Made by a program: the position numbers and the translations under genes | Part shown: one piece after another, positions 1 through 64,000 of the stretch | Numbering within the stretch: position 1 is the first letter of the stretch | Layout: every line of letters starts with the position of its first letter | Source: Halorubrum salinarum | GTDB taxonomy: Archaea; Halobacteriota; Halobacteria; Halobacteriales; Haloferacaceae | NCBI RefSeq assembly: GCF_013267195.1 | Contig: NZ_CP053941.1 | Span: forward strand, 1,674,001 to 1,738,000 | Direction: 5' to 3' | DNA: 64,000 bases | Notes under the pieces: generated by a model | Databases searched by the model: none | What the model saw: the letters and a program-made list of their open reading frames with translations, nothing else | Told to the model about the DNA's origin: nothing

Positions 1-686
1 CCGCGGGCGGTCGCGCCGCGGTGGACGTTGTGCTTCCACCGGCCGGCCGCGAGCGCGTCGTCGTCGAGGACGCGCTCGACCGCCCCGGCGTACGCGCCGT
101 CGACGACCATCGCCCGGTAGTCGCGCGCGTCGGGGAGGTACTCCTGGATCAGGTACGACTTGTCGCCGGTGGCGCGGTAGTCGTGGATCAGGTTCAGGTA
201 GTCGACGACGCCGAGCAGGGAGTCGAGGTCGGTCGCGGTCGCGACGCCGACGCCCCGGGTCGCGGAGTTCGGCTTCACGACGACGGGATAGGAGAACTCC
301 GCGGCGGCGTCGACGACGGCCGACTCGTCGACGGGGTTCGACACGAGCGTCGTCTTCGGCGTGGGCAGGCCCGCGGCCGACAGCGTCGCGAGCACGCCCG
401 CCTTGTTCCGCGAGGTCACGACCGCGTCCCGGCCGTTCACCCACGGGACGCCGAGGCGCTCGTCGACGACCGCGCCTTCCATCAGGCGGGTGGGGTAGAC
501 GAGTCCCACGTCGAAGCCGGCAAACTCGTCGGAGTCGGCCGGAACTCCCTCGCCGGTCTCGTCCTCCGAGACCCGCAGCGTCCGCTCTTTCGCCTGAACG
601 TGGCCCACGTCGATGCCGCGGTCCGCGAGCGGCTCGCGCACGCGCTCGAACGTCTCCGCGTCGGTGGTCATCGCGAGCCGGAGCAT
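1..686 (-). CDS. RimK-family ATP-grasp ligase (C-terminus cut by window edge)
   Basis: This is the first 228 codons of an ATP-grasp ligase; the rest lies outside the window. Visible landmarks are a pre-ATP-grasp N-terminal domain, the segment VTSRNKAG, the ATP-binding strand YPVVVKPNSATRG and the segment YLIQEYLPDARDYRAMVV, which match RimK/LysX/CofF/MptN-type enzymes that add amino acids (often glutamate) to a protein, peptide or cofactor. The substrate cannot be told from this fragment. The ATG at 686 was chosen because an A/T-rich TTTTTAAG box lies about 25 bases upstream; a second in-frame ATG six codons later is possible. A long open frame on the other strand here is its shadow. Confidence 0.85.
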   Translation of the reverse strand, partial: MLRLAMTTDAETFERVREPLADRGIDVGHVQAKERTLRVSEDETGEGVPADSDEFAGFDVGLVYPTRLMEGAVVDERLGVPWVNGRDAVVTSRNKAGVLATLSAAGLPTPKTTLVSNPVDESAVVDAAAEFSYPVVVKPNSATRGVGVATATDLDSLLGVVDYLNLIHDYRATGDKSYLIQEYLPDARDYRAMVVDGAYAGAVERVLDDDALAAGRWKHNVHRGATAR

Positions 687-1021
687 ACGCTCGCTGGGGC
701 CCGTTCGGACTTAAAAACCGCGTGAGCGGTGCGACGACGGCGGCGAGCACACCGACAGGTTACGGTACGCGGTGGCGCGTGCCTGCGAGCGGCCGCCGGA
801 TGCGGTCGCGAGACAGCACGCGCGAGGTCGCCGGCGGCGGAGCCGCCGGCTGCCAGAGAATCTTCGATTCTCGCTGGGGTCGCTGGCTCCCGGAGCGAAG
901 CGGTGGGTGCCAGCGGCGAGGCCGGGGCTTTGGAGGCGATCGCGGTCTACCCGGTGTCAGTGATTTATAAACACCCGACCAGGTACTTGACGATGTTCTC
1001 AACCGGTCTACGTCTACCGAT
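687..1021. other. Intergenic region holding one copy of a dispersed repeat
   Basis: This stretch of about 335 bases has no convincing gene. The short open frames in it are arginine-rich and match nothing I recognise. It holds the short, minus-oriented copy of the dispersed element (768-947) and, next to it, a TATA-like TTTATAAA at 964-971 that would point leftward into the element. Confidence 0.6.
768..947 (-). repeat. Dispersed structured intergenic element, copy 1 (short form)
   Basis: Read on the minus strand, this copy begins with a box similar to the other copies (CCTCCAAAGCCCCGGCC at 936-920) and ends with the identical box CGCGCCACCGCG (779-768). Between them are three hairpins: 7-bp arms at 881-887/909-915, 7-bp arms GAGAATC/GATTCTC at 856-862/866-872, and 9-bp arms GCCGGCGGC/GCCGCCGGC at 830-838/842-850. 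The central part of the full copies at 43.4 and 49.4 kb is missing, so this is a shortened or divergent member. A TATA-like box lies about 26 bases before the first box, which would place a transcription start near the box. Function unknown. Confidence 0.65.
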
Positions 1022-1312
1022 CTATTGTAGGTGGCCTTCCTCGCGGAGCTGTTCCGCCTCGCTCTTCTCGTAGCGCCACGAGATGTCGGCCTTCTCGTCC
1101 TGCCAGTCCCACGGCTCGACGAGGACGATGTCGTCTTCGCGGATCCACACGCGCTTCTGCATGCGACCGGGGATGCGGGCGGTTCGCTGTTTCCCGTCCG
1201 CGCAGCGCACCTTGACCCGGTTCGCGCCGAGCATCTCGACGACCTCCGCGAACACCTCGTCGTCGTCGGGCATCCGGAGGTCGTTCCGACCGCCGCCGTC
1301 TCCGTTGCTCAT
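1022..1312 (-). CDS. eif1A: Translation initiation factor aIF-1A
   Basis: This 96-residue protein is the archaeal homologue of eIF1A/IF1, which binds the A site of the small ribosomal subunit during initiation. The OB-fold core is clear: [13 protein letters not shown] (about residues 28-40) followed by [12 protein letters not shown] (46-57) and the strand [10 protein letters not shown]. The acidic tail is typical. I placed the start at MSNGDGG because the N-terminal extension encoded further upstream is not conserved in the family and the length then matches the usual 95-100 residues. It stands alone, transcribed leftward. Confidence 0.95.
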
Positions 1313-1410
1313 GCGTACGCGGTGATACGCGCTCGTCGAAATAAAAGGGCCGCTCTCCGCCGGAGCGCGCATCCGCCCCTTTTAAGCACGACCGACGACC
1401 ACCCGACGAC

Positions 1411-1590
1411 ATGCGTGACACGCTCGGACTCGAAGGCATCGCCGGCCTCCTCGCCGTCGTCGTCGCCGTCGGTATCATCGCCGTCCGCGACCCGGTCATC
1501 GCCGGGGCGATGATGGTGCTGATCGCCGGCCTCGCGCTGATCGCGAAAGGACTCGTCGACACCGCCATGCGGTCGTTCGGACTGAAGTGA
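1411..1590 (+). CDS. Small membrane protein (DUF7470-like)
   Basis: This 59-residue reading frame starts MRDTLGLEGIAG and has two hydrophobic helices (about 8-25 and 30-48) followed by a short basic tail MRSFGLK. The pattern GL..IAGLLAVVV...VIAGAMMVLIAGLALIAKGLV resembles the tiny haloarchaeal membrane proteins grouped as DUF7470. A TTTTAAG box at 1380-1386 lies about 25 bases before the ATG, as expected for a leaderless transcript. Function is unknown; the family name is from memory and less certain than the coding call. Confidence 0.7.
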   Translation: MRDTLGLEGIAGLLAVVVAVGIIAVRDPVIAGAMMVLIAGLALIAKGLVDTAMRSFGLK

Positions 1591-1665
1591 CGCCGCCGCG
1601 GTCGCCCCGAGCGCGGAATCCCGGCGTCCCGAAAGAGTCATAATCACCGACCGTTCCCCTCCGGT

Positions 1666-1911
1666 ATGGTCGAAGTACCCGCCGTCGCGGTCGAACTCGT
1701 CGAACTCCTCGCCGTCACCCTCGGCGCCGGCGCGGCCGCCGCGGTCGGCGTCGTGCTCGAACGGTTCGGGCTCTCCGCGGTCTCGGGCGGCGACCTCGTG
1801 CTCGGCGCCTGGGCCGTCGGCATGGGACTGCTCGCGCTGTACGTCGGACTCGTCGGGCTCGGCTACGAGCAGGCGCTCCCGCGGCTGCGTCGGCTCGCGA
1901 GCGGCGAGTAG
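1666..1911 (+). CDS. Small hypothetical membrane protein
   Basis: This 81-residue protein has two or three hydrophobic segments, VELLAVTLGAGAAAAVGVVL and LVLGAWAVGMGLLALYVGLVGL, and ends with a charged tail RLRRLASGE. A TCATAATC box at about 1638-1645 sits 25 bases before the ATG, supporting a leaderless transcript. I do not recognise a family. It faces the photolyase-type gene on the other strand, and the two genes converge with a 40-base gap. Confidence 0.6.
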   Translation: MVEVPAVAVELVELLAVTLGAGAAAAVGVVLERFGLSAVSGGDLVLGAWAVGMGLLALYVGLVGLGYEQALPRLRRLASGE

Positions 1912-1951
1912 GACCCACTTCTCCCCTCGGTCCCGCACGCTCCCCGAGCGC

Positions 1952-3676
1952 TCACAGCTCTCCGTCGGCCGCCAGCTCGCGCACCCGGGCCGCGCGCTCG
2001 CGGATCGACTCCCACTCCGCGTCGTCCTTGTCGTCGACGTGCGAGTACATCAGCCCCATCCGCCCGGTGCCGCGCAGCGTCTCCTCGTTCTCCTTCAGGA
2101 AGTCCCAGTAGAGCGCGTTGAACGGGCAGGCGCCCTCGCCCGTGGTCCGCGAGACGGCGTACGGGCAGTCCGCGCAGTGGTCGCTCATGCGGTTGACGTA
2201 GCTCCCCGAGGAGGCGTACGGCTTCGAGGAGAGCACGTCCGTGCCGAACGATCCCATCGCGACGACGTTCGGCGTCGTCACCCAGTGGTACGCGTCGACG
2301 AACCCGAGGTGGAACCACTCGTTCAGTTCGGCCGGGTCGGCGCCGTACACCAGCGCGAAGTTCGACAGCACCATCAGCCGCTCGATGTGGTGGGCGTAGC
2401 CGTACTCGCGGACATGGTCGACCGCCTCGGAGAGACACCGCATGTCGGTGTCGCCGTCCCAGTACGCGGGCGGCAGGTCCCGGCCCTGCTCCAACCGGTT
2501 CGCGTCGGCCAGCTCCGGCATCGCCTCGCGGTAGACGTGGCGCACGAACTCCCGCCAGCCGATCACCTGCCTGATGAACCCCTCCGCGGCGTTGAGCGGG
2601 ACGGGCGCCGGGTCCGTCGACTCCGCGCCGTCCCCGCCGTCGGCGTCGTTCGCGCCGTCCCCGCCGTCGCCGAAGTCGTCGAGCGACGCCGTCGCCCCGC
2701 CCGACGCGCCGTGCTCCGCCGGGTCGTACCCGCCCGGCTCGACCCCGCGCTCCGCGTAGGCGCGCTCGACCGCCCGGACCGGCTCGCGCGGGTCGAGCAG
2801 CCCGAGGTTGATCGCCGGCGAGAGCACCGAGTGCGAGAGGAACGGCTCGCCGGCGACCATCGCGTCCTCGTAGCGGCCGAACGCGGGCAGCCCGTCGCGG
2901 ACGAACGCGTTCAGCGCCTCCAGGGCCTCCCCGCGGGTGACCGGCCACGCGAACTCGTCGAGCGAGTCGTTGCCCCACGTGTCGAACCGGTCGCACACCC
3001 ACGCGTGGGTCTCGCGGGTCAGCTCGTCCGGCTCGAACGTCGGCCGCGCCGGCGGCTCCCAGTCGTCCGGCGGGGTCTCCTGGTTCAGGTCGTCGTAGTT
3101 CCACTCCCCGCCGACCGGGTCGCCGTCGTCCATCAACACGCCGGTCTCGCGGCGGACGTGTCGGTACCAGTTCTCCTGTCGGTAGCTCCGCTCGGCGGCG
3201 CCGTCGTCGCCGACGAGCGGTCCGTCGTCGCTCGCTCTCGACTCCCCCGCCCACTCGCGCCAGTCGCCCGGCGTCGTCCAGAACAGCTCGTTGTCGACGA
3301 GGTCGAGGGTCCCGCCGCGCTCGGCGACAAGCTCGCGGAGCCGCTCGCCGGCGCCGTGGCTCGCGGGGCGCATGAGCCGCAGTCGCGGGCCGTCGCCGCC
3401 GTCTCCTCCGCTCGGGTCCCGCTCCGCGAAGAACTCGTCGAGCCCCTCGCCGAACGACTCGGCCCGCACGTAGGTCACGTCGTGGCCGCGCTCGCGGAGC
3501 TCGTCGCGGAAATGCCGCATCGCCGCGAACACGAGCGTCAGCTTGTGGGCGTGGTACGGCCTCCGGTCGGCGAACCCGTGGGCCTCGATCAGCAGCACGT
3601 CGTCGGCCGCGTCGAGGACGTCGAGGTCGGGGTTGAGCTGGTCGCCGAGTAGCCAGCAGGTCGTCCGGTCGCTCAC
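1952..3676 (-). CDS. FeS-type cryptochrome/photolyase (deoxyribodipyrimidine photolyase-related)
   Basis: The 574-residue protein starts with CWLLGDQLNPDLDVL, the N-terminal signature of the photolyase-related family that includes Agrobacterium PhrB and Rhodobacter CryB. The C-terminal half carries MRCLSEAVDHV, then HCADCPY and GEGACPFNALYWDFL, which together supply the four cysteines that bind a 4Fe-4S cluster in that family; the alpha-helical FAD domain surrounds them. Members studied elsewhere repair (6-4) photoproducts or act as blue-light sensors. A Gly/Asp-rich insertion (about residues 340-370) looks like a halophile loop. I chose the GTG at 3676 because it lies just before the conserved start; an upstream ATG would add 25 non-conserved residues. 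Confidence 0.88.
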   Translation of the reverse strand: MSDRTTCWLLGDQLNPDLDVLDAADDVLLIEAHGFADRRPYHAHKLTLVFAAMRHFRDELRERGHDVTYVRAESFGEGLDEFFAERDPSGGDGGDGPRLRLMRPASHGAGERLRELVAERGGTLDLVDNELFWTTPGDWREWAGESRASDDGPLVGDDGAAERSYRQENWYRHVRRETGVLMDDGDPVGGEWNYDDLNQETPPDDWEPPARPTFEPDELTRETHAWVCDRFDTWGNDSLDEFAWPVTRGEALEALNAFVRDGLPAFGRYEDAMVAGEPFLSHSVLSPAINLGLLDPREPVRAVERAYAERGVEPGGYDPAEHGASGGATASLDDFGDGGDGANDADGGDGAESTDPAPVPLNAAEGFIRQVIGWREFVRHVYREAMPELADANRLEQGRDLPPAYWDGDTDMRCLSEAVDHVREYGYAHHIERLMVLSNFALVYGADPAELNEWFHLGFVDAYHWVTTPNVVAMGSFGTDVLSSKPYASSGSYVNRMSDHCADCPYAVSRTTGEGACPFNALYWDFLKENEETLRGTGRMGLMYSHVDDKDDAEWESIRERAARVRELAADGEL

Positions 3677-3799
3677 GGTACCGATCCACGGGCGCCACCG
3701 ACATAGCTCCGGCGGCGCCGCGGATCTCCCCGATCGCCGAGCGTCCAGCACCGCCGCGGCATCCGCGGCTTTTTGTCGCCCCCGCGTGTCGGGCGGGTC

Positions 3800-3994
3800 A
3801 TGGACGAGATCCTCACGAACTGGCTGCTCGGCCTGATCGCCGCCCTCCTCGCCGTCCTGGTGCTCGACTCGACCGGCCAGTCTTTCCTCGCGCCGCTGGC
3901 GCCGGTCGCGAACGTGCTCGCGCTCGTGACGTTCCTCGCGTTCGTCATCCTCACTGGCGCGTTCCTCGTGTACACCGCGTCGTTCCGCAACTGA
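3800..3994 (+). CDS. Small two-helix membrane protein
   Basis: This 64-residue protein (MDEILTNWLLGLI...) has two transmembrane helices, LLGLIAALLAVLVLD and VLALVTFLAFVILTGAFLVY, and ends in TASFRN. The start at 3800 is preferred over one nine codons upstream because a GGCTTTTTG box at 3769-3777 lies about 25 bases upstream of it. It is divergent from the photolyase-related gene. No family recognised. Confidence 0.6.
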   Translation: MDEILTNWLLGLIAALLAVLVLDSTGQSFLAPLAPVANVLALVTFLAFVILTGAFLVYTASFRN

Positions 3995-4083
3995 CGCGCC
4001 GACGCCCGCCGGCGGTCTGACCGATTCCCCGCGTCCCCCGCCGCCGCGCGTAGCTTTTTGCCGCGCCTCGCACTGATCGAGGC

Positions 4084-5061
4084 ATGGAGTACACGACGCT
4101 CGGGAACACGGGGACGACCGTCTCGAAGATCTGCCTCGGCTGTATGAGCTTCGGGGACCCCGACTGGCGCGAGTGGGTCCTCGACGAGGAAGAAGGGAAA
4201 GAGCTGGTCGAGCGCGCGATCGAGCTCGGCGTGAACTTCTTCGACACCGCCAACATGTACTCGAACGGCGAGAGCGAGCGCGTCCTCGGCGAGGCGCTCG
4301 ACGGCTACGACCGCGACGAGTTCGTCGTGGCGACGAAGGGGTACTTCCAGATGGACGAGTCGAACCCGAACTCGGGCGGGCTCTCGCGGAAGGCGATCGA
4401 ACAGGAGCTGTCGAACTCTCTCGACCGGCTCGGCACCGACACGATCGACCTCTACCAGATCCACCGCTGGGACGACGACACCCCGATCGAGGAGACGCTG
4501 GCCGCGCTCGACGACGCGGTGCGGCGCGGCGACGTGCGATACGTCGGCGCCTCCTCGATGTGGGCCCACCAGTTCGCGGAGTCGCTCCGCGTCAGCGAGC
4601 GCGAGGGGTACGAGCGGTTCGCCACGATGCAGAACCACTACAACCTCGCGTACCGGGAGGAGGAACGCGAGATGCTCCCGCTCTGCGAGAAGGAGAACGT
4701 CGGCGTGATGCCGTGGAGCCCGCTCGCGCGCGGCTACCTGACGCGCCCCCACGAGGAGGTGGACGCCACCCTCCGCGGCGAGACCGAAGAGCACCTCTAC
4801 GCGCACCCGTACCGCGAGGGCGGCGGGCGCGAGGTCAACGAGCGCGTCGAGGAGCTTGCCGCCGAGAAGGGCGTTAAGATGGCGCAGATTGCCCTGGCGT
4901 GGCTGTTCCACAAGGAGTGGGTCGACACGCCCATCGTCGGGACGACCAGCGTCGAACACCTCGAAGACGCGGTCGAGGCGCTCGACGTCGACCTCTCCGA
5001 CTCGGACGTCGAGTGGCTCGAAGCGCCGTACGAGCCGGTCCGCGTCTCCGGCCACGAGTAG
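4084..5061 (+). CDS. Aldo/keto reductase
   Basis: This 325-residue protein is an NADPH-dependent oxidoreductase with a TIM barrel. The opening MEYTTLGNTGTTVSKICLGCMSFG is typical of the YajO/Tas-like subgroup. The catalytic tetrad is visible: D54 and Y59 in FFDTANMYS, K85 in VVATKGYF and H127 in YQIHRWD. The C-terminal NADP-binding part contains KGVKMAQIALAWLFHKEWVDTPIVGTTS. The substrate cannot be assigned. A GCTTTTTG box at 4050-4057 lies about 27 bases before the ATG, so it is probably transcribed alone. Confidence 0.93.
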   Translation: MEYTTLGNTGTTVSKICLGCMSFGDPDWREWVLDEEEGKELVERAIELGVNFFDTANMYSNGESERVLGEALDGYDRDEFVVATKGYFQMDESNPNSGGLSRKAIEQELSNSLDRLGTDTIDLYQIHRWDDDTPIEETLAALDDAVRRGDVRYVGASSMWAHQFAESLRVSEREGYERFATMQNHYNLAYREEEREMLPLCEKENVGVMPWSPLARGYLTRPHEEVDATLRGETEEHLYAHPYREGGGREVNERVEELAAEKGVKMAQIALAWLFHKEWVDTPIVGTTSVEHLEDAVEALDVDLSDSDVEWLEAPYEPVRVSGHE

Positions 5062-5156
5062 GAACGACGGGCACGGAGGGCCGCCGTCCGCGGCCTAAAT
5101 GGTGTTTTAGGGATATGCCGGCAAGCTATTTGTGTGGTAAACAATAGCACGCACCT

Positions 5157-5312
5157 ATGAGCGACGACGGCGACCGCTCCGCGGTCCGGTCGAGCACGGA
5201 GTACGCCCGCGCCCGGAGGCGGTGTCCGAACTGCGGCGACCGCGTGCCCGCGGCCGGCCGGAACACGGAGGCCACGGAGTGTCCGAACTGCCACCGCATG
5301 GTCCGGACCTGA
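5157..5312 (+). CDS. Zinc-ribbon microprotein
   Basis: This 51-residue protein carries two CPNC knuckles, RRCPNCGDR (about 22-30) and TECPNCHRM (about 40-48), spaced as in a single zinc ribbon. The N-terminal part is short and polar. A TATTTGTG box at 5128-5135, inside an unusually A/T-rich stretch for this genome, lies about 25 bases before the ATG. Such proteins are common in haloarchaea, but their partners are mostly unknown. It is followed by a separate gene 91 bases downstream. Confidence 0.75.
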   Translation: MSDDGDRSAVRSSTEYARARRRCPNCGDRVPAAGRNTEATECPNCHRMVRT

Positions 5313-5403
5313 CGACCGGCGAGGCCGCTCGACGACGACGTATAAATACACCGTCGCGGACGCCACGGCAACCCTTTTCGGCGGCGCCGCCGAACCGTGG
5401 CGC

Positions 5404-5847
5404 ATGGCAGACGACGACGCCACCGACCCCGAGAACGGCGAGGCCGGCGAACAGGGCGACGCCGCCGACGGCGACGACGGCGAGGAGAAGTCCTTCCGCG
5501 AGCGCGTCGAAGAGATCCGCGAGCGACGCGAGCAGGAGCGCGAGGAGGGCGACCGCCCCGACCCCGAGGAGATGATGGGCGGCGGCGGCCCGCCGGGGAT
5601 GGGCGGTGGCGGCGGCGGTAACCCATTCGCGCAGATGATGTCCGGCATGATGGGCGGCGGCGGTCCCGGCGGCGCGGGCGGCCCGCCCGGCATGGGCGGC
5701 GGCCCCGGCGCGCAGGGCGAGCAGGGCGCCCGCGGCGACGACGGCGGCAACGAGGAACTCGTCCGCGAGGTGCGCCAGCTCCGCGACGAGGTCCGCGACG
5801 CGACGCGCCAGCTCCAGCGCATCGCGCAGGCGCTCGAAGACGACTGA
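5404..5847 (+). CDS. Acidic coiled-coil protein with Gly/Met/Pro-rich centre
   Basis: The 147-residue protein has three parts. Residues 1-28 are very acidic. Residues 29-55 (FRERVEEIRERREQEREEGDR) should form a charged helix. Residues 56-113 are a low-complexity run of Gly, Met, Pro and Gln containing NPFAQMMSGMMGGGGPGG. The end (ELVREVRQLRDEVRDATRQLQRIAQALEDD) is a clear heptad coiled coil. No catalytic motif is seen. Its composition suggests an oligomerising or scaffold protein; the function is unknown. An ACCCTTTTCG box at 5370-5379 precedes the ATG by about 25 bases. Confidence 0.7.
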   Translation: MADDDATDPENGEAGEQGDAADGDDGEEKSFRERVEEIRERREQEREEGDRPDPEEMMGGGGPPGMGGGGGGNPFAQMMSGMMGGGGPGGAGGPPGMGGGPGAQGEQGARGDDGGNEELVREVRQLRDEVRDATRQLQRIAQALEDD

Positions 5848-5999
5848 GCCGCCGACAGTTCCCGCGCCGTCTTCCTCCGCTTTCGGCTCCCGAACAGCGG
5901 CCCGTCTGTCGGTCTTCTGGACAGTAGCGGTGCGCCCGAGGAGATCCGCGTGCCGCAAAAAATCCGCGTCGCCGACCGCTCGTTACCGCCGTTGCCCGT

Positions 6000-8900
6000 C
6001 TAACACTCCGACCAGCCGCACGACTCGCACGTCTTACAGCCCTCGGAGTAGTAGAGGTTCATGCCGCCGCACTCGGGGCACTCGGGCGACTCGCCCGCCG
6101 CGATGAGCTCCTGCGTCGAGTCGTCCGCGCCCGCGGCGTCGTCCTGCGCCGCCGGCCCGGGCCCGCTCGGAGCGTCGGTCGCCGTGCCGGCGTCGACCGC
6201 GCCCCCGTCGGTCTGACTCGGACGACCGGCGCCCGACGCGGCCTCCTCGACGTCGTCGAGGCTCTGTTGCTGCGGGATCCCCTTGTCGACGTCGTCGTCG
6301 AGGTAGCGCCGCAGCGCGGTGCCGATGGCGTCCGGGATCGACTGGATCTGCTCGCCTTTGTCCCAGGCGACCTTCGGGCTCCGGGTGCCCTGGAGCTCGT
6401 CGACGATCTCCTCGGGGTCGACGCCGGAGCGCAGCGCCGTCGAGATGACCTTCGCGAGCGCCTCCGTGAAGGAGTTGGTGTAGCCGCCGGAGTGGCCGAT
6501 GTTCGCGAACAGCTCGAACGGCAGCCCGTTCTCGTCCTCGTTGATGGTGACGTACAGCTTGCCGTAGCCCGTCTCGACGCGCTGCGTGACGCCGTTCAGG
6601 GAGTCGGGACGCGGGCTGCGCTCGCTGTAGTCGATCCGGGGCTGCTCCGTCGCCTCGAGGAGGTCCGCGACCTCGGCGTCGATCGCCGCGCGGACGTCCT
6701 CGTTGTCGAGGAACGCCTCGACGCCGCCGAACACGTCGTTGATCTGCTCGACGATGGTCTCGGCGGCCTCGGTCTCGTCGGCGAACTCGGTGTTCTGCGC
6801 GCGGGTCGTGAGCACCTGCTTCGAGCGGGTGCCGTCGCGGTAGTAGGTGACGCCCTTCCCGCCGTTCTCGTAGATGTACTCGAAGACCTCCTTGGCGTCG
6901 CCGAGCGTGGAGTCGTTCGGCGCGTTCACCGTCTTCGAGATGGCGGAGTCGACGCCCTTCTGACAGGCGACCTGGACGCCGGCGTGGTCCTTCGCGGAGA
7001 GGTCGCCGGTGACGACGAACAGCTCGCCGATCGCGTCCGGCACCGTCTCTAACCCCTCGACGCCGTCGAACGCGTTCTCGGCCATCTGCTCTTGGGCCTC
7101 CTGCTTGACCGCGTCGACGTCGACGTCGTTGGCCTCCAGGGTGCGCAGGAAGTAGTCGTCGAACTCGACGAGCATCTCGTCGCCCTGGACGTCGTCGGAG
7201 ACGTTCTTGTAGTAGGCGACGTTGTAGATGGGCTCGCAGCCGCCGGTCGTGTTGCCGATCATCGACGTCGTGCCCGTCGGGGCGATCGTCGTCGTGTTGT
7301 GGTTGCGGATCGGGAAGCCGTCTTCCCACTCGTCGGCGTCGAGCCCGGTGTAGTGCTCGAACCAGTCGCGGTGTTCGGTCGGGTTCGCGTACTTCGAGTC
7401 CGCCCAGTCGTTGAACGTCCCGCGCTCCTCGGCGAGCTCGTGGGAGGCGAGCTTCGACTCGTGGTTGATGTGGGTCATCAGCTGCCGGGCGATCTCGTTG
7501 CCCGACTCGGAGCCGTAGCGGACGCCGAGCTGGACGTACAGCTGCGCGAGCCCCATGATCCCCAGCCCGATCTTCCGCATGTCCCGGACCTTCTGTTCGA
7601 TCTCCGGGACTGGGAAGTCGGACATCGTGACGACGTTCTCGAGGAAGCGCGTGCCGTACGCGATCCGCTCGTCGAACTCCTCGAAGTCGATCGCCTCGTC
7701 TAAGAACGCCTCGACGGCGTCCGCCTCGGAGTCGTACTCGTCGGCGTGCTCGTCGGACCAGACGCGCCAGTCCGGCGCGTCGAGGTCGGCGAGCGTCGAG
7801 AGGTTGATGTGGCCGAGGTTACACGCCTCGTACTCTTCGAGGGGCTGCTCGCCGCAGGGGTTCGTCGCGAGGATCCGGTGGTCCGGGTGCTCCTCGACGT
7901 CGAAGGAGTGCTCCTTGTTGATCCGTTCGAGGTATACGACGCCCGGCTCCCCGTTCTCGTGGGCGCCCTCGATCATGTGGTCCCAGATCTCGGCCGCGGG
8001 GACGGAGAGCTCCTCGCCGACCTCGACGTGCTCGCCGAGGCCGAACATGTCGTACAGCTCCTTCGTCTCCGGCGTCGCGACGTGGGGCTTCTCGGTGCGC
8101 GGGTTGGTGAAGGTGAACTCCTCGTCGTTCTCCAGCGCCTCCATGAAGTCGTCCGTGACGCCGACGCTGATGTTGAAGTTCGAGAGGTGGCCCTCGACGG
8201 CGTTCCGGAGGTGCTCGGGCACCTTCCCGTCCTCGTCGATGAGGTCGCGGGCCTCCTCTAAGGCGTCCGCGAAGGAGTTGTGGGTGAAGTCGTCGGGGTC
8301 GTTCAGGCGCAGCGAGTGGGCCAGGGAGACGTCCTTGTTCTTCGCGTGGATGAACTGGATGACGTCGGGGTGCGAGATGCGCATGACGCCCATCTGGGCG
8401 CCGCGGCGCGCGCCGCCCTGCGCGATGGTCTCGCACATCTGGTCGAACGTCCGCATGAACGTGATCGGCCCGGACGCGATGCCGCCGGTGGAGCCGACGG
8501 AGTCGCCGTACGGGCGGAGCTGCCAGAACGCGTACCCCATGCCGCCGCCGGACTGGAACACCTCGGCCGCCTCCTTGGCGGTCTGGTGGATGTCGGTGAT
8601 GTCGTCGCCCGGCGAGTCGACGAAGCAGGCGGAGAGCTGCTGGAGCTCGTCGCCCGCGTTCATCAGGGTGGGGGAGTTCGGCATGAACGAGAGCGACTCC
8701 ATCCCCTGCCGGAACGTCTCCGCCGTCGCCTCGACGTGGTCGCGCACGTCCTCGGGCAGCTCGGGGACGACCGTCTCGTACGCGAACTTGTTGACGTTGT
8801 GAGCGGTGAGCGTCGTCTCTGCGTCGTCCGCCGCGGTCGTGCCCGCGCCGAAGACCTCCTCGGCGAGCTCGTCGCGTCGCGGGTGGTCGGGCTTCAGCTG

Positions 8901-9155
8901 GTCGGGCGTGACGGTGACCTCGACGCCCTGCTTCTCCGCCTCGAAGACGGCCTCCGCGAGCGCGACGTTGCGCGCGACGCGGTCGAACAGCTCCTCCTGG
9001 TCTTCCGCCGGCTCGCCGTCCGCGTTCTTCCGGAGGTAGCGCGCGGGCAGGATGTTGTGGTAGGCGTTGCCCGTGAGCCGCTCCTCCATGGTGTCGCCCG
9101 TGGTGCGTTTGATCGGTAGCTCGACTCCGTCCGCGGTGACGCCGTCGCTGCTCAT
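6000..9155 (-). CDS. nrdJ: Adenosylcobalamin-dependent (class II) ribonucleotide reductase
   Basis: This 1051-residue enzyme reduces ribonucleotides to deoxyribonucleotides without a separate small subunit, using B12 to make the protein radical. Seen in the sequence: an N-terminal region with [21 protein letters not shown] with C177, the [21 protein letters not shown] segment (C434, C445), the barrel stretch [15 protein letters not shown], and a C-terminal zinc-binding tail [15 protein letters not shown]...CESCGWSEC after a low-complexity linker. No intein interrupts it. The ATG at 9155 overlaps the stop of a short upstream frame (see findings). Length and motifs match other haloarchaeal NrdJ proteins. 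Confidence 0.95.
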   Translation of the reverse strand: [1051 protein letters not shown]

Positions 9156-9605
9156 TCGGCGGCCACCCCGCTGGCTTGGCGTGGGATATGGGTCATCTGT
9201 AGTGTTGGTGTACTGGCGAGGCGGGCCCTTGTAGGTTCGGATGTTCGGACCCGCCCGGCATCTACATGTCCGATTCGGTATGTAACGTCGGTCCGGCGCG
9301 TCTGACGCTGACTACGGTACGTCGGCAAGGAACGGACTCCGTACACATAAGCATGGGCAGACCGGAGTGAAACTGGTCTCCGCACGGCCAAACCGAGCGA
9401 CAGAAGCGGCCTCCCACCGGAACAAAAGGGGGGTTGCTAGGCGGTGATTCTCGCGGTAACGACGGCCGCTCGTCCCTCTGTGTCCGTCGTCGGACGGAGC
9501 GCGCGTCGGACTCGACGCAGTTCTTGCCGCCGATATATCAACGATCGACAACTGGGTCCGCCCTCGTCCCACAAGCTTATGCCCGGCCTCGCCGTGACCC
9601 CGGAC
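9156..9605. other. Divergent upstream region of nrdJ and a small membrane gene
   Basis: About 450 bases without a convincing gene. Leftward it holds the nrdJ leader: a short open frame (9196 to 9152) whose TGA overlaps the nrdJ ATG, a GGCGGG/CCCGCC inverted repeat at 9220-9225/9250-9255, and a tandem GTTCGGAT/GTTCGGAC at 9235-9250. A leftward TATA-like box may lie near 9345-9352. Rightward, an AAGCTTATG box at 9573-9581 serves the next gene. Frames of 80-120 codons in this region look non-coding. Confidence 0.5.
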
Positions 9606-9821
9606 ATGACCGCACCGTCGCTCGCGCTCGCGGGACTCGTCGCGCCGGCACAGGCCGCGCTGCTCGGCAGTCAGGTCGGCCAGCTGCTGGTCGCCTTGGT
9701 CGCCGTCGCGCTGATCATCGTCGTCGGCAAGTTCGTGCTGAAGCTCGCGTGGCGGCTCGTCACGATCGGTATCGTCGTCGTCGCCGCGTTCTACCTGCTG
9801 TCGACGCTGGGCGTCGTATAA
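9606..9821 (+). CDS. Small membrane protein
   Basis: This 71-residue protein begins MTAPSLALAGLVAPAQA, then has two hydrophobic helices, LLVALVAVALIIVVGKFVL and LVTIGIVVVAAFYLLSTLGVV. I chose the ATG at 9606 because the AAGCTTATG box lies about 26 bases upstream, while the longer frame would begin with Arg-rich sequence. No family recognised. It converges with the Cdc48-type gene. Confidence 0.65.
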   Translation: MTAPSLALAGLVAPAQAALLGSQVGQLLVALVAVALIIVVGKFVLKLAWRLVTIGIVVVAAFYLLSTLGVV

Positions 9822-9877
9822 GGAATCGACGGGGCGCCGTCCCGCGAACGGCGCGGAACGGCGGACGGGCGTCCGGC

Positions 9878-12145
9878 TTACTGGAACGCGGCGCCCGGCT
9901 CGGCCTCGTCGCGGTCGACCTCCGACCGCTTGAACCGCTGTTCTATCTCCTCGTAGCGCTCGCGCGTCTCGGGGGTGACGCTCGGGTTCACCTCGCGCAG
10001 CGCGTCCTCGAAGTGGGCCATCGTCACGCGGACGTTGCCGACGGACTCGCCGACCTCCTCAGGGGTGACGCTGCCGATGAACTCCCGGGAGGCGTTCATC
10101 GACGCCTCGCGGGCGACCGCCTCGATATCGGCGCCCACGTAGCCCTCGGTCCTGCGCGCCAGCGCGTCGAGGTCGACGTCGTCCGCCAGCGGCTTGTTCC
10201 GCGTGTGGACCTCGAAGATCCGGCGGCGCGCCGTCTCGTCGGGGACGGGCACGTGGACGTGCCGGTCCAGCCGCCCCGGGCGCAGCAGCGCCGAGTCGAT
10301 GAGGTCCGGGCGGTTCGTCGTCGCGATGACGACCACGTCCTCCAGCGATTCGAGCCCGTCGAGCTCCGTCAGCAGCTGGGAGACGACGCGCTCGCCGACG
10401 CCGGAGTCGCCGGAGTTCTTCCCGCGCTCGGTGGCGATCGAGTCGATCTCGTCGAAGAACACGATCGTCGGCGCGTTCTCCCGGGCCTTGCTGAACACCT
10501 CGCGGACGCCCTTCTCGGACTCGCCCACGTACTTGTTCAGCAGCTCCGGCCCCTTGATCGAGATGAAGTTCGACTCGCTCTCGTTGGCGACCGCCTTCGC
10601 GAGCAGGGTCTTCCCCGTGCCCGGCGGGCCGTACATCAGGACGCCCTTGGCGGCCTCCATGTCAAGCTCCTCGAACACCTCGGGGTACTCCAGCGGCCAC
10701 TGGATCGTCTCGCGGAGCCGCTCTTTAGTGTCTTCGAGCCCGCCGACCTGGTCCCAGCTGACGTCCGGGACCTCGACGAACACCTCGCGGAGCGCGGAGG
10801 GCTCGATGCCCTTCATCGCCTCCTTGAAGTCCGCCTCGGTCACCTGGATGCTGTTCAGCACGTCGGCGTCGATCTCGTCGCTCTCGAGGTCGATCTCCGG
10901 GCGGATGCGCCGCAGCGCGTGCATCGCGGACTCCTTCGCGAGCGACTCCAGGTCGGCCCCGACGAAGCCGTGGGTGTTCTCGGCGTACTCGTCTAAGTCG
11001 ACCCCCTCGGTCAGCGGCATGTTCCGCGTGTGGACCTGGAGGATCTCCTTGCGGCCGTCGCGGTCGGGGACGCCGACCTCGATCTCGCGGTCGAAGCGGC
11101 CGCCCCGGCGGAGCGCCTGGTCGATGGCGTCGACGCGGTTCGTCGCCCCGATGACGACGACCTCGCCGCGCTCCTCGAGCCCGTCCATCAGCGAGAGGAG
11201 CTGGGCCACGACGCGGCGCTCCACGTCGCCGCCGGCCTCCTCGCGCTTGGGCGCGATGGAGTCCAGCTCGTCCATGAAGATGATCGCCGGCGACTCCTCG
11301 GACGCCTCCTCGAACACCTCGCGGAGCTGCTCTTCGCTCTCGCCGTAGTACTTCGACATGATCTCCGGGCCGGAGATCGTGTGGAAGTTCGCGTCGATCT
11401 CGTTGGCGACCGCCTTCGCGATCAGCGTCTTCCCCGTGCCCGGCGGGCCGTGGAGCAGGACGCCCTTCGGCGGGTCGATGCCGAGCCGCTTGAACAGCTC
11501 GGGGTGCCGCATGGGCAGCTCGATCATCTCGCGGACCTGTTCGAGCTCGTCGTCGAGCCCGCCGATGTCCTCGTAGGTGACGTCGGGGCCCTCGCCGGTG
11601 CCGCCGGCGGTGTCGCCGCGGTCGGCGATCTCCTCGGCGGATATCTCCGAGATCGAGATGTCGGTCTCGTCGGTGATGACGACCGTGCCGCCGGGGCTCG
11701 TCTCGGCGATCTTCATCGGGACCGCCTGCGACTGACCGCCCATCAGCCCGAAGCCGAGGGAGGTCCGGATCGTCTGCCCCTCGGTGACGGGCTGTCCGGA
11801 GAGCTTGTCGCGGATGAACGGGGCGATCTGTCCCCGCACCCGCAGCTGGCTCGGGAAGGCGATCGTCACCGCGTCCGCCCGCGAGACGTCGACGTCCTCG
11901 ACGGTGACGCGGTCGTCGATCCCCACGTCGGCCTCCTGCCGGAGGCGGCCGTCGATGCGGATCACGCCGGTGCCGTCGTCCTCGGGGTAGCCGGGCCAGA
12001 CGCGGGCGATCGCGGCCCCGTCGCCGCCCTCGACGCGGACGATGTCCCCGCCGGAGAGCCCGAGCTCCTCGGCCGCGACGCGGTCGATCGCCGCGAGGCG
12101 GCGACCGGCGTCCTTCTGTTTCAGCGGCTTGACGGTCAGCTTCAT
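9878..12145 (-). CDS. cdc48: Cdc48/VAT-type AAA ATPase with two AAA domains
   Basis: This 755-residue protein is an ATP-driven unfoldase of the Cdc48/p97/VAT family, which feeds proteins to the proteasome or remodels complexes. The N-terminal substrate-binding domain (about 1-185) begins [18 protein letters not shown] domain 1 has Walker A GPPGTGKT at 233-240 and Walker B IIFMDE at 288-293. Domain 2 has Walker A at 506-513 and Walker B IVFFDE at 561-566. The start is fixed by conservation and by a four-base ATGA overlap with the stop of the small gene upstream, so the two are probably co-translated. Confidence 0.95.
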
Positions 12146-12393
12146 CGCTCGCCCTCCACGGTGAGCACGCCGTTGTTCACGGCCGCGTCGGCGGCCGTTC
12201 CGGGCAGCTCGAACTCCGATTCGACCGGCCCGTCCGGTCCCTCCACGACGACGATCGCCGTCTCGCCGACGGTGTCGACGGTGACCGCGTCGTCGTCGGC
12301 CCCAAGGTCGGCGGCGACGATCCACTCGTCGTCGTACTCGTACCGGCGCAACAGCGCGCCGTCGCCGGTCGATCGGGTCTGTATGTGATTCAT
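12142..12393 (-). CDS. Small Hsp20-like protein upstream of cdc48 (DUF7127-like)
   Basis: This 83-residue protein ([31 protein letters not shown]...) is made mostly of beta-strand patterns ending in [19 protein letters not shown], which resembles the C-terminal strand pair of an Hsp20/alpha-crystallin fold (the GVLTV motif). Its stop overlaps the cdc48 start by four bases, so it is very likely made together with the ATPase and may be an adaptor or chaperone partner. The promoter carries two inverted repeats. The family name DUF7127 is from memory. Confidence 0.8.
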
Positions 12394-12394
12394 C

Positions 12395-12431
12395 CTAACT
12401 ACGAGTTAGTCGCACAAGTATATAAACTTGT
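12395..12431 (-). promoter_or_regulatory. Promoter with two inverted repeats for the DUF7127-cdc48 operon
   Basis: The TATA-like core at 12420-12425 is flanked symmetrically by ACAAGT (12414-12419) and ACTTGT (12426-12431). Between it and the start codon is a second perfect inverted repeat, CTAACT-ACG-AGTTAG (12395-12409), ending one base before the ATG at 12393. One symmetric site on TATA and one over the predicted start point suggest control by a dimeric repressor or a stress regulator. This is inference from symmetry only. Confidence 0.6.
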
Positions 12432-12606
12432 TGCTCAAAATCGCATGACGTGAGTGTTTCCGAGCGTATCGGTAGTGTAGCGGTTCGGATCGAACCCCCC
12501 GGCGATCGGCCGCCGTCGAGCGATCGGATCCGCGGCCGGTTCGGGTCGCCGATCCGCGCGGCGGCCCCTCCGGCGTTTATACCGTTCGCCGCCGAACCGC
12601 CCGGAC

Positions 12607-13377
12607 ATGGAACGGGTCACCCACGACGGCCGCGAGACGGCGTACCGCCGCTTCGACCGCGGCGGCGACGGACCGACGGTCTGTCTCGTCCACGGCAGCG
12701 GCGGCACGAAGGACGTCTGGAAGTCGCAGGCGCGGCTCGCGGACCGCTTCCCCGCGGTCGCGGTCGACCTCTCCGGGCACGGCGACAGCGACGACGCGAC
12801 GGCATCCGTCGGCCGCGAGACCCTCGACGCGTACGCGGACGACGTCGTCGCGGTCGCCGAGGCGACGGACGCGACCGTCCTCTGCGGGAACTCGCTCGGC
12901 GGCGCGGTCGCGCTGTGGGTCGCCTTAGAGCGGGACCTCGCGCTCGACGGCCTCGTCCTCGCCGGCACGGGCGCGAAGCTCGCGGTGGCCGAACCGCTCC
13001 GCGACGCGCTCGCCGACGACTTCGCGCGGGCGGTCTCGCTCCTCCACGAGCCGGACCGGCTCTTCCACGACGCGCCCGCGGAGTACGTTGAGCTCTCCGA
13101 GGCGGCCATGCGCGCCTGTGGGCGCGCCGTCACCGAACGCGACTTCCTGACGTGCCACCGGTTCGACGTTCGGGACCGGCTCGACGAGGTCGCGGTTCCG
13201 GCGCTCGCGGTCGTCGGGGCGCACGACGGGCTCACGCCGCCGGCGTACCACGAGTACCTCGCGGCGGAGATCCCCGAGGGGGAGTGGACCGAGGTCCCCG
13301 ACGCCGCCCACCTCGCGATGCTCGAACGGCCGGCGGCGTTCAACGACGCGCTCGCGGGGTTCCTCGGCCGACTGTAG
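12607..13377 (+). CDS. Alpha/beta-hydrolase
   Basis: This 256-residue protein has the alpha/beta-hydrolase layout: oxyanion loop VCLVHGSGGTKDVW (25-38), nucleophile elbow GNSLGG with S96, the acid D207 in VVGAHDGLTPP and the base H235 in VPDAAHLAMLERP. The substrate is unknown; close relatives are annotated as esterases, lactonases or haloperoxidase-like enzymes without experimental support. The start ATG at 12607 has a GTTTATACC box at 12574-12582 about 25 bases before it. It is probably a single-gene transcript. Confidence 0.9.
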   Translation: MERVTHDGRETAYRRFDRGGDGPTVCLVHGSGGTKDVWKSQARLADRFPAVAVDLSGHGDSDDATASVGRETLDAYADDVVAVAEATDATVLCGNSLGGAVALWVALERDLALDGLVLAGTGAKLAVAEPLRDALADDFARAVSLLHEPDRLFHDAPAEYVELSEAAMRACGRAVTERDFLTCHRFDVRDRLDEVAVPALAVVGAHDGLTPPAYHEYLAAEIPEGEWTEVPDAAHLAMLERPAAFNDALAGFLGRL

Positions 13378-13472
13378 TCGCCGCGGCCGCGCGGACCGCG
13401 GTCACCGGTCACCGCGCGCACGCCCGCAACTCGGAGGCACCCTTTTAGTCCGCCCGCGCGTCGCGGAGCCAC

Positions 13473-14168
13473 ATGGTCGACAGCGACGAACGGGAGCCGG
13501 ACACGGGTCGCGCGGACGGACCCGGGGAGCGAGCGGACGCCGCGGGCACCCCCGCCGAGCCCGACATCGAGGACCTGCTCGCGAAGCTCGACGCCCTGAG
13601 CGACACCGTCGACGAGGGCCACGAGCGCGAGAAGGTCAGGCAGACCATCTCGCTCGTCGAGCGGATGCCCGGGACCGGCGCGCTCGCCGAGCGGATCACC
13701 AAGTACACCTCCCGGGACCTCGCCGAGTCGTTCGTCGGCGCGGTGCTCTTCGCGCTCCCCCTGCTCGTCGAGGGCGGCGTCTTCGAGATCGCGGCCTGGT
13801 TCGCGGCGACGACCGTCGCGGGCGTCCCCGTCCTCCTGATCGGCCACGTGGGGTTCATCTTCGCCGCGACCGCCGGGCTCCTCTACTTCGCCGACTTCCG
13901 GCAGATCGCGATCAGACACCCGATCTTCGGGCTCATCCCCCGCCGGTACGCGGGCGTCCTCCTCGTTTCCTTGGCCACGTCGGCGAGCATGCTGCTGTTC
14001 TGGGGGCGGCTCCACGAGGGCGACCCGACCGCGCTCGAACGGGCCGGGCGGATCGCCGTCGTCTGGGCCGCCGCCGCGTTCGGCGCGGGGCTCGGCGACA
14101 TCCTCCCCGGCGAGTCCCAGGGCGAGGACCTCGGGAAGTTCGACCTCGACATCGGCGACACCGAGTGA
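13473..14168 (+). CDS. DUF2391 (TIGR02587-type) integral membrane protein
   Basis: This 231-residue protein has an acidic, probably cytoplasmic N-terminus with a short coiled coil (EDLLAKLDALSDTVDEG), then TSRDLAESFVGAVLFALPLLVEGGVFEIAAW and three more hydrophobic segments (VPVLLIGHVGFIFAATAGLLYF, YAGVLLVSLATSASMLLFW, IAVVWAAAAFGAGLGDILPG). This arrangement matches the haloarchaeal DUF2391 family. The role is unknown. A CCTTTTAGTC box at 13441-13450 lies about 25 bases before the ATG. Confidence 0.8.
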   Translation: MVDSDEREPDTGRADGPGERADAAGTPAEPDIEDLLAKLDALSDTVDEGHEREKVRQTISLVERMPGTGALAERITKYTSRDLAESFVGAVLFALPLLVEGGVFEIAAWFAATTVAGVPVLLIGHVGFIFAATAGLLYFADFRQIAIRHPIFGLIPRRYAGVLLVSLATSASMLLFWGRLHEGDPTALERAGRIAVVWAAAAFGAGLGDILPGESQGEDLGKFDLDIGDTE

Positions 14169-14288
14169 CCCGTCGCGGTCGCGCGCGGCGGAGCGGTCGG
14201 CGGTCGCCGCGCGGTCTGACCGAATCCGGTCCGGGGGCGGATCCCGACTTTCCACAGCTTTTTCGCCGCGGCGACCCTACCCGTGTTC

Positions 14289-14663
14289 ATGTCAGCGCTA
14301 CGCGACGCGCTCCGGGACCTCCCGGACGCGGTGTTTGCGGACTTACTCGAATCGGACGACGGGTACGTCCTCGTCGTCGACCTCCCGGGCGCGGCCGCCG
14401 AGACGACCGAGGTGCTCGTCGAGGACGGGCGCATCGAGATCGAGGGCCGCCGCGAGAAGGCCGTCCCCGACGGGTTCGAGTACGTCCGCGAGGACCGCCC
14501 GCTGTTCCTCGACGCGGAACTCCCCCTCCCGACCGACGCCGACGGCGCCGGCGCCGACGCCGAGATCGACCGCGGCGTCCTCGAGATATCGGTCCCCAAG
14601 CGGGAGCGGGACGTCTCCCGGACCATCCCCGTCGACGACGCCGACGACGAGGGCGACGCCTGA
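14289..14663 (+). CDS. Hsp20-type small heat-shock protein
   Basis: This 124-residue protein has an alpha-crystallin-like domain: DDGYVLVVDLPGAAAETTEVLVEDGRIEIEGRRE, then FEYVREDRPLFLDAELPLPTDAD and the closing GVLEISVPKRE strand. Such proteins bind unfolding proteins. I chose ATG 14289 over the GTG at 14283; either would be near a GCTTTTTCG box at 14257-14265. The next gene starts only four bases after its stop, so the two are probably an operon. Confidence 0.85.
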   Translation: MSALRDALRDLPDAVFADLLESDDGYVLVVDLPGAAAETTEVLVEDGRIEIEGRREKAVPDGFEYVREDRPLFLDAELPLPTDADGAGADAEIDRGVLEISVPKRERDVSRTIPVDDADDEGDA

Positions 14664-14666
14664 CGG

Positions 14667-16340
14667 GTGGTCACGCTGGTCAACCTTCGCGCCTACTGGC
14701 GGTTCGTCGTCGTTCTGCGGCGGTTCTCGCCGCTCATCATCGCCTACTGGCGTGACCGCCGCCGGTACTTCCTGTTCGGCGGGAGCCGCGAGGTCGACGC
14801 CGAGACCCAGCGCGAGCGCGCCGCGGTGCTGCTCGACATCCTGCTCACCCTCGGCCCGACGTTCATCAAGCTCGGCCAGATCCTCTCGACGCGGCCGGAC
14901 ATCCTCCCGCCGGCGTACATCGAGGTGCTGGAGGGGCTCCAAGACGACGTGCCGCCCGCGCCGTGGGAGGAGTCGAAGGTCGTCCTCGAAGACGAGTTCG
15001 GCCCGGTCGACGACGTCTTCGACGAGTTCGACCGCGACCCGATAAGCGGCGCCAGCCTCGGGCAGGTGTACACCGCCACCTACGACGGCGACGAGGTCGC
15101 CGTGAAGGTCCGTCGCCCGGGCATCGAGTCGCTCGTCGAGGCCGACCTCCGGACGATCCGCTGGTCGATCCCGCTCATCAAGCGGTTCACCGGCGCCGGC
15201 CGGGCGTTCTCCTTGGAGAACCTCGCCGACGAGTTCGCCAAGACGATCCGCGAGGAGATGGACTACGCCCGCGAGCGGACGATGCTCGAAGAGATCCGTG
15301 ATAACTTCGCCGACGAGGACCGGATCCGCATCCCGGAGACGTACGAGCCGGTCTCCGGCCCGCGCGTGCTCACGATGGAGTACGTCCCGGGCACGAAGAT
15401 CAGCGACATCGACGCGCTCGACGAGGCGGGCCACGACCGGACGGAGGTCGCGGAGACGCTCCAGGAGGTGTACCTCCAGATGATCATCGAGGACGGCGTG
15501 TTCCACGCCGACCCGCACCCGGGGAACCTCGCGGTCGCGGACGACGGCGCCGTGATCTTCTACGACTTCGGGATGGCCGGCCGGGTCGACCCGTTCATCC
15601 AGGAGAAGATCGTCGAGTTCTACGTCGCGGTCGCGCGCCAGGACATCGACGCCATCCTCGACACCCTGATCTCGATGGGGACGCTCTCGCCGGAGGCCGA
15701 CCGCGAGGTGATGGGCAACGTGATGGAACTGGCCATCGCGGACGCCAGCGGCGAGGACATCGAGCAGTACCAGGTGAACCAGATCATCGAGCAGGTGGAG
15801 TCGACCATCTACGAGTTCCCGCTGCGGCTCCCGCCGAACCTCGCTTTGGTCCTCCGGGTCGCCACCGTCGTCGAGGGCGTCTGCGTCACGCTCGACCCCG
15901 AGTTCGACTTCATTTCGACGGCGACCGACTACCTCCGCGAGGAGGGGTACTACGAGCAGACCGCCCGCGACCTCGCCGAGGACGCCGGCCGGCAGGTCCA
16001 GCGCACCACCGAGGCGCTGTTCACGGTGCCGCCGAAGGCGGACGAGTTCCTCGACCGCGCCAACCGCGACGACCTGACGGTCAACGTCGTGTTGGAGGAC
16101 GACACGAAGGTGTTAGAGAAGCTGGCGATGCGGATCGCCTACTCCGTGCTGCTCGCCGTCGGCGTCCTCTCGGCGACGATCCTCTACTCGTTCGCCGAGA
16201 ACTGGCGGCTCGCGGTCGTCGTCCTCGCGCTGGCGGCGCCGCTCGCGATCGCCCTGTACCGGTCGTTCCGGAAGAAGCGGGGCCTCCGCGCCACGCCGCA
16301 GTTCACCAGGCAGGGCATGAAGCAGCGACGCGACGACTGA
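14667..16340 (+). CDS. UbiB/AarF (ABC1) family protein-kinase-like protein
   Basis: This 557-residue protein belongs to the ABC1/UbiB/ADCK family, atypical kinases linked to isoprenoid quinone metabolism. The family landmarks are TLGPTFIKLGQILSTRPDILPPAYI (the KxGQ motif), the altered P-loop GASLGQVYTATYDGDEVAVKV, HADPHPGNLAV as catalytic loop and IFYDFGMAG as metal-binding DFG. Two C-terminal helices (YSVLLAVGVLSATILYSF and LAVVVLALAAPLAIALY) anchor it to the membrane. It begins with GTG four bases after the Hsp20 stop. It may support menaquinone synthesis, but its target is not known. Confidence 0.93.
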   Translation: MVTLVNLRAYWRFVVVLRRFSPLIIAYWRDRRRYFLFGGSREVDAETQRERAAVLLDILLTLGPTFIKLGQILSTRPDILPPAYIEVLEGLQDDVPPAPWEESKVVLEDEFGPVDDVFDEFDRDPISGASLGQVYTATYDGDEVAVKVRRPGIESLVEADLRTIRWSIPLIKRFTGAGRAFSLENLADEFAKTIREEMDYARERTMLEEIRDNFADEDRIRIPETYEPVSGPRVLTMEYVPGTKISDIDALDEAGHDRTEVAETLQEVYLQMIIEDGVFHADPHPGNLAVADDGAVIFYDFGMAGRVDPFIQEKIVEFYVAVARQDIDAILDTLISMGTLSPEADREVMGNVMELAIADASGEDIEQYQVNQIIEQVESTIYEFPLRLPPNLALVLRVATVVEGVCVTLDPEFDFISTATDYLREEGYYEQTARDLAEDAGRQVQRTTEALFTVPPKADEFLDRANRDDLTVNVVLEDDTKVLEKLAMRIAYSVLLAVGVLSATILYSFAENWRLAVVVLALAAPLAIALYRSFRKKRGLRATPQFTRQGMKQRRDD

Positions 16341-16367
16341 CCCGTCCCCTCCCGGAAACGGGCCGTC

Positions 16368-17210
16368 TCAGGCCTCTTCCGGCCGACAGATCCACACGTC
16401 TTCCGCCTCCTCGACCGCGTAGTCCCGCGCCGCCAGCCACTCGCGGAGGGCGGCGGAGCCGGACCCGAGCTCGGACGTGGTCTCCTCGGCACCCCCCTTC
16501 GCGTCCTCGGCCGCCGCCTCGGCGGCCTCGTGGACCTCCACGACGAGCAGCGGGCCGTGGGTCGCGAGCGTCGCCGTCGCGCCCCGGAGGACCGCGGCCT
16601 CGTGGCCCTCGACGTCGACCTTGATCGCGTCCGGCGGGGGGACGGCGCCGACCCCGTCTTCTCCCTCGTCGCCGACGCCCTCGACGAGGTCGTCGAGCCG
16701 GCGGACGGGGACCGACTCCGTGCCCGCGACGCTCGCGCCCCACCTGGTCGCCGACTCGCGGTCGAACGCGGAGCACTTCGAGAACGTCGAGCGGTAGAAG
16801 GTGAGCGTCGCGTTCGCGTCCCCGAGGCCGGCGCGTCTGAGGTCGATCCCGGCGCCGTCCCGGCCGCCGAGCCCGTTCCGGTCGGCGTTCCGCGCCAGCC
16901 GGTCCGCGCTCTCGCCGTTCGGTTCGAACGCGACCACCCGGCGGTCGGTGCCGAGCGCCAGCGGGATGGCGTGCTCGCCGACGTGCGCGCCCACGTCGAG
17001 GACCACCGCGTCGGTCGGCAGCCGATCGAGGGCGGCGAGCCCGGCGTCGTCGCCGTGCGGGTTCGTCGGCTCGTGGCTCCAGTAGGTGCCCGCGACCGTT
17101 CGCTTCGGGGTCGCGACGCCGAGCGCGTACGTCAGGTCGGCGAGCCGGTACAGCGTCCGGAAGCCGAGCCGCTCGACCCGGGCGCGCAGCGACGAGAGGG
17201 CCCGGCTCAT
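16368..17210 (-). CDS. FkbM-family methyltransferase
   Basis: This 280-residue protein is a SAM-dependent methyltransferase. The SAM loop is VVLDVGAHVGEHAIPLAL (about 69-86), the second acidic residue lies in VVAFEPNGESADRL and the FkbM hallmark is DAIKVDVEGHEAAVLRGA. FkbM enzymes usually methylate hydroxyl groups on sugars or small molecules; the substrate here is unknown. The ATG at 17210 is only seven bases after the stop of the site-2 protease gene, so they are likely one transcript. It converges with the UbiB-family gene. Confidence 0.9.
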   Translation of the reverse strand: MSRALSSLRARVERLGFRTLYRLADLTYALGVATPKRTVAGTYWSHEPTNPHGDDAGLAALDRLPTDAVVLDVGAHVGEHAIPLALGTDRRVVAFEPNGESADRLARNADRNGLGGRDGAGIDLRRAGLGDANATLTFYRSTFSKCSAFDRESATRWGASVAGTESVPVRRLDDLVEGVGDEGEDGVGAVPPPDAIKVDVEGHEAAVLRGATATLATHGPLLVVEVHEAAEAAAEDAKGGAEETTSELGSGSAALREWLAARDYAVEEAEDVWICRPEEA

Positions 17211-17217
17211 CGCGGCG

Positions 17218-18366
17218 TCACGCCCCGACGACCTGGATCGGGACGAGGAGGAAACAGAGCGCGCCGACGGCGAACGTGGCGAGGCCGACCGCGAGCCGCG
17301 GCAGTCCCACGCCGTCCTCGTCGGCCGGGTTCGCCGGGCCGTTGAACGCGATCACCGTCGCGAACACGCCCCAGAACGCCCACAGGCCGACCGACTCGTT
17401 CAGGCCGAGCCCCCGCCAGAAGTGGAGGTACGCGGCGATCCCGAACAGCGCGCCGGGGACGAGCGCCGCCACCGTCTCCTGTCGCGGCCCGAGCATCGCC
17501 CGGACCATGTGGCCGCCGTCGAGCTGGCCCACCGGGAGGAGGTTCAGGAGCGTGAAGAACATCCCGACCCAGCCGCCGATCACGACCGGGTGGGCGCTCA
17601 GCCGCGGGTCGCCGTAGCTCGTCGGCTGGCCGAGGACGCCGGCGATGAGGTCTAAAAGCGGCGGGTTGTTGAAGCGGATCACCGGCCCTGAGGAGTTCGC
17701 GAGCTCCGCCGGCACCCCGATCGGGTCGAGCGAGAGCCCGACGGCGGTCACGGCGACCGTCGCGACCAGCCCCGCGATCGGTCCGGCGGCGCCGATGTCG
17801 AAGAGGACCTTCCGCGAGGGCATCCGCCCGCGGATCCGGATCACCGCGCCGAGGGTCCCGAACGGGAAGATGAAGGGGATCACGTACGGCAGCGAGACGG
17901 GGACGCCGTGGTACCGCCCGGCGGCGTAGTGGCCGAGCTCGTGGGTCATCAGCACGCCGAGGACGGCGGCGGTGAACGGCCACGCCTGGAGCACGGTGAG
18001 GGGGTTCGACTGTATCTCGGCGAGCGGGACGTAGTACCAGCCGTAGGCGCCGACGAACAGCGTCGACAGCACGGTGGCCGCGAACATGGCGACGTTCACC
18101 CAGGGGATCCCGTCGCGGCCGCGGTCGAACGGGGTCGCCACGACGACGTGCCCGTCGTCGACGGCCTCCACGTCGACCTCGTAGCCCGCCTCCCGGAAGT
18201 GGGGGGTCAGCTTCCGCAACAGCGTCCGCTCCGGGACGTACGACTCGCCGCGGTACCGCACGCGGCCGTCCTCGCGGCGGATCTCGTCGATCCGAAAGAA
18301 CGTCCGGAGGGGCTCCGGACGCGGGGCGCCGTCGCCGGCCGCCGCCGCGTCCTCGTGTTCTGGCAT
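17218..18366 (-). CDS. Site-2 protease-type membrane metalloprotease (M50)
   Basis: This 382-residue protein has a cytosolic N-terminal domain (about 1-88) followed by at least six membrane helices. The zinc ligands are H142 and H146 in MTHELGHYAAG, and the third ligand is D283 in LLPVGQLDGGHM. This is the S2P/Rseptor-type intramembrane protease family, which cleaves membrane-bound regulators; haloarchaeal substrates are largely unknown. I chose the ATG at 18366 because the TTTATAC box at 18391-18397 lies about 25 bases upstream; a GTG two codons earlier is possible. Confidence 0.92.
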   Translation of the reverse strand: MPEHEDAAAAGDGAPRPEPLRTFFRIDEIRREDGRVRYRGESYVPERTLLRKLTPHFREAGYEVDVEAVDDGHVVVATPFDRGRDGIPWVNVAMFAATVLSTLFVGAYGWYYVPLAEIQSNPLTVLQAWPFTAAVLGVLMTHELGHYAAGRYHGVPVSLPYVIPFIFPFGTLGAVIRIRGRMPSRKVLFDIGAAGPIAGLVATVAVTAVGLSLDPIGVPAELANSSGPVIRFNNPPLLDLIAGVLGQPTSYGDPRLSAHPVVIGGWVGMFFTLLNLLPVGQLDGGHMVRAMLGPRQETVAALVPGALFGIAAYLHFWRGLGLNESVGLWAFWGVFATVIAFNGPANPADEDGVGLPRLAVGLATFAVGALCFLLVPIQVVGA

Positions 18367-18569
18367 CGTCACGTCGTAACTGGTCGGCGAGTATAAACCC
18401 CGCGTCGGCGGGCGAGCGAGCCGGAAACGGGGGACCGGTCGTCCGCGCGCCGGGGGCGGCGGACGCGTGCGGGGTCAGAAAGCGCGAGTCGGGGACCGAG
18501 CCGCGGGATCCGGTGCGGCGGTGTGCGTCGGGGGCGGTGCTGCGAGCGTCGGTCGGCGGACCGCGGGCG

Positions 18570-18830
18570 TCAGGCGGGCTCGACGCGCCAGGTCGTCGCG
18601 CCCGTGTACGACCACTTCTCGACGGTGAGCTCCGTCGCGGAGTCGCGGAGCTTCACCATCAGGGCGCCGATCTCCTTCGGGGAGAGGTCGACGTCCTCGG
18701 AGATGAACTTCCCCTTGAAGTACATCTCGCCGTCCTGGGCGCGGTCGAGCAGGTACTGCTTCAGCCGCTCTTCCTTGCTGCGGTCGTCGTTCGCGCTCGC
18801 GTTCGTGGAGGGGTTCGCTGTCGCGCTCAT
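18570..18830 (-). CDS. Small DNA-binding-like protein (DUF7123-like)
   Basis: This 86-residue protein has a disordered polar N-terminus, then a compact helical part: SKEERLKQYLLDRAQDGEMYFKGKFISEDVDLSPKEIGALMVKLRDSATELTVEKWSYTGATTWRVEP. The pattern of helices followed by a beta hairpin resembles a winged helix, and it matches a haloarchaeal family I know as DUF7123. A role in transcription is likely but not shown. Its promoter has an inverted repeat over the TATA box. The ATG at 18830 is preferred over a GTG-type start four codons upstream. Confidence 0.8.
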   Translation of the reverse strand: MSATANPSTNASANDDRSKEERLKQYLLDRAQDGEMYFKGKFISEDVDLSPKEIGALMVKLRDSATELTVEKWSYTGATTWRVEPA

Positions 18831-18856
18831 GGTACACCCCACGCTTGCCGCCGGAG

Positions 18857-18876
18857 GGTGTTATAAAGGTAACACC
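18857..18876 (-). promoter_or_regulatory. TATA box embedded in a perfect inverted repeat
   Basis: GGTGTTA (18857-18863) and TAACACC (18870-18876) form perfect 7-bp arms around a 6-base centre, and the leftward TATA-like CTTTATAAC lies within them, about 28 bases from the ATG at 18830. This is a good candidate operator, possibly for self-regulation by the winged-helix-like product. That last step is inference. Confidence 0.6.
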
Positions 18877-19220
18877 GTTGGGCGACGTTCAGGGGGTTTC
18901 AGGGCGTTTCACCGCTCGCTCCGAGCTAAAACGTGTCTGACGGACTCTTTACAACGGTTCCAGAACGGCGTAGAAATTTTATAATCGGTTCTGAGGGCGT
19001 TTTCGCCGCTGACCACTCGGTAAGCGAGTCACCTCTGTCTCCGCGTTCGCCGGGCGAATAAGCGGCAAAATGGGCCGGTTAGATCCGCCTCGGAGGGCCG
19101 GCGCGCTCCTCGCGCGCCCGCCGTGCGTCCTCTGTGCGCCCCTCGCTCGGGCCGTCCGCGGTCGCGATCCGGGGGCCGAATCCCCTCGGCGCGCCGACTC
19201 GAACTCCCCTCGCGGGCCGT
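18877..19220. other. Long gene-free stretch with an orphan TATA-like box
   Basis: No credible reading frame is seen. An A/T-rich TTTTATAAT at 18977-18985 is flanked by the inverted repeat CAGAAC (18961-18966) and GTTCTG (18988-18993). Rightward of it are small inverted repeats: ACTCG/CGAGT near 19015-19029 and TTCGCC-G-GGCGAA at 19046-19058. A small RNA from about 19010 rightward, or a second leftward promoter for the gene at 18830, are both possible. The right part is GC-rich and featureless. Confidence 0.4.
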
Positions 19221-20090
19221 TCAGTCCCGCCGGTGGACCCAGAACGTCTCCGACTCCGTCGCCTCCTTCTTGAATATCGGCACCTCGTCTTTCAGGCGGT
19301 CGATCCCGTCCTCGACGGTCCGGAACGCCTCCCGGCGGTGCCCGGCGAGGACGACGACGAACACGATGTCCTCGCCCGCCTCGATCACCCCGGTGCGGTG
19401 GTGCATCCGCACGTCGAAGACGCCGTCGCGCTCCGCGAGCTCCGCCGCGATGGCGTCCATCCGCTCCGCGGCGACCCCCTCGTACTTCTCGAACGCGAGG
19501 TGGGTCGTCCGGTCGTCGTCCGGGGCGTCGCGGGCCCGCACGCGGCCGGTGAACGTGGCGATCGCGCCCGACCGCTCGGCGTCCGCGGACGCCTCGACGC
19601 GGTCCACCAGCGTCTCGCGGGTGATCCACGGCTCGGCCGCGTCGAGGTCGGCGACGAGCCGATCGAGGTCGACCCCCTTGGCCGTCGCCGCGGTCGCGAG
19701 GACCGTCCCCGGCACGCTCTCGGGGTCCGGGTCGGCGCCGAGGAGGACCGCCGGCACGCGCAGCCGCGACTCGCCGACCGCCACGAGGTAGTCGTGGTCG
19801 GGGGCGAGCCCGTCGAGCAGGTCGTCGAACCCCTCGACTCGCCCCCGACCGCTCCAGTTCCCGTCCGCGTCGAACGCGATCTCGGTGTCCGCGTCGGGGC
19901 GCCCGGCGGGGTCGGTGACCCCGCCCTCGACCGCTCCGCCGTCGGCCGCCCGGTCGCTCGGGTCCGATCCGCGCGGGCGCGCTCCGTCGAGGTCGTCGCG
20001 TTCCACGACGGCGACCCGCCCGTCGAGCCGCGCCGCGAGCCGCCGCGCCAGCGCCGGGGCCCCGTCGCCGACGATCGATATCGGTCGCAT
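19221..20090 (-). CDS. moaE: MobB-MoaE fusion (molybdopterin synthase large subunit)
   Basis: This 289-residue protein joins a MobB-like N-terminal part (about 1-130) to a MoaE domain (about 150-289). MoaE with MoaD inserts sulfur into precursor Z to make molybdopterin. MoaE features seen are TRETLVDRVEASADAERSGAIATFTGRVRA, HLAFEKYEGVA, MHHRTGVIEAGEDIVFVVVLAGHRREAF and the conserved PIFKKEATESETFWV with its lysines. In the MobB part the expected P-loop is replaced by SIVGDGAPALARRLA, which lacks the lysine, so nucleotide binding there is doubtful. It is divergent from the UMP kinase gene. Confidence 0.9.
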   Translation of the reverse strand: MRPISIVGDGAPALARRLAARLDGRVAVVERDDLDGARPRGSDPSDRAADGGAVEGGVTDPAGRPDADTEIAFDADGNWSGRGRVEGFDDLLDGLAPDHDYLVAVGESRLRVPAVLLGADPDPESVPGTVLATAATAKGVDLDRLVADLDAAEPWITRETLVDRVEASADAERSGAIATFTGRVRARDAPDDDRTTHLAFEKYEGVAAERMDAIAAELAERDGVFDVRMHHRTGVIEAGEDIVFVVVLAGHRREAFRTVEDGIDRLKDEVPIFKKEATESETFWVHRRD

Positions 20091-20214
20091 ACCCGAGAGC
20101 GGGCCGCGACCGGCTTAGGCGTTTCCCGGTCGCCCCGGACCCGCGGCCGCGGGGCGCTTCCGGCGCGTCCGGGCTTGGCAATCCTTAAGACCGCGACAGG
20201 GATACTCGTCGCCA

Positions 20215-20934
20215 ATGAGAGTCGTCGTTTCTGTCGGCGGGAGCGTGCTCGCGCCGGACCTCGACCCCGAGCGCGTCGCCGCGTACGCCGAGGCGATCGA
20301 ACGGCTGGTGGCCGACGGCTGCGAGGTCGGGGTCGTCGTCGGCGGGGGCGGCGTCGCCCGCGAGTACATCGAGACGGCCCGCGAGATCGGGGCCAACGAG
20401 GTCGAACTCGACCGGCTCGGGATCGGGACGACCCGGCTCAACGCCCGGCTGCTGATCGCCGCGCTCGGCGACCGCGCGAGCCTCGCGCCCGCGACTGACT
20501 ACGAGGAGGCGGGCGCGGCCCTCCGCCGCGACGAGGTCGCGGTGATGGGCGGCGTCACCCCGGGACAGACCACCGACGCGGTCGCCGCCGCCTTCGCCGA
20601 GTCGGTCGACGCCGACCTGCTCGTGTACGCCACGAGCGCCGACGGCGTGTACGACGCCGACCCCAACGCCGACCCCGACGCGACCCAGTACGCGGAGCTG
20701 TCGCCCGCGGAGCTCGTGGAGGTCGTCCTCCCGATGAGCCGGGACGCCGGCGCCTCCGCGCCCGTCGACCTGCTCGCCGCGAAGCTGATCGACCGGGCCG
20801 GCATCCGGTCGATCGTGCTCGACGGCACCGACCCGAGCGCCGTCGTCGACGCCGCGCTGTACGGCGACCACACCGGGACCGACGTGGTCCCCGTCGACGG
20901 CGGGGAACCGAGCTTCTGGACGGGGGAGCGATGA
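20215..20934 (+). CDS. pyrH: UMP kinase
   Basis: This 239-residue protein phosphorylates UMP to UDP in pyrimidine synthesis. It has the amino-acid-kinase fold with VVVSVGGSVLAPDLD at the start, VGVVVGGGGVAREY (phosphate-binding glycines), DRLGIGTTRLNARLL, and DLLVYATSADGVYDADPNADP. Length fits archaeal PyrH. A CCTTAAGACC box at 20183-20192 lies about 25 bases before the ATG. Its last four bases overlap the start of the lysyl-tRNA synthetase gene (ATGA), so translation is coupled. Confidence 0.95.
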   Translation: MRVVVSVGGSVLAPDLDPERVAAYAEAIERLVADGCEVGVVVGGGGVAREYIETAREIGANEVELDRLGIGTTRLNARLLIAALGDRASLAPATDYEEAGAALRRDEVAVMGGVTPGQTTDAVAAAFAESVDADLLVYATSADGVYDADPNADPDATQYAELSPAELVEVVLPMSRDAGASAPVDLLAAKLIDRAGIRSIVLDGTDPSAVVDAALYGDHTGTDVVPVDGGEPSFWTGER

Positions 20935-22685
20935 GCGCGGACGACGCGGCGGACGGAGCGGCGGACGCGGGGAGCCCCGCGCCCGACGACTCCCCGCACA
21001 TCCTCTCGGAGCGGGCCGCGCTCGACGAGGGGGCCGCCGACGAGGGCGACGGCGCGGCGGAGGAGTCCGGCGAGGCCTTCCACGCGTTCTGGGCCGACGT
21101 GGTCGCCGACGAGATCGAGGCGCGCGACCCCGACGAGCCGATCGTGATCAAGGGCGGCGTCTCGCCGTCGGGCGTCGCGCACCTCGGCAACTTCAACGAG
21201 ATCATGCGCGGCTACTTCGTCGCCGAGGTGCTGCGCGACCGCGGCCGCGAGGTCCGGCAGGTGTTCACCTCCGACGACAAGGACCCGCTGCGGAAGGTGC
21301 CGCGCAAGCTGGCGAACGCGGACGGCGACATCGTCGGGCTCGGCGAGGTCGACGCGGGCGCGCTCGGCCGCAACCTCGGGAAGCCGTACACTGAGATTCC
21401 GGACCCGTTCGGCGAGGCCGAGTCGTACGCGGCCCACTTCGCCGGCCTGCTGAAGGCGGACGCCGACCGCCTGAACGTCCCCGTCGAGATGCTGTCGAAC
21501 ACCGACCTGTACGCCGACGGGACGTTCGACGACGCGGTCCGGACGGTCCTCGGCGACGTGGAGCGCGTCCGCGAGGTGCTCTCGCCGTACCAGGACAAGG
21601 TCGACGACGAGTACGTCCCGTTCAACCCCGTCTGCGAGGCGTGCGGGAAGGTCACGGAGACGGTGACGGGGATCGACCTCGATCGTGAGACCGTCGAGTA
21701 CGTCTGTACCGACATGGACGCCGGCGGCAACACCATCGAGGGGTGCGGCCACGAGGGCACCGCGACGTTCCGCGAGGGGAAGCTCCCGTGGCGGCTGGAG
21801 TGGCCCGCCCAGTGGGGCGTCCTCGGGGTCGACTTCGAGCCGTTCGGGAAGGACCACGCGGAGGGATCGTGGCCCTCGGGCGTCGACGTCGCGCGGAACG
21901 TCTTCGGCGAGGAGCCGCCCGTGCCGATGGTGTACGAGTGGTTCACGCTCAACGGCGAGGCGTTCTCCTCCTCGGAGGGGAACGTCGTCACGGTCCAGGA
22001 GCTGCTCGACCTGATCGAGCCCGAGGTGCTCCGGTTCTTCTTCGCGCTCCACCCGAAGAAGGCCCGCGACCTCGACGTCGAGCGGCTCGACCAGCTGGTC
22101 GACCGCTTCGACCGGTTCGAGCGCGCCTACTTCGGCGAGGTGGACGACGAGGACCTCACCGCCTTCGCCGAGCGCGCCTACCCCTTCGTCGTCGGGCGAC
22201 CCGACGACCCGCCGACGAAGCGGCCGATCCGGCTCCCGTATACCTTCGCGGCCGTCCTCGGGATGGTCGACGACCCGGACTTCCGCGAGCGCCTCGCCCG
22301 CGACGAGGGGCACATCCCGGACGACGCCGACGACGACGCGGTCGACGCCGCGCTCGCCCGCGTGGAGCAGGCGCGGAACTGGGCCGAACGGACCGGTAAC
22401 GAGTACGACTACCGGCTCCAGACCGACCTCCCGGCGGTCGAGTTCGACGACGACGTGGCGGCCGCGCTCGACGACCTCGCCGACTTCGTCGCCGCCGGAC
22501 ACGACGGCGAGGAGATCCAGGGGGCGATGTACGAGACCGCGCGCGACCACGATGTCGAGGTCAGCGACTTCTTCGCGGCGGGCTACCGCCTCTTCTTCGA
22601 CGACACGCAAGGGCCGCGGCTCGGCGAGTTCCTCGGCGAACTGGAGCGCGACTACGTCGTCGACCGACTCCGACGGGAGGCGTAG
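20931..22685 (+). CDS. lysS: Lysyl-tRNA synthetase, class I
   Basis: This 584-residue enzyme charges tRNA-Lys. It is the class I form found in many archaea: the HIGH-type motif is PSGVAHLGN (79-87) and the KMSKS-type motif is FSSSEGN after YEWFTLNGEA. A zinc-binding insertion has CEACGKV and CTDMDAGGNTIEGCGHEG. A 45-residue acidic N-terminal tail precedes the conserved core. It overlaps pyrH by four bases at the start and is followed directly, with no gap, by a small zinc-finger gene, so the three genes form one operon. Confidence 0.96.
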   Translation: MSADDAADGAADAGSPAPDDSPHILSERAALDEGAADEGDGAAEESGEAFHAFWADVVADEIEARDPDEPIVIKGGVSPSGVAHLGNFNEIMRGYFVAEVLRDRGREVRQVFTSDDKDPLRKVPRKLANADGDIVGLGEVDAGALGRNLGKPYTEIPDPFGEAESYAAHFAGLLKADADRLNVPVEMLSNTDLYADGTFDDAVRTVLGDVERVREVLSPYQDKVDDEYVPFNPVCEACGKVTETVTGIDLDRETVEYVCTDMDAGGNTIEGCGHEGTATFREGKLPWRLEWPAQWGVLGVDFEPFGKDHAEGSWPSGVDVARNVFGEEPPVPMVYEWFTLNGEAFSSSEGNVVTVQELLDLIEPEVLRFFFALHPKKARDLDVERLDQLVDRFDRFERAYFGEVDDEDLTAFAERAYPFVVGRPDDPPTKRPIRLPYTFAAVLGMVDDPDFRERLARDEGHIPDDADDDAVDAALARVEQARNWAERTGNEYDYRLQTDLPAVEFDDDVAAALDDLADFVAAGHDGEEIQGAMYETARDHDVEVSDFFAAGYRLFFDDTQGPRLGEFLGELERDYVVDRLRREA

Positions 22686-22961
22686 ATGACGGAGGACCGC
22701 TCGCTCGACGACTTCGCCGAGGCGGCCGCCGGCGACGGCGACGCCGCGAGAACCGGTAGCGACGCGGAGCCCGACCCGGTCGACCCCGACGGCGCGAAAC
22801 CCGACTCCGGCGACCTCGACGGCGCGGCCGACGCCGACCCCGCCGTCGCCACGTCGACGTGGCACGCCGACGGCGCGGCGTGCGACCGGTGCGGCGAGCG
22901 GGTCCACCGCCGGTGGCGGGAGGCGGACGCCTTCGTCTGCGCCGACTGTGCCTCCTGGTGA
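22686..22961 (+). CDS. Small protein with C-terminal zinc finger (DUF7573-like)
   Basis: This 91-residue protein begins MTEDRSLDDFAEAA, continues with a long acidic, probably disordered stretch and ends with a zinc-binding pair, CDRCGERVHRRW...AFVCADCASW. Haloarchaeal proteins with this start and end form a family I know as DUF7573. The ATG directly follows the lysS stop codon, so expression must be linked to lysS; whether it has a role in tRNA charging is unknown. Confidence 0.82.
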   Translation: MTEDRSLDDFAEAAAGDGDAARTGSDAEPDPVDPDGAKPDSGDLDGAADADPAVATSTWHADGAACDRCGERVHRRWREADAFVCADCASW

Positions 22962-23018
22962 CGCGCTTACCGGGCGGTCAAAGCTTAAGCCGTCGGCCGT
23001 CGAGTTGTCCCGTGCGAG

Positions 23019-23049
23019 GAAAATTCACTGGGGATAAAATTAAATATAA
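23019..23049 (+). promoter_or_regulatory. Very A/T-rich promoter of the histidine kinase gene
   Basis: The 31 bases before the ATG at 23050 are almost pure A/T at their 3' half (ATAAAATTAAATATAAATGA around 23033-23052), a strong contrast with the rest of the region. More than one TATA-like core is possible, including one so close to the ATG that the mRNA would start inside the reading frame, so the start point is uncertain. Confidence 0.45.
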
Positions 23050-23961
23050 ATGAAATATAATCCGGAACTGCTCTACGGGCGGTCGGCGACGGCGCTCACG
23101 GCGGCGTACCTCTGCGTCGCGGCGGCGTTCACGGTCGCGGTCGACCTCGCGACCGCGTCCGCGGTCGGATCCGTCGCCGACTGGACGCCGGCGCGCCTCG
23201 TCGGCGACCTGCTGCTCGTCGTCGGGTCCGGCGGGCTCCTGTACGGCGCGGTCACGCACCACCGCCACCGGGCGGAGACCGCCCGCCGGGACCTCGAAAC
23301 CTCCAACCAGCAGCTACAGGTGCTGAGCCGCGTGTTCCGACACAACGTGCGAAACGACCTCAACGTGATCCAGGGGTACACCGACCTGCTCGCCGACCGG
23401 ATCGACGACGAGCGGAGCCGGGAGTGCCTGGAGACGATCCGAGAGACGACCGACGACGTCGTCGAGATCAGCGAGAAGCTCCGCGTCGTCGAGGACGCCT
23501 CGTCCGAGCCGCCGGACGGCCGCGTCGACCTCGTCGACGCGGTCCACGAGGCGGTCGAGGTCGTCGACGCCGACGGCGCCGCCGTCACCGTCGAGACGCC
23601 CTCCGAGGCGTGGATCCGCGCGGACGACTCGGTCGCGTTCCCGATCCGCGAGGTGTTCGAGAACGCGGTCACCCACAACGACGGGGCGACGCGCCGCGTC
23701 GCTGCCACGATCCGCGAGAACGGAACGACCACCTGTCTGGAGGTGACCGACAACGGCCCGGGGATCCCTCCGGACGAGCGCGCGGTGTTACAGGCCGAAG
23801 AGGAGACGCCGCTCTCGCACGCGAGCAGCATCGGCCTGTGGCTCGTCAAGTGGATGTGCGAGACGCAGGGCGGCACCGTCCGGTTCGACGCGACGGACGA
23901 CGGGACCACGGTCCGGCTCCGGTTCGAGTCCGCGGCGCCGCCCGCTACTCCAGTTCGGTGA
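23050..23961 (+). CDS. Membrane sensor histidine kinase
   Basis: This 303-residue protein has two membrane helices (about 14-34 and 48-68), a short coiled coil (HRAETARRDLETSNQQLQVLSRVF), the phospho-acceptor box VFRHNVRNDLNVIQGYTDLL with H98, and a HATPase domain with the N-box REVFENAVTHND, the G1 box VTDNGPGIPPDE and the G2 box SSIGLWLVKW. No PAS or other input domain is present, so the signal may be sensed by the membrane part. No response regulator gene lies next to it. Its 3' end overlaps the convergent zinc microprotein gene by 17 bases. Confidence 0.92.
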   Translation: MKYNPELLYGRSATALTAAYLCVAAAFTVAVDLATASAVGSVADWTPARLVGDLLLVVGSGGLLYGAVTHHRHRAETARRDLETSNQQLQVLSRVFRHNVRNDLNVIQGYTDLLADRIDDERSRECLETIRETTDDVVEISEKLRVVEDASSEPPDGRVDLVDAVHEAVEVVDADGAAVTVETPSEAWIRADDSVAFPIREVFENAVTHNDGATRRVAATIRENGTTTCLEVTDNGPGIPPDERAVLQAEEETPLSHASSIGLWLVKWMCETQGGTVRFDATDDGTTVRLRFESAAPPATPVR

Positions 23962-24079
23962 TCGTGACGGCGTAGACGGCGCCGCAGTTCCCGCACTCGA
24001 CGTGGACGCCGCGGCTGGCCTCGCCGCGGGTGAACTCGGAGATCTCCTCCGAACACGAGCACTCGAACTGGACTTTCAT
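23945..24079 (-). CDS. 44-residue zinc-ribbon microprotein
   Basis: The protein starts MKVQFECSCSEEISEF and has two cysteine pairs, CSC (8-10) and CGNC (about 31-34) in HVECGNCGAVYAVTI, fitting a single small zinc ribbon. The ATG at 24079 is fixed by a TTTAAATATC box at 24102-24111, about 25 bases upstream. It overlaps tail to tail with the histidine kinase gene. The function is unknown. Confidence 0.78.
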   Translation of the reverse strand: MKVQFECSCSEEISEFTRGEASRGVHVECGNCGAVYAVTITELE

Positions 24080-24185
24080 TACCGTAACACCGTCCTTCTG
24101 ATATTTAAATGAAACCGATGCGGAATCAACGGTGAAAACCGCCGGTCGCGGTACCACCCCGCACGGTCGGGGACCGCGGTCGACC

Positions 24186-24485
24186 TCAGTCGTCGTCGAC
24201 GATCACTTCGACCGGCCCGTCGCCGTCGTCCGCGGCGTCCTCGTCGGACCCGCCGGACGCGTCGACGCCGGCCGACTGCTGCTGGTAGTAGAGCCCGCCG
24301 GCGACCGCGAGGACGATCCACGACCGCCAGTTGGCGAGGTTCAGGGTGTAGCCGATGCCGAACGGCTTCTCGACGAGCATGCCCTTGCCGGGCTGCCAGT
24401 ACGACGACAGCAGGCGCCCGAGGCTCGGACGCTCGAAGTTGTACGGAATACCGAGAATCTCTCCCGACGACGGTTTGTCTCCCAT
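24186..24485 (-). CDS. DUF5808 protein
   Basis: This 99-residue protein (MGDKPSSGEILGIPYNFERPSLGRLLSSYWQPGKGMLVEKPFGIGYTLNLANWRSWIVLAVAGGLYY...) has the DUF5808 pattern: a G-rich start, the PYNFERPS segment, KPFGIGYTLN and one hydrophobic helix (WIVLAVAGGLYY), then a disordered acidic tail. Haloarchaeal genomes usually carry it. The role is unknown. A TTTATAG box at 24510-24516 lies about 27 bases before the ATG, which fits a leaderless mRNA. Confidence 0.85.
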   Translation of the reverse strand: MGDKPSSGEILGIPYNFERPSLGRLLSSYWQPGKGMLVEKPFGIGYTLNLANWRSWIVLAVAGGLYYQQQSAGVDASGGSDEDAADDGDGPVEVIVDDD

Positions 24486-24568
24486 ACCAGTCCGTCTGTC
24501 CGCTGGCACTATAAATCGTGGCGCCATCGCTCGGCGAGCGCGCCGGCGCCGCGGCGGCGCCCCGACGC

Positions 24569-26269
24569 TCAGCGGTAGCGGCCGCGGTCCGCCACGTCCC
24601 GGAGCCGGTCGAGGACCTCTCCGTCGCCGACCGCCTCGTACCCCGCCTCAAACGCCGCTATCAGCGGGTCGGGATCGGTCGCGGTCGCCCGGATCGACCC
24701 CTCGAACACGTGGAGGTCCATCGCGTGGTCCTCGACGTGGCCGGTGTGGAAGCCGAGCCCGAAGTCGATGAGGTACGTCGCCGGCGACGGTGCGGACTCG
24801 TCGTCCGCGGCCGCGCTCCCTTCCTCGTCGGGCGACACGCGCACGTTCCGCGTCGTCGGATCGCCGTGGACGATCCCCGCGCCGTGAAGCCGGGCGAGGT
24901 GGCGACCGACCGCCTCGGTCGAGCGCTCGTCGAGCGCGGTCGCGAGGTCGCGCTCGCCGACGTACTGGAGCGTCAGCGTCGCGTCCGCGAGGTCGATGTC
25001 GTACACGAGCGGCGTCGGGACGCCCGCGCGGCGGGCCTCGCTCGTCAGCCGCGCCTCCGCGACGGTCCGGTCGCGCCTGAGCGTCCGGTCGAGTTCGGGG
25101 TGGCGGTACGACTTCTCGACCCGCCGCTTGACCACCCGACGGTCGTCGCCCGCGTCCTCGACCGTCACCGTCGCCTCCGCGCCGCGGCGGTCCGCGTCCG
25201 GGTCGCTCGTCGTCGCTGTCGCCGCGCTGCCCGCCGCTCCCCGGGCGACCGACTCCCCGTCCCGCCACGTCACCGGCACTTGGTCCGGTCGGAAGTTCGG
25301 GTCGACCGCGGACTCCGGGACCGGAATCGCGTCACCCGCCGCGGCCATCTTCGCGCCCAAGACGGCGATCATCCCCGCGTTGTCGCGGAGGAAGCGGGGC
25401 TCGGGCGCGTGGAAGTCGGCGCCGCGCGCCTCGCACATCGCGGCCAGCATCTCGCGGAGGCGGTCGTTCTGGGCGACGCCGCCGCCCAGCACGAGCTCGT
25501 CGGCGCCGGTCAGCGACAGCGCGCGCTCGGAGACCTCGGTGAGCATCGCGAACACGTGCTCCTGGAGCGAAAAGCAGACCTCCTCGACCGGGACCCCGTC
25601 GTCGGCGGCGTCGTTGGCGGCCGAACTGATACCGGAAAACGAGAAGTCCATCCCCTTGACGACGTACGGCAGGTCGAGGAGGTCGGGAGCTGAGTCGTCG
25701 CCGTCCCCGGCGAACTCGGCGGCCGCCGCCTCCACCTTCGGGCCGCCGGGGTGGCTCCAGCCGACGTGGCGCGTGAACTTGTCGATCGCGTTGCCGACGC
25801 CGGCGTCCATCGTCTCGCCGAGGACGCGGTAGCGCCCGTCGTGGTAGCCGAGCAGGTGCGCGTTCGCGCCCGAGGCGTTCAGGCAGACGGGGTTGTCGAA
25901 CCCGGAGCGGTGCCGACCGATCTCCAGGTGCGCCACCATGTGGTTGACGCCGACGAGGGGCACGCCGAGCGTCCCGGCGAGCGACCGCGCGGCGGTCCCG
26001 ACGATCCGGAGGCAGGGGCCGAGCCCGGGGCCGCGAGAGAAGGCGACGGCGTCGACCGCGTCCGGTCCGTGTTCCGCCTCGGCCGCGGTCAGGACGCGGT
26101 CGACGACCTCGGGGATCGCCTCCGACATGTGCTCGGCGGCCTCGCGCGGGTGAATGCCGCCGCTGTCGGGCTCGTAGGGATCGGACTCGATGAGAACTGA
26201 GTCGGTCTCGGCGTCGTACAGCGCGGCGCTCGCGCACCACGCGGTACCCTCGATGCCGAGAACGCGCAT
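24569..26269 (-). CDS. kae1: Kae1-Bud32 fusion (KEOPS tRNA threonylcarbamoyltransferase)
   Basis: This 566-residue protein fuses Kae1 and its kinase partner Bud32, which in KEOPS make the t6A base at position 37 of ANN-decoding tRNAs. Kae1 (about 1-335) has the metal-binding H110 and H114 in VNHMVAHLE, the glycine-rich LVLGGGVAQNDRLREML and the final metal ligand in FLRDNAGMIA. A linker follows, then Bud32 (about 360-566) with RRDRTVAEARL, the catalytic loop GIVHGDPTTRNVRV and the metal site LIDFGLGF. The fusion is usual for haloarchaea and some methanogens. It follows S24e with a nine-base gap. Confidence 0.96.
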   Translation of the reverse strand: MRVLGIEGTAWCASAALYDAETDSVLIESDPYEPDSGGIHPREAAEHMSEAIPEVVDRVLTAAEAEHGPDAVDAVAFSRGPGLGPCLRIVGTAARSLAGTLGVPLVGVNHMVAHLEIGRHRSGFDNPVCLNASGANAHLLGYHDGRYRVLGETMDAGVGNAIDKFTRHVGWSHPGGPKVEAAAAEFAGDGDDSAPDLLDLPYVVKGMDFSFSGISSAANDAADDGVPVEEVCFSLQEHVFAMLTEVSERALSLTGADELVLGGGVAQNDRLREMLAAMCEARGADFHAPEPRFLRDNAGMIAVLGAKMAAAGDAIPVPESAVDPNFRPDQVPVTWRDGESVARGAAGSAATATTSDPDADRRGAEATVTVEDAGDDRRVVKRRVEKSYRHPELDRTLRRDRTVAEARLTSEARRAGVPTPLVYDIDLADATLTLQYVGERDLATALDERSTEAVGRHLARLHGAGIVHGDPTTRNVRVSPDEEGSAAADDESAPSPATYLIDFGLGFHTGHVEDHAMDLHVFEGSIRATATDPDPLIAAFEAGYEAVGDGEVLDRLRDVADRGRYR

Positions 26270-26278
26270 CCGGCGGGG

Positions 26279-26584
26279 TTACGCTTCCTCGGCGTCCGCC
26301 TCGTCGCCGCCGATCTTGTTGCGTTCGAGCATGTGGTCCTGCTCGACCTCCAGGGCGTCGGCCGCGGAGTCGTACACCTTCGCGTAGCCGACCGTCTTGC
26401 GCATGCCGAACTTCGTGTCGAGCTCGTGGACGACGACCTCCTCGGAGTCCTTGTCGAGCTTGGCGGCCAGCGAGTCGCGGACCGACAGCCGCGAGGGGGT
26501 GGCCTCCTCGTGGGTCGTCTCGAAACGGATGTCCGTGCGGTGCAGCATCGGGTTCTCCTCCTCGGAGATGATATCGACGTCCAT
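26279..26584 (-). CDS. rps24e: 30S ribosomal protein S24e
   Basis: This 101-residue protein has the S24e signature: MDVDIISEEENPMLHRTDIRFETTHEEATPSRLSVRDSLAAKLD, then VVVHELDTKFGMRKTVGYAKVYDSAADAL. It is a small-subunit protein of archaeal and eukaryotic ribosomes. A CTTTTACAG box at 26617-26625 lies about 30 bases upstream. The kae1 gene follows nine bases after its stop; the S27ae gene, often found at this junction in archaea, is not here. Confidence 0.95.
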   Translation of the reverse strand: MDVDIISEEENPMLHRTDIRFETTHEEATPSRLSVRDSLAAKLDKDSEEVVVHELDTKFGMRKTVGYAKVYDSAADALEVEQDHMLERNKIGGDEADAEEA

Positions 26585-26733
26585 GGTTCAGTTGGGCGTA
26601 TATCCCCTCGAAAGCTGTAAAAGGATTTCGAAGCGGGGGTGTCGCCGTCGAACTCCCGGCCGACCGTCGACCGAGCGCCCCGTTCGGCGTCAGGATTTCA
26701 GTCCTCCGGGCCGTGGGTTTCGTTAGCACGCGA

Positions 26734-27315
26734 ATGCCAGACGACGCCCGATTCGATCCGACCGAGCGCTCCGAGTACGAACTCACCAGGTCGGCCAACA
26801 TCATCGTCCCGATGTCGCCGCTTCGGAAGGCCCGGATCTGCGGCGCGCTGGCGCTCCTCGGCTCGCTCGCCGCTCCCCTCGTCGCGACTCTGCCCGCGGC
26901 CGTCCGGGAGGCGAACTTCTCCGGCCCGCCGGCCGCGACCCCCCTCGGCGTCGCGGCCGTCGCGCTGGCCGGCACCGTCGCGGCCGGCGGGGCCGGCCTC
27001 GGCCTGCTCGCGCTCCAGCGGCGCCTCGCGCGCGGCCCCGAGCCGAGCGGCGACGCGGTCTGGTCGTTCCTCGCGGTCGAGGACGCGCTCACGGGGATCG
27101 GCTTCGTCACCGGCGGGCTCGGGGTCGGCGTCGGCCTCGCGCTGCTGGCGAGCGGTCACTGGGGCGTCGAGGCGCTCGCCGGACTCCGGCGCAACGGCGT
27201 CGAGCCGTACCTCTCGGTCTCGACGGTCCCGGTCACGCCGCGGCTGGTGACCGCCGTCGCGCTGGCCGCCGGGCTCGCCGTCCTCGGGGCCTCCGTCGTC
27301 GTCGACCGCGAGTGA
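26734..27315 (+). CDS. Hypothetical four-helix membrane protein
   Basis: This 193-residue protein begins with a polar stretch (MPDDARFDPTERSEYELTRSANIIVPMSPLRK) and then has four hydrophobic segments: ICGALALLGSLAAPLVATL, LGVAAVALAGTVAAGGAGLGLLAL, ALTGIGFVTGGLGVGVGLALLASG and RLVTAVALAAGLAVLGASVVV. No catalytic motif is seen and I do not recognise a family. ATG 26734 is preferred over one seven codons upstream because the sequence from there looks more conserved-like; evidence for either is weak. It converges with the dephospho-CoA kinase gene. Confidence 0.65.
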   Translation: MPDDARFDPTERSEYELTRSANIIVPMSPLRKARICGALALLGSLAAPLVATLPAAVREANFSGPPAATPLGVAAVALAGTVAAGGAGLGLLALQRRLARGPEPSGDAVWSFLAVEDALTGIGFVTGGLGVGVGLALLASGHWGVEALAGLRRNGVEPYLSVSTVPVTPRLVTAVALAAGLAVLGASVVVDRE

Positions 27316-27336
27316 CGCCGACCGGCCGGGTCGGAC

Positions 27337-27960
27337 TCACGCCGCGTCGGTGCCGTCGAACCCGTCCGGGTCGACGCCGAGGATCTCGTACGCGGCCGCG
27401 ACGTCGCCGGCCAGGCCCTCGAACAGCTCCCGGGCCCGCCGCCGCGTCTCGGGCGTGACCGCGACGCGGACCATCCCCTCGCCGGGCTGGCCGTAGACGA
27501 CGGTCGACCCGAGCGGCGCCGCGAGCATCGCCGGGAGCGCCGCCAGGTCCTCCTCGCCGGTCACCTCGATCGTCACCGGCTCGTCGGCCGCGAGCGCCTC
27601 GGCGAGCGCGTCGAGCAGCGCCGCCGACAGCGCAGCGGCCGGATTCTCGACGGGGACGCGCCGCTCGTCCGTCGCCGCGAGCGCGGTCGCTATCTCCTCG
27701 CGGACCGCCTCGCGCTCCGTCTTCCCGTCGACCAGCGCGGCGTCCGGGACGCGGCCCGCCTCGCGGAGGTGATAGGTGACAACGTCGCCGACCGCGATCA
27801 GCCGCGGGGGCCCCTCCGCGGGCGAGGCGTGTCGCTCGCGGGTCTCGTCGGCGGCCGCAAGGAGGGCGTCCGCGTCCGTCGTCACCGGGCCCAGCGGCTC
27901 CTTGAACGCGTCGCGCAGCGATTCGGGCAGCGTGAGAAGCGGGTCGGATGCGTCGCTCAT
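27337..27960 (-). CDS. GTP-dependent dephospho-CoA kinase
   Basis: This 207-residue protein belongs to the DUF359/PF04019 family, shown in Thermococcus to phosphorylate dephospho-CoA with GTP, the last step of CoA synthesis in archaea. Visible family features are LTLPESLRDAFKEPLGPV at the start, PPRLIAVGDVVTYHL, VENPAAALSAALLDAL, EEDLAALPAMLAAPLGSTVVYGQPGEGMVRV and a C-terminal helix. It lies 24 bases downstream of spt4 and rpo7, an arrangement seen in many euryarchaea, so it is probably co-transcribed with them. Confidence 0.9.
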   Translation of the reverse strand: MSDASDPLLTLPESLRDAFKEPLGPVTTDADALLAAADETRERHASPAEGPPRLIAVGDVVTYHLREAGRVPDAALVDGKTEREAVREEIATALAATDERRVPVENPAAALSAALLDALAEALAADEPVTIEVTGEEDLAALPAMLAAPLGSTVVYGQPGEGMVRVAVTPETRRRARELFEGLAGDVAAAYEILGVDPDGFDGTDAA

Positions 27961-27984
27961 CGGCCGTCGCCTCGGAACGGGTGG

Positions 27985-28182
27985 TTACCGGACCTTCAGC
28001 GCGTACGCGCCCGCGTCGGAGACGTTCATCTCCTCCGCGATCTGGCTGTCCGCGGGGTCGGTGACGATGACGTAGCCCGCCCAGTCCTCCGTCAGCGACG
28101 AGGACCCGCAGAGCGCGCAGGTCTGGGCGTCCGGGTCGTTGACGTGGTGGCACTCCCGACACGCCAGGCGGTCCTCGGCCAT
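27985..28182 (-). CDS. spt4: Transcription elongation factor Spt4
   Basis: This 65-residue protein has the Spt4 (formerly RpoE2) zinc ribbon, ACRECHHVNDPDAQTCALCGSSSLTEDWAGYVIVTDPADSQIAEEMNVSDAGAYALKV. With Spt5 it binds the clamp of RNA polymerase and supports elongation. Its ATG shares one base with the stop codon of rpo7 (TGATG), so translation is coupled to that subunit. Confidence 0.95.
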   Translation of the reverse strand: MAEDRLACRECHHVNDPDAQTCALCGSSSLTEDWAGYVIVTDPADSQIAEEMNVSDAGAYALKVR

Positions 28183-28757
28183 CAGTCGGCCTCCTCACCG
28201 GTCTGTTCGCGGTGTTTCCGCTGCCCTTCCAGCCACTCGTGTTTGCCGAGGCCGGGCTGTTTCGCCGTGAGCCCGATCTTCGAGTCGCGGGGGTTGCGCT
28301 CGTCGATGCTCTTCGTCACGACGCGGACGCGGACGGCGTCGTCGACGCCGAGTGTCTTGTCGGAGTCCGACGAGGCGAGCTGCTGGTTCGCGCCGTCGAA
28401 CGTGAGGTACTCGTCGGTGATCTGCGAGACGTGGAGCAGCCCGTCCACCGGCCCGATCCCGACGAAGGCGCCGAACTCGACCGTCTCCACGACGGTGCCG
28501 TCGGCGACCTCCTGCATGTCGGGGTCGTAGGTGAGCGCGTCGAACTCCGCCTCGTAGTAGACGCCGGGGCGGTTGTGTAACACCGCGCCCTCGCCGATGT
28601 CGTGAACCTCGATGACGCTCACGACGCTGCCGACGTCCTCGTCCATCCGTCCTTCCAGCTTGTCTTGGAGCAGGGCCTTCACCCGCTCGTCGGTGACGTC
28701 CGCCAGGTGCTTCGGCGGGACCTCGACCGTGTCCTTGAGTCGAACTCGTTTGTACAT
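28182..28757 (-). CDS. rpo7: DNA-directed RNA polymerase subunit Rpo7 (RpoE1)
   Basis: This 191-residue protein is the stalk subunit Rpo7 (eukaryotic Rpb7 homologue). The N-terminal RNP-like domain starts MYKRVRLKDTVEVPPKHL, with GRMDEDVGSVVSVIEVHDIGEG. The C-terminal S1/OB domain has DGTVVETVEFGAFVGIGPVDGLLHVSQITDEY. With Rpo4 it helps open the promoter and binds the emerging RNA. It heads the rpo7-spt4-dephospho-CoA kinase group and lies just downstream of a PIN-domain gene. Confidence 0.96.
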   Translation of the reverse strand: MYKRVRLKDTVEVPPKHLADVTDERVKALLQDKLEGRMDEDVGSVVSVIEVHDIGEGAVLHNRPGVYYEAEFDALTYDPDMQEVADGTVVETVEFGAFVGIGPVDGLLHVSQITDEYLTFDGANQQLASSDSDKTLGVDDAVRVRVVTKSIDERNPRDSKIGLTAKQPGLGKHEWLEGQRKHREQTGEEAD

Positions 28758-28778
28758 GTTGTTGGTTGTCCGCGGCCG

Positions 28779-29234
28779 CTAGGGTTCCGTTATCGCCAGT
28801 GTGTTCCGACCCCTTAAACCGATTACTGGTGCGTCCGCGGCCAGCACCCGGTTCGCGAGGGGTCCGTCGACCGTGACGACGGCGTCGACCCGGCCGGCCG
28901 CGGCCAGGGCGACGAGCGCGTCGTCGGCGTACGATTCGTCAGTCTCCACCGCCTCCGCCCGCTCCGCGAGGTCCGCCCCGACGCTCGCGGCGGTCGCCTC
29001 CGCGCCGTTGCCGCCCTGGAGGCCGTCGAGCTCCGCGAGCACCGCCGTCGGCACCACGGCCTCGTAGCCGCCGAGGACCCGGTCCAGCTCCTCGAACAGC
29101 CGGAGGTCGGCCTCGACCGGCGCCATCAGCGCGCTCGTGTCGAGCGCGACGACGGGCGCGCCGCCGAGGGCCTCGGTTCGGGCGTCGCCCGCGGCCGGGG
29201 TCTCCGGACCGTCCGCGCGGGCGTCGTCGGCCAC
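28779..29234 (-). CDS. PIN-domain ribonuclease-like protein
   Basis: This 151-residue protein has a PIN domain: the first acidic residue D32 in VVALDTSALMAPV, a middle acidic group in VPTAVLAELDGL, and YADDALVALAAAGRVDAVVTVDGPLANRVL, ending with PVIGLRGRNTLAI. It resembles archaeal FCF1/Utp24-like PIN proteins that sit beside translation genes, which suggests rRNA processing rather than a toxin, as there is no antitoxin gene. It starts with GTG one base after the aIF2-gamma stop, so it belongs to the same operon. Confidence 0.87.
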   Translation of the reverse strand: MADDARADGPETPAAGDARTEALGGAPVVALDTSALMAPVEADLRLFEELDRVLGGYEAVVPTAVLAELDGLQGGNGAEATAASVGADLAERAEAVETDESYADDALVALAAAGRVDAVVTVDGPLANRVLAADAPVIGLRGRNTLAITEP

Positions 29235-29235
29235 G

Positions 29236-30480
29236 CTACGCCAGCGTCCCGACGCCGATGAGCCGCCAGCGCGCGCCGACGCGCCGGTTGATCGCGATCT
29301 GGGCGCCCGACTCGGCGCAGACGGGCCGCTTGAGGCTCACCTCGCACTCGCCGTCGCGCGCGCTCGTGACGGCGCCGACCGTCGTCGCCGTGCCGACCGT
29401 GAGCATCAGCGGCTCGCCGGTGCTGATCTCCTCGATGTCGCTCTCGCCGCTCTCGTCGTCCTCCTTGCCGACGACGCGGTCGAGGAGGTCGACCGTCATC
29501 TCGAACTCCTCGCGGGTCGGCGGGAGCGTCCCCGGCTCGCCGGCGACCTGCCCGGCGAGGGCGTCGCCCTTCGTCAGGCTCGGGTCGAGCCCGGTGCCGA
29601 CGCCGAGGAGGCCGCCGGGGTGGGCGGTGTCGACGTCGCGGTTGCCGGCCTGGAGCGACCGGACGGTCGTCTCCAGCGGTCGCCACTCGGTCTGCCCCTC
29701 CTCGTCGACCTCGCGGCCCGGCCGGATCTCTAAGCCGTCGCCGACGGACAGCTCGCCGCTGACGAGCGAGCCGCCGACGACCCCGCCCTTGAGGTCCTCG
29801 GCGCTCGCGCCCGGCCGGTTGATGTCGAACGAGCGGGCCGCGTACATCCGGGCGCTCTCGCCCGGGTCGCGCTCCGGCGTCGGGATCTCGGACTCGATGG
29901 CGTCGATGAGGAGGTCGAGGTTGACCTCCTGCTGGGCTGAGACGGGGACGATCGGCGCGTCCTCCGCGACGGTGCCCTCGACGAACTCTTGGATCTGCTC
30001 GTAGTTGTCGACGGCGCGGTCGCGACCGACCAGGTCGACCTTGTTCTGCGCGATGACGATGTTCTCGATCCCGATGAGATCGAGCGCCATCAGGTGCTCT
30101 TCCGTCTGGGCCTGCGGGACGTCCTCCGTCGCGCTCACGACCAGGACCGCCCCGTCCATGATCGAGGCGCCCGAGAGCATCGTCGCCATCAGCGTCTCGT
30201 GACCCGGCGCGTCGACGAACGACACCGTCCGTATCGGCTCGCTCTCGGAGCCGTCGTCGCACTCCTCGTCGACGGTGTAACACTCGGGCTCGTCGACACC
30301 GGGGCAGCGTCGGAACGTCGCGTCCGCGTACCCCAGCCGGATCGAGATACCGCGTTTCATCTCCTCGCTGTGCTGGTCGGTCCACGAGCCGGACAACGCC
30401 TGTACCAGCGTCGTCTTCCCGTGGTCGACGTGACCGACGAGACCGATGTTCACCTCCGGTTGTGTGTTGGCTTCAGTCAC
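29236..30480 (-). CDS. eif2g: Translation initiation factor aIF2, gamma subunit
   Basis: This 414-residue GTPase carries initiator tRNA to the ribosome in the aIF2 complex. G1 is GHVDHGKTT (16-24), the switch I region [10 protein letters not shown], the zinc knuckle [17 protein letters not shown]3 DAPGHE, G4 NKVD, and a beta-barrel C-terminus ending [17 protein letters not shown]. The start is a GTG at 30480. A strong Shine-Dalgarno sequence, AGGAGGT, lies six bases before it, unusual in this mostly leaderless neighbourhood. Downstream genes are the PIN protein and then rpo7. Confidence 0.96.
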
Positions 30481-30486
30481 TGTTGG

Positions 30487-30493
30487 ACCTCCT
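30487..30493 (-). promoter_or_regulatory. Strong Shine-Dalgarno site for aIF2-gamma
   Basis: AGGAGGT read leftward, six bases before the GTG start at 30480. It supports the GTG as the real start and shows that this mRNA has a 5' leader, unlike most genes here. A GCATAAG box near 30504-30511 could be the TATA element, but the distance is short. Confidence 0.6.
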
Positions 30494-30730
30494 AACGGAG
30501 TAGTCTTATGCGAATTTCGCCCCGTGCGAGTGATAAAGTTGCTGTTATAGGTGCGAGAGTCGCCCGCGGGCGAGCCGACGGCGACCGTCCGAGTCCGTCC
30601 GGTTCGGGGCCGCGGCGGTCGCGGTCTCGCCGTTCACCGCGCGACCCGACACCCGGGTCGCGAACGGGCGCCGTCGGCGTCGGCGTCCTTCGACGCCGAT
30701 TTACGCCTCACGCGGTAACGCGGACGCGTA

Positions 30731-31174
30731 ATGGGATACGCGTGCCCCGTCTGCGACACGCCGCAGCGCGACGGCGAACACCTCGCGCACCACCTCGCGT
30801 TCACGGCGATGCTCCACGGCGGCGACCACGAGTCGTGGCTCGACGAGCGCGTCGACGACTGGAGCGACCGGGAACCGGCCGAACTCGCCGCCGAGGTGAC
30901 CCCGCACGCCGAGGACGCCGAGTACGACGAGGTGTTCGAGGACACTGTTCCTCGCGGCCGCCCGGACGTCGGGATGGGGTCGGGCGGGAGCGCGTCCGGC
31001 CACGATCACGCCGGCCACGAACACGGCGCCCCCGCGGACGCCGGCGTGCCCGCCCCCGAGCAGGTCGACGACCCCGAGGTCGCCGAGGCGCTGCGCGAGG
31101 CGCGCGAGATGACCCGGAAGGCCGCGGCCGACGCGGACGCCGACCCCGCGACCGACGACGACGGCGACGCGTAG
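30731..31174 (+). CDS. DUF5810 zinc-finger-like protein
   Basis: This 147-residue protein starts MGYACPVCDTPQRDGEHLAHHLAFTAMLHGGDHESWLDERVDDW, a Cys-Cys-His-His arrangement that could bind zinc, followed by TPHAEDAEYDEVFED and a His/Gly-rich linker (GHDHAGHEHG) that could also bind metal. The end is a charged helix. The family is the haloarchaeal DUF5810. It is followed 36 bases downstream by the DUF5809 gene, its usual neighbour. A GATTTACG box at 30699-30706 lies about 25 bases before the ATG. Confidence 0.83.
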   Translation: MGYACPVCDTPQRDGEHLAHHLAFTAMLHGGDHESWLDERVDDWSDREPAELAAEVTPHAEDAEYDEVFEDTVPRGRPDVGMGSGGSASGHDHAGHEHGAPADAGVPAPEQVDDPEVAEALREAREMTRKAAADADADPATDDDGDA

Positions 31175-31210
31175 CGGAACGCCCTTCCCCGCCCCCGGCC
31201 AACCGCGCGT

Positions 31211-31648
31211 ATGGAGACCAGAGGCACGTTCGCCCCCGAGACGCGCGCCGAGGCGCTCGAACGGTACGAGGAGGTCGGCCCCGTCGCGCAGGTCGTCGTC
31301 CGCGAGGCGACCAAGGCGATGTCGTTCGACGCCGACGAGTACGACGAGCGCGTCACGCCCGAGGTGATCCGGACCGCCCGCGACGCGACGTTCGCCGAGC
31401 TGCTCGCGGTCCACGTCGGCGACCGAGACGAGTTCGACGCGTGGCTCGCGGACAGCGAGTTCGACGACGCGGCCGTGACGCAGATCGGCTCCGACAACGT
31501 CGACAACGTCGTCTGGCACCCGATCCCCTTCGCGGACGCGGTGATCGCGGCGACGTACCAGGAGGAGCCGGACGCGGCCGCCAGCACCCTCCGGCGCAAC
31601 GCCTTCGGACGCGTGTACCGCGAGGAGTTCTACGAGTCGGGCCGATAG
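31211..31648 (+). CDS. DUF5809 protein
   Basis: This 145-residue protein (METRGTFAPETRAEALERYEEVGPVAQVVVREATKAMSFDADEYDERVTPEVIRTARDATFAELLAVHVGDRDEFDAW...) fits the haloarchaeal DUF5809 family and is mostly helical, with a conserved-looking VDNVVWHPIPFADAVIAATY segment. No catalytic motif stands out. It lies directly downstream of the DUF5810 gene on the same strand; the two are probably co-transcribed and act together, in a role not yet known. Confidence 0.83.
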   Translation: METRGTFAPETRAEALERYEEVGPVAQVVVREATKAMSFDADEYDERVTPEVIRTARDATFAELLAVHVGDRDEFDAWLADSEFDDAAVTQIGSDNVDNVVWHPIPFADAVIAATYQEEPDAAASTLRRNAFGRVYREEFYESGR

Positions 31649-31777
31649 GCCGACCGCGGCTGCGGTCGCCGACACGCCGGTCGCGAACCGCGGAGCAGCC
31701 GCTCGCCGAGACGAGCGGAGCCGCAGAATCGAACCGCCAACGCCGGTGCCGGCGCTCGTGGCGGACGGGTAGGCGCC

Positions 31778-32044
31778 TTACAGGCGACCGACGTTCTCGA
31801 CCGTGACGGACTCGACGTCCTCGACCTGCGAGAACGCCTCTTCGACGGCCTCGGTGCCGCCCGCGCCGTCGGGGACGATGACGGTCGGGAGGAGCGCGAC
31901 CAGCCCGAACGCGACGTCGTCGCGCTCGAAGCCGCGGATCTTCGCGCCCTCGGGGAGCTCCTCCTCCAGGCGGTCCTGGAGGTCGTCGAGGTCGACTTCG
32001 GGGCTGTTCGGCATGACCTTGATCTTGGCGGCGACGTCGCCCAT
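31778..32044 (-). CDS. ef1b: Translation elongation factor aEF-1 beta
   Basis: This 88-residue protein is the nucleotide exchange factor for aEF-1 alpha. It matches the family along its whole length: [88 protein letters not shown]. The ATG comes one base after the stop of the zinc-finger gene upstream (TAAGATG), so the pair is translated from one mRNA. Confidence 0.96.
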
Positions 32045-32045
32045 C

Positions 32046-32225
32046 TTACGGCCCCCGGAACCCGCAGTCGTGGCACTCGTAGAGGTTGCTCTGCTTCCGG
32101 CACTTGGCGCACCGGTAGATGGTGGCGCCGCAGTCCGGACAGGAGAACTGCGCGGCGTTCATGCCGGACACCTGAATTCCACAGGAGACGCACTGCGGAG
32201 TCGATTGAGAGTCGCTCTGGCTCAT
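32046..32225 (-). CDS. Zinc-finger microprotein, HVO_2753-type
   Basis: This 59-residue protein has four C-x-x-C elements: CVSCG, CPDCG, CAKC and CHDCG, which should make two zinc sites. It closely resembles HVO_2753 of Haloferax volcanii, also 59 residues and also upstream of the aEF-1 beta gene, whose deletion was reported to affect swarming and biofilm formation. ATG 32225 gives the matching length; four extra codons upstream start at a TTG/ATG-type codon and look unnecessary. It is co-transcribed with ef1b. Confidence 0.92.
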
Positions 32226-32347
32226 ACACGTACTCACCGGCGGCGACTTTTAACCGTTGTTCTTTTCGCCGGAACGGACCGTGGGGGCCGGTACCGTCCC
32301 GCTCGACGGAGCGCGAGGCGGCGGGGCGCGGGGACCGAACCGGGCCG

Positions 32348-33583
32348 TCACCCGACGATCAGCGGACCGATGAGGACGCCCATCAGGTGGACCCGCCGCG
32401 CGCCGACCCGCGGCGGAACGAGGCCCAGCGCGCCGGCGACGAGGAGCACACCGACGCCGTACGCGCCGGCGAACGCGTACGAGACGGCGGCGAGCAGTCC
32501 CAACACGCCGACCGAGAGCCGGGTGTAGTCGGCGTTGCCGACGACCCGGAGGTACGGGTCGCCGACGAGCACGACGAGCGCGAACCCGAAGCACGCGGCG
32601 GTCGCGGCGGCGACGAGCAGCACCGGCAGTGCGAACGGCACGCCGGCCCGATCGATGGCGACGGTCACGCCCGTGCGCGGCGTTCCGAGCGCGACCAGCG
32701 CGAACAGCGCGAATATCGTGTTCGCCGTGTTCGCGCCGCTCGTCGCCACGACGAACCCGCGGTCGGCCGACGCGCGCGGCACCGCGGGCATCGCGGCCAC
32801 GGCGGCGATGGCGGCCGACACGCCCGGGACGTACCCCACCACCGCGCCGGCGAGCGACCCCGCCCCCGCGCTCGTCCCGAGGTCGCGCGCTCGCATCGCG
32901 ATCCGCGGGTCCGCCTGCGGCGGGACCCCCTCGCCGCCGAGCGCCTCCACGAGGACCGGGACGCCGAACAGCCCGGCGAACAGCGGCGCGAGGACCCCGC
33001 CGGTCGACAGCGGCGCGGCGGGGTCGGCGTCGAGCGTCGCGAACCCGAGCGCGGCGCTCGCGAGGAAGGCGACCAGCCCGCCGACCGCGGCCCGCCGCGA
33101 CGACTCGGTGAGGACGAGCAGCGCGACGACGCCCCCGAGCAGCAGCGGCAGGTGCGCGCGCAGCGCCGGGTACCACCGCACCATCAGCCACGTGACCGGG
33201 ACCGCCAGCGGCACCGCGAGCGCGACCGCCAGCCCGGAGCCGAGCGCGGAGAGCCGGACCGCCTCCCGACCCCGCCCCGCGATCACCAGCCTGTGGCCGG
33301 GCAGCGCCGCCACCGCGGTCGCGGCGTCGGGCACGCCGAGCGCGAGCGCGGGGACGATGTCGAGGAACGAGTGGACGACGCCCGCGCCGAGCATCGCGAC
33401 GCCGACGAACAGCGGATCGGCCGGCACCGACGGGGCGAAGCCCGCGAGGAGCAGCGCGAAGTTGTTCGCGTGGAGCCCGGGCACCAGCCCGCTCGCGGTC
33501 CCGAGCGCGACGCCGCCGAGCAGGAACGCGAGCGCGCCCGCCGCGAACGTCGGGTCGACCACCGGTCGCACGAGCGCGTCCAT
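32348..33583 (-). CDS. TctA-like membrane permease (COG1784 type)
   Basis: This 411-residue protein has about ten hydrophobic segments and the two inverted halves expected for TctA: GVALGTASGLVPGLHANNFALLLAG near the N-terminus and SLAGAVVGYVPGVSAAIAAVAAM in the second half, both with the G-x-x-P-G loop. TctA is the large membrane subunit of tripartite tricarboxylate transporters. No TctB or TctC gene lies beside it, as is usual for this archaeal branch, so it may work alone; its substrate is unknown. Confidence 0.85.
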   Translation of the reverse strand: MDALVRPVVDPTFAAGALAFLLGGVALGTASGLVPGLHANNFALLLAGFAPSVPADPLFVGVAMLGAGVVHSFLDIVPALALGVPDAATAVAALPGHRLVIAGRGREAVRLSALGSGLAVALAVPLAVPVTWLMVRWYPALRAHLPLLLGGVVALLVLTESSRRAAVGGLVAFLASAALGFATLDADPAAPLSTGGVLAPLFAGLFGVPVLVEALGGEGVPPQADPRIAMRARDLGTSAGAGSLAGAVVGYVPGVSAAIAAVAAMPAVPRASADRGFVVATSGANTANTIFALFALVALGTPRTGVTVAIDRAGVPFALPVLLVAAATAACFGFALVVLVGDPYLRVVGNADYTRLSVGVLGLLAAVSYAFAGAYGVGVLLVAGALGLVPPRVGARRVHLMGVLIGPLIVG

Positions 33584-33666
33584 CGAGGCGTGATGGCCGC
33601 GGCTCCGGGCTTAAGGTGTGGGGCGCCGCGACGGGTCGCAGAATCAGTGCGAGTCGAACCGAGCGG

Positions 33667-33861
33667 TTACGCCGTCTGCGCGGCCTGCGACTTCTTCTGG
33701 GTGACGTAGCCGGCGATGCGGTTGCGGACGCCCTTCGACTCGACGGTCGTCAGCGCCGTGACGCTCTCCTTGTTCGTCTCGAAGTCCGTATTGAACGAGT
33801 CGGGATACCGCTCCAGCAGGGCGTTCCCGAGCTGTTTGATGTACTTGGGTTTGATGGCCAT
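33667..33861 (-). CDS. rps17e: 30S ribosomal protein S17e
   Basis: This 64-residue protein matches archaeal S17e: MAIKPKYIKQLGNALLERYPDSFNTDFETNKESVTALTTVESKGVRNRIAGYVTQKK. The family is found in archaeal and eukaryotic ribosomes. A CCTTTTAG box at 33886-33893 lies about 25 bases before the ATG, so it has its own leaderless promoter. Confidence 0.96.
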   Translation of the reverse strand: MAIKPKYIKQLGNALLERYPDSFNTDFETNKESVTALTTVESKGVRNRIAGYVTQKKSQAAQTA

Positions 33862-33962
33862 ACCGAGCGGTACCGGAGGGGCGAACTAAAAGGGTTCGTT
33901 CCGCCGCGAGCGGCCGCGAGCCGGAGTCGCGGCGGGGTTCGCCTCGTCGCGCTCCCTCCGGG

Positions 33963-34598
33963 TCACTCGTCGCCCGCGCGCTCGCGCCACCCGGTCGCCT
34001 CGTCGATCCGCGCGAACGCCTCGCGCTCGGCGGGGCCGCCGCAGCGCTCGACCACGTCGGCGAAGTACCGGAGGCGGTCGAGCAGTTCGCCGGTGTCGAA
34101 CGCCGGCACGTCGAGCCGCGAGGCGGCCACCGTGGCGTCGACGACCGCGCCGAACCCGCGGTTCACCGTCGGCACGCGCTCGCTCACGACCGCCGACTCG
34201 ACCGGCGACAGCTCCCAGGTCCGTACCGTCGTGTCGCCCTCGCTCTCGGCCGCGACCGCCTCGGCCTCGACCTCGACCCACGCGTCGGCGCTCGGGAGGA
34301 CCGGGTCGTCGGCCTCGCGGACCGTGAGCGCCGCGTCGACGAACGTCCGCGGGTCGACGGTGAACTGGACCACGCCGCCGCCGCGCTCGCTGAAGTTCCG
34401 CCACGTGCGGGTGCGCCCGTAGGTGCGCGCGGTGACCGGATCCCCTGGTTCGTCCGGCGCGTGGAGCCCGAGCGCCGCGACGTTCCACCGGTCGTTCGGG
34501 CCCAGGGTCGTCACCACGGACTCCGTGACGCCGCGGAGCGCGACCGGCCAGCCGTCGGGGACGACGCCGTCCCGACCCCTCCGACCCCCGTCGCTCAC
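33963..34598 (-). CDS. DUF447 protein
   Basis: This 211-residue protein has the DUF447 pattern: VALRGVTESVVTTLGPNDRWNVAALGLHAP, then YGRTRTWRNFSERGGGVVQFTVDPRTFVDAAL and a C-terminal helix pair with RLRYFADVVERCG. The first part resembles a split-barrel flavin-binding fold. DUF447 proteins also occur in the tetrahydromethanopterin gene clusters of methylotrophs, hinting at a C1-cofactor role. It starts with a GTG that overlaps the previous gene's stop (GTGA), the last of four genes joined this way. Confidence 0.85.
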   Translation of the reverse strand: MSDGGRRGRDGVVPDGWPVALRGVTESVVTTLGPNDRWNVAALGLHAPDEPGDPVTARTYGRTRTWRNFSERGGGVVQFTVDPRTFVDAALTVREADDPVLPSADAWVEVEAEAVAAESEGDTTVRTWELSPVESAVVSERVPTVNRGFGAVVDATVAASRLDVPAFDTGELLDRLRYFADVVERCGGPAEREAFARIDEATGWRERAGDE

Positions 34599-35572
34599 GG
34601 CGCCACCTCCGCGCCGCGCCGGAGCGCGACGAACAGCGCCGCGCACGTGAGGTCGGCGGTCGTCCCGGGGTTGATCCCCTCGTCGACGAACTCGTCCGCC
34701 AGCGACTCCGCGGCGTCGAGGTCGGCGCCGTGGACGGCGTCGGTCGGGACCGCGTCGACGCCGCCGACCGCTCCTGATCCCGCTGATTCGACGCCCAGCA
34801 GCGTCGCCGCCCGCTCGCTCGCCTCGCGCGCCGTCGCCGCCCCCCGCGTCGACGCGACGAGGGTGTCCGGCTCGGCGGCGAGCAGCCCCAGGAACGCCCG
34901 CGCCGCCCGGTCCGCGAGCGGTCCCTCGTCGCTCAGGATCCACTCGGCCGCGCGGAACGTCCGGGGGAACCCCTCGGTCCACTCGGCGGCGTTGCGGTCG
35001 GGGACGCGGTCGCCGGCTCCCTCGTCGTCGTCGGTCCCGCCCGCCGGGTCGGCCGAGAGCGCCAGCACGTCCCGCAGGGTCGCGCCGCGCTCGCGGATCG
35101 CGGGCTCCGCGTCGCTCCCGCGGCGCACGTCGAGGTCGTCCGCGCCCGGCGGCGGGTCGTCGACCGCGACGTCGACGGCCTCGAACGCGCGGTAGAAGGC
35201 GACCGCGTCCTCGACGGTCGTCGCCCGACAGAGCGCGTCGAGGCCGGCGGGCGAGAGGTCCCGGCCCGGGTCCGCGGCCGCACGCACCAGCGGGACCAGG
35301 AGCAGCAGACAGCCGAACTGGGTGTTCGTCCCGGCGCGGTCGGCCATTCCCCGCACCGCGCGCTCGAAGGCGTCGCCGACCGCGGGGCCCGCGCCACCGG
35401 CGGTCCCCCTCGCGGCCCGTTCGAGCCCCGGGCGCGCGCCGACGGCGCCGCCGAGGAACGCCTCGAACCGCAGGTCGTCGAGGTCGCGGCGCCGGTCGAC
35501 GTTCCCGGGCTTCGGCGTCCCGGCCACCTCGACGAGGAGCGCGAGCGTCGCGTCGTCGACGGGGTCGGTCAC
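34595..35572 (-). CDS. CitG-like triphosphoribosyl-dephospho-CoA synthase family protein
   Basis: This 325-residue protein shows the family features LLVEVAGTPKPGNVDRRRDLDDLRFEAFLGG at the start, GTNTQFGCLLLLVPLVRAA in the middle and FVDEGINPGTTADLTCAALFVALRR at the end. In citrate lyase systems CitG joins ATP and dephospho-CoA, but no citrate lyase genes are here; the archaeal relatives are thought to serve another cofactor. It starts with GTG inside a GTGA overlap with the upstream gene and overlaps the next gene in the same way. Confidence 0.85.
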   Translation of the reverse strand: MTDPVDDATLALLVEVAGTPKPGNVDRRRDLDDLRFEAFLGGAVGARPGLERAARGTAGGAGPAVGDAFERAVRGMADRAGTNTQFGCLLLLVPLVRAAADPGRDLSPAGLDALCRATTVEDAVAFYRAFEAVDVAVDDPPPGADDLDVRRGSDAEPAIRERGATLRDVLALSADPAGGTDDDEGAGDRVPDRNAAEWTEGFPRTFRAAEWILSDEGPLADRAARAFLGLLAAEPDTLVASTRGAATAREASERAATLLGVESAGSGAVGGVDAVPTDAVHGADLDAAESLADEFVDEGINPGTTADLTCAALFVALRRGAEVAP

Positions 35573-36465
35573 GGCGACGCCCCCGGCCCGGGCTCGGGCC
35601 CGCGGGCCTCGCGCGGGAGCCCCCCGCTCCGCCACGCCTCCACCGCGTCCGCGACGCGCGCGAGGACCGGCGGGTCCTCCGTCGGTCGCCCGACGCTCAC
35701 CGCGTCGGCGCCGTGTCCCCCGTACTCGGCGACCGTCTCGCGGCCGCGGACGCCGTTGTTGGCCACGAGCGTCAGGTCGGCGAGCGCGGTCCCCTCGCCG
35801 TCCCGCGCCGCCGCCGCGTCGACCGCGGCCGCCAGGTCCGCGATCACCGCCTCCGAGTCCATCGCGTCGACGTGGAGCCAGTCCGCGCCCGCGGCCGCGA
35901 CCCGCTCCGCGACCGCGACGAGGTCGACGCCCGGCACCTCGGCGCGGACCTTCACGCTCGTCGTCGCGCCCGCCTCGGCCGCGGCGGCGACGTACCGCGC
36001 GAGGCGGTCCGGCTCGCGGAGCAGCGACTCGCCGCAGCCGACCGCGCGCAGCTCCGGCTGCCGGCAGTGGGCGTTGACCTCGCAGACGGCGCCGCGGTCG
36101 GCGCAGACGCGCGCGACCTCCCGGACCGGTCCGGGCGCCGCGCTCCGGACGTTGATCCCGGGGCGGACGGGCGCGTCGGCGACCGCGTCGAGCTGGTCGG
36201 CGACGAACGCGACCGGGTCGGCGGGGAGGAACTCGGAGCGGCCGCGCGCGACGAGGTCACGGGCGGCCGCCCGGCTGGCCGGGTCGAGCGCGACCCCGCC
36301 GAGGAGCGCGGCGTCGACGTGCGGGGCCGCGGCGCGGGCCCACGCGGCGTCGGCGGCGCCGCTGAGGCTCGCGGCGACGAGGAACGGATCGCCGTCGGTC
36401 GGCGCGCCGCTCCCGCCGTCATCGCCCTCGGCTGACGCTTCCCGCTCGCTCCCGCTCCGGGTCAC
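35569..36465 (-). CDS. tRNA-dihydrouridine synthase-like TIM-barrel protein
   Basis: This 298-residue protein resembles Dus flavoenzymes: [31 protein letters not shown], then [56 protein letters not shown] and [29 protein letters not shown]. In true Dus enzymes the active loop has a catalytic Cys in a N-x-G-C-P context; here [15 protein letters not shown] keeps a Cys but the context is altered. Together with its place between cofD and a CitG-like gene, this suggests a small-molecule role and not tRNA. It starts with GTG in a GTGA overlap. Confidence 0.8.
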
Positions 36466-37499
36466 TCCGCGCCCTCCCGCGGCGGCGGCGCGTCCGCCGC
36501 GTCGTCGTCGACCGCCGCCAGCGCGCGCTCGCAGGCGCGAGCGATGCGCTCGGCGTCGTCCGCGTCGTCGATTTCGGTGTCGGTGCGCTCGACGTGTCGG
36601 TCGAGTTCGGTCGGGTCCGCGTCGTCGAGGACGAACGCGTCCGCGAACGGGTACGCCGCCGCCACGCCCGCGGTCGAGGGCTCGCGACCGACGCCCGCCA
36701 TCAGGTCCGCCGCTGGCCCGGAGAACACCTCGTCGCCGACGAACGGCGAGACGGCGACGACAGGCGTCTCCCGGAGCGCCCGCTCGAACCCGGGGAGCGC
36801 CAGCATCGGCCCGATGCTCGTCACGGGGTTCGAGGGACCGATCACGACCGGGTCGTCGAGCGCCGCCAGCACGGCGTCGGTCGGCTCGGCGTCGTCCGCG
36901 CCCCGGAACTCCACGTCGGCGACCGCGGGCTCGCCGCGCCCCGCGACCCAGTACTCCTGGAAGTGGAGCGTCTCGCCGGCCTCGGTGTGGACCAGCGTCG
37001 CGACCGGGTCGTCGGACATCGGGAGGAGGTCGACGTCGAGGCCGAAGGCGTCCGCGAGCGTCCGGACCGCGGCCGTGAGCGTGTGCCCCTCGTCGAGCAG
37101 GCCCGTCCGCGTGAGGTGGACCGCGCGGTCGCGGTCGCCGATCTCCATGAACTCGGCGACCGCCGAGAACCGCCGCCACCGGGCGATCTCCCGGCCCGCG
37201 GTCTGCGCGTCGGCGTCGAGGTACCGGGGGCCCGCTTCGAGTCCGGCCGCCTCGGCGAGCCGGCCGAGCTCCGCGTGGGTCGCGGTCGTGTCGTCGTTGA
37301 TCCCCCACCACGTCTCGCGGTCGAGGACGCCGCCGCCCGCGAACAGCACGGTGTCGACGTCCGGGCAGACGAGGTGGCCGCCCAGCTCCACGTCGTCGCC
37401 GGTGTTGGCGACGACCGCCGTCTCGGCGGGCTCCCACACCCGGGCCGCGCCGTCGAGGAGCTTCGGCGTGCCCGTTCCCCCGGCGAGGAAGGTTACCAT
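36462..37499 (-). CDS. cofD: 2-phospho-L-lactate transferase
   Basis: This 345-residue enzyme transfers the phospholactyl group onto Fo to make F420-0, in coenzyme F420 synthesis. It has the CofD landmarks [70 protein letters not shown] and [20 protein letters not shown]. It is the first gene of a four-gene group in which each stop overlaps the next GTG start by four bases. An AAATCCGG stretch precedes it, and the TATA-like box is not clear. Confidence 0.95.
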
Positions 37500-37594
37500 A
37501 CCGGCGCAAGGCGACGCCCGGATTTGTATCCTCGCCTCGCGCGGCGGCCCCGACGGCCAAACAACTATTCGCGTGGGGACGGTGGGACACGACG

Positions 37595-39058
37595 ATGAGT
37601 GCCGGTGAGCGCGCGCCAGCCGCCGAACTCGGGCTGCTGGACGCGACGATGATCGGGATGGGGGCGATGATCGGCGCCGGGATATTCGTCTTGACCGGGC
37701 TCGCGGCGGAGATCGCCGGGCCCGCCGCGATCCTCGTCTTCGTGTTCAACGGGATCGTCACGGCGTTCACGGGGCTCTCGTACGCCGAGCTCGCCGCCTC
37801 GATCCCGAAGTCCGGCGGCGGGTACGCCTTCGTCCGCGAGACGTTCGACGACCTCCCCTCGTTCCTGATGGGGTGGATGCTCTGGTTCGCGTACATGATC
37901 GCGGGCGGGCTCTACGCGCTCGGGTTCGCGCCGAACTTCCTGGAGCTGCTCCACGTCTACGGGGTCACGGCCGCCCCGGGACAGGTCGGCGCGATCGCGG
38001 TGCCGCTCCTCCCGGTGTCGGTCCCGGCGGCGGTCGGGCTCGCGCTCGTCGCGGTCGCGCTCCTCGTGACGGTCAACGCCCTCTCGACGGCCGCGAGCGG
38101 CAGCGCGGAGACGCTGTTCACGGCCGTCAAGGTCGCCATCCTCGTCGTCTTCGTCGCCTTCGGGTTCCTCTCGGCCGGGGGCGGCGGGGAGACGAGCTTC
38201 ACCTTCCAGCAGTTCGACCCGCTGTTCCCCGCCGGGAACTCCGCGTTCTCGATCCTCCCGGCGATGGGCCTGACGTTCATCGCCTTCGAGGGGTACGACC
38301 TCATCACGACCGTCACCGAGGAGGTCGAGAACCCGCGCGAGAACATCCCGCGAGCGATCTTCTACAGCCTCGGGGCGACCGTGGTCGTCTACGCGCTGGT
38401 GGTCGTCGTCGCCATCGGCACCCTCGGCGCACAGGGGCTCGCCGACGCCGGCGAGGCGGGGATCGCGCAGGCCGCCACCTCGTTCATGCCGACGGGGCTC
38501 CCGATCATCCGGAACGGCGGCGCGCTCATCGTCTTCGGCGCGGTCTTCTCGACGCTGACGGCGCTGAACGCGGTCGTCATCGCCTCCTCGCGGGTCGCCT
38601 TCTCGATGGGGCGGGAGGGGCAGCTGCTCCCGCGGATCGGTCGCATCCACCACCGGTACGGAACCCCGTTCTTCGCGATCCTCCTCAGCGCGGTCGTGAT
38701 GCTCGGGTCCGTCGTCCTGCCGACCGAGAGCGCCGGCAACGTCTCCAGCCTCTTCTTCCTGCTCTCGTTCATCGTCGTCAACGCGGCCGTGATCAAGCTC
38801 CGCCGCGACCGCCCGAACATGCGCCGCCCGTACGAGATGCCGTACTACCCCATCCCGGCGGTGCTCGGGATCGCGTTGAACCTCCTGCTCACCGGCGTCC
38901 TCGTGGTGTACCTCGTCCGGACCGACCCCCTCGCGCTGGCGCTGAGCGTCGGCTGGATCCTCGCGGGCGTCGCCGCGTACTACGCCCTGCGCGGCCGCGG
39001 CGAGGGCGCGGCGCCGGGGAGCACGGACAGTTCTAATGCGGAGGCCGGCGACGGCTGA
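37595..39058 (+). CDS. APC-family amino acid permease
   Basis: This 487-residue protein has twelve hydrophobic segments and the APC signature in helix 1, [17 protein letters not shown], followed by [21 protein letters not shown]. Helix 6 has [30 protein letters not shown]. Helix 8 has [29 protein letters not shown]. These are amino acid or polyamine transporters; the substrate is unknown. A regulator gene with a TrkA fold begins three bases after its stop, which is a common pairing in haloarchaea and suggests the two proteins form one transport unit. Confidence 0.93.
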
Positions 39059-39061
39059 CAC

Positions 39062-39712
39062 ATGGACGGGAACTTCCGGATCGTGATCGCCGGCGGCGGC
39101 CGCGTCGGGAACCGGGTCGCCCACATCCTCGACGACAGGGGACACGACGTGACCGTCGTCGAGCGGGATCCAGAGCGGGCGGAGGCGCTCTCGGACGACT
39201 ACGTCGCCACGGTGATCGAGGGCGACGCCACGCGCCCGGGCGTCCTCGAACAGGCTGGGTTAGAGCGCGCCGACGTGGTCGCCGCGCTGACGAGTCAGAC
39301 CGGGACGAACCTGGCGGTCTGCCTGTTGACCCGCGAGCTCGCCCCGGACACGCAGACGGTCGTCCGGACCGAGAGCGAGCCGGGCGCGGAGTTCGACCGC
39401 TTCGTCGACGAGGTGATCTTCCCGGAGCGCGCCGGCGCGCGCGCGGCGGTGAACGCGATCGAACCCGACGTGAGCGCGCTCGAAGACGTCACCGGGACGC
39501 TCGACATCCTGGAGGTCCACGTCGCCGACGGCGCGCCCGTCGCCGGGCGCTCGCTCGACGAGGTGGCGCTGCCCCGCGGGAGCCTGATCGTCTCCGACGC
39601 CGCGGGCGACACCCTCGCGGGCGCGGAGACGGTGCTTCACGCGGGCGAGTCGTACCTCGTCGCCGTCGAGCCCTCCGTCGTCGACGAGGTGCTGAACCTC
39701 TTCGGCGGGTAG
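39062..39712 (+). CDS. TrkA-type (RCK) regulatory protein
   Basis: This 216-residue protein has an N-terminal RCK/TrkA-N domain with the Rossmann loop VIAGGGRVGNRVAHIL, the acidic ribose-binding end of strand 2 in VTVVERDPERAEAL, and VEQ-type GDATRPGVLEQAGLERADVVAALT. A TrkA-C domain follows (about 135-216). Such proteins usually gate potassium channels by binding NAD(H) or c-di-AMP. Here it follows an amino acid permease gene by three bases, so it probably gates that permease instead. Confidence 0.92.
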   Translation: MDGNFRIVIAGGGRVGNRVAHILDDRGHDVTVVERDPERAEALSDDYVATVIEGDATRPGVLEQAGLERADVVAALTSQTGTNLAVCLLTRELAPDTQTVVRTESEPGAEFDRFVDEVIFPERAGARAAVNAIEPDVSALEDVTGTLDILEVHVADGAPVAGRSLDEVALPRGSLIVSDAAGDTLAGAETVLHAGESYLVAVEPSVVDEVLNLFGG

Positions 39713-39766
39713 GCGCCGGCGGGCCGAGCCGGTGAGCCGCGCCGGGCGGCGACGGACCCGCCCGCC

Positions 39767-40741
39767 TCACTCGCCGAGCGCGACGCTCGTCTGCATCCCC
39801 TCGGTGTTGAACGCGCTCCCGGCGGCCTCCGCGCCGGTCGCCGTCGGGTCGAGGACGATGACGCCCGCGCCCGAGCCGGTGACCGCCTCGAACTCCTCGA
39901 TCGCGCGGTCGGCCGCGGCCTGCGCGCCGAGCCCCTCGTCGAGGAAGTCGACCGCGCGCCGCGAGAGCGTGACGCGCGCGATGTCCTCGCCCGCGCCGGT
40001 CGCGCTCGCGCCGCCCGCCTCGGTGCAGAAGAAGCCCGAGCCGACCTGCGGCACGTCGCCGACGCGCCCCGCGAGCGCGAACGACCGCCCGCCGGTGGAG
40101 GTGACCGCGGCGACGCGCTCGCCGTCGGTCGCGACGGCGCCGACCGTGTCGTGATCGGGTGCGCGGCCCGACTCGGCCGCTCCCGCTTCCTCGCCGTCTC
40201 TCTCCGCCGCCTCCCAGCCGTCGCCCTCGCCGTCTCCCGCCCCGCCCGCCTGGTCGTCGCCCGACCCGAACCGCGAGGCGAGCCAGTCGAGGTGGTCGCG
40301 CGGCGACCCCCGCGGCGGCTCCTCGGCCTCGTACCGCTCGCGCGTCTCGTCGGTGAGCAGGTCGGCATCGGTCTCGATCCCGAAATCGGCCGCGAGGTCG
40401 ACCGCGTGCTCGCCCGAGACGAAGCCGTGCGGCGTCTCGGAGTGGACGACGCGGGCGACGCTCGCGGCGTGCTCGACGCCCGGCATCGAGCAGGCCGCGC
40501 CGACCTCGCGGTCCGCGGTCATCACGCCGGCGTCGGTGCGGACGACGCCGTCCGACTGGACCGCGCCGCCGACGCCCGCGTTGAACCGCGGGTCCGATTC
40601 GAGGACGCCGACCGCCGACTCGACCGCGTCGAGCGGCGTCGCGCCCGCGGCGCCGCGCGCGGCCGCCTCGTCGAGGACCGCCTGTCTGGGCTCCGGGTCG
40701 TCCGGGGCGCCGCCGGCGCCGCCGTGAACGATGACTCGCAT
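39767..40741 (-). CDS. Isoaspartyl peptidase / plant-type L-asparaginase
   Basis: This 324-residue protein belongs to the Ntn-hydrolase asparaginases. The alpha part begins MRVIVHGGAGGAPDD and contains PRFNAGVGGAVQSDGVVRTDAGVM and GVEHAASVARVVHSETPHGFVSG. After an acidic low-complexity stretch (about 155-195), the self-cleavage site is HDTVGAVA, so T199 is the expected N-terminal nucleophile of the beta part. The beta part has TSTGGRSFALAGRVGDVPQVGSGFF. It removes isoaspartyl residues or asparagine. A leftward GCTTATG box at 40770-40776 lies about 28 bases before the ATG. Confidence 0.92.
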   Translation of the reverse strand: MRVIVHGGAGGAPDDPEPRQAVLDEAAARGAAGATPLDAVESAVGVLESDPRFNAGVGGAVQSDGVVRTDAGVMTADREVGAACSMPGVEHAASVARVVHSETPHGFVSGEHAVDLAADFGIETDADLLTDETRERYEAEEPPRGSPRDHLDWLASRFGSGDDQAGGAGDGEGDGWEAAERDGEEAGAAESGRAPDHDTVGAVATDGERVAAVTSTGGRSFALAGRVGDVPQVGSGFFCTEAGGASATGAGEDIARVTLSRRAVDFLDEGLGAQAAADRAIEEFEAVTGSGAGVIVLDPTATGAEAAGSAFNTEGMQTSVALGE

Positions 40742-40909
40742 ACCGGGGGCACCCGCGGCGGCCACATAAGCGCCCGGAAGGCGGCGGCCCGCTCGGGCGT
40801 TCGCACGCGCACCGCGAGACCGGGAGACCGAGGCCGACGGGCGCGGGACGCGCTCGCGCCCGACCCCGTGACCGCCGGCGTTTACTCCCCGCCGCCCGAA
40901 GCGAGCGAC

Positions 40910-41914
40910 GTGACCGATTCGGATCCGACCGCGGGGTCGCGGCGTCCGACGCCGGTGTCGGTGCTGCTCCCGACCGTCCGCTGGACCGAGGCGTGCGACG
41001 AGGTGACGGACCAGCTCCGCGGCCCGGCGGCGTTCACTGGCGGAGACGAGGGCGAGCGCGGGGGCGACTGCGCCGCCGACGAGCTCCTCGTGATCTGCGA
41101 CTCGCCGGACGACCCCGTCGCGGCGCGCCGCGGCGACCTCCCGGACCGCGTCCGGATCCTCGTCGCCGGCGAGCCGGAGGGGTGCTCCGGGAAGGCGAAC
41201 GCCATCGCGGCCGGGATGGAGACGGCGGCGAACGACCGGATCGCGTGGACCGACGACGACTTCCGACACCCGCCGGACTGGCTGGCGACGCTCGACGCCG
41301 ACTACGACCGCCGCGGCCCGACCACGGAGGTGCCGGTGTTCGTCGGCGAGGACCCCCTCGCCCGGCTGTTCGAGCCGGCGTACGTCATCGGCGGGACGCT
41401 CGCCGTGTTCGCGGCCGGCGTCGCGTGGGGCGGCGCGGTGATATTCGAGCGCGACGACCTCCGCGACGGCGAGGCGGCGTTCCGCCGGGACCTCCGGCGC
41501 ACCGTCAGCGACGACGGGACGCTCACCGAGCACCTCGACGTGTCGGCGGTCGACCGGACGCGCTACGTCCGCGCCGGCGGGTCGCTCCGGGGCTCGCTGG
41601 AGCGGTTCGTCCGCTTCCTGACGATCACCCGGTACCACGCGCCGAGGGCGACCGCGTTCAACGCGGCCTTCGGCGTCGCGATGGCCGCGCTGTGCCTGTT
41701 CGCGCCGTTCGTCGGGGTGTCCCTCGTCACCGCGCTCGCGGGGGCCGCGTACGCCCGGTTCGGAATCGCTCGCGCGACGTTCCTGCTCGCGGCGCCCGGC
41801 GTGCTGATCGCGCCGCCGCTGATGGCGTACGCGCTCGCCCGCCGGACCTTCGTGTGGGGCGGTCGCCGCTACCGCTGGCGGTCGATGTTCGACGTCGAGG
41901 TCGAGCCGGTCTGA
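40910..41914 (+). CDS. Family 2 glycosyltransferase, membrane anchored
   Basis: This 334-residue protein has a GT-A fold: VSVLLPTVRW, the nucleotide-binding LLVICDSPDD, GCSGKANAIAAGMETAANDRIAWTDDDF with the metal-binding DDD, GGAVIFERDDLRDGEAAFRRDL and SDDGTLTEHL. C-terminal hydrophobic helices (AFNAAFGVAMAALCLFAPFVGVSLVTALAG and ATFLLAAPGVLIAPPLMAYAL) anchor it. It resembles ceramide-glucosyltransferase-like enzymes; the acceptor is unknown and could be a lipid. I chose the GTG at 40910 because a TTTACTCC box at 40881-40888 lies about 25 bases upstream; the longer frame is antisense to asparaginase. Confidence 0.85.
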   Translation: MTDSDPTAGSRRPTPVSVLLPTVRWTEACDEVTDQLRGPAAFTGGDEGERGGDCAADELLVICDSPDDPVAARRGDLPDRVRILVAGEPEGCSGKANAIAAGMETAANDRIAWTDDDFRHPPDWLATLDADYDRRGPTTEVPVFVGEDPLARLFEPAYVIGGTLAVFAAGVAWGGAVIFERDDLRDGEAAFRRDLRRTVSDDGTLTEHLDVSAVDRTRYVRAGGSLRGSLERFVRFLTITRYHAPRATAFNAAFGVAMAALCLFAPFVGVSLVTALAGAAYARFGIARATFLLAAPGVLIAPPLMAYALARRTFVWGGRRYRWRSMFDVEVEPV

Positions 41915-42050
41915 CCCCCGGACGGCTGCGGGGCGCCGGCCGAACGCCGCCCGCGGCGCCGGGGGGCGAAAACCGGCAAACGCTGCGAGCGCGACGCTCA
42001 CGCCGAAAACGGCAGGCACTTTAGGGGGGCACAAAAATCCTCGAACGTTC

Positions 42051-43313
42051 ATGAGCTACGACAAGGTCGACGTCCCCGACGACGGCGAAGCCATCACGCT
42101 CGCCGATGAGGAGACCGGCGAGCTGAACGTTCCCTCGAACCCGATCATCCCGATCATCCACGGCGACGGAATCGGTACCGACGTCGGGCCGGCCGCACAG
42201 CAGGTGCTCGCCGCCGCCGCCGAGGCGACGGGCCGCTCCATCGCCTGGATGCGCGTCTACGCCGGGGCGTCCGCCCGCGAGAAGTACGACGAGAACCTCC
42301 CCGAGGACACCGTCTCGGCCATCCGCGACCACCGCGTCGCGATCAAGGGCCCGCTGACGACCCCCGTCGGCGCCGGGTTCCGCTCGCTGAACGTCGCGCT
42401 TCGCCAGACGCTCGACCTGTACGCGAACGTCCGTCCCACCTACCACCTCGAAGGCGTCCCGTCGCCCGTCAAGAGCCCCGAGAAGATGGACATGGTCACG
42501 TTCCGCGAGAACACCGAGGACGTGTACGCCGGCGTCGAGTGGGAGGCCGGCACCGACGAGGTCGAGGAGGTACGCGACTTCCTCGAAGACGACATGGGCA
42601 TCGCGGACGTCATCCACGACGGCCCGGTCGGCATCGGCGTCAAGCCCATCTCCGAGTTCGGCTCGAAGCGCCTCGTCCGCGAGGCCATCGACTACGCGCT
42701 CGCCAACGACCGCGACTCGGTCACCCTCGTCCACAAGGGGAACATCATGAAGTTCACCGAGGGGGCCTTCCGCGACTGGGGCTACGAGGTCGCCGAGGAG
42801 GAGTACGGCGAGGACGTGATCACCGAAGACCAGCTCTGGGAGGACCACGACGGCGACCAGCCCGAGGGCACCCTCGTCGTCAAGGACCGCATCGCGGACA
42901 ACATGCTCCAGCAGCTCCTGACCCGCACCGAGGAGTACGGGGTCATCGCGACGATGAACCTCAACGGCGACTACATGTCCGACGCCGCCGGCGCGCAGAT
43001 CGGCGGCCTCGGCATCGCGCCCGGCGCTAACTTCGGTCACGGCCGCTGTCTCGCCGAGCCCGTCCACGGCTCCGCGCCCAAGTACGCCGGCGAGGACAAG
43101 GTGAACCCCACCGCGATGATCCTCTCCGGCCGCGAGATGCTCGATTACCTCGGCTGGTCCGACGCCGCCGACCTCGTGCGCGACGCCGTCGAGGAGACCA
43201 TCGCCTCCGGGAAGGTCACCTACGACCTCCACCGGCAGATCGAGGGCGGCGAGAAGCTCGCCACCAGCGAGTTCGCGGACGCCGTCGTCGACAAGATCGA
43301 CGAGCTGGCGTAG
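42051..43313 (+). CDS. icd: Isocitrate dehydrogenase (NADP+)
   Basis: This 420-residue enzyme converts isocitrate to 2-oxoglutarate in the citric acid cycle. It shows IPIIHGDGIGTDVGPAAQQVL, KGPLTTPVGAGFRSLNVALRQTLDLYANVRP (substrate binding), FRENTEDVYAGVEW, HKGNIMKFTEGAFRDWGYEVA, ATMNLNGDYMSDAAGAQIGGLGIAPGAN (metal-binding aspartates) and EPVHGSAPKYAGEDKVNPTAMILS. The length and motifs match the dimeric NADP-dependent type. A CTTTAGG box at 42018-42024 lies about 27 bases before the ATG. Confidence 0.96.
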   Translation: MSYDKVDVPDDGEAITLADEETGELNVPSNPIIPIIHGDGIGTDVGPAAQQVLAAAAEATGRSIAWMRVYAGASAREKYDENLPEDTVSAIRDHRVAIKGPLTTPVGAGFRSLNVALRQTLDLYANVRPTYHLEGVPSPVKSPEKMDMVTFRENTEDVYAGVEWEAGTDEVEEVRDFLEDDMGIADVIHDGPVGIGVKPISEFGSKRLVREAIDYALANDRDSVTLVHKGNIMKFTEGAFRDWGYEVAEEEYGEDVITEDQLWEDHDGDQPEGTLVVKDRIADNMLQQLLTRTEEYGVIATMNLNGDYMSDAAGAQIGGLGIAPGANFGHGRCLAEPVHGSAPKYAGEDKVNPTAMILSGREMLDYLGWSDAADLVRDAVEETIASGKVTYDLHRQIEGGEKLATSEFADAVVDKIDELA

Positions 43314-43327
43314 GCCGGTTCGGCGGC

Positions 43328-43358
43328 GTCGACCTCGCGGTCGACGACTCCGTTTTTT
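43328..43358 (+). terminator. Hairpin plus T-run after icd
   Basis: The arms GTCGACC (43328-43334) and GGTCGAC (43339-43345) leave a four-base loop and are followed by six T at 43353-43358, 15-45 bases after the icd stop codon. T-runs alone end transcription in archaea; the hairpin may add stability to the 3' end. Confidence 0.6.
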
Positions 43359-43417
43359 CTCTCTCTGCCTGCGGGCGTGAGCGGCGTCTTTACTTATAAA
43401 CGACCGTTGTCAGTGGA

Positions 43418-43702
43418 TCGACGGCGAACACCGCCAAAGCCCCAGCCGGGAGGCGGGCGCACGCTCGCTGCGGTCCTCACTCGGTCGCTCACTGCGTTCG
43501 CTCCCTCGTTGCGGTCCTTACGTCGCCTGCGCCCGCCTCCCGGCTGCCCCTTTGAGTCCCACCCCGTACCGCACCGCCCCGCTACCGCACCTCACGCCTC
43601 CCCAGCCTCGTCGGTGGTCCGTCGCTCCGCTCCGGACCACCGACTCCCTCGCGGGCGGGCTCGCGGCCGCCGGTGGCGGCCGCTCGCAGGCGCGCCACCG
43701 CG
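43418..43702 (+). repeat. Dispersed structured intergenic element, copy 2
   Basis: The 5' box is CCGCCAAAGCCCCAGCCGGG (43431-43450). It leads into a perfect 19-bp stem: arms at 43443-43461 and 43528-43546, enclosing a 66-base loop. After a C-rich conserved stretch (43547-43610) come two more hairpins, arms TCGGTGGTCCG/CGGACCACCGA (43611-43621/43633-43643) and GCGGCCGCC/GGCGGCCGC (43663-43671/43675-43683). The 3' box CGCGCCACCGCG is at 43691-43702. The element is outlined by TACTTATAAACGA (43391-43403) and its near-perfect inverse at 43706-43718 (12 of 13). A TATA-like box lies 29 bases before the 5' box. See findings for the covariation with copy 3. Confidence 0.75.
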
Positions 43703-43730
43703 AATTCATTTATAAGTAGCCGCCGCCCGC

Positions 43731-44144
43731 CTACCCCAACCGCTCGTCGAGGATGAGCCGCGTCTTCGTCGACTTGACCTCGTCCATCTCCCGGGCCTTC
43801 GTGATCAGTTCGTTGACCGCGCGCGTGTCGACCGCGTCGACGACGAGGACGACGTCCTCCTCGCCCGACACCTGCCAGACGAAGTCGACCTCCTCCCACT
43901 CGACCATCCGCTGGCCGACCTCGTCGGTGTTGACGTTCATCTCCACCGATATCTCGATCATCGCCTTCACGTTCCCGGTGCGGGTCGTGACGGTGAACCG
44001 CTCGATCACGCCCTCCTCGGTCATGCGGTCGACGCGGTTGCGCACGGTGCCCTCGGAGGTCCCCACCCGGTCCGCGATCTCCGTGTACGGGGTCCGCGCG
44101 TCCCGTCGCAGGATCGAGAGGATCCGTCGGTCGAGGTCGTCCAT
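43731..44144 (-). CDS. Lrp/AsnC-family transcription regulator
   Basis: This 137-residue protein has an N-terminal helix-turn-helix (DDLDRRILSILRRDARTPYTEIADRVGTSEGTVRNRVDRMTEEGVIERFTV, residues 2-52) and a RAM ligand-binding domain (about 60-137) with VWQVSGEEDVVLVVDAVDTRAVNELITKAREMDEVKSTKTRLIL. Lrp proteins respond to amino acids. It is divergent from carA, and the space between contains a long palindrome, so it probably controls carA and itself, linking arginine/pyrimidine precursor supply to amino acid levels. Confidence 0.92.
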   Translation of the reverse strand: MDDLDRRILSILRRDARTPYTEIADRVGTSEGTVRNRVDRMTEEGVIERFTVTTRTGNVKAMIEISVEMNVNTDEVGQRMVEWEEVDFVWQVSGEEDVVLVVDAVDTRAVNELITKAREMDEVKSTKTRLILDERLG

Positions 44145-44173
44145 ACCACTGCGTTTCTCCCCGTCGCCTTACC

Positions 44174-44192
44174 CGTTACGAATATCGTAACG
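44174..44192. promoter_or_regulatory. Palindromic operator between lrp and carA
   Basis: CGTTACGA (44174-44181) and TCGTAACG (44185-44192) are perfect 8-bp arms around ATA. The site lies 30-48 bases before the lrp start, covering where its TATA box should be, and upstream of the carA TATA box. This is the size and shape expected for an Lrp dimer site. A weaker inverted pair, TACG and CGTA, spans 44227-44239 at the carA start. Confidence 0.65.
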
Positions 44193-44209
44193 AATCTTCG
44201 AACGACGCA

Positions 44210-44217
44210 TTTATTAT
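44210..44217 (+). promoter_or_regulatory. TATA box of carA
   Basis: TTTATTAT ends 23 bases before the carA ATG at 44241. With a start point about 25 bases after the TATA box, the mRNA would have little or no leader. Confidence 0.55.
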
Positions 44218-44240
44218 CCACTGCGCGTACGTTTCTCGTA

Positions 44241-45302
44241 ATGTCGGACGCCTACATCGCGCTGGCCGACGGACGCGTGCTCGAAGCGCGCGCCCGTGCG
44301 CCGGGGCGCACTCGCGGCGAACTGGTGTTCACGACCGCGTACACCGGCTACGAGGAGTCGCTCACCGACCCCTCCTACGCCGAACAGATCCTCACCTTCT
44401 CGTACCCCCTCATCGGGAACTACGGCGTCCGAACCGAGCGGTTCGAGTCCGAGTCGGTCCAGCCCCGCGCGGCGATCGCCCGCGAGCTGACCGACGACGT
44501 CGCCGACTGGCTCGCCGGCGAGGGCGTGCCGGCCGTCGACCACGTCGACACCCGCGAGATCGTCACCACCGTCCGCGAGGAGGGCGCGATGGCCTGCGGG
44601 ATCGCCGCCGGCCCGGACGCGACCCCCGAGGACGCGGTCGACGAGATGGAGGCGTGCAAGCCGATGAGCGACCACGTCGACATCGGCGCGCAGGTGTCGG
44701 TCGCCGAGCCGACCGTCCACGAGGGCGGCGGCGACGTCGACGTGGCCCTGCTCGACTGCGGCGCGAAGGGCTCTATCATCTCCTCGCTCACCGACCGCGG
44801 CGCGGACGTCCACGTCCTCCCGTACGACGCGACCCCCGAGGACGTGGCCGCCGTCGAGCCCGACGTGCTCTTCGTCTCGAACGGCCCGGGCGACCCGGAG
44901 AACTTCGTCGCCGCGCAAAACGTGGTCGACGAGTTCGCGGGCGAGCTCCCCCTCGCGGGCATCTGCCTCGGCCAGCAGGTGATCACGAGCGCGCTCGGCG
45001 GCTCGACTGAGAAGATGGCGTTCGGCCACCGCGGCGTCAACCAGCCCGTCAAGGACCTCCGCACCGACAAGGTCGTGATGACCACGCAGAACCACGGCTA
45101 CACGGTCGACGACACCGGCCCGCTGGAGGTGACGCAGGTGAACGTCAACGACGACACCGTCGAGGGGCTCGACAGCGAGGAGCTCGACGTCATCACGCGC
45201 CAGTACCACCCCGAGGCGAACCCCGGCCCGCACGACTCGCTCGGCTTCTTCGACGAGGTGCTGGACCTCGCGTCCTCGTCGCGTCGAGTGGCGGCCGACT
45301 GA
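44241..45302 (+). CDS. carA: Carbamoyl-phosphate synthase, small (glutaminase) subunit
   Basis: This 353-residue protein releases ammonia from glutamine for carbamoyl phosphate, a precursor of arginine and pyrimidines. The N-terminal CPSase domain starts MSDAYIALADGRVLEARARAPGRTRGELVFTTAYTGYEESLTDPSY. The glutaminase triad is C242 in LAGICLGQQV, H323 and E325 in QYHPEANPGPHDS. The large subunit gene carB is not beside it; the next gene is surE after about 200 bases. A palindromic Lrp-type site lies in its upstream region. Confidence 0.96.
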   Translation: MSDAYIALADGRVLEARARAPGRTRGELVFTTAYTGYEESLTDPSYAEQILTFSYPLIGNYGVRTERFESESVQPRAAIARELTDDVADWLAGEGVPAVDHVDTREIVTTVREEGAMACGIAAGPDATPEDAVDEMEACKPMSDHVDIGAQVSVAEPTVHEGGGDVDVALLDCGAKGSIISSLTDRGADVHVLPYDATPEDVAAVEPDVLFVSNGPGDPENFVAAQNVVDEFAGELPLAGICLGQQVITSALGGSTEKMAFGHRGVNQPVKDLRTDKVVMTTQNHGYTVDDTGPLEVTQVNVNDDTVEGLDSEELDVITRQYHPEANPGPHDSLGFFDEVLDLASSSRRVAAD

Positions 45303-45503
45303 CCCAACGGTCCGAACGCCCCGTTCTCCGCGGTTCCGAGCCCTCCGCTGACCACACGGAGTACCACCCGGCCGACGCCCCCGAAGTTCGTTCCCCTCGC
45401 GCTCGCTTCCCTCTCGCGCTGGTTCCTCGTTTCCTCTCGCGCCCGTCCCTCCTCCTCGCCCCGGACCGGCGACGTTTTCTCCCGTCCCCGCGCACGGTGT
45501 CGT

Positions 45504-46388
45504 ATGCCAACCGAGATCCTGCTCACCAACGACGACGGGATCGACGCCGTCGGCCTCCGGGCGCTGGCGGACGCGCTCTCCCGCGACTACGACGTGACGG
45601 TCGTCGCGCCCGCGACGAACCAGTCCGGCGTCGGCGGCGCGCGCTCGTGGTGGGACACGACGGTCGACTACACCGAGACGGACCGCGGCTACGCGGTCGA
45701 GGGGACCCCCGCGGACTGCGTCGCGGTCGCGGACGTGGCGCTCGACCTCGACCCCGACGTCGTCGTCTCCGGCTGTAACCACGGCCCGAACATCGGCGCG
45801 CACATCCTCGGGCAGTCCGGCACGGTCGGGGCCGCGATGGAGGCGTCGTTCCTCGGCACGCCCGCCATTGCGGTCTCGCTGTACGACCGCGGCAACCTCC
45901 CCGTGCCGCCGACGCTCGACAACGGCGACTTCGCCGTCGCCGGCTCGGTCGTCGCCGACCTGATCGACCGCGCCGCGGTCGGCAGTGACGGGGGGCTCGA
46001 ACTCCCGTTCGGCGCCGACGTGCTGAACGTGAACGTCCCGGCCGCCGACGACGAGGCGGCGGCGGACCCGACCTACCGGCTGACCGAGCCCGCGCGCGGC
46101 TTCGACGTCATCGAGTTCCGTCCGGGCGAGGAGGGCCCCGACGAGGAGAACGTCCCGGAGGGGTGGGAGTTCGGCGAGCGCCGCGGCGAGATGGGGATGG
46201 AGCTCCGCGACCGCTTCTGGCGGGAGTTCCTGCGGGGAAACGTCCCGGACGACCCCGGCTCGGACCGGCGCGCGGCCGTCGAGGGCGAGGTGAGCATCTC
46301 GCCGCTGTCGAGTTCCCGGTCCGTCGCGGGCGAGCGGACGGGCGAGCTTGTCGATCCCGCTCCGGGCGCCGAGACGGGCGCCGACTGA
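45504..46388 (+). CDS. surE: 5'/3'-nucleotidase SurE
   Basis: This 294-residue protein has the SurE metal site ILLTNDDGIDAVGLRAL (D10, D11), APATNQSGVGGA and VVSGCNHGPNIGAHILGQSGTVGAAMEA, followed by SFLGTPAIAVSLYD. SurE removes phosphate from nucleoside monophosphates and other substrates. The C-terminal tail of about 40 residues is low-complexity and longer than in most SurE proteins. A CGTTTTCTCC box at 45473-45482 lies about 22-30 bases before the ATG. Confidence 0.94.
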   Translation: MPTEILLTNDDGIDAVGLRALADALSRDYDVTVVAPATNQSGVGGARSWWDTTVDYTETDRGYAVEGTPADCVAVADVALDLDPDVVVSGCNHGPNIGAHILGQSGTVGAAMEASFLGTPAIAVSLYDRGNLPVPPTLDNGDFAVAGSVVADLIDRAAVGSDGGLELPFGADVLNVNVPAADDEAAADPTYRLTEPARGFDVIEFRPGEEGPDEENVPEGWEFGERRGEMGMELRDRFWREFLRGNVPDDPGSDRRAAVEGEVSISPLSSSRSVAGERTGELVDPAPGAETGAD

Positions 46389-46445
46389 CCGGTCGCGCCG
46401 CTCGGGCGGGAAGCTGGCGCGACAGAAACGGGGGACCGATCGAGT

Positions 46446-46733
46446 TCAGCGCCGCGGGCGCCGACGCCCGCTCCCGGCGAACTCCGCCGCGAGGCGACCG
46501 AGGTACCACACGACCACGAGGCCGAGGCCGAACCCGGCCCCGGCCGCCGCCAGCAGCTCGACCGGCGTCGGGTCCAACTGGAGGGCGATAAGCGGCGGCG
46601 TGGCCGTGACGATCGCGAGCAGCACGAGCCTGATCTTCCGGTTACCGGCGTCTCGCTCCGCCTCGGAGATTGGTCCTACCACCGCGATCCCCCCCGCGTT
46701 CCGACGGCGACCGACGCGACGCTCATGCGTCAC
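46446..46733 (-). CDS. Small hypothetical membrane protein
   Basis: This protein is 95 residues from the GTG at 46733. Two hydrophobic helices, IRLVLLAIVTATPPLIALQL and ELLAAAGAGFGLGLVVVWYLGRLAAEF, are preceded by PISEAERDAGNRKI and followed by a basic tail [10 protein letters not shown] start at the internal GTG before VGPISEAERDAGN would remove an Arg-rich, uncertain N-terminus. I do not recognise a family. It converges with surE. Confidence 0.6.
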   Translation of the reverse strand: MTHERRVGRRRNAGGIAVVGPISEAERDAGNRKIRLVLLAIVTATPPLIALQLDPTPVELLAAAGAGFGLGLVVVWYLGRLAAEFAGSGRRRPRR

Positions 46734-49235
<2,502 letters not shown>

Positions 49236-49301
49236 TCGGTCGGTGTCGGCGTTGACGGCACAGTGAGTCTCCCGCGTCTCGGTCGCTCACTTTCTCCCCG
49301 G

Positions 49302-49329
49302 TCGACCGCGACCGCCGCCAAAGCCCCAG
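49302..49329 (+). repeat. Partial tandem 5' end of the dispersed element
   Basis: TCGACCGCGACCGCCGCC at 49302-49319, running into AAAGCCCCAG, repeats the first 28 bases of copy 3 (49359-49386) with few changes; after that the sequence differs. It sits 57 bases upstream of the full copy in the same direction. It may be a remnant of an earlier copy at the same place. Confidence 0.6.
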
Positions 49330-49358
49330 TCGCCCGGACATACGTCGGTGAATACTGA

Positions 49359-49649
49359 TCGACGGCGAACGCCGCCAAAGCCCCAGCCGTGAGGCCGCCG
49401 TACGCTCGCTGCGCGCTTCACTCGGTCGCTCACTCCGTTCGCTCCCTCGTTTCAGTGCTTGCGTCGCCTACGGCGACCTCACGGCTGCCCCTTCGAGCCC
49501 CACCCAGACCGCACAGCCCCGCACCTCACGCCTCCCCAGCCTCGCGGCTCACGCTTCGCGGCTTCGCCGCTCGCGTTCGCCGCGTCCCTCGCGCGTGCGA
49601 CTCGCGGCCGTCGCTTCGCTCCGGCCGCTCGCCGGCACGCGCCACCGCG
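49359..49649 (+). repeat. Dispersed structured intergenic element, copy 3
   Basis: The 5' box is CCGCCAAAGCCCCAGCCG (49372-49389). The main stem has arms at 49384-49402 and 49469-49487, pairing at 18 of 19 positions around a 66-base loop that is nearly the same as in copy 2. Compared with copy 2, four stem positions changed and each has the matching change on the other arm. A C-rich conserved stretch (49488-49544) is followed by different but again self-complementary hairpins (GCGGC/GCCGC near 49558-49570, CGGCCG/CGGCCG near 49605-49626) and the 3' box CGCGCCACCGCG (49638-49649). No clear TATA box precedes it. Confidence 0.75.
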
Positions 49650-49681
49650 GGCCTATGTATGAATAGCCGCCGCCTGCCCGC

Positions 49682-51955
49682 TCACTCGTTCGAAAATCGC
49701 TCCCGTTCCGCGAGCGCGAACTCGGTCCCGTACCGCTCGACGACGGGGACGTACGCGTCGCCGAGCGCGCGCATACACGCGCTCGTCGAGACGTAGCCGA
49801 GCTCGTCGGCGACCTCCTCCCACGGTCGGCCCTGGAGGACCTTCCGGACGAGCAGGCGCTCCTCTCGGTCGTCCAGCTCCGGGTCGCCGTCGATCAGCGC
49901 CGCGAGCGCGAGGTCCCGGAACGCGCCGGGCGCGGTGTCGTACATCCCCGGGCCGACCGACGCGCCGACCACCGAGCGCCACTCGGTCTCGGTGAGGTCG
50001 ACCGGTGCGGACGCGGGGCACGCGCGGAGCGCCCCGCGGACCACGTCCGGGTCCACGTCGCGGTGCGCGTCCGAGAGCCCGTCGCGCTCCCGGTCACGGA
50101 AGGCGACCGCGTGCCGGTCGAGCAGGTCGCGGCCAGCCGCGGTCTCCGGACGCAGCATCACCGCCGAGTACTCGCCCGAGGCGTCGTTGCGGCTCGTCGA
50201 GAGGTGGACGGTCCGGTAGCCCGCCCGGCGCCAGAAGCGGAGCAGCCGCGGCGTCGCGCCGTAGCCGACCGAGAAGTAGTCGAGGTCGCCCGCGAACTCC
50301 GCGTGGACCTCGTCGAGCAGCCGCGTGCCGAACCCCGCGTCCCGGAGCGCGTGGTGGGTCGCGATCCGGACCGTCCGCAGGCCCCGCGGCGCGGCGGCCC
50401 CCTCGTCGCGCAGTTGGCTCGTGAGCACGTCCGGCACCATGTTGCCGCGGACGCGCTCGCCCTCGTACATCCCGCGGCGCGTCGCGGCGTCGAGCCCGCC
50501 CTCGCGCGCGAGCAGCGCGACCGCGACCACGCGCCCGTCCGCGACGAGCGCCCGGGCGACGAGGTTCGGCGCGTCGAGCAGCCGCGCGAGGTCGTTCGGC
50601 TCCGTCCGGTAGTGGGCGGCGACGAGCAGGCCGAACGCCTCGCCGAGCAGCGCCTCGTCGGCGCACAGGTCGTCCGGGTCGAGCGCGCGGTAGGTCGCGT
50701 CGCCGACCGCCGCATCGTCGACCGCTGCGTCGACCGCGGGTCGGGCGTCGAGCAGGAGCGCGCGCGACGCCCACGCCTCGACGGGATCGTCCCGCGCGTA
50801 CCGGATCGGCTCGTCGAGCCGCACGTCCCGGACCGCGAACCGGGAGTCGAGCAGGCGCTCGCGGAACCGGACGGCGAACCCGCGGCCCGCGCCCTCGTAG
50901 CCGTGGACCGTCGTACAGAACGCGACCGCCGGCGCGTCGAGGAACCCCTCCAGCAGCCGCACCGGGAGCGCGGCCGCCTCGTCGACGACCGCCGCGTCCG
51001 CTTCGCCGGCGACGTCCGCCGCGGCCGCGGGCGGGAGGAACCGGACGCGACCGCCGGCCCGAGTCCGGATCTCGCGCTCGTCCGCCTCATTGTCGCCGCC
51101 GTCGCCGTCGGCCTCGGTCCCGATCAACTCCCGGGCTCGCGCGAACACCTCCGCGGCGTTCCGGAACGCGGGGGCGGTGACGAGCACGTCGGTACCGCCG
51201 AGCGCGAGCGCGCCCGCGGCCAACCCGGCCGCGCTCGACTTCCCGCGCCCCCGGTCCGACTCGACCACGACCGCGGCGCCGGGGTCGGCGAGAGACTCGA
51301 ACGCGCGCAGCGCCCGCGCCTGGTCGGCCGTGAGACAGGCGCCGTACGCGGCCGCGGGGAACGCTGCGCCCGGTGGCGCGCGTCGCGCGCCGCCGGCGTC
51401 GGCCGTCTCGTCGCGCTCGTCGCCCGCGTTCCCCGTCAGCCCGTCGCGCTTCAGGACGTCGCCGGTCGGGTCGCCGCCGAGCGCGACGACCGCGACCCCG
51501 GGATGCGCGCGGAGCGTCGCGACGAGGCGCTCGCGGAACCGCCCCGTCACGTCGTCGATGCCGAACGGCGGCACCGCCAGCGAGTCGTCGAACCGGTCGC
51601 GGATCCCGGGCCAGTCGTCGAGCGGGGGCGTCAGAAGGACGAGGAGGCCGCCGCCGTCGACCGCGCCGACCGCCCGGCCGAGCGCGTTCGGGACGAACCG
51701 CTCGTGGCAGTCGAGCACGACCGCCTCGCGGGTGCGGCCGAGTAGCTCGTCGGCGTTCCGCGGGCGCGTCTCCTCGAACCGGAACCCCTCGCGCGTCGAG
51801 ACCATCGTCACGTCCCCGTCGTCGACCCCAAGCGACTCGACCGCGTCGTAGGCCGCGTCGACCCCGCGCTCGCGGTCGCCCGCGAGCACGAGGACGCGCC
51901 GCTCGTTCGCCCGCTCGGCCTCGGCGCGCAGGTCGCGTGCGACTCCCGCGATCAT
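49682..51955 (-). CDS. tmcA: tRNA(Met) cytidine acetyltransferase TmcA
   Basis: This 757-residue protein makes N4-acetylcytidine in tRNA (and, in some archaea, in many RNAs). It has an N-terminal DUF1726-like domain (RRVLVLAGDRERGVDAAYDAVESLG), an RNA-helicase-like ATPase domain with Walker A VVVESDRGRGKSSAAGLAAGAL and VVDEAAALPVRLL, and a GNAT acetyltransferase domain with VRIATHHALRDAGFGTRLLDEV, then a C-terminal tRNA-binding part. ATG 51955 is chosen because conserved sequence begins there; an ATG at 52021 would add 22 Arg-rich residues. It is divergent from the UPF0179 gene. Confidence 0.93.
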   Translation of the reverse strand: MIAGVARDLRAEAERANERRVLVLAGDRERGVDAAYDAVESLGVDDGDVTMVSTREGFRFEETRPRNADELLGRTREAVVLDCHERFVPNALGRAVGAVDGGGLLVLLTPPLDDWPGIRDRFDDSLAVPPFGIDDVTGRFRERLVATLRAHPGVAVVALGGDPTGDVLKRDGLTGNAGDERDETADAGGARRAPPGAAFPAAAYGACLTADQARALRAFESLADPGAAVVVESDRGRGKSSAAGLAAGALALGGTDVLVTAPAFRNAAEVFARARELIGTEADGDGGDNEADEREIRTRAGGRVRFLPPAAAADVAGEADAAVVDEAAALPVRLLEGFLDAPAVAFCTTVHGYEGAGRGFAVRFRERLLDSRFAVRDVRLDEPIRYARDDPVEAWASRALLLDARPAVDAAVDDAAVGDATYRALDPDDLCADEALLGEAFGLLVAAHYRTEPNDLARLLDAPNLVARALVADGRVVAVALLAREGGLDAATRRGMYEGERVRGNMVPDVLTSQLRDEGAAAPRGLRTVRIATHHALRDAGFGTRLLDEVHAEFAGDLDYFSVGYGATPRLLRFWRRAGYRTVHLSTSRNDASGEYSAVMLRPETAAGRDLLDRHAVAFRDRERDGLSDAHRDVDPDVVRGALRACPASAPVDLTETEWRSVVGASVGPGMYDTAPGAFRDLALAALIDGDPELDDREERLLVRKVLQGRPWEEVADELGYVSTSACMRALGDAYVPVVERYGTEFALAERERFSNE

Positions 51956-52077
51956 CTCCGCTCGTCGTTGCCGAGGCGAGCGGATGTGTCTTGCCCTCCG
52001 CGCCGCCGCGTCCCGATCCATCCGCCGACGGCCGCGAAGGCGGGAGGCTTACGGACGCTCGGCGCGTCGCTCCGGGC

Positions 52078-52524
52078 ATGACCACGGTCACGCTCATCGG
52101 GACCCTGCTCGCGGACGTGGGCCGCGAGTTCGTCTACGAGGGGGAATCGGCCGACTGCGAGGGGTGTCCCTACCGCGGCCAGTGCCTCAACCTCTCCGAG
52201 GGCACCCGCTACCGGGTGACCGGGATCCGCGAGAACGCGCAGACGCTCGACTGCGCCGTCCACGACGCGGGCGTCCGCGCGGTCGAGGTCGAGCCCGCCT
52301 CCGTCCCCGCGAACGTCCCCGCGAAGCGCGCGTACGCCGGGAGCAAGGCGTCGCTCGCCGGCCCCTGCCCGCACACCGAGTGCCCGAGCCACGGCTACTG
52401 CGTCCCCGACGGCGCCGACTTCGACGAGGAGCGCGTCATCGACCAGGTGCTCGGCGACCCGCCCCACGAGACGTGCGCGCTCGACCGCGACCTGACGCTC
52501 GTGGAGTTCCGCGCGGAGGAGTGA
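52078..52524 (+). CDS. UPF0179 protein
   Basis: This 148-residue protein has the UPF0179 pattern: VTLIGTLLADVGREFVYEGESADCEGCPYRGQCLNLSEGTRYRVTGIRENAQTLDCAVHDAGVRAVEVEPA, then GPCPHTECPSHGYCVPDGADFDEERVIDQVLGDPPHETCALDRDLTLVEF. Nine cysteines arranged in two groups suggest a metal or iron-sulfur site. The family is found across euryarchaea without a known function. A GGCTTACGG box at 52047-52055 lies about 25 bases before the ATG. It is divergent from tmcA. Confidence 0.9.
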   Translation: MTTVTLIGTLLADVGREFVYEGESADCEGCPYRGQCLNLSEGTRYRVTGIRENAQTLDCAVHDAGVRAVEVEPASVPANVPAKRAYAGSKASLAGPCPHTECPSHGYCVPDGADFDEERVIDQVLGDPPHETCALDRDLTLVEFRAEE

Positions 52525-52554
52525 GGGGCCGGAGCAGGTCGACCGTCCGAAGCG

Positions 52555-53280
52555 TTACAGCGACGTGACCGCGTTCAGCGTGATCCGAATCGCGCGCTCG
52601 ACGTTGTCCTTCGCCTTCGCCGGCAGCTCGTCGTCTGAGTCCGCGCCCTTCTGTGACCCCGCGACGAGGTTCCCGTCGACGGTGCAGATGGCGCCGGCGG
52701 CGAGCCCCTTGCGCCGCGCGAGCGAGAAGACGGTCGCCGCCTCCATCTCGATCGCGAGCAGGTTGGCGTCGTTCCAGTCGGCCACGTACTCGTCGTCCTC
52801 GTTGTAGAACGCGTCGTCGGAGACGATGGGGCCGACGTGGATCTCCTCGCCGTTCTCCTCGGCCGCCTCGACGAGCCCCGTGAGCACGTCGTAGTCTGGG
52901 ACCGCGGGGTACACTTCGTCCTCGTAGCGCTTGCTCGTCCCCTCCTCCTTTGCCGCGCCGGTCGCGACGACCATGTCGCCGACCTCCATGTCGGGCTGGA
53001 GCGCCCCGCAGGTGCCACACCGGACGAACGTCTCGACGCCGACGCGCGAGAGCTCCTCGACGGCGATGGCCGCGGAGGGGCAGCCGATCCCGGTCGAGCA
53101 GATCGTGAGGTCGACGCCCTCGTACGTCGCGTTGACGACCTTGTACTCGCGGTTCTGCGCGACGACCTCGCTGTCGTCACAGAGGTCCGCGATCCGGTCG
53201 ACGCGCCCCGGGTCGCCCGGGATGACCGCGACCTCGTGTACGTCGCCCTCCTCGACCAGCAGATGCGGCTGTTTCGCCAT
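52555..53280 (-). CDS. Nucleoside phosphorylase (uridine phosphorylase-like)
   Basis: This 241-residue protein cleaves nucleosides with phosphate, salvaging bases. Family motifs are EVAVIPGDPGRVDRIADL, TICSTGIGCPSAAIAVEEL (phosphate binding), VRCGTCGALQPDMEVGDMVVATGA, and LLAIEMEAATVFSLA, where the EME segment binds the ribose. The sequence leans to the uridine phosphorylase subgroup, but purine activity cannot be excluded. The start MAKQPHLL at 53280 agrees with the family length; nine extra codons upstream look non-coding. Confidence 0.9.
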   Translation of the reverse strand: MAKQPHLLVEEGDVHEVAVIPGDPGRVDRIADLCDDSEVVAQNREYKVVNATYEGVDLTICSTGIGCPSAAIAVEELSRVGVETFVRCGTCGALQPDMEVGDMVVATGAAKEEGTSKRYEDEVYPAVPDYDVLTGLVEAAEENGEEIHVGPIVSDDAFYNEDDEYVADWNDANLLAIEMEAATVFSLARRKGLAAGAICTVDGNLVAGSQKGADSDDELPAKAKDNVERAIRITLNAVTSL

Positions 53281-53467
53281 ACGCGCGCCAACAGCCGCCG
53301 CGCGCAAAAACGGACCGGTCGGCGGGCCCGGATCGCGCCGCGGTGCGGATTTGATATCGCGCTATGTGGTTTATCAGTGCGCGATCTCGGCGCCGTTCGC
53401 TCCCGAACGAGCGCGGCGGTTCCGGTCGAACCGCCCGCTTTATCGCTCGACGGCTCGACGTTCGCGT

Positions 53468-53656
53468 ATGCCCGACGCCTCGGCGGACCTCGGCTCGACG
53501 CTCGGCGCGCTGGTGGTCGCGTTCGTCCTCGTCACGCTCGTCTCCGGGACGCTCCTCGGCTTCAACTGGACGCAGGCGGTGCTGCTCGGCGGGTTCGCCG
53601 GCGCCGTGGCCGTCGCGTCGGCGTGGCTGACGGCCCGGCGGGCGGGGGACGACTAG
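53468..53656 (+). CDS. Small two-helix membrane protein
   Basis: This 62-residue protein, MPDASADLGSTLGALVVAFVLVTLVSGTLLGFNWTQAVLLGGFAGAVAVASAWLTARRAGDD, has two hydrophobic helices and no known motif. A GCTTTATCGC box at 53438-53447 lies about 23-28 bases before the ATG, so it probably has its own leaderless transcript. No family recognised. Confidence 0.65.
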   Translation: MPDASADLGSTLGALVVAFVLVTLVSGTLLGFNWTQAVLLGGFAGAVAVASAWLTARRAGDD

Positions 53657-53753
53657 CCGTCTTCGCCGCCGGCGCTCGGCCGCACCCGCCCGAGTATCGC
53701 GACTGAGAGGTCGGACGGAGGATTTTATACCCGCTCGGCGTCGACCTTTCACA

Positions 53754-55586
53754 ATGCGATTCAGTCGCGACCGTCGGGGCCAGTCGGTCGTGGTCGGGAC
53801 GGTGATCCTGTTCGGGTTCCTGATCGTCGCGCTCGGGGTCTTTCAGGTCCAGGTCGTCCCGACGGAGAACGCGAACGTCGAGTTCGAGCACAGCCAGGCG
53901 GTCGAGGACGACTTCGGTGACCTCCGGAACGACGTTCTCAGGGCGGGATCGACCGGGTCGACGGGGTCGACGCAGATCCGGTTGGGGACGCGGTACCCGG
54001 CCCGGACGTTCTTCATCAACCCGCCGCCCGTGTCGGGGTCGCTCTCGACCGAGCCGACGGGGTCGATACGGGTCTCCAACGCGACGGTCGGCGACGGCGC
54101 CCACCCGAACGCCGCCGCGTTCTGGAACACTACCCCGACGTTCCCGACGCGCTCGCTCCGCTACGACGCGGATTACAACGAGTTCGACGGCGCCCCGGAG
54201 CTCGTCTACGAGCACTCCGTCGTCGCCGCCGAGTTCGACGACGCGGTCCTGCTCCGGACGGGGCAGACGGTCGTCTCCGACGGTCGGATCTCACTGACGG
54301 CGCTGACCGGCTCGGTCTCGGAGAGCGGCGTCGCCCCGCAGAGCGTCGACCCGCGTGCGGTCTCGGCGAGCGACACCACGGTCCCGCTCGAACCGACCGG
54401 CGGGAACGTCACCCTCGAACTCCCGACCGCGGTCGGGAACGCCTCTCGGCTCGCGGACCGCTGGAACCGGGCGCTTCCGGCGGGCGCGACCGCGGCGCCG
54501 AACGCGACCGGCGAGGCGATACGGATCACGCTGGCGAACGGCTCGGACCCCTACCGGCTGGCGCTCTCCGAGGTGTCGCTCGACGCGACCGGCGAGACGG
54601 AGCCGGCGTACGTCGTGCCGGTCGGCTCCGAGAGCGCCGCGGTCGGCGAGACGGTCGCTGTCGAGGTCCGCGACCGGTACAACAACCCGGTGCCGGACGC
54701 GACGGTGTCGTTCGGCGGTGAGAACCGGACCACGGGCGACGGAGGCCGTGCGCTCTTCGAAGTCAATGAGACCGGGACAGTTGTGGCGGCGATCAACGGA
54801 ACCGGTGGACCGACCTACGAGTCCGTCGTCTTTGACGTGGCAGCGGGCGGCGCAGGGGTCGGGAACCGATTCGACGTTGAGTGGCTGGAGAACGAGACGG
54901 TCCAAATTCCGCCGAGCGGTCGGGAGTTACAGATCCTCGTTACCGACGGCCAGTCGGACACACGCGTTGAGGACGCCCTCGTTGACGTGTCGTACGGAGA
55001 GCGGTCCGTCACCGGTGATGGACCCGATAACTTCGACGTGAGCGGGAGGACGGACTCCAACGGTACGACGACCGCCTTCTTCGACCCGAGCGCGGCGAAC
55101 ACCGGCGACGAGTTCTACTTGTACGCGACCGCAGGCGACGACGTGGACCGGATCGTCGGTCAAATCGTCGACTCCGGGTTCAACAACTTCGGGCCCGTCA
55201 GCGCTTCGGACCTCGATGTCAACACCGAAGCACAGTCCCAAGAGTTCCAGTTCCAGTTGAACGGTTCGCTCGCCGCCGGAGACACCGTCACGATCGACCT
55301 CGACGACCCGCAGTCGCGCACGGGTAGCGGGAACAGCTTCCAGGTCGACTATCGGGGCGCGACTGGGTCGAGCAGCGCCAACGGCGACGTTACGGTCACC
55401 GCGTCTTCGGAGTCTGCGACGGCCGACTTCACCGCGTCAAGCGATATCCCTGACGGGACCACGGTCACGGTCACATTGTCCGGTGTCGATGTCGGCTCTA
55501 ACGGCGGCCAGAACGACCCGTACACGGTGGTGTTCACGCGGAGCGACTCGGGCGCGGCGACCGAGACGACGTTCGGCGTGAACTGA
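53754..55586 (+). CDS. Large surface protein with pilin-like N-terminus and Ig-like domain
   Basis: This 610-residue protein starts MRFSRDRRGQSVVVGTVILFGFLIVALGVF: a basic segment, RG then Q, and a 20-residue hydrophobic helix, as in archaeal type IV pilin precursors that are cut by a prepilin peptidase. The rest is outside the membrane and rich in Asn-x-Ser/Thr sites. A Big-1/Ig-like domain lies about residues 295-352 (SAAVGETVAVEVRDRYNNPVPDATVSFGG...). A 9-base unit is repeated three times at 53946-53972, giving GSTGSTGST. From about 54750 on, third codon positions carry more A/T than in neighbouring genes. A TTTTATACC box at 53723-53731 precedes the ATG by about 23 bases. Confidence 0.8.
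   Translation: MRFSRDRRGQSVVVGTVILFGFLIVALGVFQVQVVPTENANVEFEHSQAVEDDFGDLRNDVLRAGSTGSTGSTQIRLGTRYPARTFFINPPPVSGSLSTEPTGSIRVSNATVGDGAHPNAAAFWNTTPTFPTRSLRYDADYNEFDGAPELVYEHSVVAAEFDDAVLLRTGQTVVSDGRISLTALTGSVSESGVAPQSVDPRAVSASDTTVPLEPTGGNVTLELPTAVGNASRLADRWNRALPAGATAAPNATGEAIRITLANGSDPYRLALSEVSLDATGETEPAYVVPVGSESAAVGETVAVEVRDRYNNPVPDATVSFGGENRTTGDGGRALFEVNETGTVVAAINGTGGPTYESVVFDVAAGGAGVGNRFDVEWLENETVQIPPSGRELQILVTDGQSDTRVEDALVDVSYGERSVTGDGPDNFDVSGRTDSNGTTTAFFDPSAANTGDEFYLYATAGDDVDRIVGQIVDSGFNNFGPVSASDLDVNTEAQSQEFQFQLNGSLAAGDTVTIDLDDPQSRTGSGNSFQVDYRGATGSSSANGDVTVTASSESATADFTASSDIPDGTTVTVTLSGVDVGSNGGQNDPYTVVFTRSDSGAATETTFGVN
53946..53972 (+). repeat. Three tandem 9-base units in the pilin-like gene
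   Basis: Three near-identical 9-base units in frame (GGATCGACC, GGGTCGACG, GGGTCGACG) encode Gly-Ser-Thr three times just after the pilin-like N-terminal domain. Slippage here would lengthen or shorten a flexible linker by three residues without breaking the frame. Confidence 0.8.
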
Positions 55587-55727
55587 CCCGTCGTCGTCGG
55601 TTTCAAACACCGGACAGAGTCACCGAACGTCCGCCCGGGTCTACCGATTCAGCGTTATCACACCCGATAGACGGGACAGGATATTGATGTATCGGACTGA
55701 CGGAGTCGGAAGCGACCAATCCTCTTT

Positions 55728-57281
55728 ATGTCCCGTCCCACAACCGCCCGCGCACAGTCGGAGACGGTCGGGATAATCCTCCTCGTCGCCGTCTTCGTCG
55801 TGAGCGCGAGCGCCATCGGGGTCGCTTACGTCGGGGGCATGGGCTCCGACACCGACGAGGTCGTCGTCTCCGCGGAGCTCAGCGCCGACGGGACCGACCT
55901 CTGCGTCGACCACCTCGGCGGCGACGCGCTCCCGAACGGCGAGCTCGCGGTCGTCGTCAGGGCCGACGGGAACGCCACTCGCTACCCGTTCGCGCCGCCT
56001 GCGGGGGAGTTCGCGCCCGGTGAGCGACGCACGTTCTCGGACGCGCTCGTCGCGAACGCGACGAACGAGGTCGCGCTCTACCACGAGGCCTCGGGCGAGC
56101 GGATAGCGCGGACGACCCTCGCGCCGACGGCGACACCGTCTCTGGCGGCCGAGACGGGGTCGATCGAGGGCGTCGTCGTCGGTCCCGGCGCGGCCGCGAC
56201 CCGGGTCGCGTCGGGCGCTTCGCTCGGGCTCCGGCCGTCCGTCGTGCCGCTCTCGGGCGCGACGGTCGCCGTCGACGGCGCCGGCCGCGTCGCCGAGGCG
56301 ACGACCGGGGTCGGCGGCGCCTACCGGATCGACGGGATCGAACCGGGCGAGTACGAGGTGTCGGCGACTGCGCCCGGGCTCGCCGTCTCGGCGACGACCG
56401 TCGAGGTCGAGCCGAACGAGACGGCGACCGTGGACTTCCGGCTCGACCCGCTCCGGCCCGCCGAGTTCGCGGTCGAGATCGCCGGCGTCGACGCGCGGGT
56501 CGACGCGGGCGACCCGGTCACCGTGGACGCGACCGTCGAGAACGTCGGGGACGAGCGGGGGACGGAGACCGTCGAACTGCGTGTCGGCGACGAGCGGGTC
56601 GACTCCGTCGAGGTCTCGCTCGACGCTGGCGAGCGCCGGACCGTCTCGCTGCGCTGGCAGACCCTCCCGACCGACGCCGGCGAGGAGACGCTGACCGTCG
56701 ACGCGGGCGACGACGCGGCCACGACGACCGTCGAAGTCCTCGACGCCGCGACCGACGCGGTCGCGTACGTCGACCGCGACGGAGACGGCGACCCGGACGA
56801 GACGTACACCGCCGTCGAACTCGCCTTCCTCGGCGCCGTCGACGGCCACCTCGTCGTGTACGACGACGTCACCGTCGGGACTCCGGTCGGCGCGACCGCG
56901 GACCGCGTCACGGTCCGCGACGGCGTGACGGTCCGGGCGAACGGGATCGACCTCACCGCCGCGGGCGACCTTTCGGTCGGGCGGGACGCCGTCCTCGACG
57001 CCTCGTCGCGCGGTTTCCTCTTCGCCGGCGCCGGCGACGTCTCGCTGCGGGCCGGCGGCGACCTCGACGCCCGCGACGCGGCCGTCACCACCTCCGCCGG
57101 CGCGCTGTTCGCCAGCGCGGGCGACATCGTCCTGACCGCCGGCGGGGACGCGGACCTCCGCGACGGGACGTTCGAGGCGGTCGGCGTGGGATTCTTCGGG
57201 CGGAGCGACGGCCGGATCACCGTCACAGCGGGCGGAACGGTCCGGACCGAGGGCGCCTCCTTCGACCCGCCGCGGGAGTGA
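55728..57281 (+). CDS. Pilin-like surface protein with CarboxypepD_reg, CARDB and adhesin-like parts
   Basis: This 517-residue protein begins with a pilin-type signal, TARAQSETVGIILLVAVFVVSASAIGVAYV, and continues outside the cell. Residues about 143-235 are a carboxypeptidase-regulatory-like beta-sandwich (SIEGVVV...LSGATVAVDGAGRVAEATTGVGGAYRIDGIEPGEYEVSATAPGL). Residues about 240-340 are CARDB-like (FAVEIAGVDARVDAGDPVTVDATVENVGDERGTETVELRVGDERV). The last 150 residues repeat a VTVRDGVTVRANGIDLTAAGDLSVGRDAVLDA-type pattern like beta-helix adhesins. It follows the other pilin-like gene by 141 bases, and both may be part of one surface structure. Confidence 0.82.
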   Translation: MSRPTTARAQSETVGIILLVAVFVVSASAIGVAYVGGMGSDTDEVVVSAELSADGTDLCVDHLGGDALPNGELAVVVRADGNATRYPFAPPAGEFAPGERRTFSDALVANATNEVALYHEASGERIARTTLAPTATPSLAAETGSIEGVVVGPGAAATRVASGASLGLRPSVVPLSGATVAVDGAGRVAEATTGVGGAYRIDGIEPGEYEVSATAPGLAVSATTVEVEPNETATVDFRLDPLRPAEFAVEIAGVDARVDAGDPVTVDATVENVGDERGTETVELRVGDERVDSVEVSLDAGERRTVSLRWQTLPTDAGEETLTVDAGDDAATTTVEVLDAATDAVAYVDRDGDGDPDETYTAVELAFLGAVDGHLVVYDDVTVGTPVGATADRVTVRDGVTVRANGIDLTAAGDLSVGRDAVLDASSRGFLFAGAGDVSLRAGGDLDARDAAVTTSAGALFASAGDIVLTAGGDADLRDGTFEAVGVGFFGRSDGRITVTAGGTVRTEGASFDPPRE

Positions 57282-57358
57282 GGCGTCGGCACGGCACTTC
57301 CACGATCGACGTACTCGCCATCGACAAAGCCATATGCCAGTCCCGTGAACGACCGTGT

Positions 57359-58702
57359 ATGACCGCAGTCGGGATCGACGGCGTCGAGATCTGGACCGGG
57401 AAGCTCAAGCTCGACCTGCCGGGCACGTTCGCGCCGGAGCAGGGCGACGACCCCGAGAAGTACACGAAGGGGCTCGGGCTCAACAACTCCTCGTTCCCCG
57501 ACGTGTACGAGGACATCGTCACGATGGGCGCGAACGCCGCCAAGGGGCTGATGGACCGGAAGGGGCTCGAACCCGAGGACGTCGGCCGGATCGACGTCGC
57601 CACGGAGTCGGCGTTCGACCACTCGAAGCCGGTGTCGACGTACATCGCGGGCTGTCTCGAACAGGTGTACGACGGCGACTTCACCCACGCCAACAAGGGC
57701 GAGCGCAAGTTCGCCTGCCTCGCCGGTACGCAGGCGATAGACGACGCGTACAACTGGATCCGAGCGGGCCGGAACCGCGACCGACCGGCGATCGTCATCA
57801 CCACCGACACGGCGCTGTACGCCCGCGGCGACCCCGGCGAGGCGACGCAGGGCGCCGGCGCCGTCGCGATGCTGATCGACGAGGACCCCTCGATCGTCGA
57901 GCTCTCGACCGACCAGGGGTACGGGTCGAAAGACGAGACGGACTTCCTCAAGCCGAACCAGCAGTTCCCGAGCGTCGACGGGAAGCGGTCGGTCCAGGTG
58001 TACCTCTCCCGGATGCGCGAGGCCTTAGAGGACTACGAGTCCGTCACCGACGACATCGAACTGGAGGACTTCGCGTACGCCCCGTTCCACACGCCGTTCC
58101 CCGGGATGGTCCGCAAGGCGGCGCTGTTGGCCTACCGGCACGTCATCCGCGACACCGACCACGAGGACGCACTCGCCGACGAGATCGGCCGTCAGCCCCG
58201 CGAGCACGAGTACGACGACCGCGAGGCCTACGAGGAGGCGATCCGCGGCTACATGGACGACCTGAAGACGACCGAGCAGTACCAGTCGTGGTACGACGCG
58301 GCCGTCGAGCCGACGCTCGGGCTCTCTCGGGAGGTCGGTAACTGGTACACCAGCTCCGTCCACATCGCCCGCGTGAGCGCCCTGCGCGACGCCCTGACCC
58401 GCGACCGCGACTTCGTCGACGAGACGCTGCTCGTCGCCTCCTACGGCTCCGGCGCGCAGGCCGAGATCCACGCCGAGACGATCCGCGAGGGGTGGCGCGC
58501 GGAGGTCGAGGCGCTCGACATCGACGCCCAGCTCGACGCCCGCTACGACCTCACGTGGGACGAGTACGAGGACGTTCACGACGTTCACGAGTACGACGCC
58601 GACCTCGGCCGCGAGATCGAGGAGTTCACCCAGCCCGACGGTGAGTTCGTCTTCACCGGTTGGGGTCGGATGAACGAGCGGCAGTACGAGTACGTCGAGT
58701 AG
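57359..58702 (+). CDS. hmgB: Hydroxymethylglutaryl-CoA synthase
   Basis: This 447-residue enzyme condenses acetyl-CoA with acetoacetyl-CoA in the mevalonate pathway, the source of archaeal lipids. The general base E83 is in VATESAFDHSKPVSTYIAGCLEQ and the nucleophile C120 is in ERKFACLAGTQAIDDAYNW. Further landmarks are VITTDTALYARGDPGEATQGAGAVAMLI and YAPFHTPFPGMVRKA, containing the catalytic His. The ATG at 57359 is the likely start; an ACAAAGCCATATG stretch at 57324-57336 supplies an A/T-richer box about 25-30 bases before it. Confidence 0.95.
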   Translation: MTAVGIDGVEIWTGKLKLDLPGTFAPEQGDDPEKYTKGLGLNNSSFPDVYEDIVTMGANAAKGLMDRKGLEPEDVGRIDVATESAFDHSKPVSTYIAGCLEQVYDGDFTHANKGERKFACLAGTQAIDDAYNWIRAGRNRDRPAIVITTDTALYARGDPGEATQGAGAVAMLIDEDPSIVELSTDQGYGSKDETDFLKPNQQFPSVDGKRSVQVYLSRMREALEDYESVTDDIELEDFAYAPFHTPFPGMVRKAALLAYRHVIRDTDHEDALADEIGRQPREHEYDDREAYEEAIRGYMDDLKTTEQYQSWYDAAVEPTLGLSREVGNWYTSSVHIARVSALRDALTRDRDFVDETLLVASYGSGAQAEIHAETIREGWRAEVEALDIDAQLDARYDLTWDEYEDVHDVHEYDADLGREIEEFTQPDGEFVFTGWGRMNERQYEYVE

Positions 58703-58825
58703 CGCCGCGCGGCTCCGCCCGGATCCGCGAGCCCCCCGCAGCGGCCCGCAGCACCGTGAAAACGGCTCACACGGGCCGTACGCGATACGATGGTTTTAAA
58801 CGACGCTGGCGTGAATCGAGACCCA

Positions 58826-59281
58826 ATGGTAACCATCTACGACGTGCCGGCCGACGACCTCATCGAGGCCGTCGCCGCGCGACTCGAGGACCGCATCGAC
58901 GAGCCGGACTGGGTGGAGTTCGCCAAGACCGGCGCCGGCAAGGAGCTCCCGCCGGAGCAGGACGACTTCTGGTACGTCCGCTCCGCGAGCCTCCTGCGGA
59001 AGGTCGCCCAGAACGAGCCGATCGGCATCGAGCGGCTCGCGACCGAGTACGGCTCGAAGAAGCGCGGTTCGAACCGCTACGTCGTCCGTCCCCCGGAACA
59101 CGAGGGCGGCTCCCGGAACCTCATCCGCACGGCGCTGCAGGCGCTCGAAGAGGAGGGCCTCGTCACCACCGCCTCCGGCGAGGGCCGCCGCCTCTCCGAC
59201 GAGGGCGAGGCGTTCCTCTCGGAGGTCGCGACTGAGGTCTTCGAGGACCTCGACCGGCCGGAACTCGAACGCTACGCGTAA
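58826..59281 (+). CDS. rps19e: 30S ribosomal protein S19e
   Basis: This 151-residue protein has the S19e pattern MVTIYDVPADDLIEAVAARLEDRIDEPDWVEFAKTGAGKELPPEQDDFWYVRSASLLRKVAQNEPIGIERLATEYGSKKRGSNRYVVRPPEHEGGSRNLIRTALQALEEEGLV. ATG 58826 was chosen because a GGTTTTAAACG box at 58792-58802 lies about 25 bases upstream, and the twelve codons before it cover that box. It acts in the small subunit. No partner gene follows closely. Confidence 0.95.
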   Translation: MVTIYDVPADDLIEAVAARLEDRIDEPDWVEFAKTGAGKELPPEQDDFWYVRSASLLRKVAQNEPIGIERLATEYGSKKRGSNRYVVRPPEHEGGSRNLIRTALQALEEEGLVTTASGEGRRLSDEGEAFLSEVATEVFEDLDRPELERYA

Positions 59282-59599
59282 GCCGTTTCTCTCGTTTCTG
59301 CTCGCGTAACCCGCTTAGCCACCGCTTTTTCGTCTCATTTCGGGCACGCCGCGCCGCTCTCGCGAGCGATCGCTCCGACCGTCCGGTCCGCCCCCGATAC
59401 GCGCTATACACTTGATGTCGCTATATCGAATTTCGATCGGTCGGATCCGACACCCGACGCGTAGTCGCGCCGGTCGCGTCGTCGCGGGCGGACGCTGCCC
59501 GTCGCCGCGTTCCCGACTCTCGCTCCGCCGCTCTCCCTGACTCTCACCCCGCCGCTAGCTTCTTGATCCCGCGCGCCGGAGTTCGTCTGTGAGTCGCGA
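59282..59599. other. Gene-free region with two palindromes
   Basis: About 318 bases with no credible gene. A T-run at 59326-59330 could end rps19e transcription. An A/T-rich stretch at 59403-59437 contains palindromic sequences (59425-59437 and 59440-59451). The right part is GC-rich, with a CCGCTAGCTTCTTG stretch at 59551-59564 before the MOSC gene. A 72-codon leftward frame here is low-complexity and not called. Confidence 0.45.
59425..59451. promoter_or_regulatory. Pair of adjacent palindromes
   Basis: ATCGAA-T-TTCGAT (59425-59437) is followed two bases later by the perfect 12-base palindrome GTCGGATCCGAC (59440-59451). They lie next to a TATA-like TATATCG and about 150 bases before the MOSC gene. 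Possible operator pair for an unannotated short transcript or for a distant promoter. Confidence 0.45.
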
Positions 59600-60076
59600 A
59601 TGACGGGATCGGGCGTCGGCACGGTCGAACGGATTCACGTCGCCTCGGGGACGGGCGGCGAGCCGGAGCCGCGGGAGGCGGTCGAGGCGGTCGCGGACCG
59701 CGGCCTCAGGGGCGACCGCTACTTCGACGGCGACGGGATCTACAACGAGCAGGCGGACCTGGAGCCGAGCGACGTGACGTTCATCGCGGCGGAGGCGCTC
59801 GCGGCCGCGGCCGAAGAGTACGGCGTCGACCTCGACGCGGGCGCCCACCGGCGCAACGTCACGACGCGCGGCGTCGCCCTCGACGAACTGGTCGGCGAGC
59901 GGTTCCGGGTCGGCGAGGCGGTCGTCGAGGGGACGGGCCACTGCGAGCCGTGCGGCTACATGGCGGATCTCGCGGAGCAAGCGGACGCGGCGACTGCCCT
60001 CGACGGCCGCGGCGGGCTCGACGCCCGGATCGTCGAGTCGGGGACGATCGCGGTCGGCGACGAGGTCGTCCGATAG
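59600..60076 (+). CDS. MOSC-domain protein
   Basis: This 158-residue protein is a stand-alone MOSC domain: GTVERIHVASGTGGEPEPREAVEAVADRGLRGDRYF, then DVTFIAAEALAAAAEEYGVDLDAGAHRRNVTTRGVALDELVGERFRVGEAVVEGTGHCEPCGYM. The cysteine in HCEPC is where MOSC proteins are thought to hold the molybdenum cofactor or carry sulfur. It may transfer sulfur to a molybdoenzyme; the target is unknown. It converges with ppc. Confidence 0.92.
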   Translation: MTGSGVGTVERIHVASGTGGEPEPREAVEAVADRGLRGDRYFDGDGIYNEQADLEPSDVTFIAAEALAAAAEEYGVDLDAGAHRRNVTTRGVALDELVGERFRVGEAVVEGTGHCEPCGYMADLAEQADAATALDGRGGLDARIVESGTIAVGDEVVR

Positions 60077-60125
60077 GCACTCGACGGCGGCAGGAGAGGA
60101 GGGCGGTGCGGCGTCGCGACCCGAG

Positions 60126-62828
60126 CTATCCGGTGTTCTTCATCCCGGCGGCGATGCCGTTGACCGTGAGCCGCAGGGTGCGCTCCTCCTCGTCGGTGCG
60201 GTGGGTGCGCCCGAGCAGGTTCGCTTGGAGGAGGTTCAGCGGGTCGACGTAGGGGTTCCGGCGGTCGAGGCTCTCTTCGAGCCACTCGCGGCGGAGGAGC
60301 TGGTCGCGGCCGCTGATCGCCAAGACCAGTTCGCGCCCGCGCTCGTACTCGGCGACCAGGTCGGGGAAGAAGCGCTCGCGGAGTTCGTCGTCGGCCAGGT
60401 CGGCGTACTCGGCCGCGATCTCCGGCTCGGTGCGCGCGAGCGCCAGCGAGGCGTTGTCGAGCGTCGTCCGGAAGAACGGCCACTCGTCGAACATCTCGCG
60501 GAGCGTCTCCATCCCCTCCTCCTCGCCGACCTCGTCGAGGTAGGCGTCGATGCCGGAGGCGATCGCGTACCAGCCGGGGAGGATGAGCCGGGTCTGGGTC
60601 CACGAGAACACCCACGGGATGGCGCGCAGGTCCTCGACGCTGCGCTCGCCCGACCGCGAGGCGGGCCGGGAGCCCAGGTTGAGGTCCTCGACGACGCTGA
60701 TCGGCGTCGCCTGCTCGAAGTAGGAGACGAACCCGTCCGTGTTCAGCAGGTCGCGGTACGTCTCCCGCGCCGCGGGCGCCATGATCTCCATCGCCTCGAC
60801 CCAGCGGTCGGGCACGTCTTCGACCGGCTCCTCGTTCGCCTCCTTCCGGGCGCGGATCTGCGCGTCGAGCATCTGCTCTAGCTCGCGCTCGGCGATCCGC
60901 GGGTTGGCGTACTTCTCGGCGATGGCCTCGCCCTGCTCGGTGAACTTCACCTGCCCGGTGACGGTCTCGTTCGGGAGCGCGAGCAGCGCCTCGTTCATCG
61001 GGCCGCCGCCGCGCGAGATGGAGCCGCCGCGGCCGTGGAACAGCCGGAGCGTCACGTCCTCCTCGCGGCAGAACCGCGCGATCCGGCGCTGGTTCTCGTA
61101 GAGGTCCCAGTTCGCCGCGAGGAACCCGTTCTCCTTGTTGGAGTCGGAGTAGCCTAACATTACTTCTTGGACCTCGCCGCGCGCGTCGAGCGCGGTCGCG
61201 TACGCCTCGTTCTCGAAGAGGGTGCCGAGGATGCGCTCGGCGCCGTTGAGCGCGGACTCGGTCTCCAGGAGCGGGACCACGTCGACCGCGCAGTGGTCGG
61301 GCAGGGAGACGACGCCGACCTGGTCGGCCAAGAAGAGCACCTCCAGCACGTGGCTCGGCTCCTCGGTCATCGAGATGCAGTAGGTGTCGATCGCCTGCTG
61401 GCCGTACTCCTCCTGCCACTCCGCGAACGACGCGAACCGCCGCAGGACGCGCTCCGTCGTCTCGGAGACGTCGCCGGGCTCGTCGACGTCGACGACCGGC
61501 TCGTTCTGGAGGATCGCCTCGGTGAGGAAGTCGACGCGCTCGTCCTCGCTCATCCCCTCGTAGTCGACGCCCTCCACGGCGACCGCCTCGGCGACGGCCT
61601 CGGTGTGGTTCTCGCGGTGGTCGCGGAGGTCGAGCGACGCCAGCGTGAGCCCGAACGTGTCCACCTGGCGGCGGAACGGCTCGACGAACGACTCCAGGAC
61701 CGACTCCTGGCCGTCCTCGCGCAGCGACTCGGCGATGACGTCGAGGTCGTCGAGGAACGCGTCGCCGTCGGGGTACTCGCCCGGGCGCACGTCGTTGACG
61801 CGGTCGAGCCGCTCGCGCATCAGCCGGAGCTTCTGCCGGTACGGCTCGTCGGGGTAGCGCTCGCGCGCCTCCTCGACGACGGTCGGGAACCGCTCGGCGT
61901 CGGCGGCGAGCGACCGCGCCAGCGCGTCGCCCGCGGCGTAGCGCTCGCCGTCCTGGCTCAACACGGCCGAGAGCCGCTTACAGCGGTCGCGGTACTTCTC
62001 GACGGCGACCTCGCGCTGGCGTTCGAGCGTCTCGTCGGTCACCTCCGGCGTGACGAACGGGTTGCCGTCGCGGTCGGAGCCGGCCCACGAGCGGAACTCG
62101 AAGAGCTTCGGGCAGTCGACGTCGTCGTACTCCTTCGAGATGGTCTCCTCGAACTCCTCGTAGGCGTCGCCGACCACGTCGAAGAGGGTGTTCTCCAGGT
62201 ACCACTGGACGTTTCGCGCCTCGTCTTCGGGCTCGGGCGCCCGCTGGCGGACCTGTCGCGTGCCCCACAGACTGGTCACCTCCGCGGTGACGTCGCGCCA
62301 GACGGCGCGCCGCTCGCGGTCGGTGAGGTTGCGCTCGTCGAGCTCGCCGAGGTGGTTCGCGATCGAGCGGAGCTTGGACTTCACCGTCGAGCGGCGGGCC
62401 TCTGTCGGGTGGGCGGTGAACGTCGGCTCGATGAGCACGTCGGCGAGCAGCTCCTCCAGCTCGTCGGCGTCGACGCCGGCCTCGGCGAACTCGGCGATCG
62501 TCGCGTCGAATGAGTCGTGGAGGGCGCTCCCGTCGTCGGCGTTCCGGACCGCGCGGACCCGCTCGCGCTCCTCGGCGAGGTTGATGAGCTCGAAGTAGGT
62601 CGTGAACGCGCGGGCGACCACCTCCTCGCGCGTCGTCGAGAGGTCGTCGACCGCCTCGTGGAGGGCCGCCCGGTCCTCGGCGTCGCCGCGCCGGTAGTCG
62701 ATCGCCGCGTTCCGAAGCGTCTCGACCGTCTCGTACGCCTCCGTCGACGCCTGTGCGGCCAGGACGTCTCCCACCAGCGCCCCGAGTTCCCGAACGTCCG
62801 TCCGCACGTCCCGATTGTGCAACTTCAT
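60126..62828 (-). CDS. ppc: Phosphoenolpyruvate carboxylase, bacterial type
   Basis: This 900-residue enzyme adds bicarbonate to PEP to give oxaloacetate, refilling the citric acid cycle. It has the catalytic FTAHPTEARRSTVKSKL histidine, SWAGSDRDGNPFVTPEV, VMLGYSDSNKENGFLAANWDLYENQ, FHGRGGSISRGGGPMNEALLALP and a C-terminus ending RLTVNGIAAGMKNTG, which matches the bacterial Ppc tail. This is the long bacterial-type enzyme and not the shorter archaeal PpcA, as is usual in haloarchaea and probably gained by transfer long ago. A leftward GCTTTTAACC box at 62853-62862 precedes the ATG. Confidence 0.95.
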   Translation of the reverse strand: MKLHNRDVRTDVRELGALVGDVLAAQASTEAYETVETLRNAAIDYRRGDAEDRAALHEAVDDLSTTREEVVARAFTTYFELINLAEERERVRAVRNADDGSALHDSFDATIAEFAEAGVDADELEELLADVLIEPTFTAHPTEARRSTVKSKLRSIANHLGELDERNLTDRERRAVWRDVTAEVTSLWGTRQVRQRAPEPEDEARNVQWYLENTLFDVVGDAYEEFEETISKEYDDVDCPKLFEFRSWAGSDRDGNPFVTPEVTDETLERQREVAVEKYRDRCKRLSAVLSQDGERYAAGDALARSLAADAERFPTVVEEARERYPDEPYRQKLRLMRERLDRVNDVRPGEYPDGDAFLDDLDVIAESLREDGQESVLESFVEPFRRQVDTFGLTLASLDLRDHRENHTEAVAEAVAVEGVDYEGMSEDERVDFLTEAILQNEPVVDVDEPGDVSETTERVLRRFASFAEWQEEYGQQAIDTYCISMTEEPSHVLEVLFLADQVGVVSLPDHCAVDVVPLLETESALNGAERILGTLFENEAYATALDARGEVQEVMLGYSDSNKENGFLAANWDLYENQRRIARFCREEDVTLRLFHGRGGSISRGGGPMNEALLALPNETVTGQVKFTEQGEAIAEKYANPRIAERELEQMLDAQIRARKEANEEPVEDVPDRWVEAMEIMAPAARETYRDLLNTDGFVSYFEQATPISVVEDLNLGSRPASRSGERSVEDLRAIPWVFSWTQTRLILPGWYAIASGIDAYLDEVGEEEGMETLREMFDEWPFFRTTLDNASLALARTEPEIAAEYADLADDELRERFFPDLVAEYERGRELVLAISGRDQLLRREWLEESLDRRNPYVDPLNLLQANLLGRTHRTDEEERTLRLTVNGIAAGMKNTG

Positions 62829-63052
62829 ACCACAGACACTGCGGTCGCGGTCGGTTAAAAGCGCGGTCTGGACGAACGTTTGCCTCGGTTCCGAGTTAAT
62901 TCGATCACGAACGTTCCTGTTCGACGGCGGCCGCGGGGGCGCGTTCGGCGGTGACCGCGCTCGGAACGCCGGCGACGACCGACGACGGCGCCGATTCTCG
63001 GGCCGGTGGAGGGTTCGTCACCCTTTTTACCGATCCAACCTCAGGTGCGAGT

Positions 63053-63892
63053 ATGAGTGCGTCCGACAAGTATCCGTCCGAGTCCGGGCGGCGACGCTTC
63101 GTGAAGGGCGTCGTCGGCGGCGCGGCCCTCGCGGGGGTCGGTGCGATGGGGTCGGCGACCGTGAACACCCTGACGACCGCCGGCGGGGTCGGCGGCGGGT
63201 CGACGGTCGCGAGGACCATCGCGCACACCGGTGGGCCGGCGCCCCGGGGGCTCCCGCAGATCCCCGTTCGGGTCACCGACGAGGGGTACATCGAGGGCAT
63301 CTGGCCCGAGACGACCACCGTCACCCAGGAGGGCCAAGAGATCGAGGTCGCCCAAGAGGAGCTCGGCGGCGTGACCTACTCCGGCGCGTGGTTCCAGTAC
63401 TGCGGCGTCGAGTCGCAGGAGAACGTCCAGCCGAACTTCGAGTCGGACAACCTGTTCCGCGCGGCGAGCGGCCCGCCGTACGACTGGCAGTCGAACACCT
63501 ACTCCGGCGGCGACCGGATCCACGTCGACGACTTCTCCGACTACGAGGAGTGGGGCAACGGGATCGGCAGCGAGGGCGTCGGCAAGCCCGCGTCGGTCAC
63601 GTGGCGCTCCGAGGACGCCGACACGAACCTCAACGCGATCGTCATCCGATCGCCGGAGATCGAGGAGGCGGCCCAGAACGACGAGTGGCTCCAGGCCTCC
63701 ACCGACCAGGGGTTCATGGCGTACCTCAACGTCTGTACCCACTTCTGCTGTATCCCGGGGTACAAGGTGCTGGCGGAGTCCGCCCGCTACGACGCTGCCG
63801 ACGGGACCTACTGCGTCTGCCACCAGTCGACGTACGACCCGTTCACCATCGAGGAGGCGCTGTTCATCGCCCGGCCTCGCCCCGAGGAGTAA
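63053..63892 (+). CDS. Rieske iron-sulfur protein, Tat-exported
   Basis: This 279-residue protein has a twin-arginine signal, SGRRRFVKGVVGGAALAGVGAMGS, at its N-terminus and a Rieske domain near its end: CTHFCCIPG supplies a Cys and a His, and CVCHQS the second pair, for the 2Fe-2S cluster. The stretch between is longer than in bacterial Rieske proteins. It is probably the Rieske subunit of a cytochrome bc-type quinol oxidoreductase. ATG 63053 was chosen because a CTTTTTACC box at 63022-63030 lies about 25 bases upstream and the signal peptide then starts at the usual place. Confidence 0.9.
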   Translation: MSASDKYPSESGRRRFVKGVVGGAALAGVGAMGSATVNTLTTAGGVGGGSTVARTIAHTGGPAPRGLPQIPVRVTDEGYIEGIWPETTTVTQEGQEIEVAQEELGGVTYSGAWFQYCGVESQENVQPNFESDNLFRAASGPPYDWQSNTYSGGDRIHVDDFSDYEEWGNGIGSEGVGKPASVTWRSEDADTNLNAIVIRSPEIEEAAQNDEWLQASTDQGFMAYLNVCTHFCCIPGYKVLAESARYDAADGTYCVCHQSTYDPFTIEEALFIARPRPEE

Positions 63893-63984
63893 CTCCGCCT
63901 CCGCGTTCCGGCCTTCCGTCCGTCTCCCGCTCCGCGACCGAGAGTCCCGCCGCGCTTTTCACGTCGCTCGCCCGAGAGGACGAC

Positions 63985-64000
63985 ATGAGCGACGACCCCG
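63985..64000 (+). CDS. Start of next gene (cut by right edge)
   Basis: Only the first five codons (MSDDP) and one more base are visible. A GCTTTTCACG box at 63954-63963 lies about 25 bases before the ATG and supports a real start. From its place after a Rieske gene, a cytochrome b subunit would be a natural guess, but this is inference from context only. Confidence 0.4.

Follow-up and report, generated by a model that had tools for sequence, protein, structure and literature searches.

The window, by which we mean the whole 64,000-nucleotide stretch of Halorubrum salinarum DNA analyzed here, holds three copies of a non-coding repeat: copy 2, which is the subject of this analysis, the full-bodied copy 3 and the decayed copy 1. 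We described the family with a covariance model of the first hairpin, domain I (model R1, built from 37 of 40 copies, three with a long domain I being omitted), and with a full-length alignment, A1, of 35 of the 40 copies, omitting a truncated one and four that carry large inserts. Besides copies 2 and 3, R1 finds no match in the window, and searches of the same stretch for tRNAs and, at gathering thresholds, for Rfam families returned nothing. The features are:

43391–43403, unstranded: 5'-side TATA box of copy 2 (TACTTATAAACGA), recurring in 34 of 84 copies; it starts 40 nt before the CCAAAG foot, where the commonest spacing is 37 nt
43413–43432, plus strand: conserved foot and tail segment (ATCGACGGCGAACACCG...), which recurs in tandem 57-nt units beside other copies
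43433–43557, minus strand: domain I, the long hairpin of copy 2, with covariation and an R1 match of 126.5 bits
43597–43607, plus strand: conserved single-stranded linker CCTCCCCAGCC, near-invariant columns in the 35-copy alignment
43610–43644, unstranded: domain II, a hypervariable hairpin, GTCGGTGGTCC...GGACCACCGAC, from the 35-copy alignment
43650–43697, unstranded: domain III, the terminal hairpin, with a TC/TC internal loop (GA/GA on the minus strand) and a co-varying trinucleotide
43706–43718, unstranded: 3'-side TATA box of copy 2 (TCATTTATAAGTA), recurring in 30 of 68 copies, 3–13 nt past the end of domain III
49356–49648, plus strand: copy 3, with a complete body whose domain I spans 49374–49498 (model match on the minus strand)
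777–971, minus strand: copy 1, decayed; domain I lost, a small palindromic insert near 825–875 and a 5'-type box at 965–971

On the minus strand, domain I comprises helix P1 (CAAAG/CTTTG), a 3x3 G-rich internal loop, helix P2 and, further in, a helix in which 2-bp steps alternate with tandem G-A mismatches. Copy 3 follows an additional 57-nt tail unit, whose foot motif is at genome position 1723317 (window 49317). Loss of domain I between the CCCC runs on either side of it, with the remainder of the element kept, has occurred repeatedly (L142, L143, L152, L095, L097, L098 and window copy 1). Small perfect palindromes, for example of the CCAGCGAGGGACCGAAGGTCCCTCTGGC and ATCAGAACGC...GCGTTCTGAT types, are nested in copies at recurring internal places (window 825–875, L016, L019, L046, L082, L088, L093, L145 and L146) and resemble the small mobile repeats of Haloquadratum.

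The original prediction took the two 13-mers flanking copy 2 for TATA-containing terminal inverted repeats, the hallmark of a MITE, with inward promoters as the alternative. Their coordinates are exact, and reading the sequence confirms an inverted match at 12 of 13 positions. Among shuffles of the 60-nt flanks of copy 2, 1 of 200 gave a match this good, and of 400 random pairs of windows at equal distance 6 did. The inverted pair is thus unusual but not decisive alone, and most of the match comes from the palindromic TTATAA core. The pair is missing from copies 1 and 3, as had been said. Copy 1 does carry a 5'-side box (TTATAAA at 965–971, which reads TTTATAA on the strand of the element), spaced, counted by hand, at the 37 nt commonest in the family, and copy 3 has degenerate boxes only.

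To follow the boxes through the family, we scanned 84 copies from the genus for 7-mers that differ from TTTATAA by no more than one mismatch. A 5'-side box is present in 34 of the 84 against 13 of 840 control windows (1.5%), and a 3'-side box in 30 of the 68 copies with a recognized 3' end motif (16 of the 84 being dropped) against 4 of 780 (0.5%). The 5' box sits in the 57-nt unit that is often tandemly repeated beside a copy. Where both boxes are present (11 copies), the bases around the core agree on average at 9.9 of 24 positions in direct orientation and at 6.9 of 24 in inverted orientation, the latter taken as the best of two registers. Boxes paired between different copies give a direct agreement of 10.2 of 24, the same as within copies, so the direct similarity is a family-level property. 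Given the recurrence above controls and the direct agreement in 11 copies, the boxes are true end modules of the repeat, lying at the two ends of the unit as predicted, and the inverted look is special to copy 2, a case that the prediction had itself allowed for.

These counts bear on two other accounts of the boxes. A chance likeness between two A/T-rich boxes that have no connection with the repeat, named beforehand as the refuting case, could draw on the 6 of 400 random pairs that reach 12/13; the recurrence of the boxes at many times the control rate refutes it for the boxes themselves, and we find it barely credible overall, although chance may have a share in the inverted relation as such. 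The classical MITE account, with the boxes as terminal inverted repeats, has in its favor the inverted match of copy 2 and the position of the boxes at both unit ends. Of the recurrence that it predicts, the boxes recur and their inverted relation does not, being replaced by a direct one, and many copies miss one or both boxes. Occupied and empty versions of a site tell the same way: at site 1146278, comparison of the occupied state (own genome and G111) with the empty one (G133 and G224) puts the right-hand junction immediately beyond the 3' box, and neither there, nor at site 991065, nor between L081 and L093 did inspection by eye reveal the target-site duplication that had been looked for, a weak test because the insertions are old and a duplication may have been lost. 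The MITE reading is thus already largely refuted, and we consider it highly improbable.

The repeat is abundant and widespread. With copy 2 as query, blastn gave at least 46 matches in the own genome (40 of 270 candidates scored), and R1 gave 61 matches at 59 distinct places. All 61 lie on C1, the main chromosome (p 0.0004 from replicon lengths alone; the genome has 3.34 Mb and the contig of the window 2.94 Mb). An R1 match at E ≤0.001 is present in 219 of 292 sampled haloarchaeal genomes, in 62 of 77 genera and in all 35 genomes of the same genus, copy numbers being lower bounds as the survey scored 12 candidates per genome. All 21 chosen distant haloarchaeal genomes have R1 matches, up to 83 each, and a pattern scan of the genome collection found haloarchaeal titles for 80 of 80 titled loci among the matches listed. 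Distant genera retain GGGYGGGACUGAAAGGGGCYG ... GGGGCUUUC together with the inner helix. A virus or plasmid origin was rejected, the element matching none of 50,697 phage records and two of 72,556 plasmid records, both weakly. A search of six loci against Rfam with E up to 1 returned RNase P RNA and, below threshold, one CRISPR repeat model and one miRNA model, none of them for the element, and the searched literature, to which subscription journals largely do not belong, held no description of it.

Several arrangements were seen alongside. An archaeal RNase P RNA gene adjoins one copy (L045 2388–2750; own genome C1, ~1,606,880–1,607,242). In another family, at L120 (1616–1763, the domain I flank on the minus strand), the hairpin is followed by three tandem units of ~49 nt ending in CCGGGGCTTTCTG, a parallel to the 57-nt tail units seen in Halorubrum. 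Pairs of domain I hairpins that stand head to head, like REPIN doublets, occur in other genera (L107, L122, L123, L126, L128 and L133), sometimes only ~40–200 nt apart.

Using gene calls from a simple codon-usage script rather than annotation, we found all 40 own copies to be intergenic, with neighbors that are co-directional on the plus strand in 14 cases, co-directional on the minus strand in nine, convergent in nine and divergent in eight. Thirty distant loci, taken on the strand of the model, gave nine, ten, four and seven in the same order. Since neighboring genes show no orientation preference in either set, a gene-end or leader element was rejected.

The fold is conserved by compensatory change. 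In domain I of 37 copies, two-sided changes occur at 24 of 36 pairs, a number that none of 500 shuffles equaled, and 94.4% of paired cells are complementary against 80.0% in shuffled alignments and at most 42.8% with the partners slid. In three sets that share members, domain I has three or more 2-bp/GA-GA steps on the minus strand in 25 of 37, 67 of 84 and 18 of 38 cases, against none of 1,590 shuffles; the zero count on the complementary strand follows by construction, GA/GA becoming TC/TC, and is not evidence in itself. The copies from relatives that enter the statistics are biased toward best-scoring matches. Template switching that corrects palindromes could produce some of this covariation; in its simple form such correction is disfavored, because it would remove the G-A mismatches that are conserved.

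The kind of pairing speaks to the molecule under selection. Selection on an RNA should leave G-U far above A-C, as in RNase P RNA of 30 haloarchaea (87:12), whereas the element has 47:30 (p 0.07) and 36:26, and 33:26 in a further alignment, so its pairing looks DNA-maintained. An early hand tally of ~28:6 in 35 copies, which had suggested a minus-strand RNA, was dropped in the light of these larger alignments. A weak minus-strand excess of G-U in subsets (16:6, p 0.05, for own copies after reduction; 31:11 for distant copies after filtering) keeps an RNA conceivable.

The copies might accordingly be independently transcribed genes of structured non-coding RNAs, with the 5' box as promoter of the plus strand or the 3' box as promoter of the minus strand. 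The covarying fold suits such genes, as does the better folding of the minus strand under RNA parameters in 37 of 37 copies; tandem G-A motifs, too, are typical of RNA. Of the 34 boxes on the 5' side, 25 start exactly 37 nt before the CCAAAG hairpin foot, a fixed spacing that is right for a start just before the fold. By the haloarchaeal rule that the TATA motif starts at −26, given in the part of PMC8707807 drawn on here, transcription of the plus strand from the 5' box would begin ~7–11 nt before the folded body, and for the 3' box the start would in many copies fall within the last hairpin. The well-placed box would drive the strand without the G-A motifs. The scarcity of G-U, nearly balanced by A-C, the missing Rfam match and the boxless majority (50 of 84 copies on the 5' side, with no TATA evident by eye at that place in distant genera) count further against RNA genes, which we consider rather unlikely. 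Judged by sequence, the boxes may possibly be weak promoters.

Comparison between species shows that the sites are often shared. At the icd-lrp site, among nine genomes with an adjacent lrp, seven have a full or decayed element (L077, which is the own genome, L088, L093, L095, L097, L098 and L101), L080 has a remnant and L081 has none. At 12 other sites in five relatives, 40 stretches were compared out of 60 locus-by-genome combinations: 27 carry a model match, four a remnant (L142, L143, L147 and L152) and nine no element. Orthologous copies at ten sites have a mean identity to the own copy of 0.80 (26 comparisons, range 0.68–0.94), while 561 pairs of own copies average 0.786 and the best own paralogue reaches 0.82–0.96. 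One nested palindromic insert recurs, always in the same position within the element, at sites that differ between genomes: G111 and G103 have it at site 1413335, and the own genome, which is without it there, has it at site 924557. Since orthologues are no more alike than unrelated copies and a nested insert is shared with other sites, the sites, often common to species, persist while sequence is exchanged between copies.

What moves the repeat could be a Y1 transposase acting in trans on a PATE-type derivative of IS200/IS605. PATEs of Haloquadratum walsbyi, in the portion of their description used here (PMC3119063), have near-terminal palindromes and heterogeneous sequences, lack terminal inverted repeats and target duplications, and are preferred targets of small mobile repeats; the element shares these traits, nested small palindromes among them. 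Its distribution is at odds with such mobilization: all 61 matches are on C1, yet seven of 13 tnpB-like genes of the own genome are on C2 or C3, and the tnpB-like and Y1 genes on C1 lie 6–89 kb from the nearest R1 match. The own genome has four Y1 genes, each with a tnpB-like gene within ~1.5 kb; the two on C1 are 28 and 88 kb from the nearest match. A model search for palindromes related to IS605-type ends gave nothing better than E 0.011 at 12 of the 13 tnpB loci, and the single fragment near a tnpB-like gene (L298, ~1 kb or less away), which lacks domain I, is not established as a transposon end. An IS200/IS605 origin is therefore unsupported by the gene distances and the model search in the own genome, and we judge this account improbable. 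Among the IS200/IS605-type genes searched, no transposase or other enzyme is linked to the family.

Our preferred reading, held with about even confidence, is that copy 2 belongs to a family of dispersed, intergenic, non-coding haloarchaeal repeats of structured DNA, REP- or PATE-like, that are exchanged between sites. The property conserved in the family would be a folded single strand, the hairpin forming in single-stranded or extruded DNA, where tandem G-A pairs on one strand would give it an asymmetric, recognizable shape. Copying or gene conversion from site to site would spread the copies and rewrite them. The TATA boxes are directly oriented end modules rather than inverted repeats on which a DDE transposase acts. 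DNA as the acting form, the copying route and the promoter role are what we infer; the family, the covariation of the fold, the recurrence and orientation of the boxes, the missing gene-orientation preference, the confinement to C1 in this genome and the shared sites with exchanged sequence are direct results. A bolder version, which we advance tentatively and rate as unlikely, makes it an ancient, class-wide and chromosome-specific repeat that acts as a folded DNA strand through its 2-bp/G-A ladder, occupies fixed chromosomal sites over long periods, passes on structure but not sequence because the latter is continually exchanged from site to site, and has no transposase of its own.

If the reading is right, most haloarchaeal chromosomes share a structured repeat that matched no Rfam family in these searches and has no description in the searched literature, and the compensatory changes that conserve its pairing bear a signature that is nearly DNA-like rather than RNA-like. 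Same-site copies in different species would then be no more alike than copies elsewhere, and exchange among dispersed repeats, by gene conversion or in-place copying, would become testable in culturable, polyploid archaea.

Against known systems, PATE, REP and MITE each failed on at least one tested defining feature. Like PATEs, as far as the cited portion of PMC3119063 describes them, the element is haloarchaeal, short, non-coding, heterogeneous and of high copy number, with palindromes near its ends, ends that are not inverted, small-repeat inserts and no duplication seen; it differs in the lack of a detected IS605 link, in its restriction to C1 in the own genome, in the inner hairpin of G-A steps and in its presence in most haloarchaeal genera. 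TnpB omega RNAs and sotRNAs, in the part of PMC12558985 consulted, are likewise structured, haloarchaeal, RNA-like folds at intergenic places or gene ends, whereas the element does not adjoin tnpB and matches no Rfam family. Halovirus HF2 class I repeats, in the relevant part of PMC8707807, are intergenic units of ~58 bp with a TATA box, proven promoters there; they are viral and have no attached folded body, and the element is absent from the phage records. From REPs and REPINs the element differs in being much longer (~290 nt, three hairpins) and in that the own genome has no single-copy Y1 gene of the RAYT type flanked by repeats. With them, as portrayed in the portions drawn on of PMC3116915 and PMC3733652, it has in common many intergenic copies, an imperfect palindrome folding as a strand with conserved mismatches and, in some genera, inverted pairs of hairpins.
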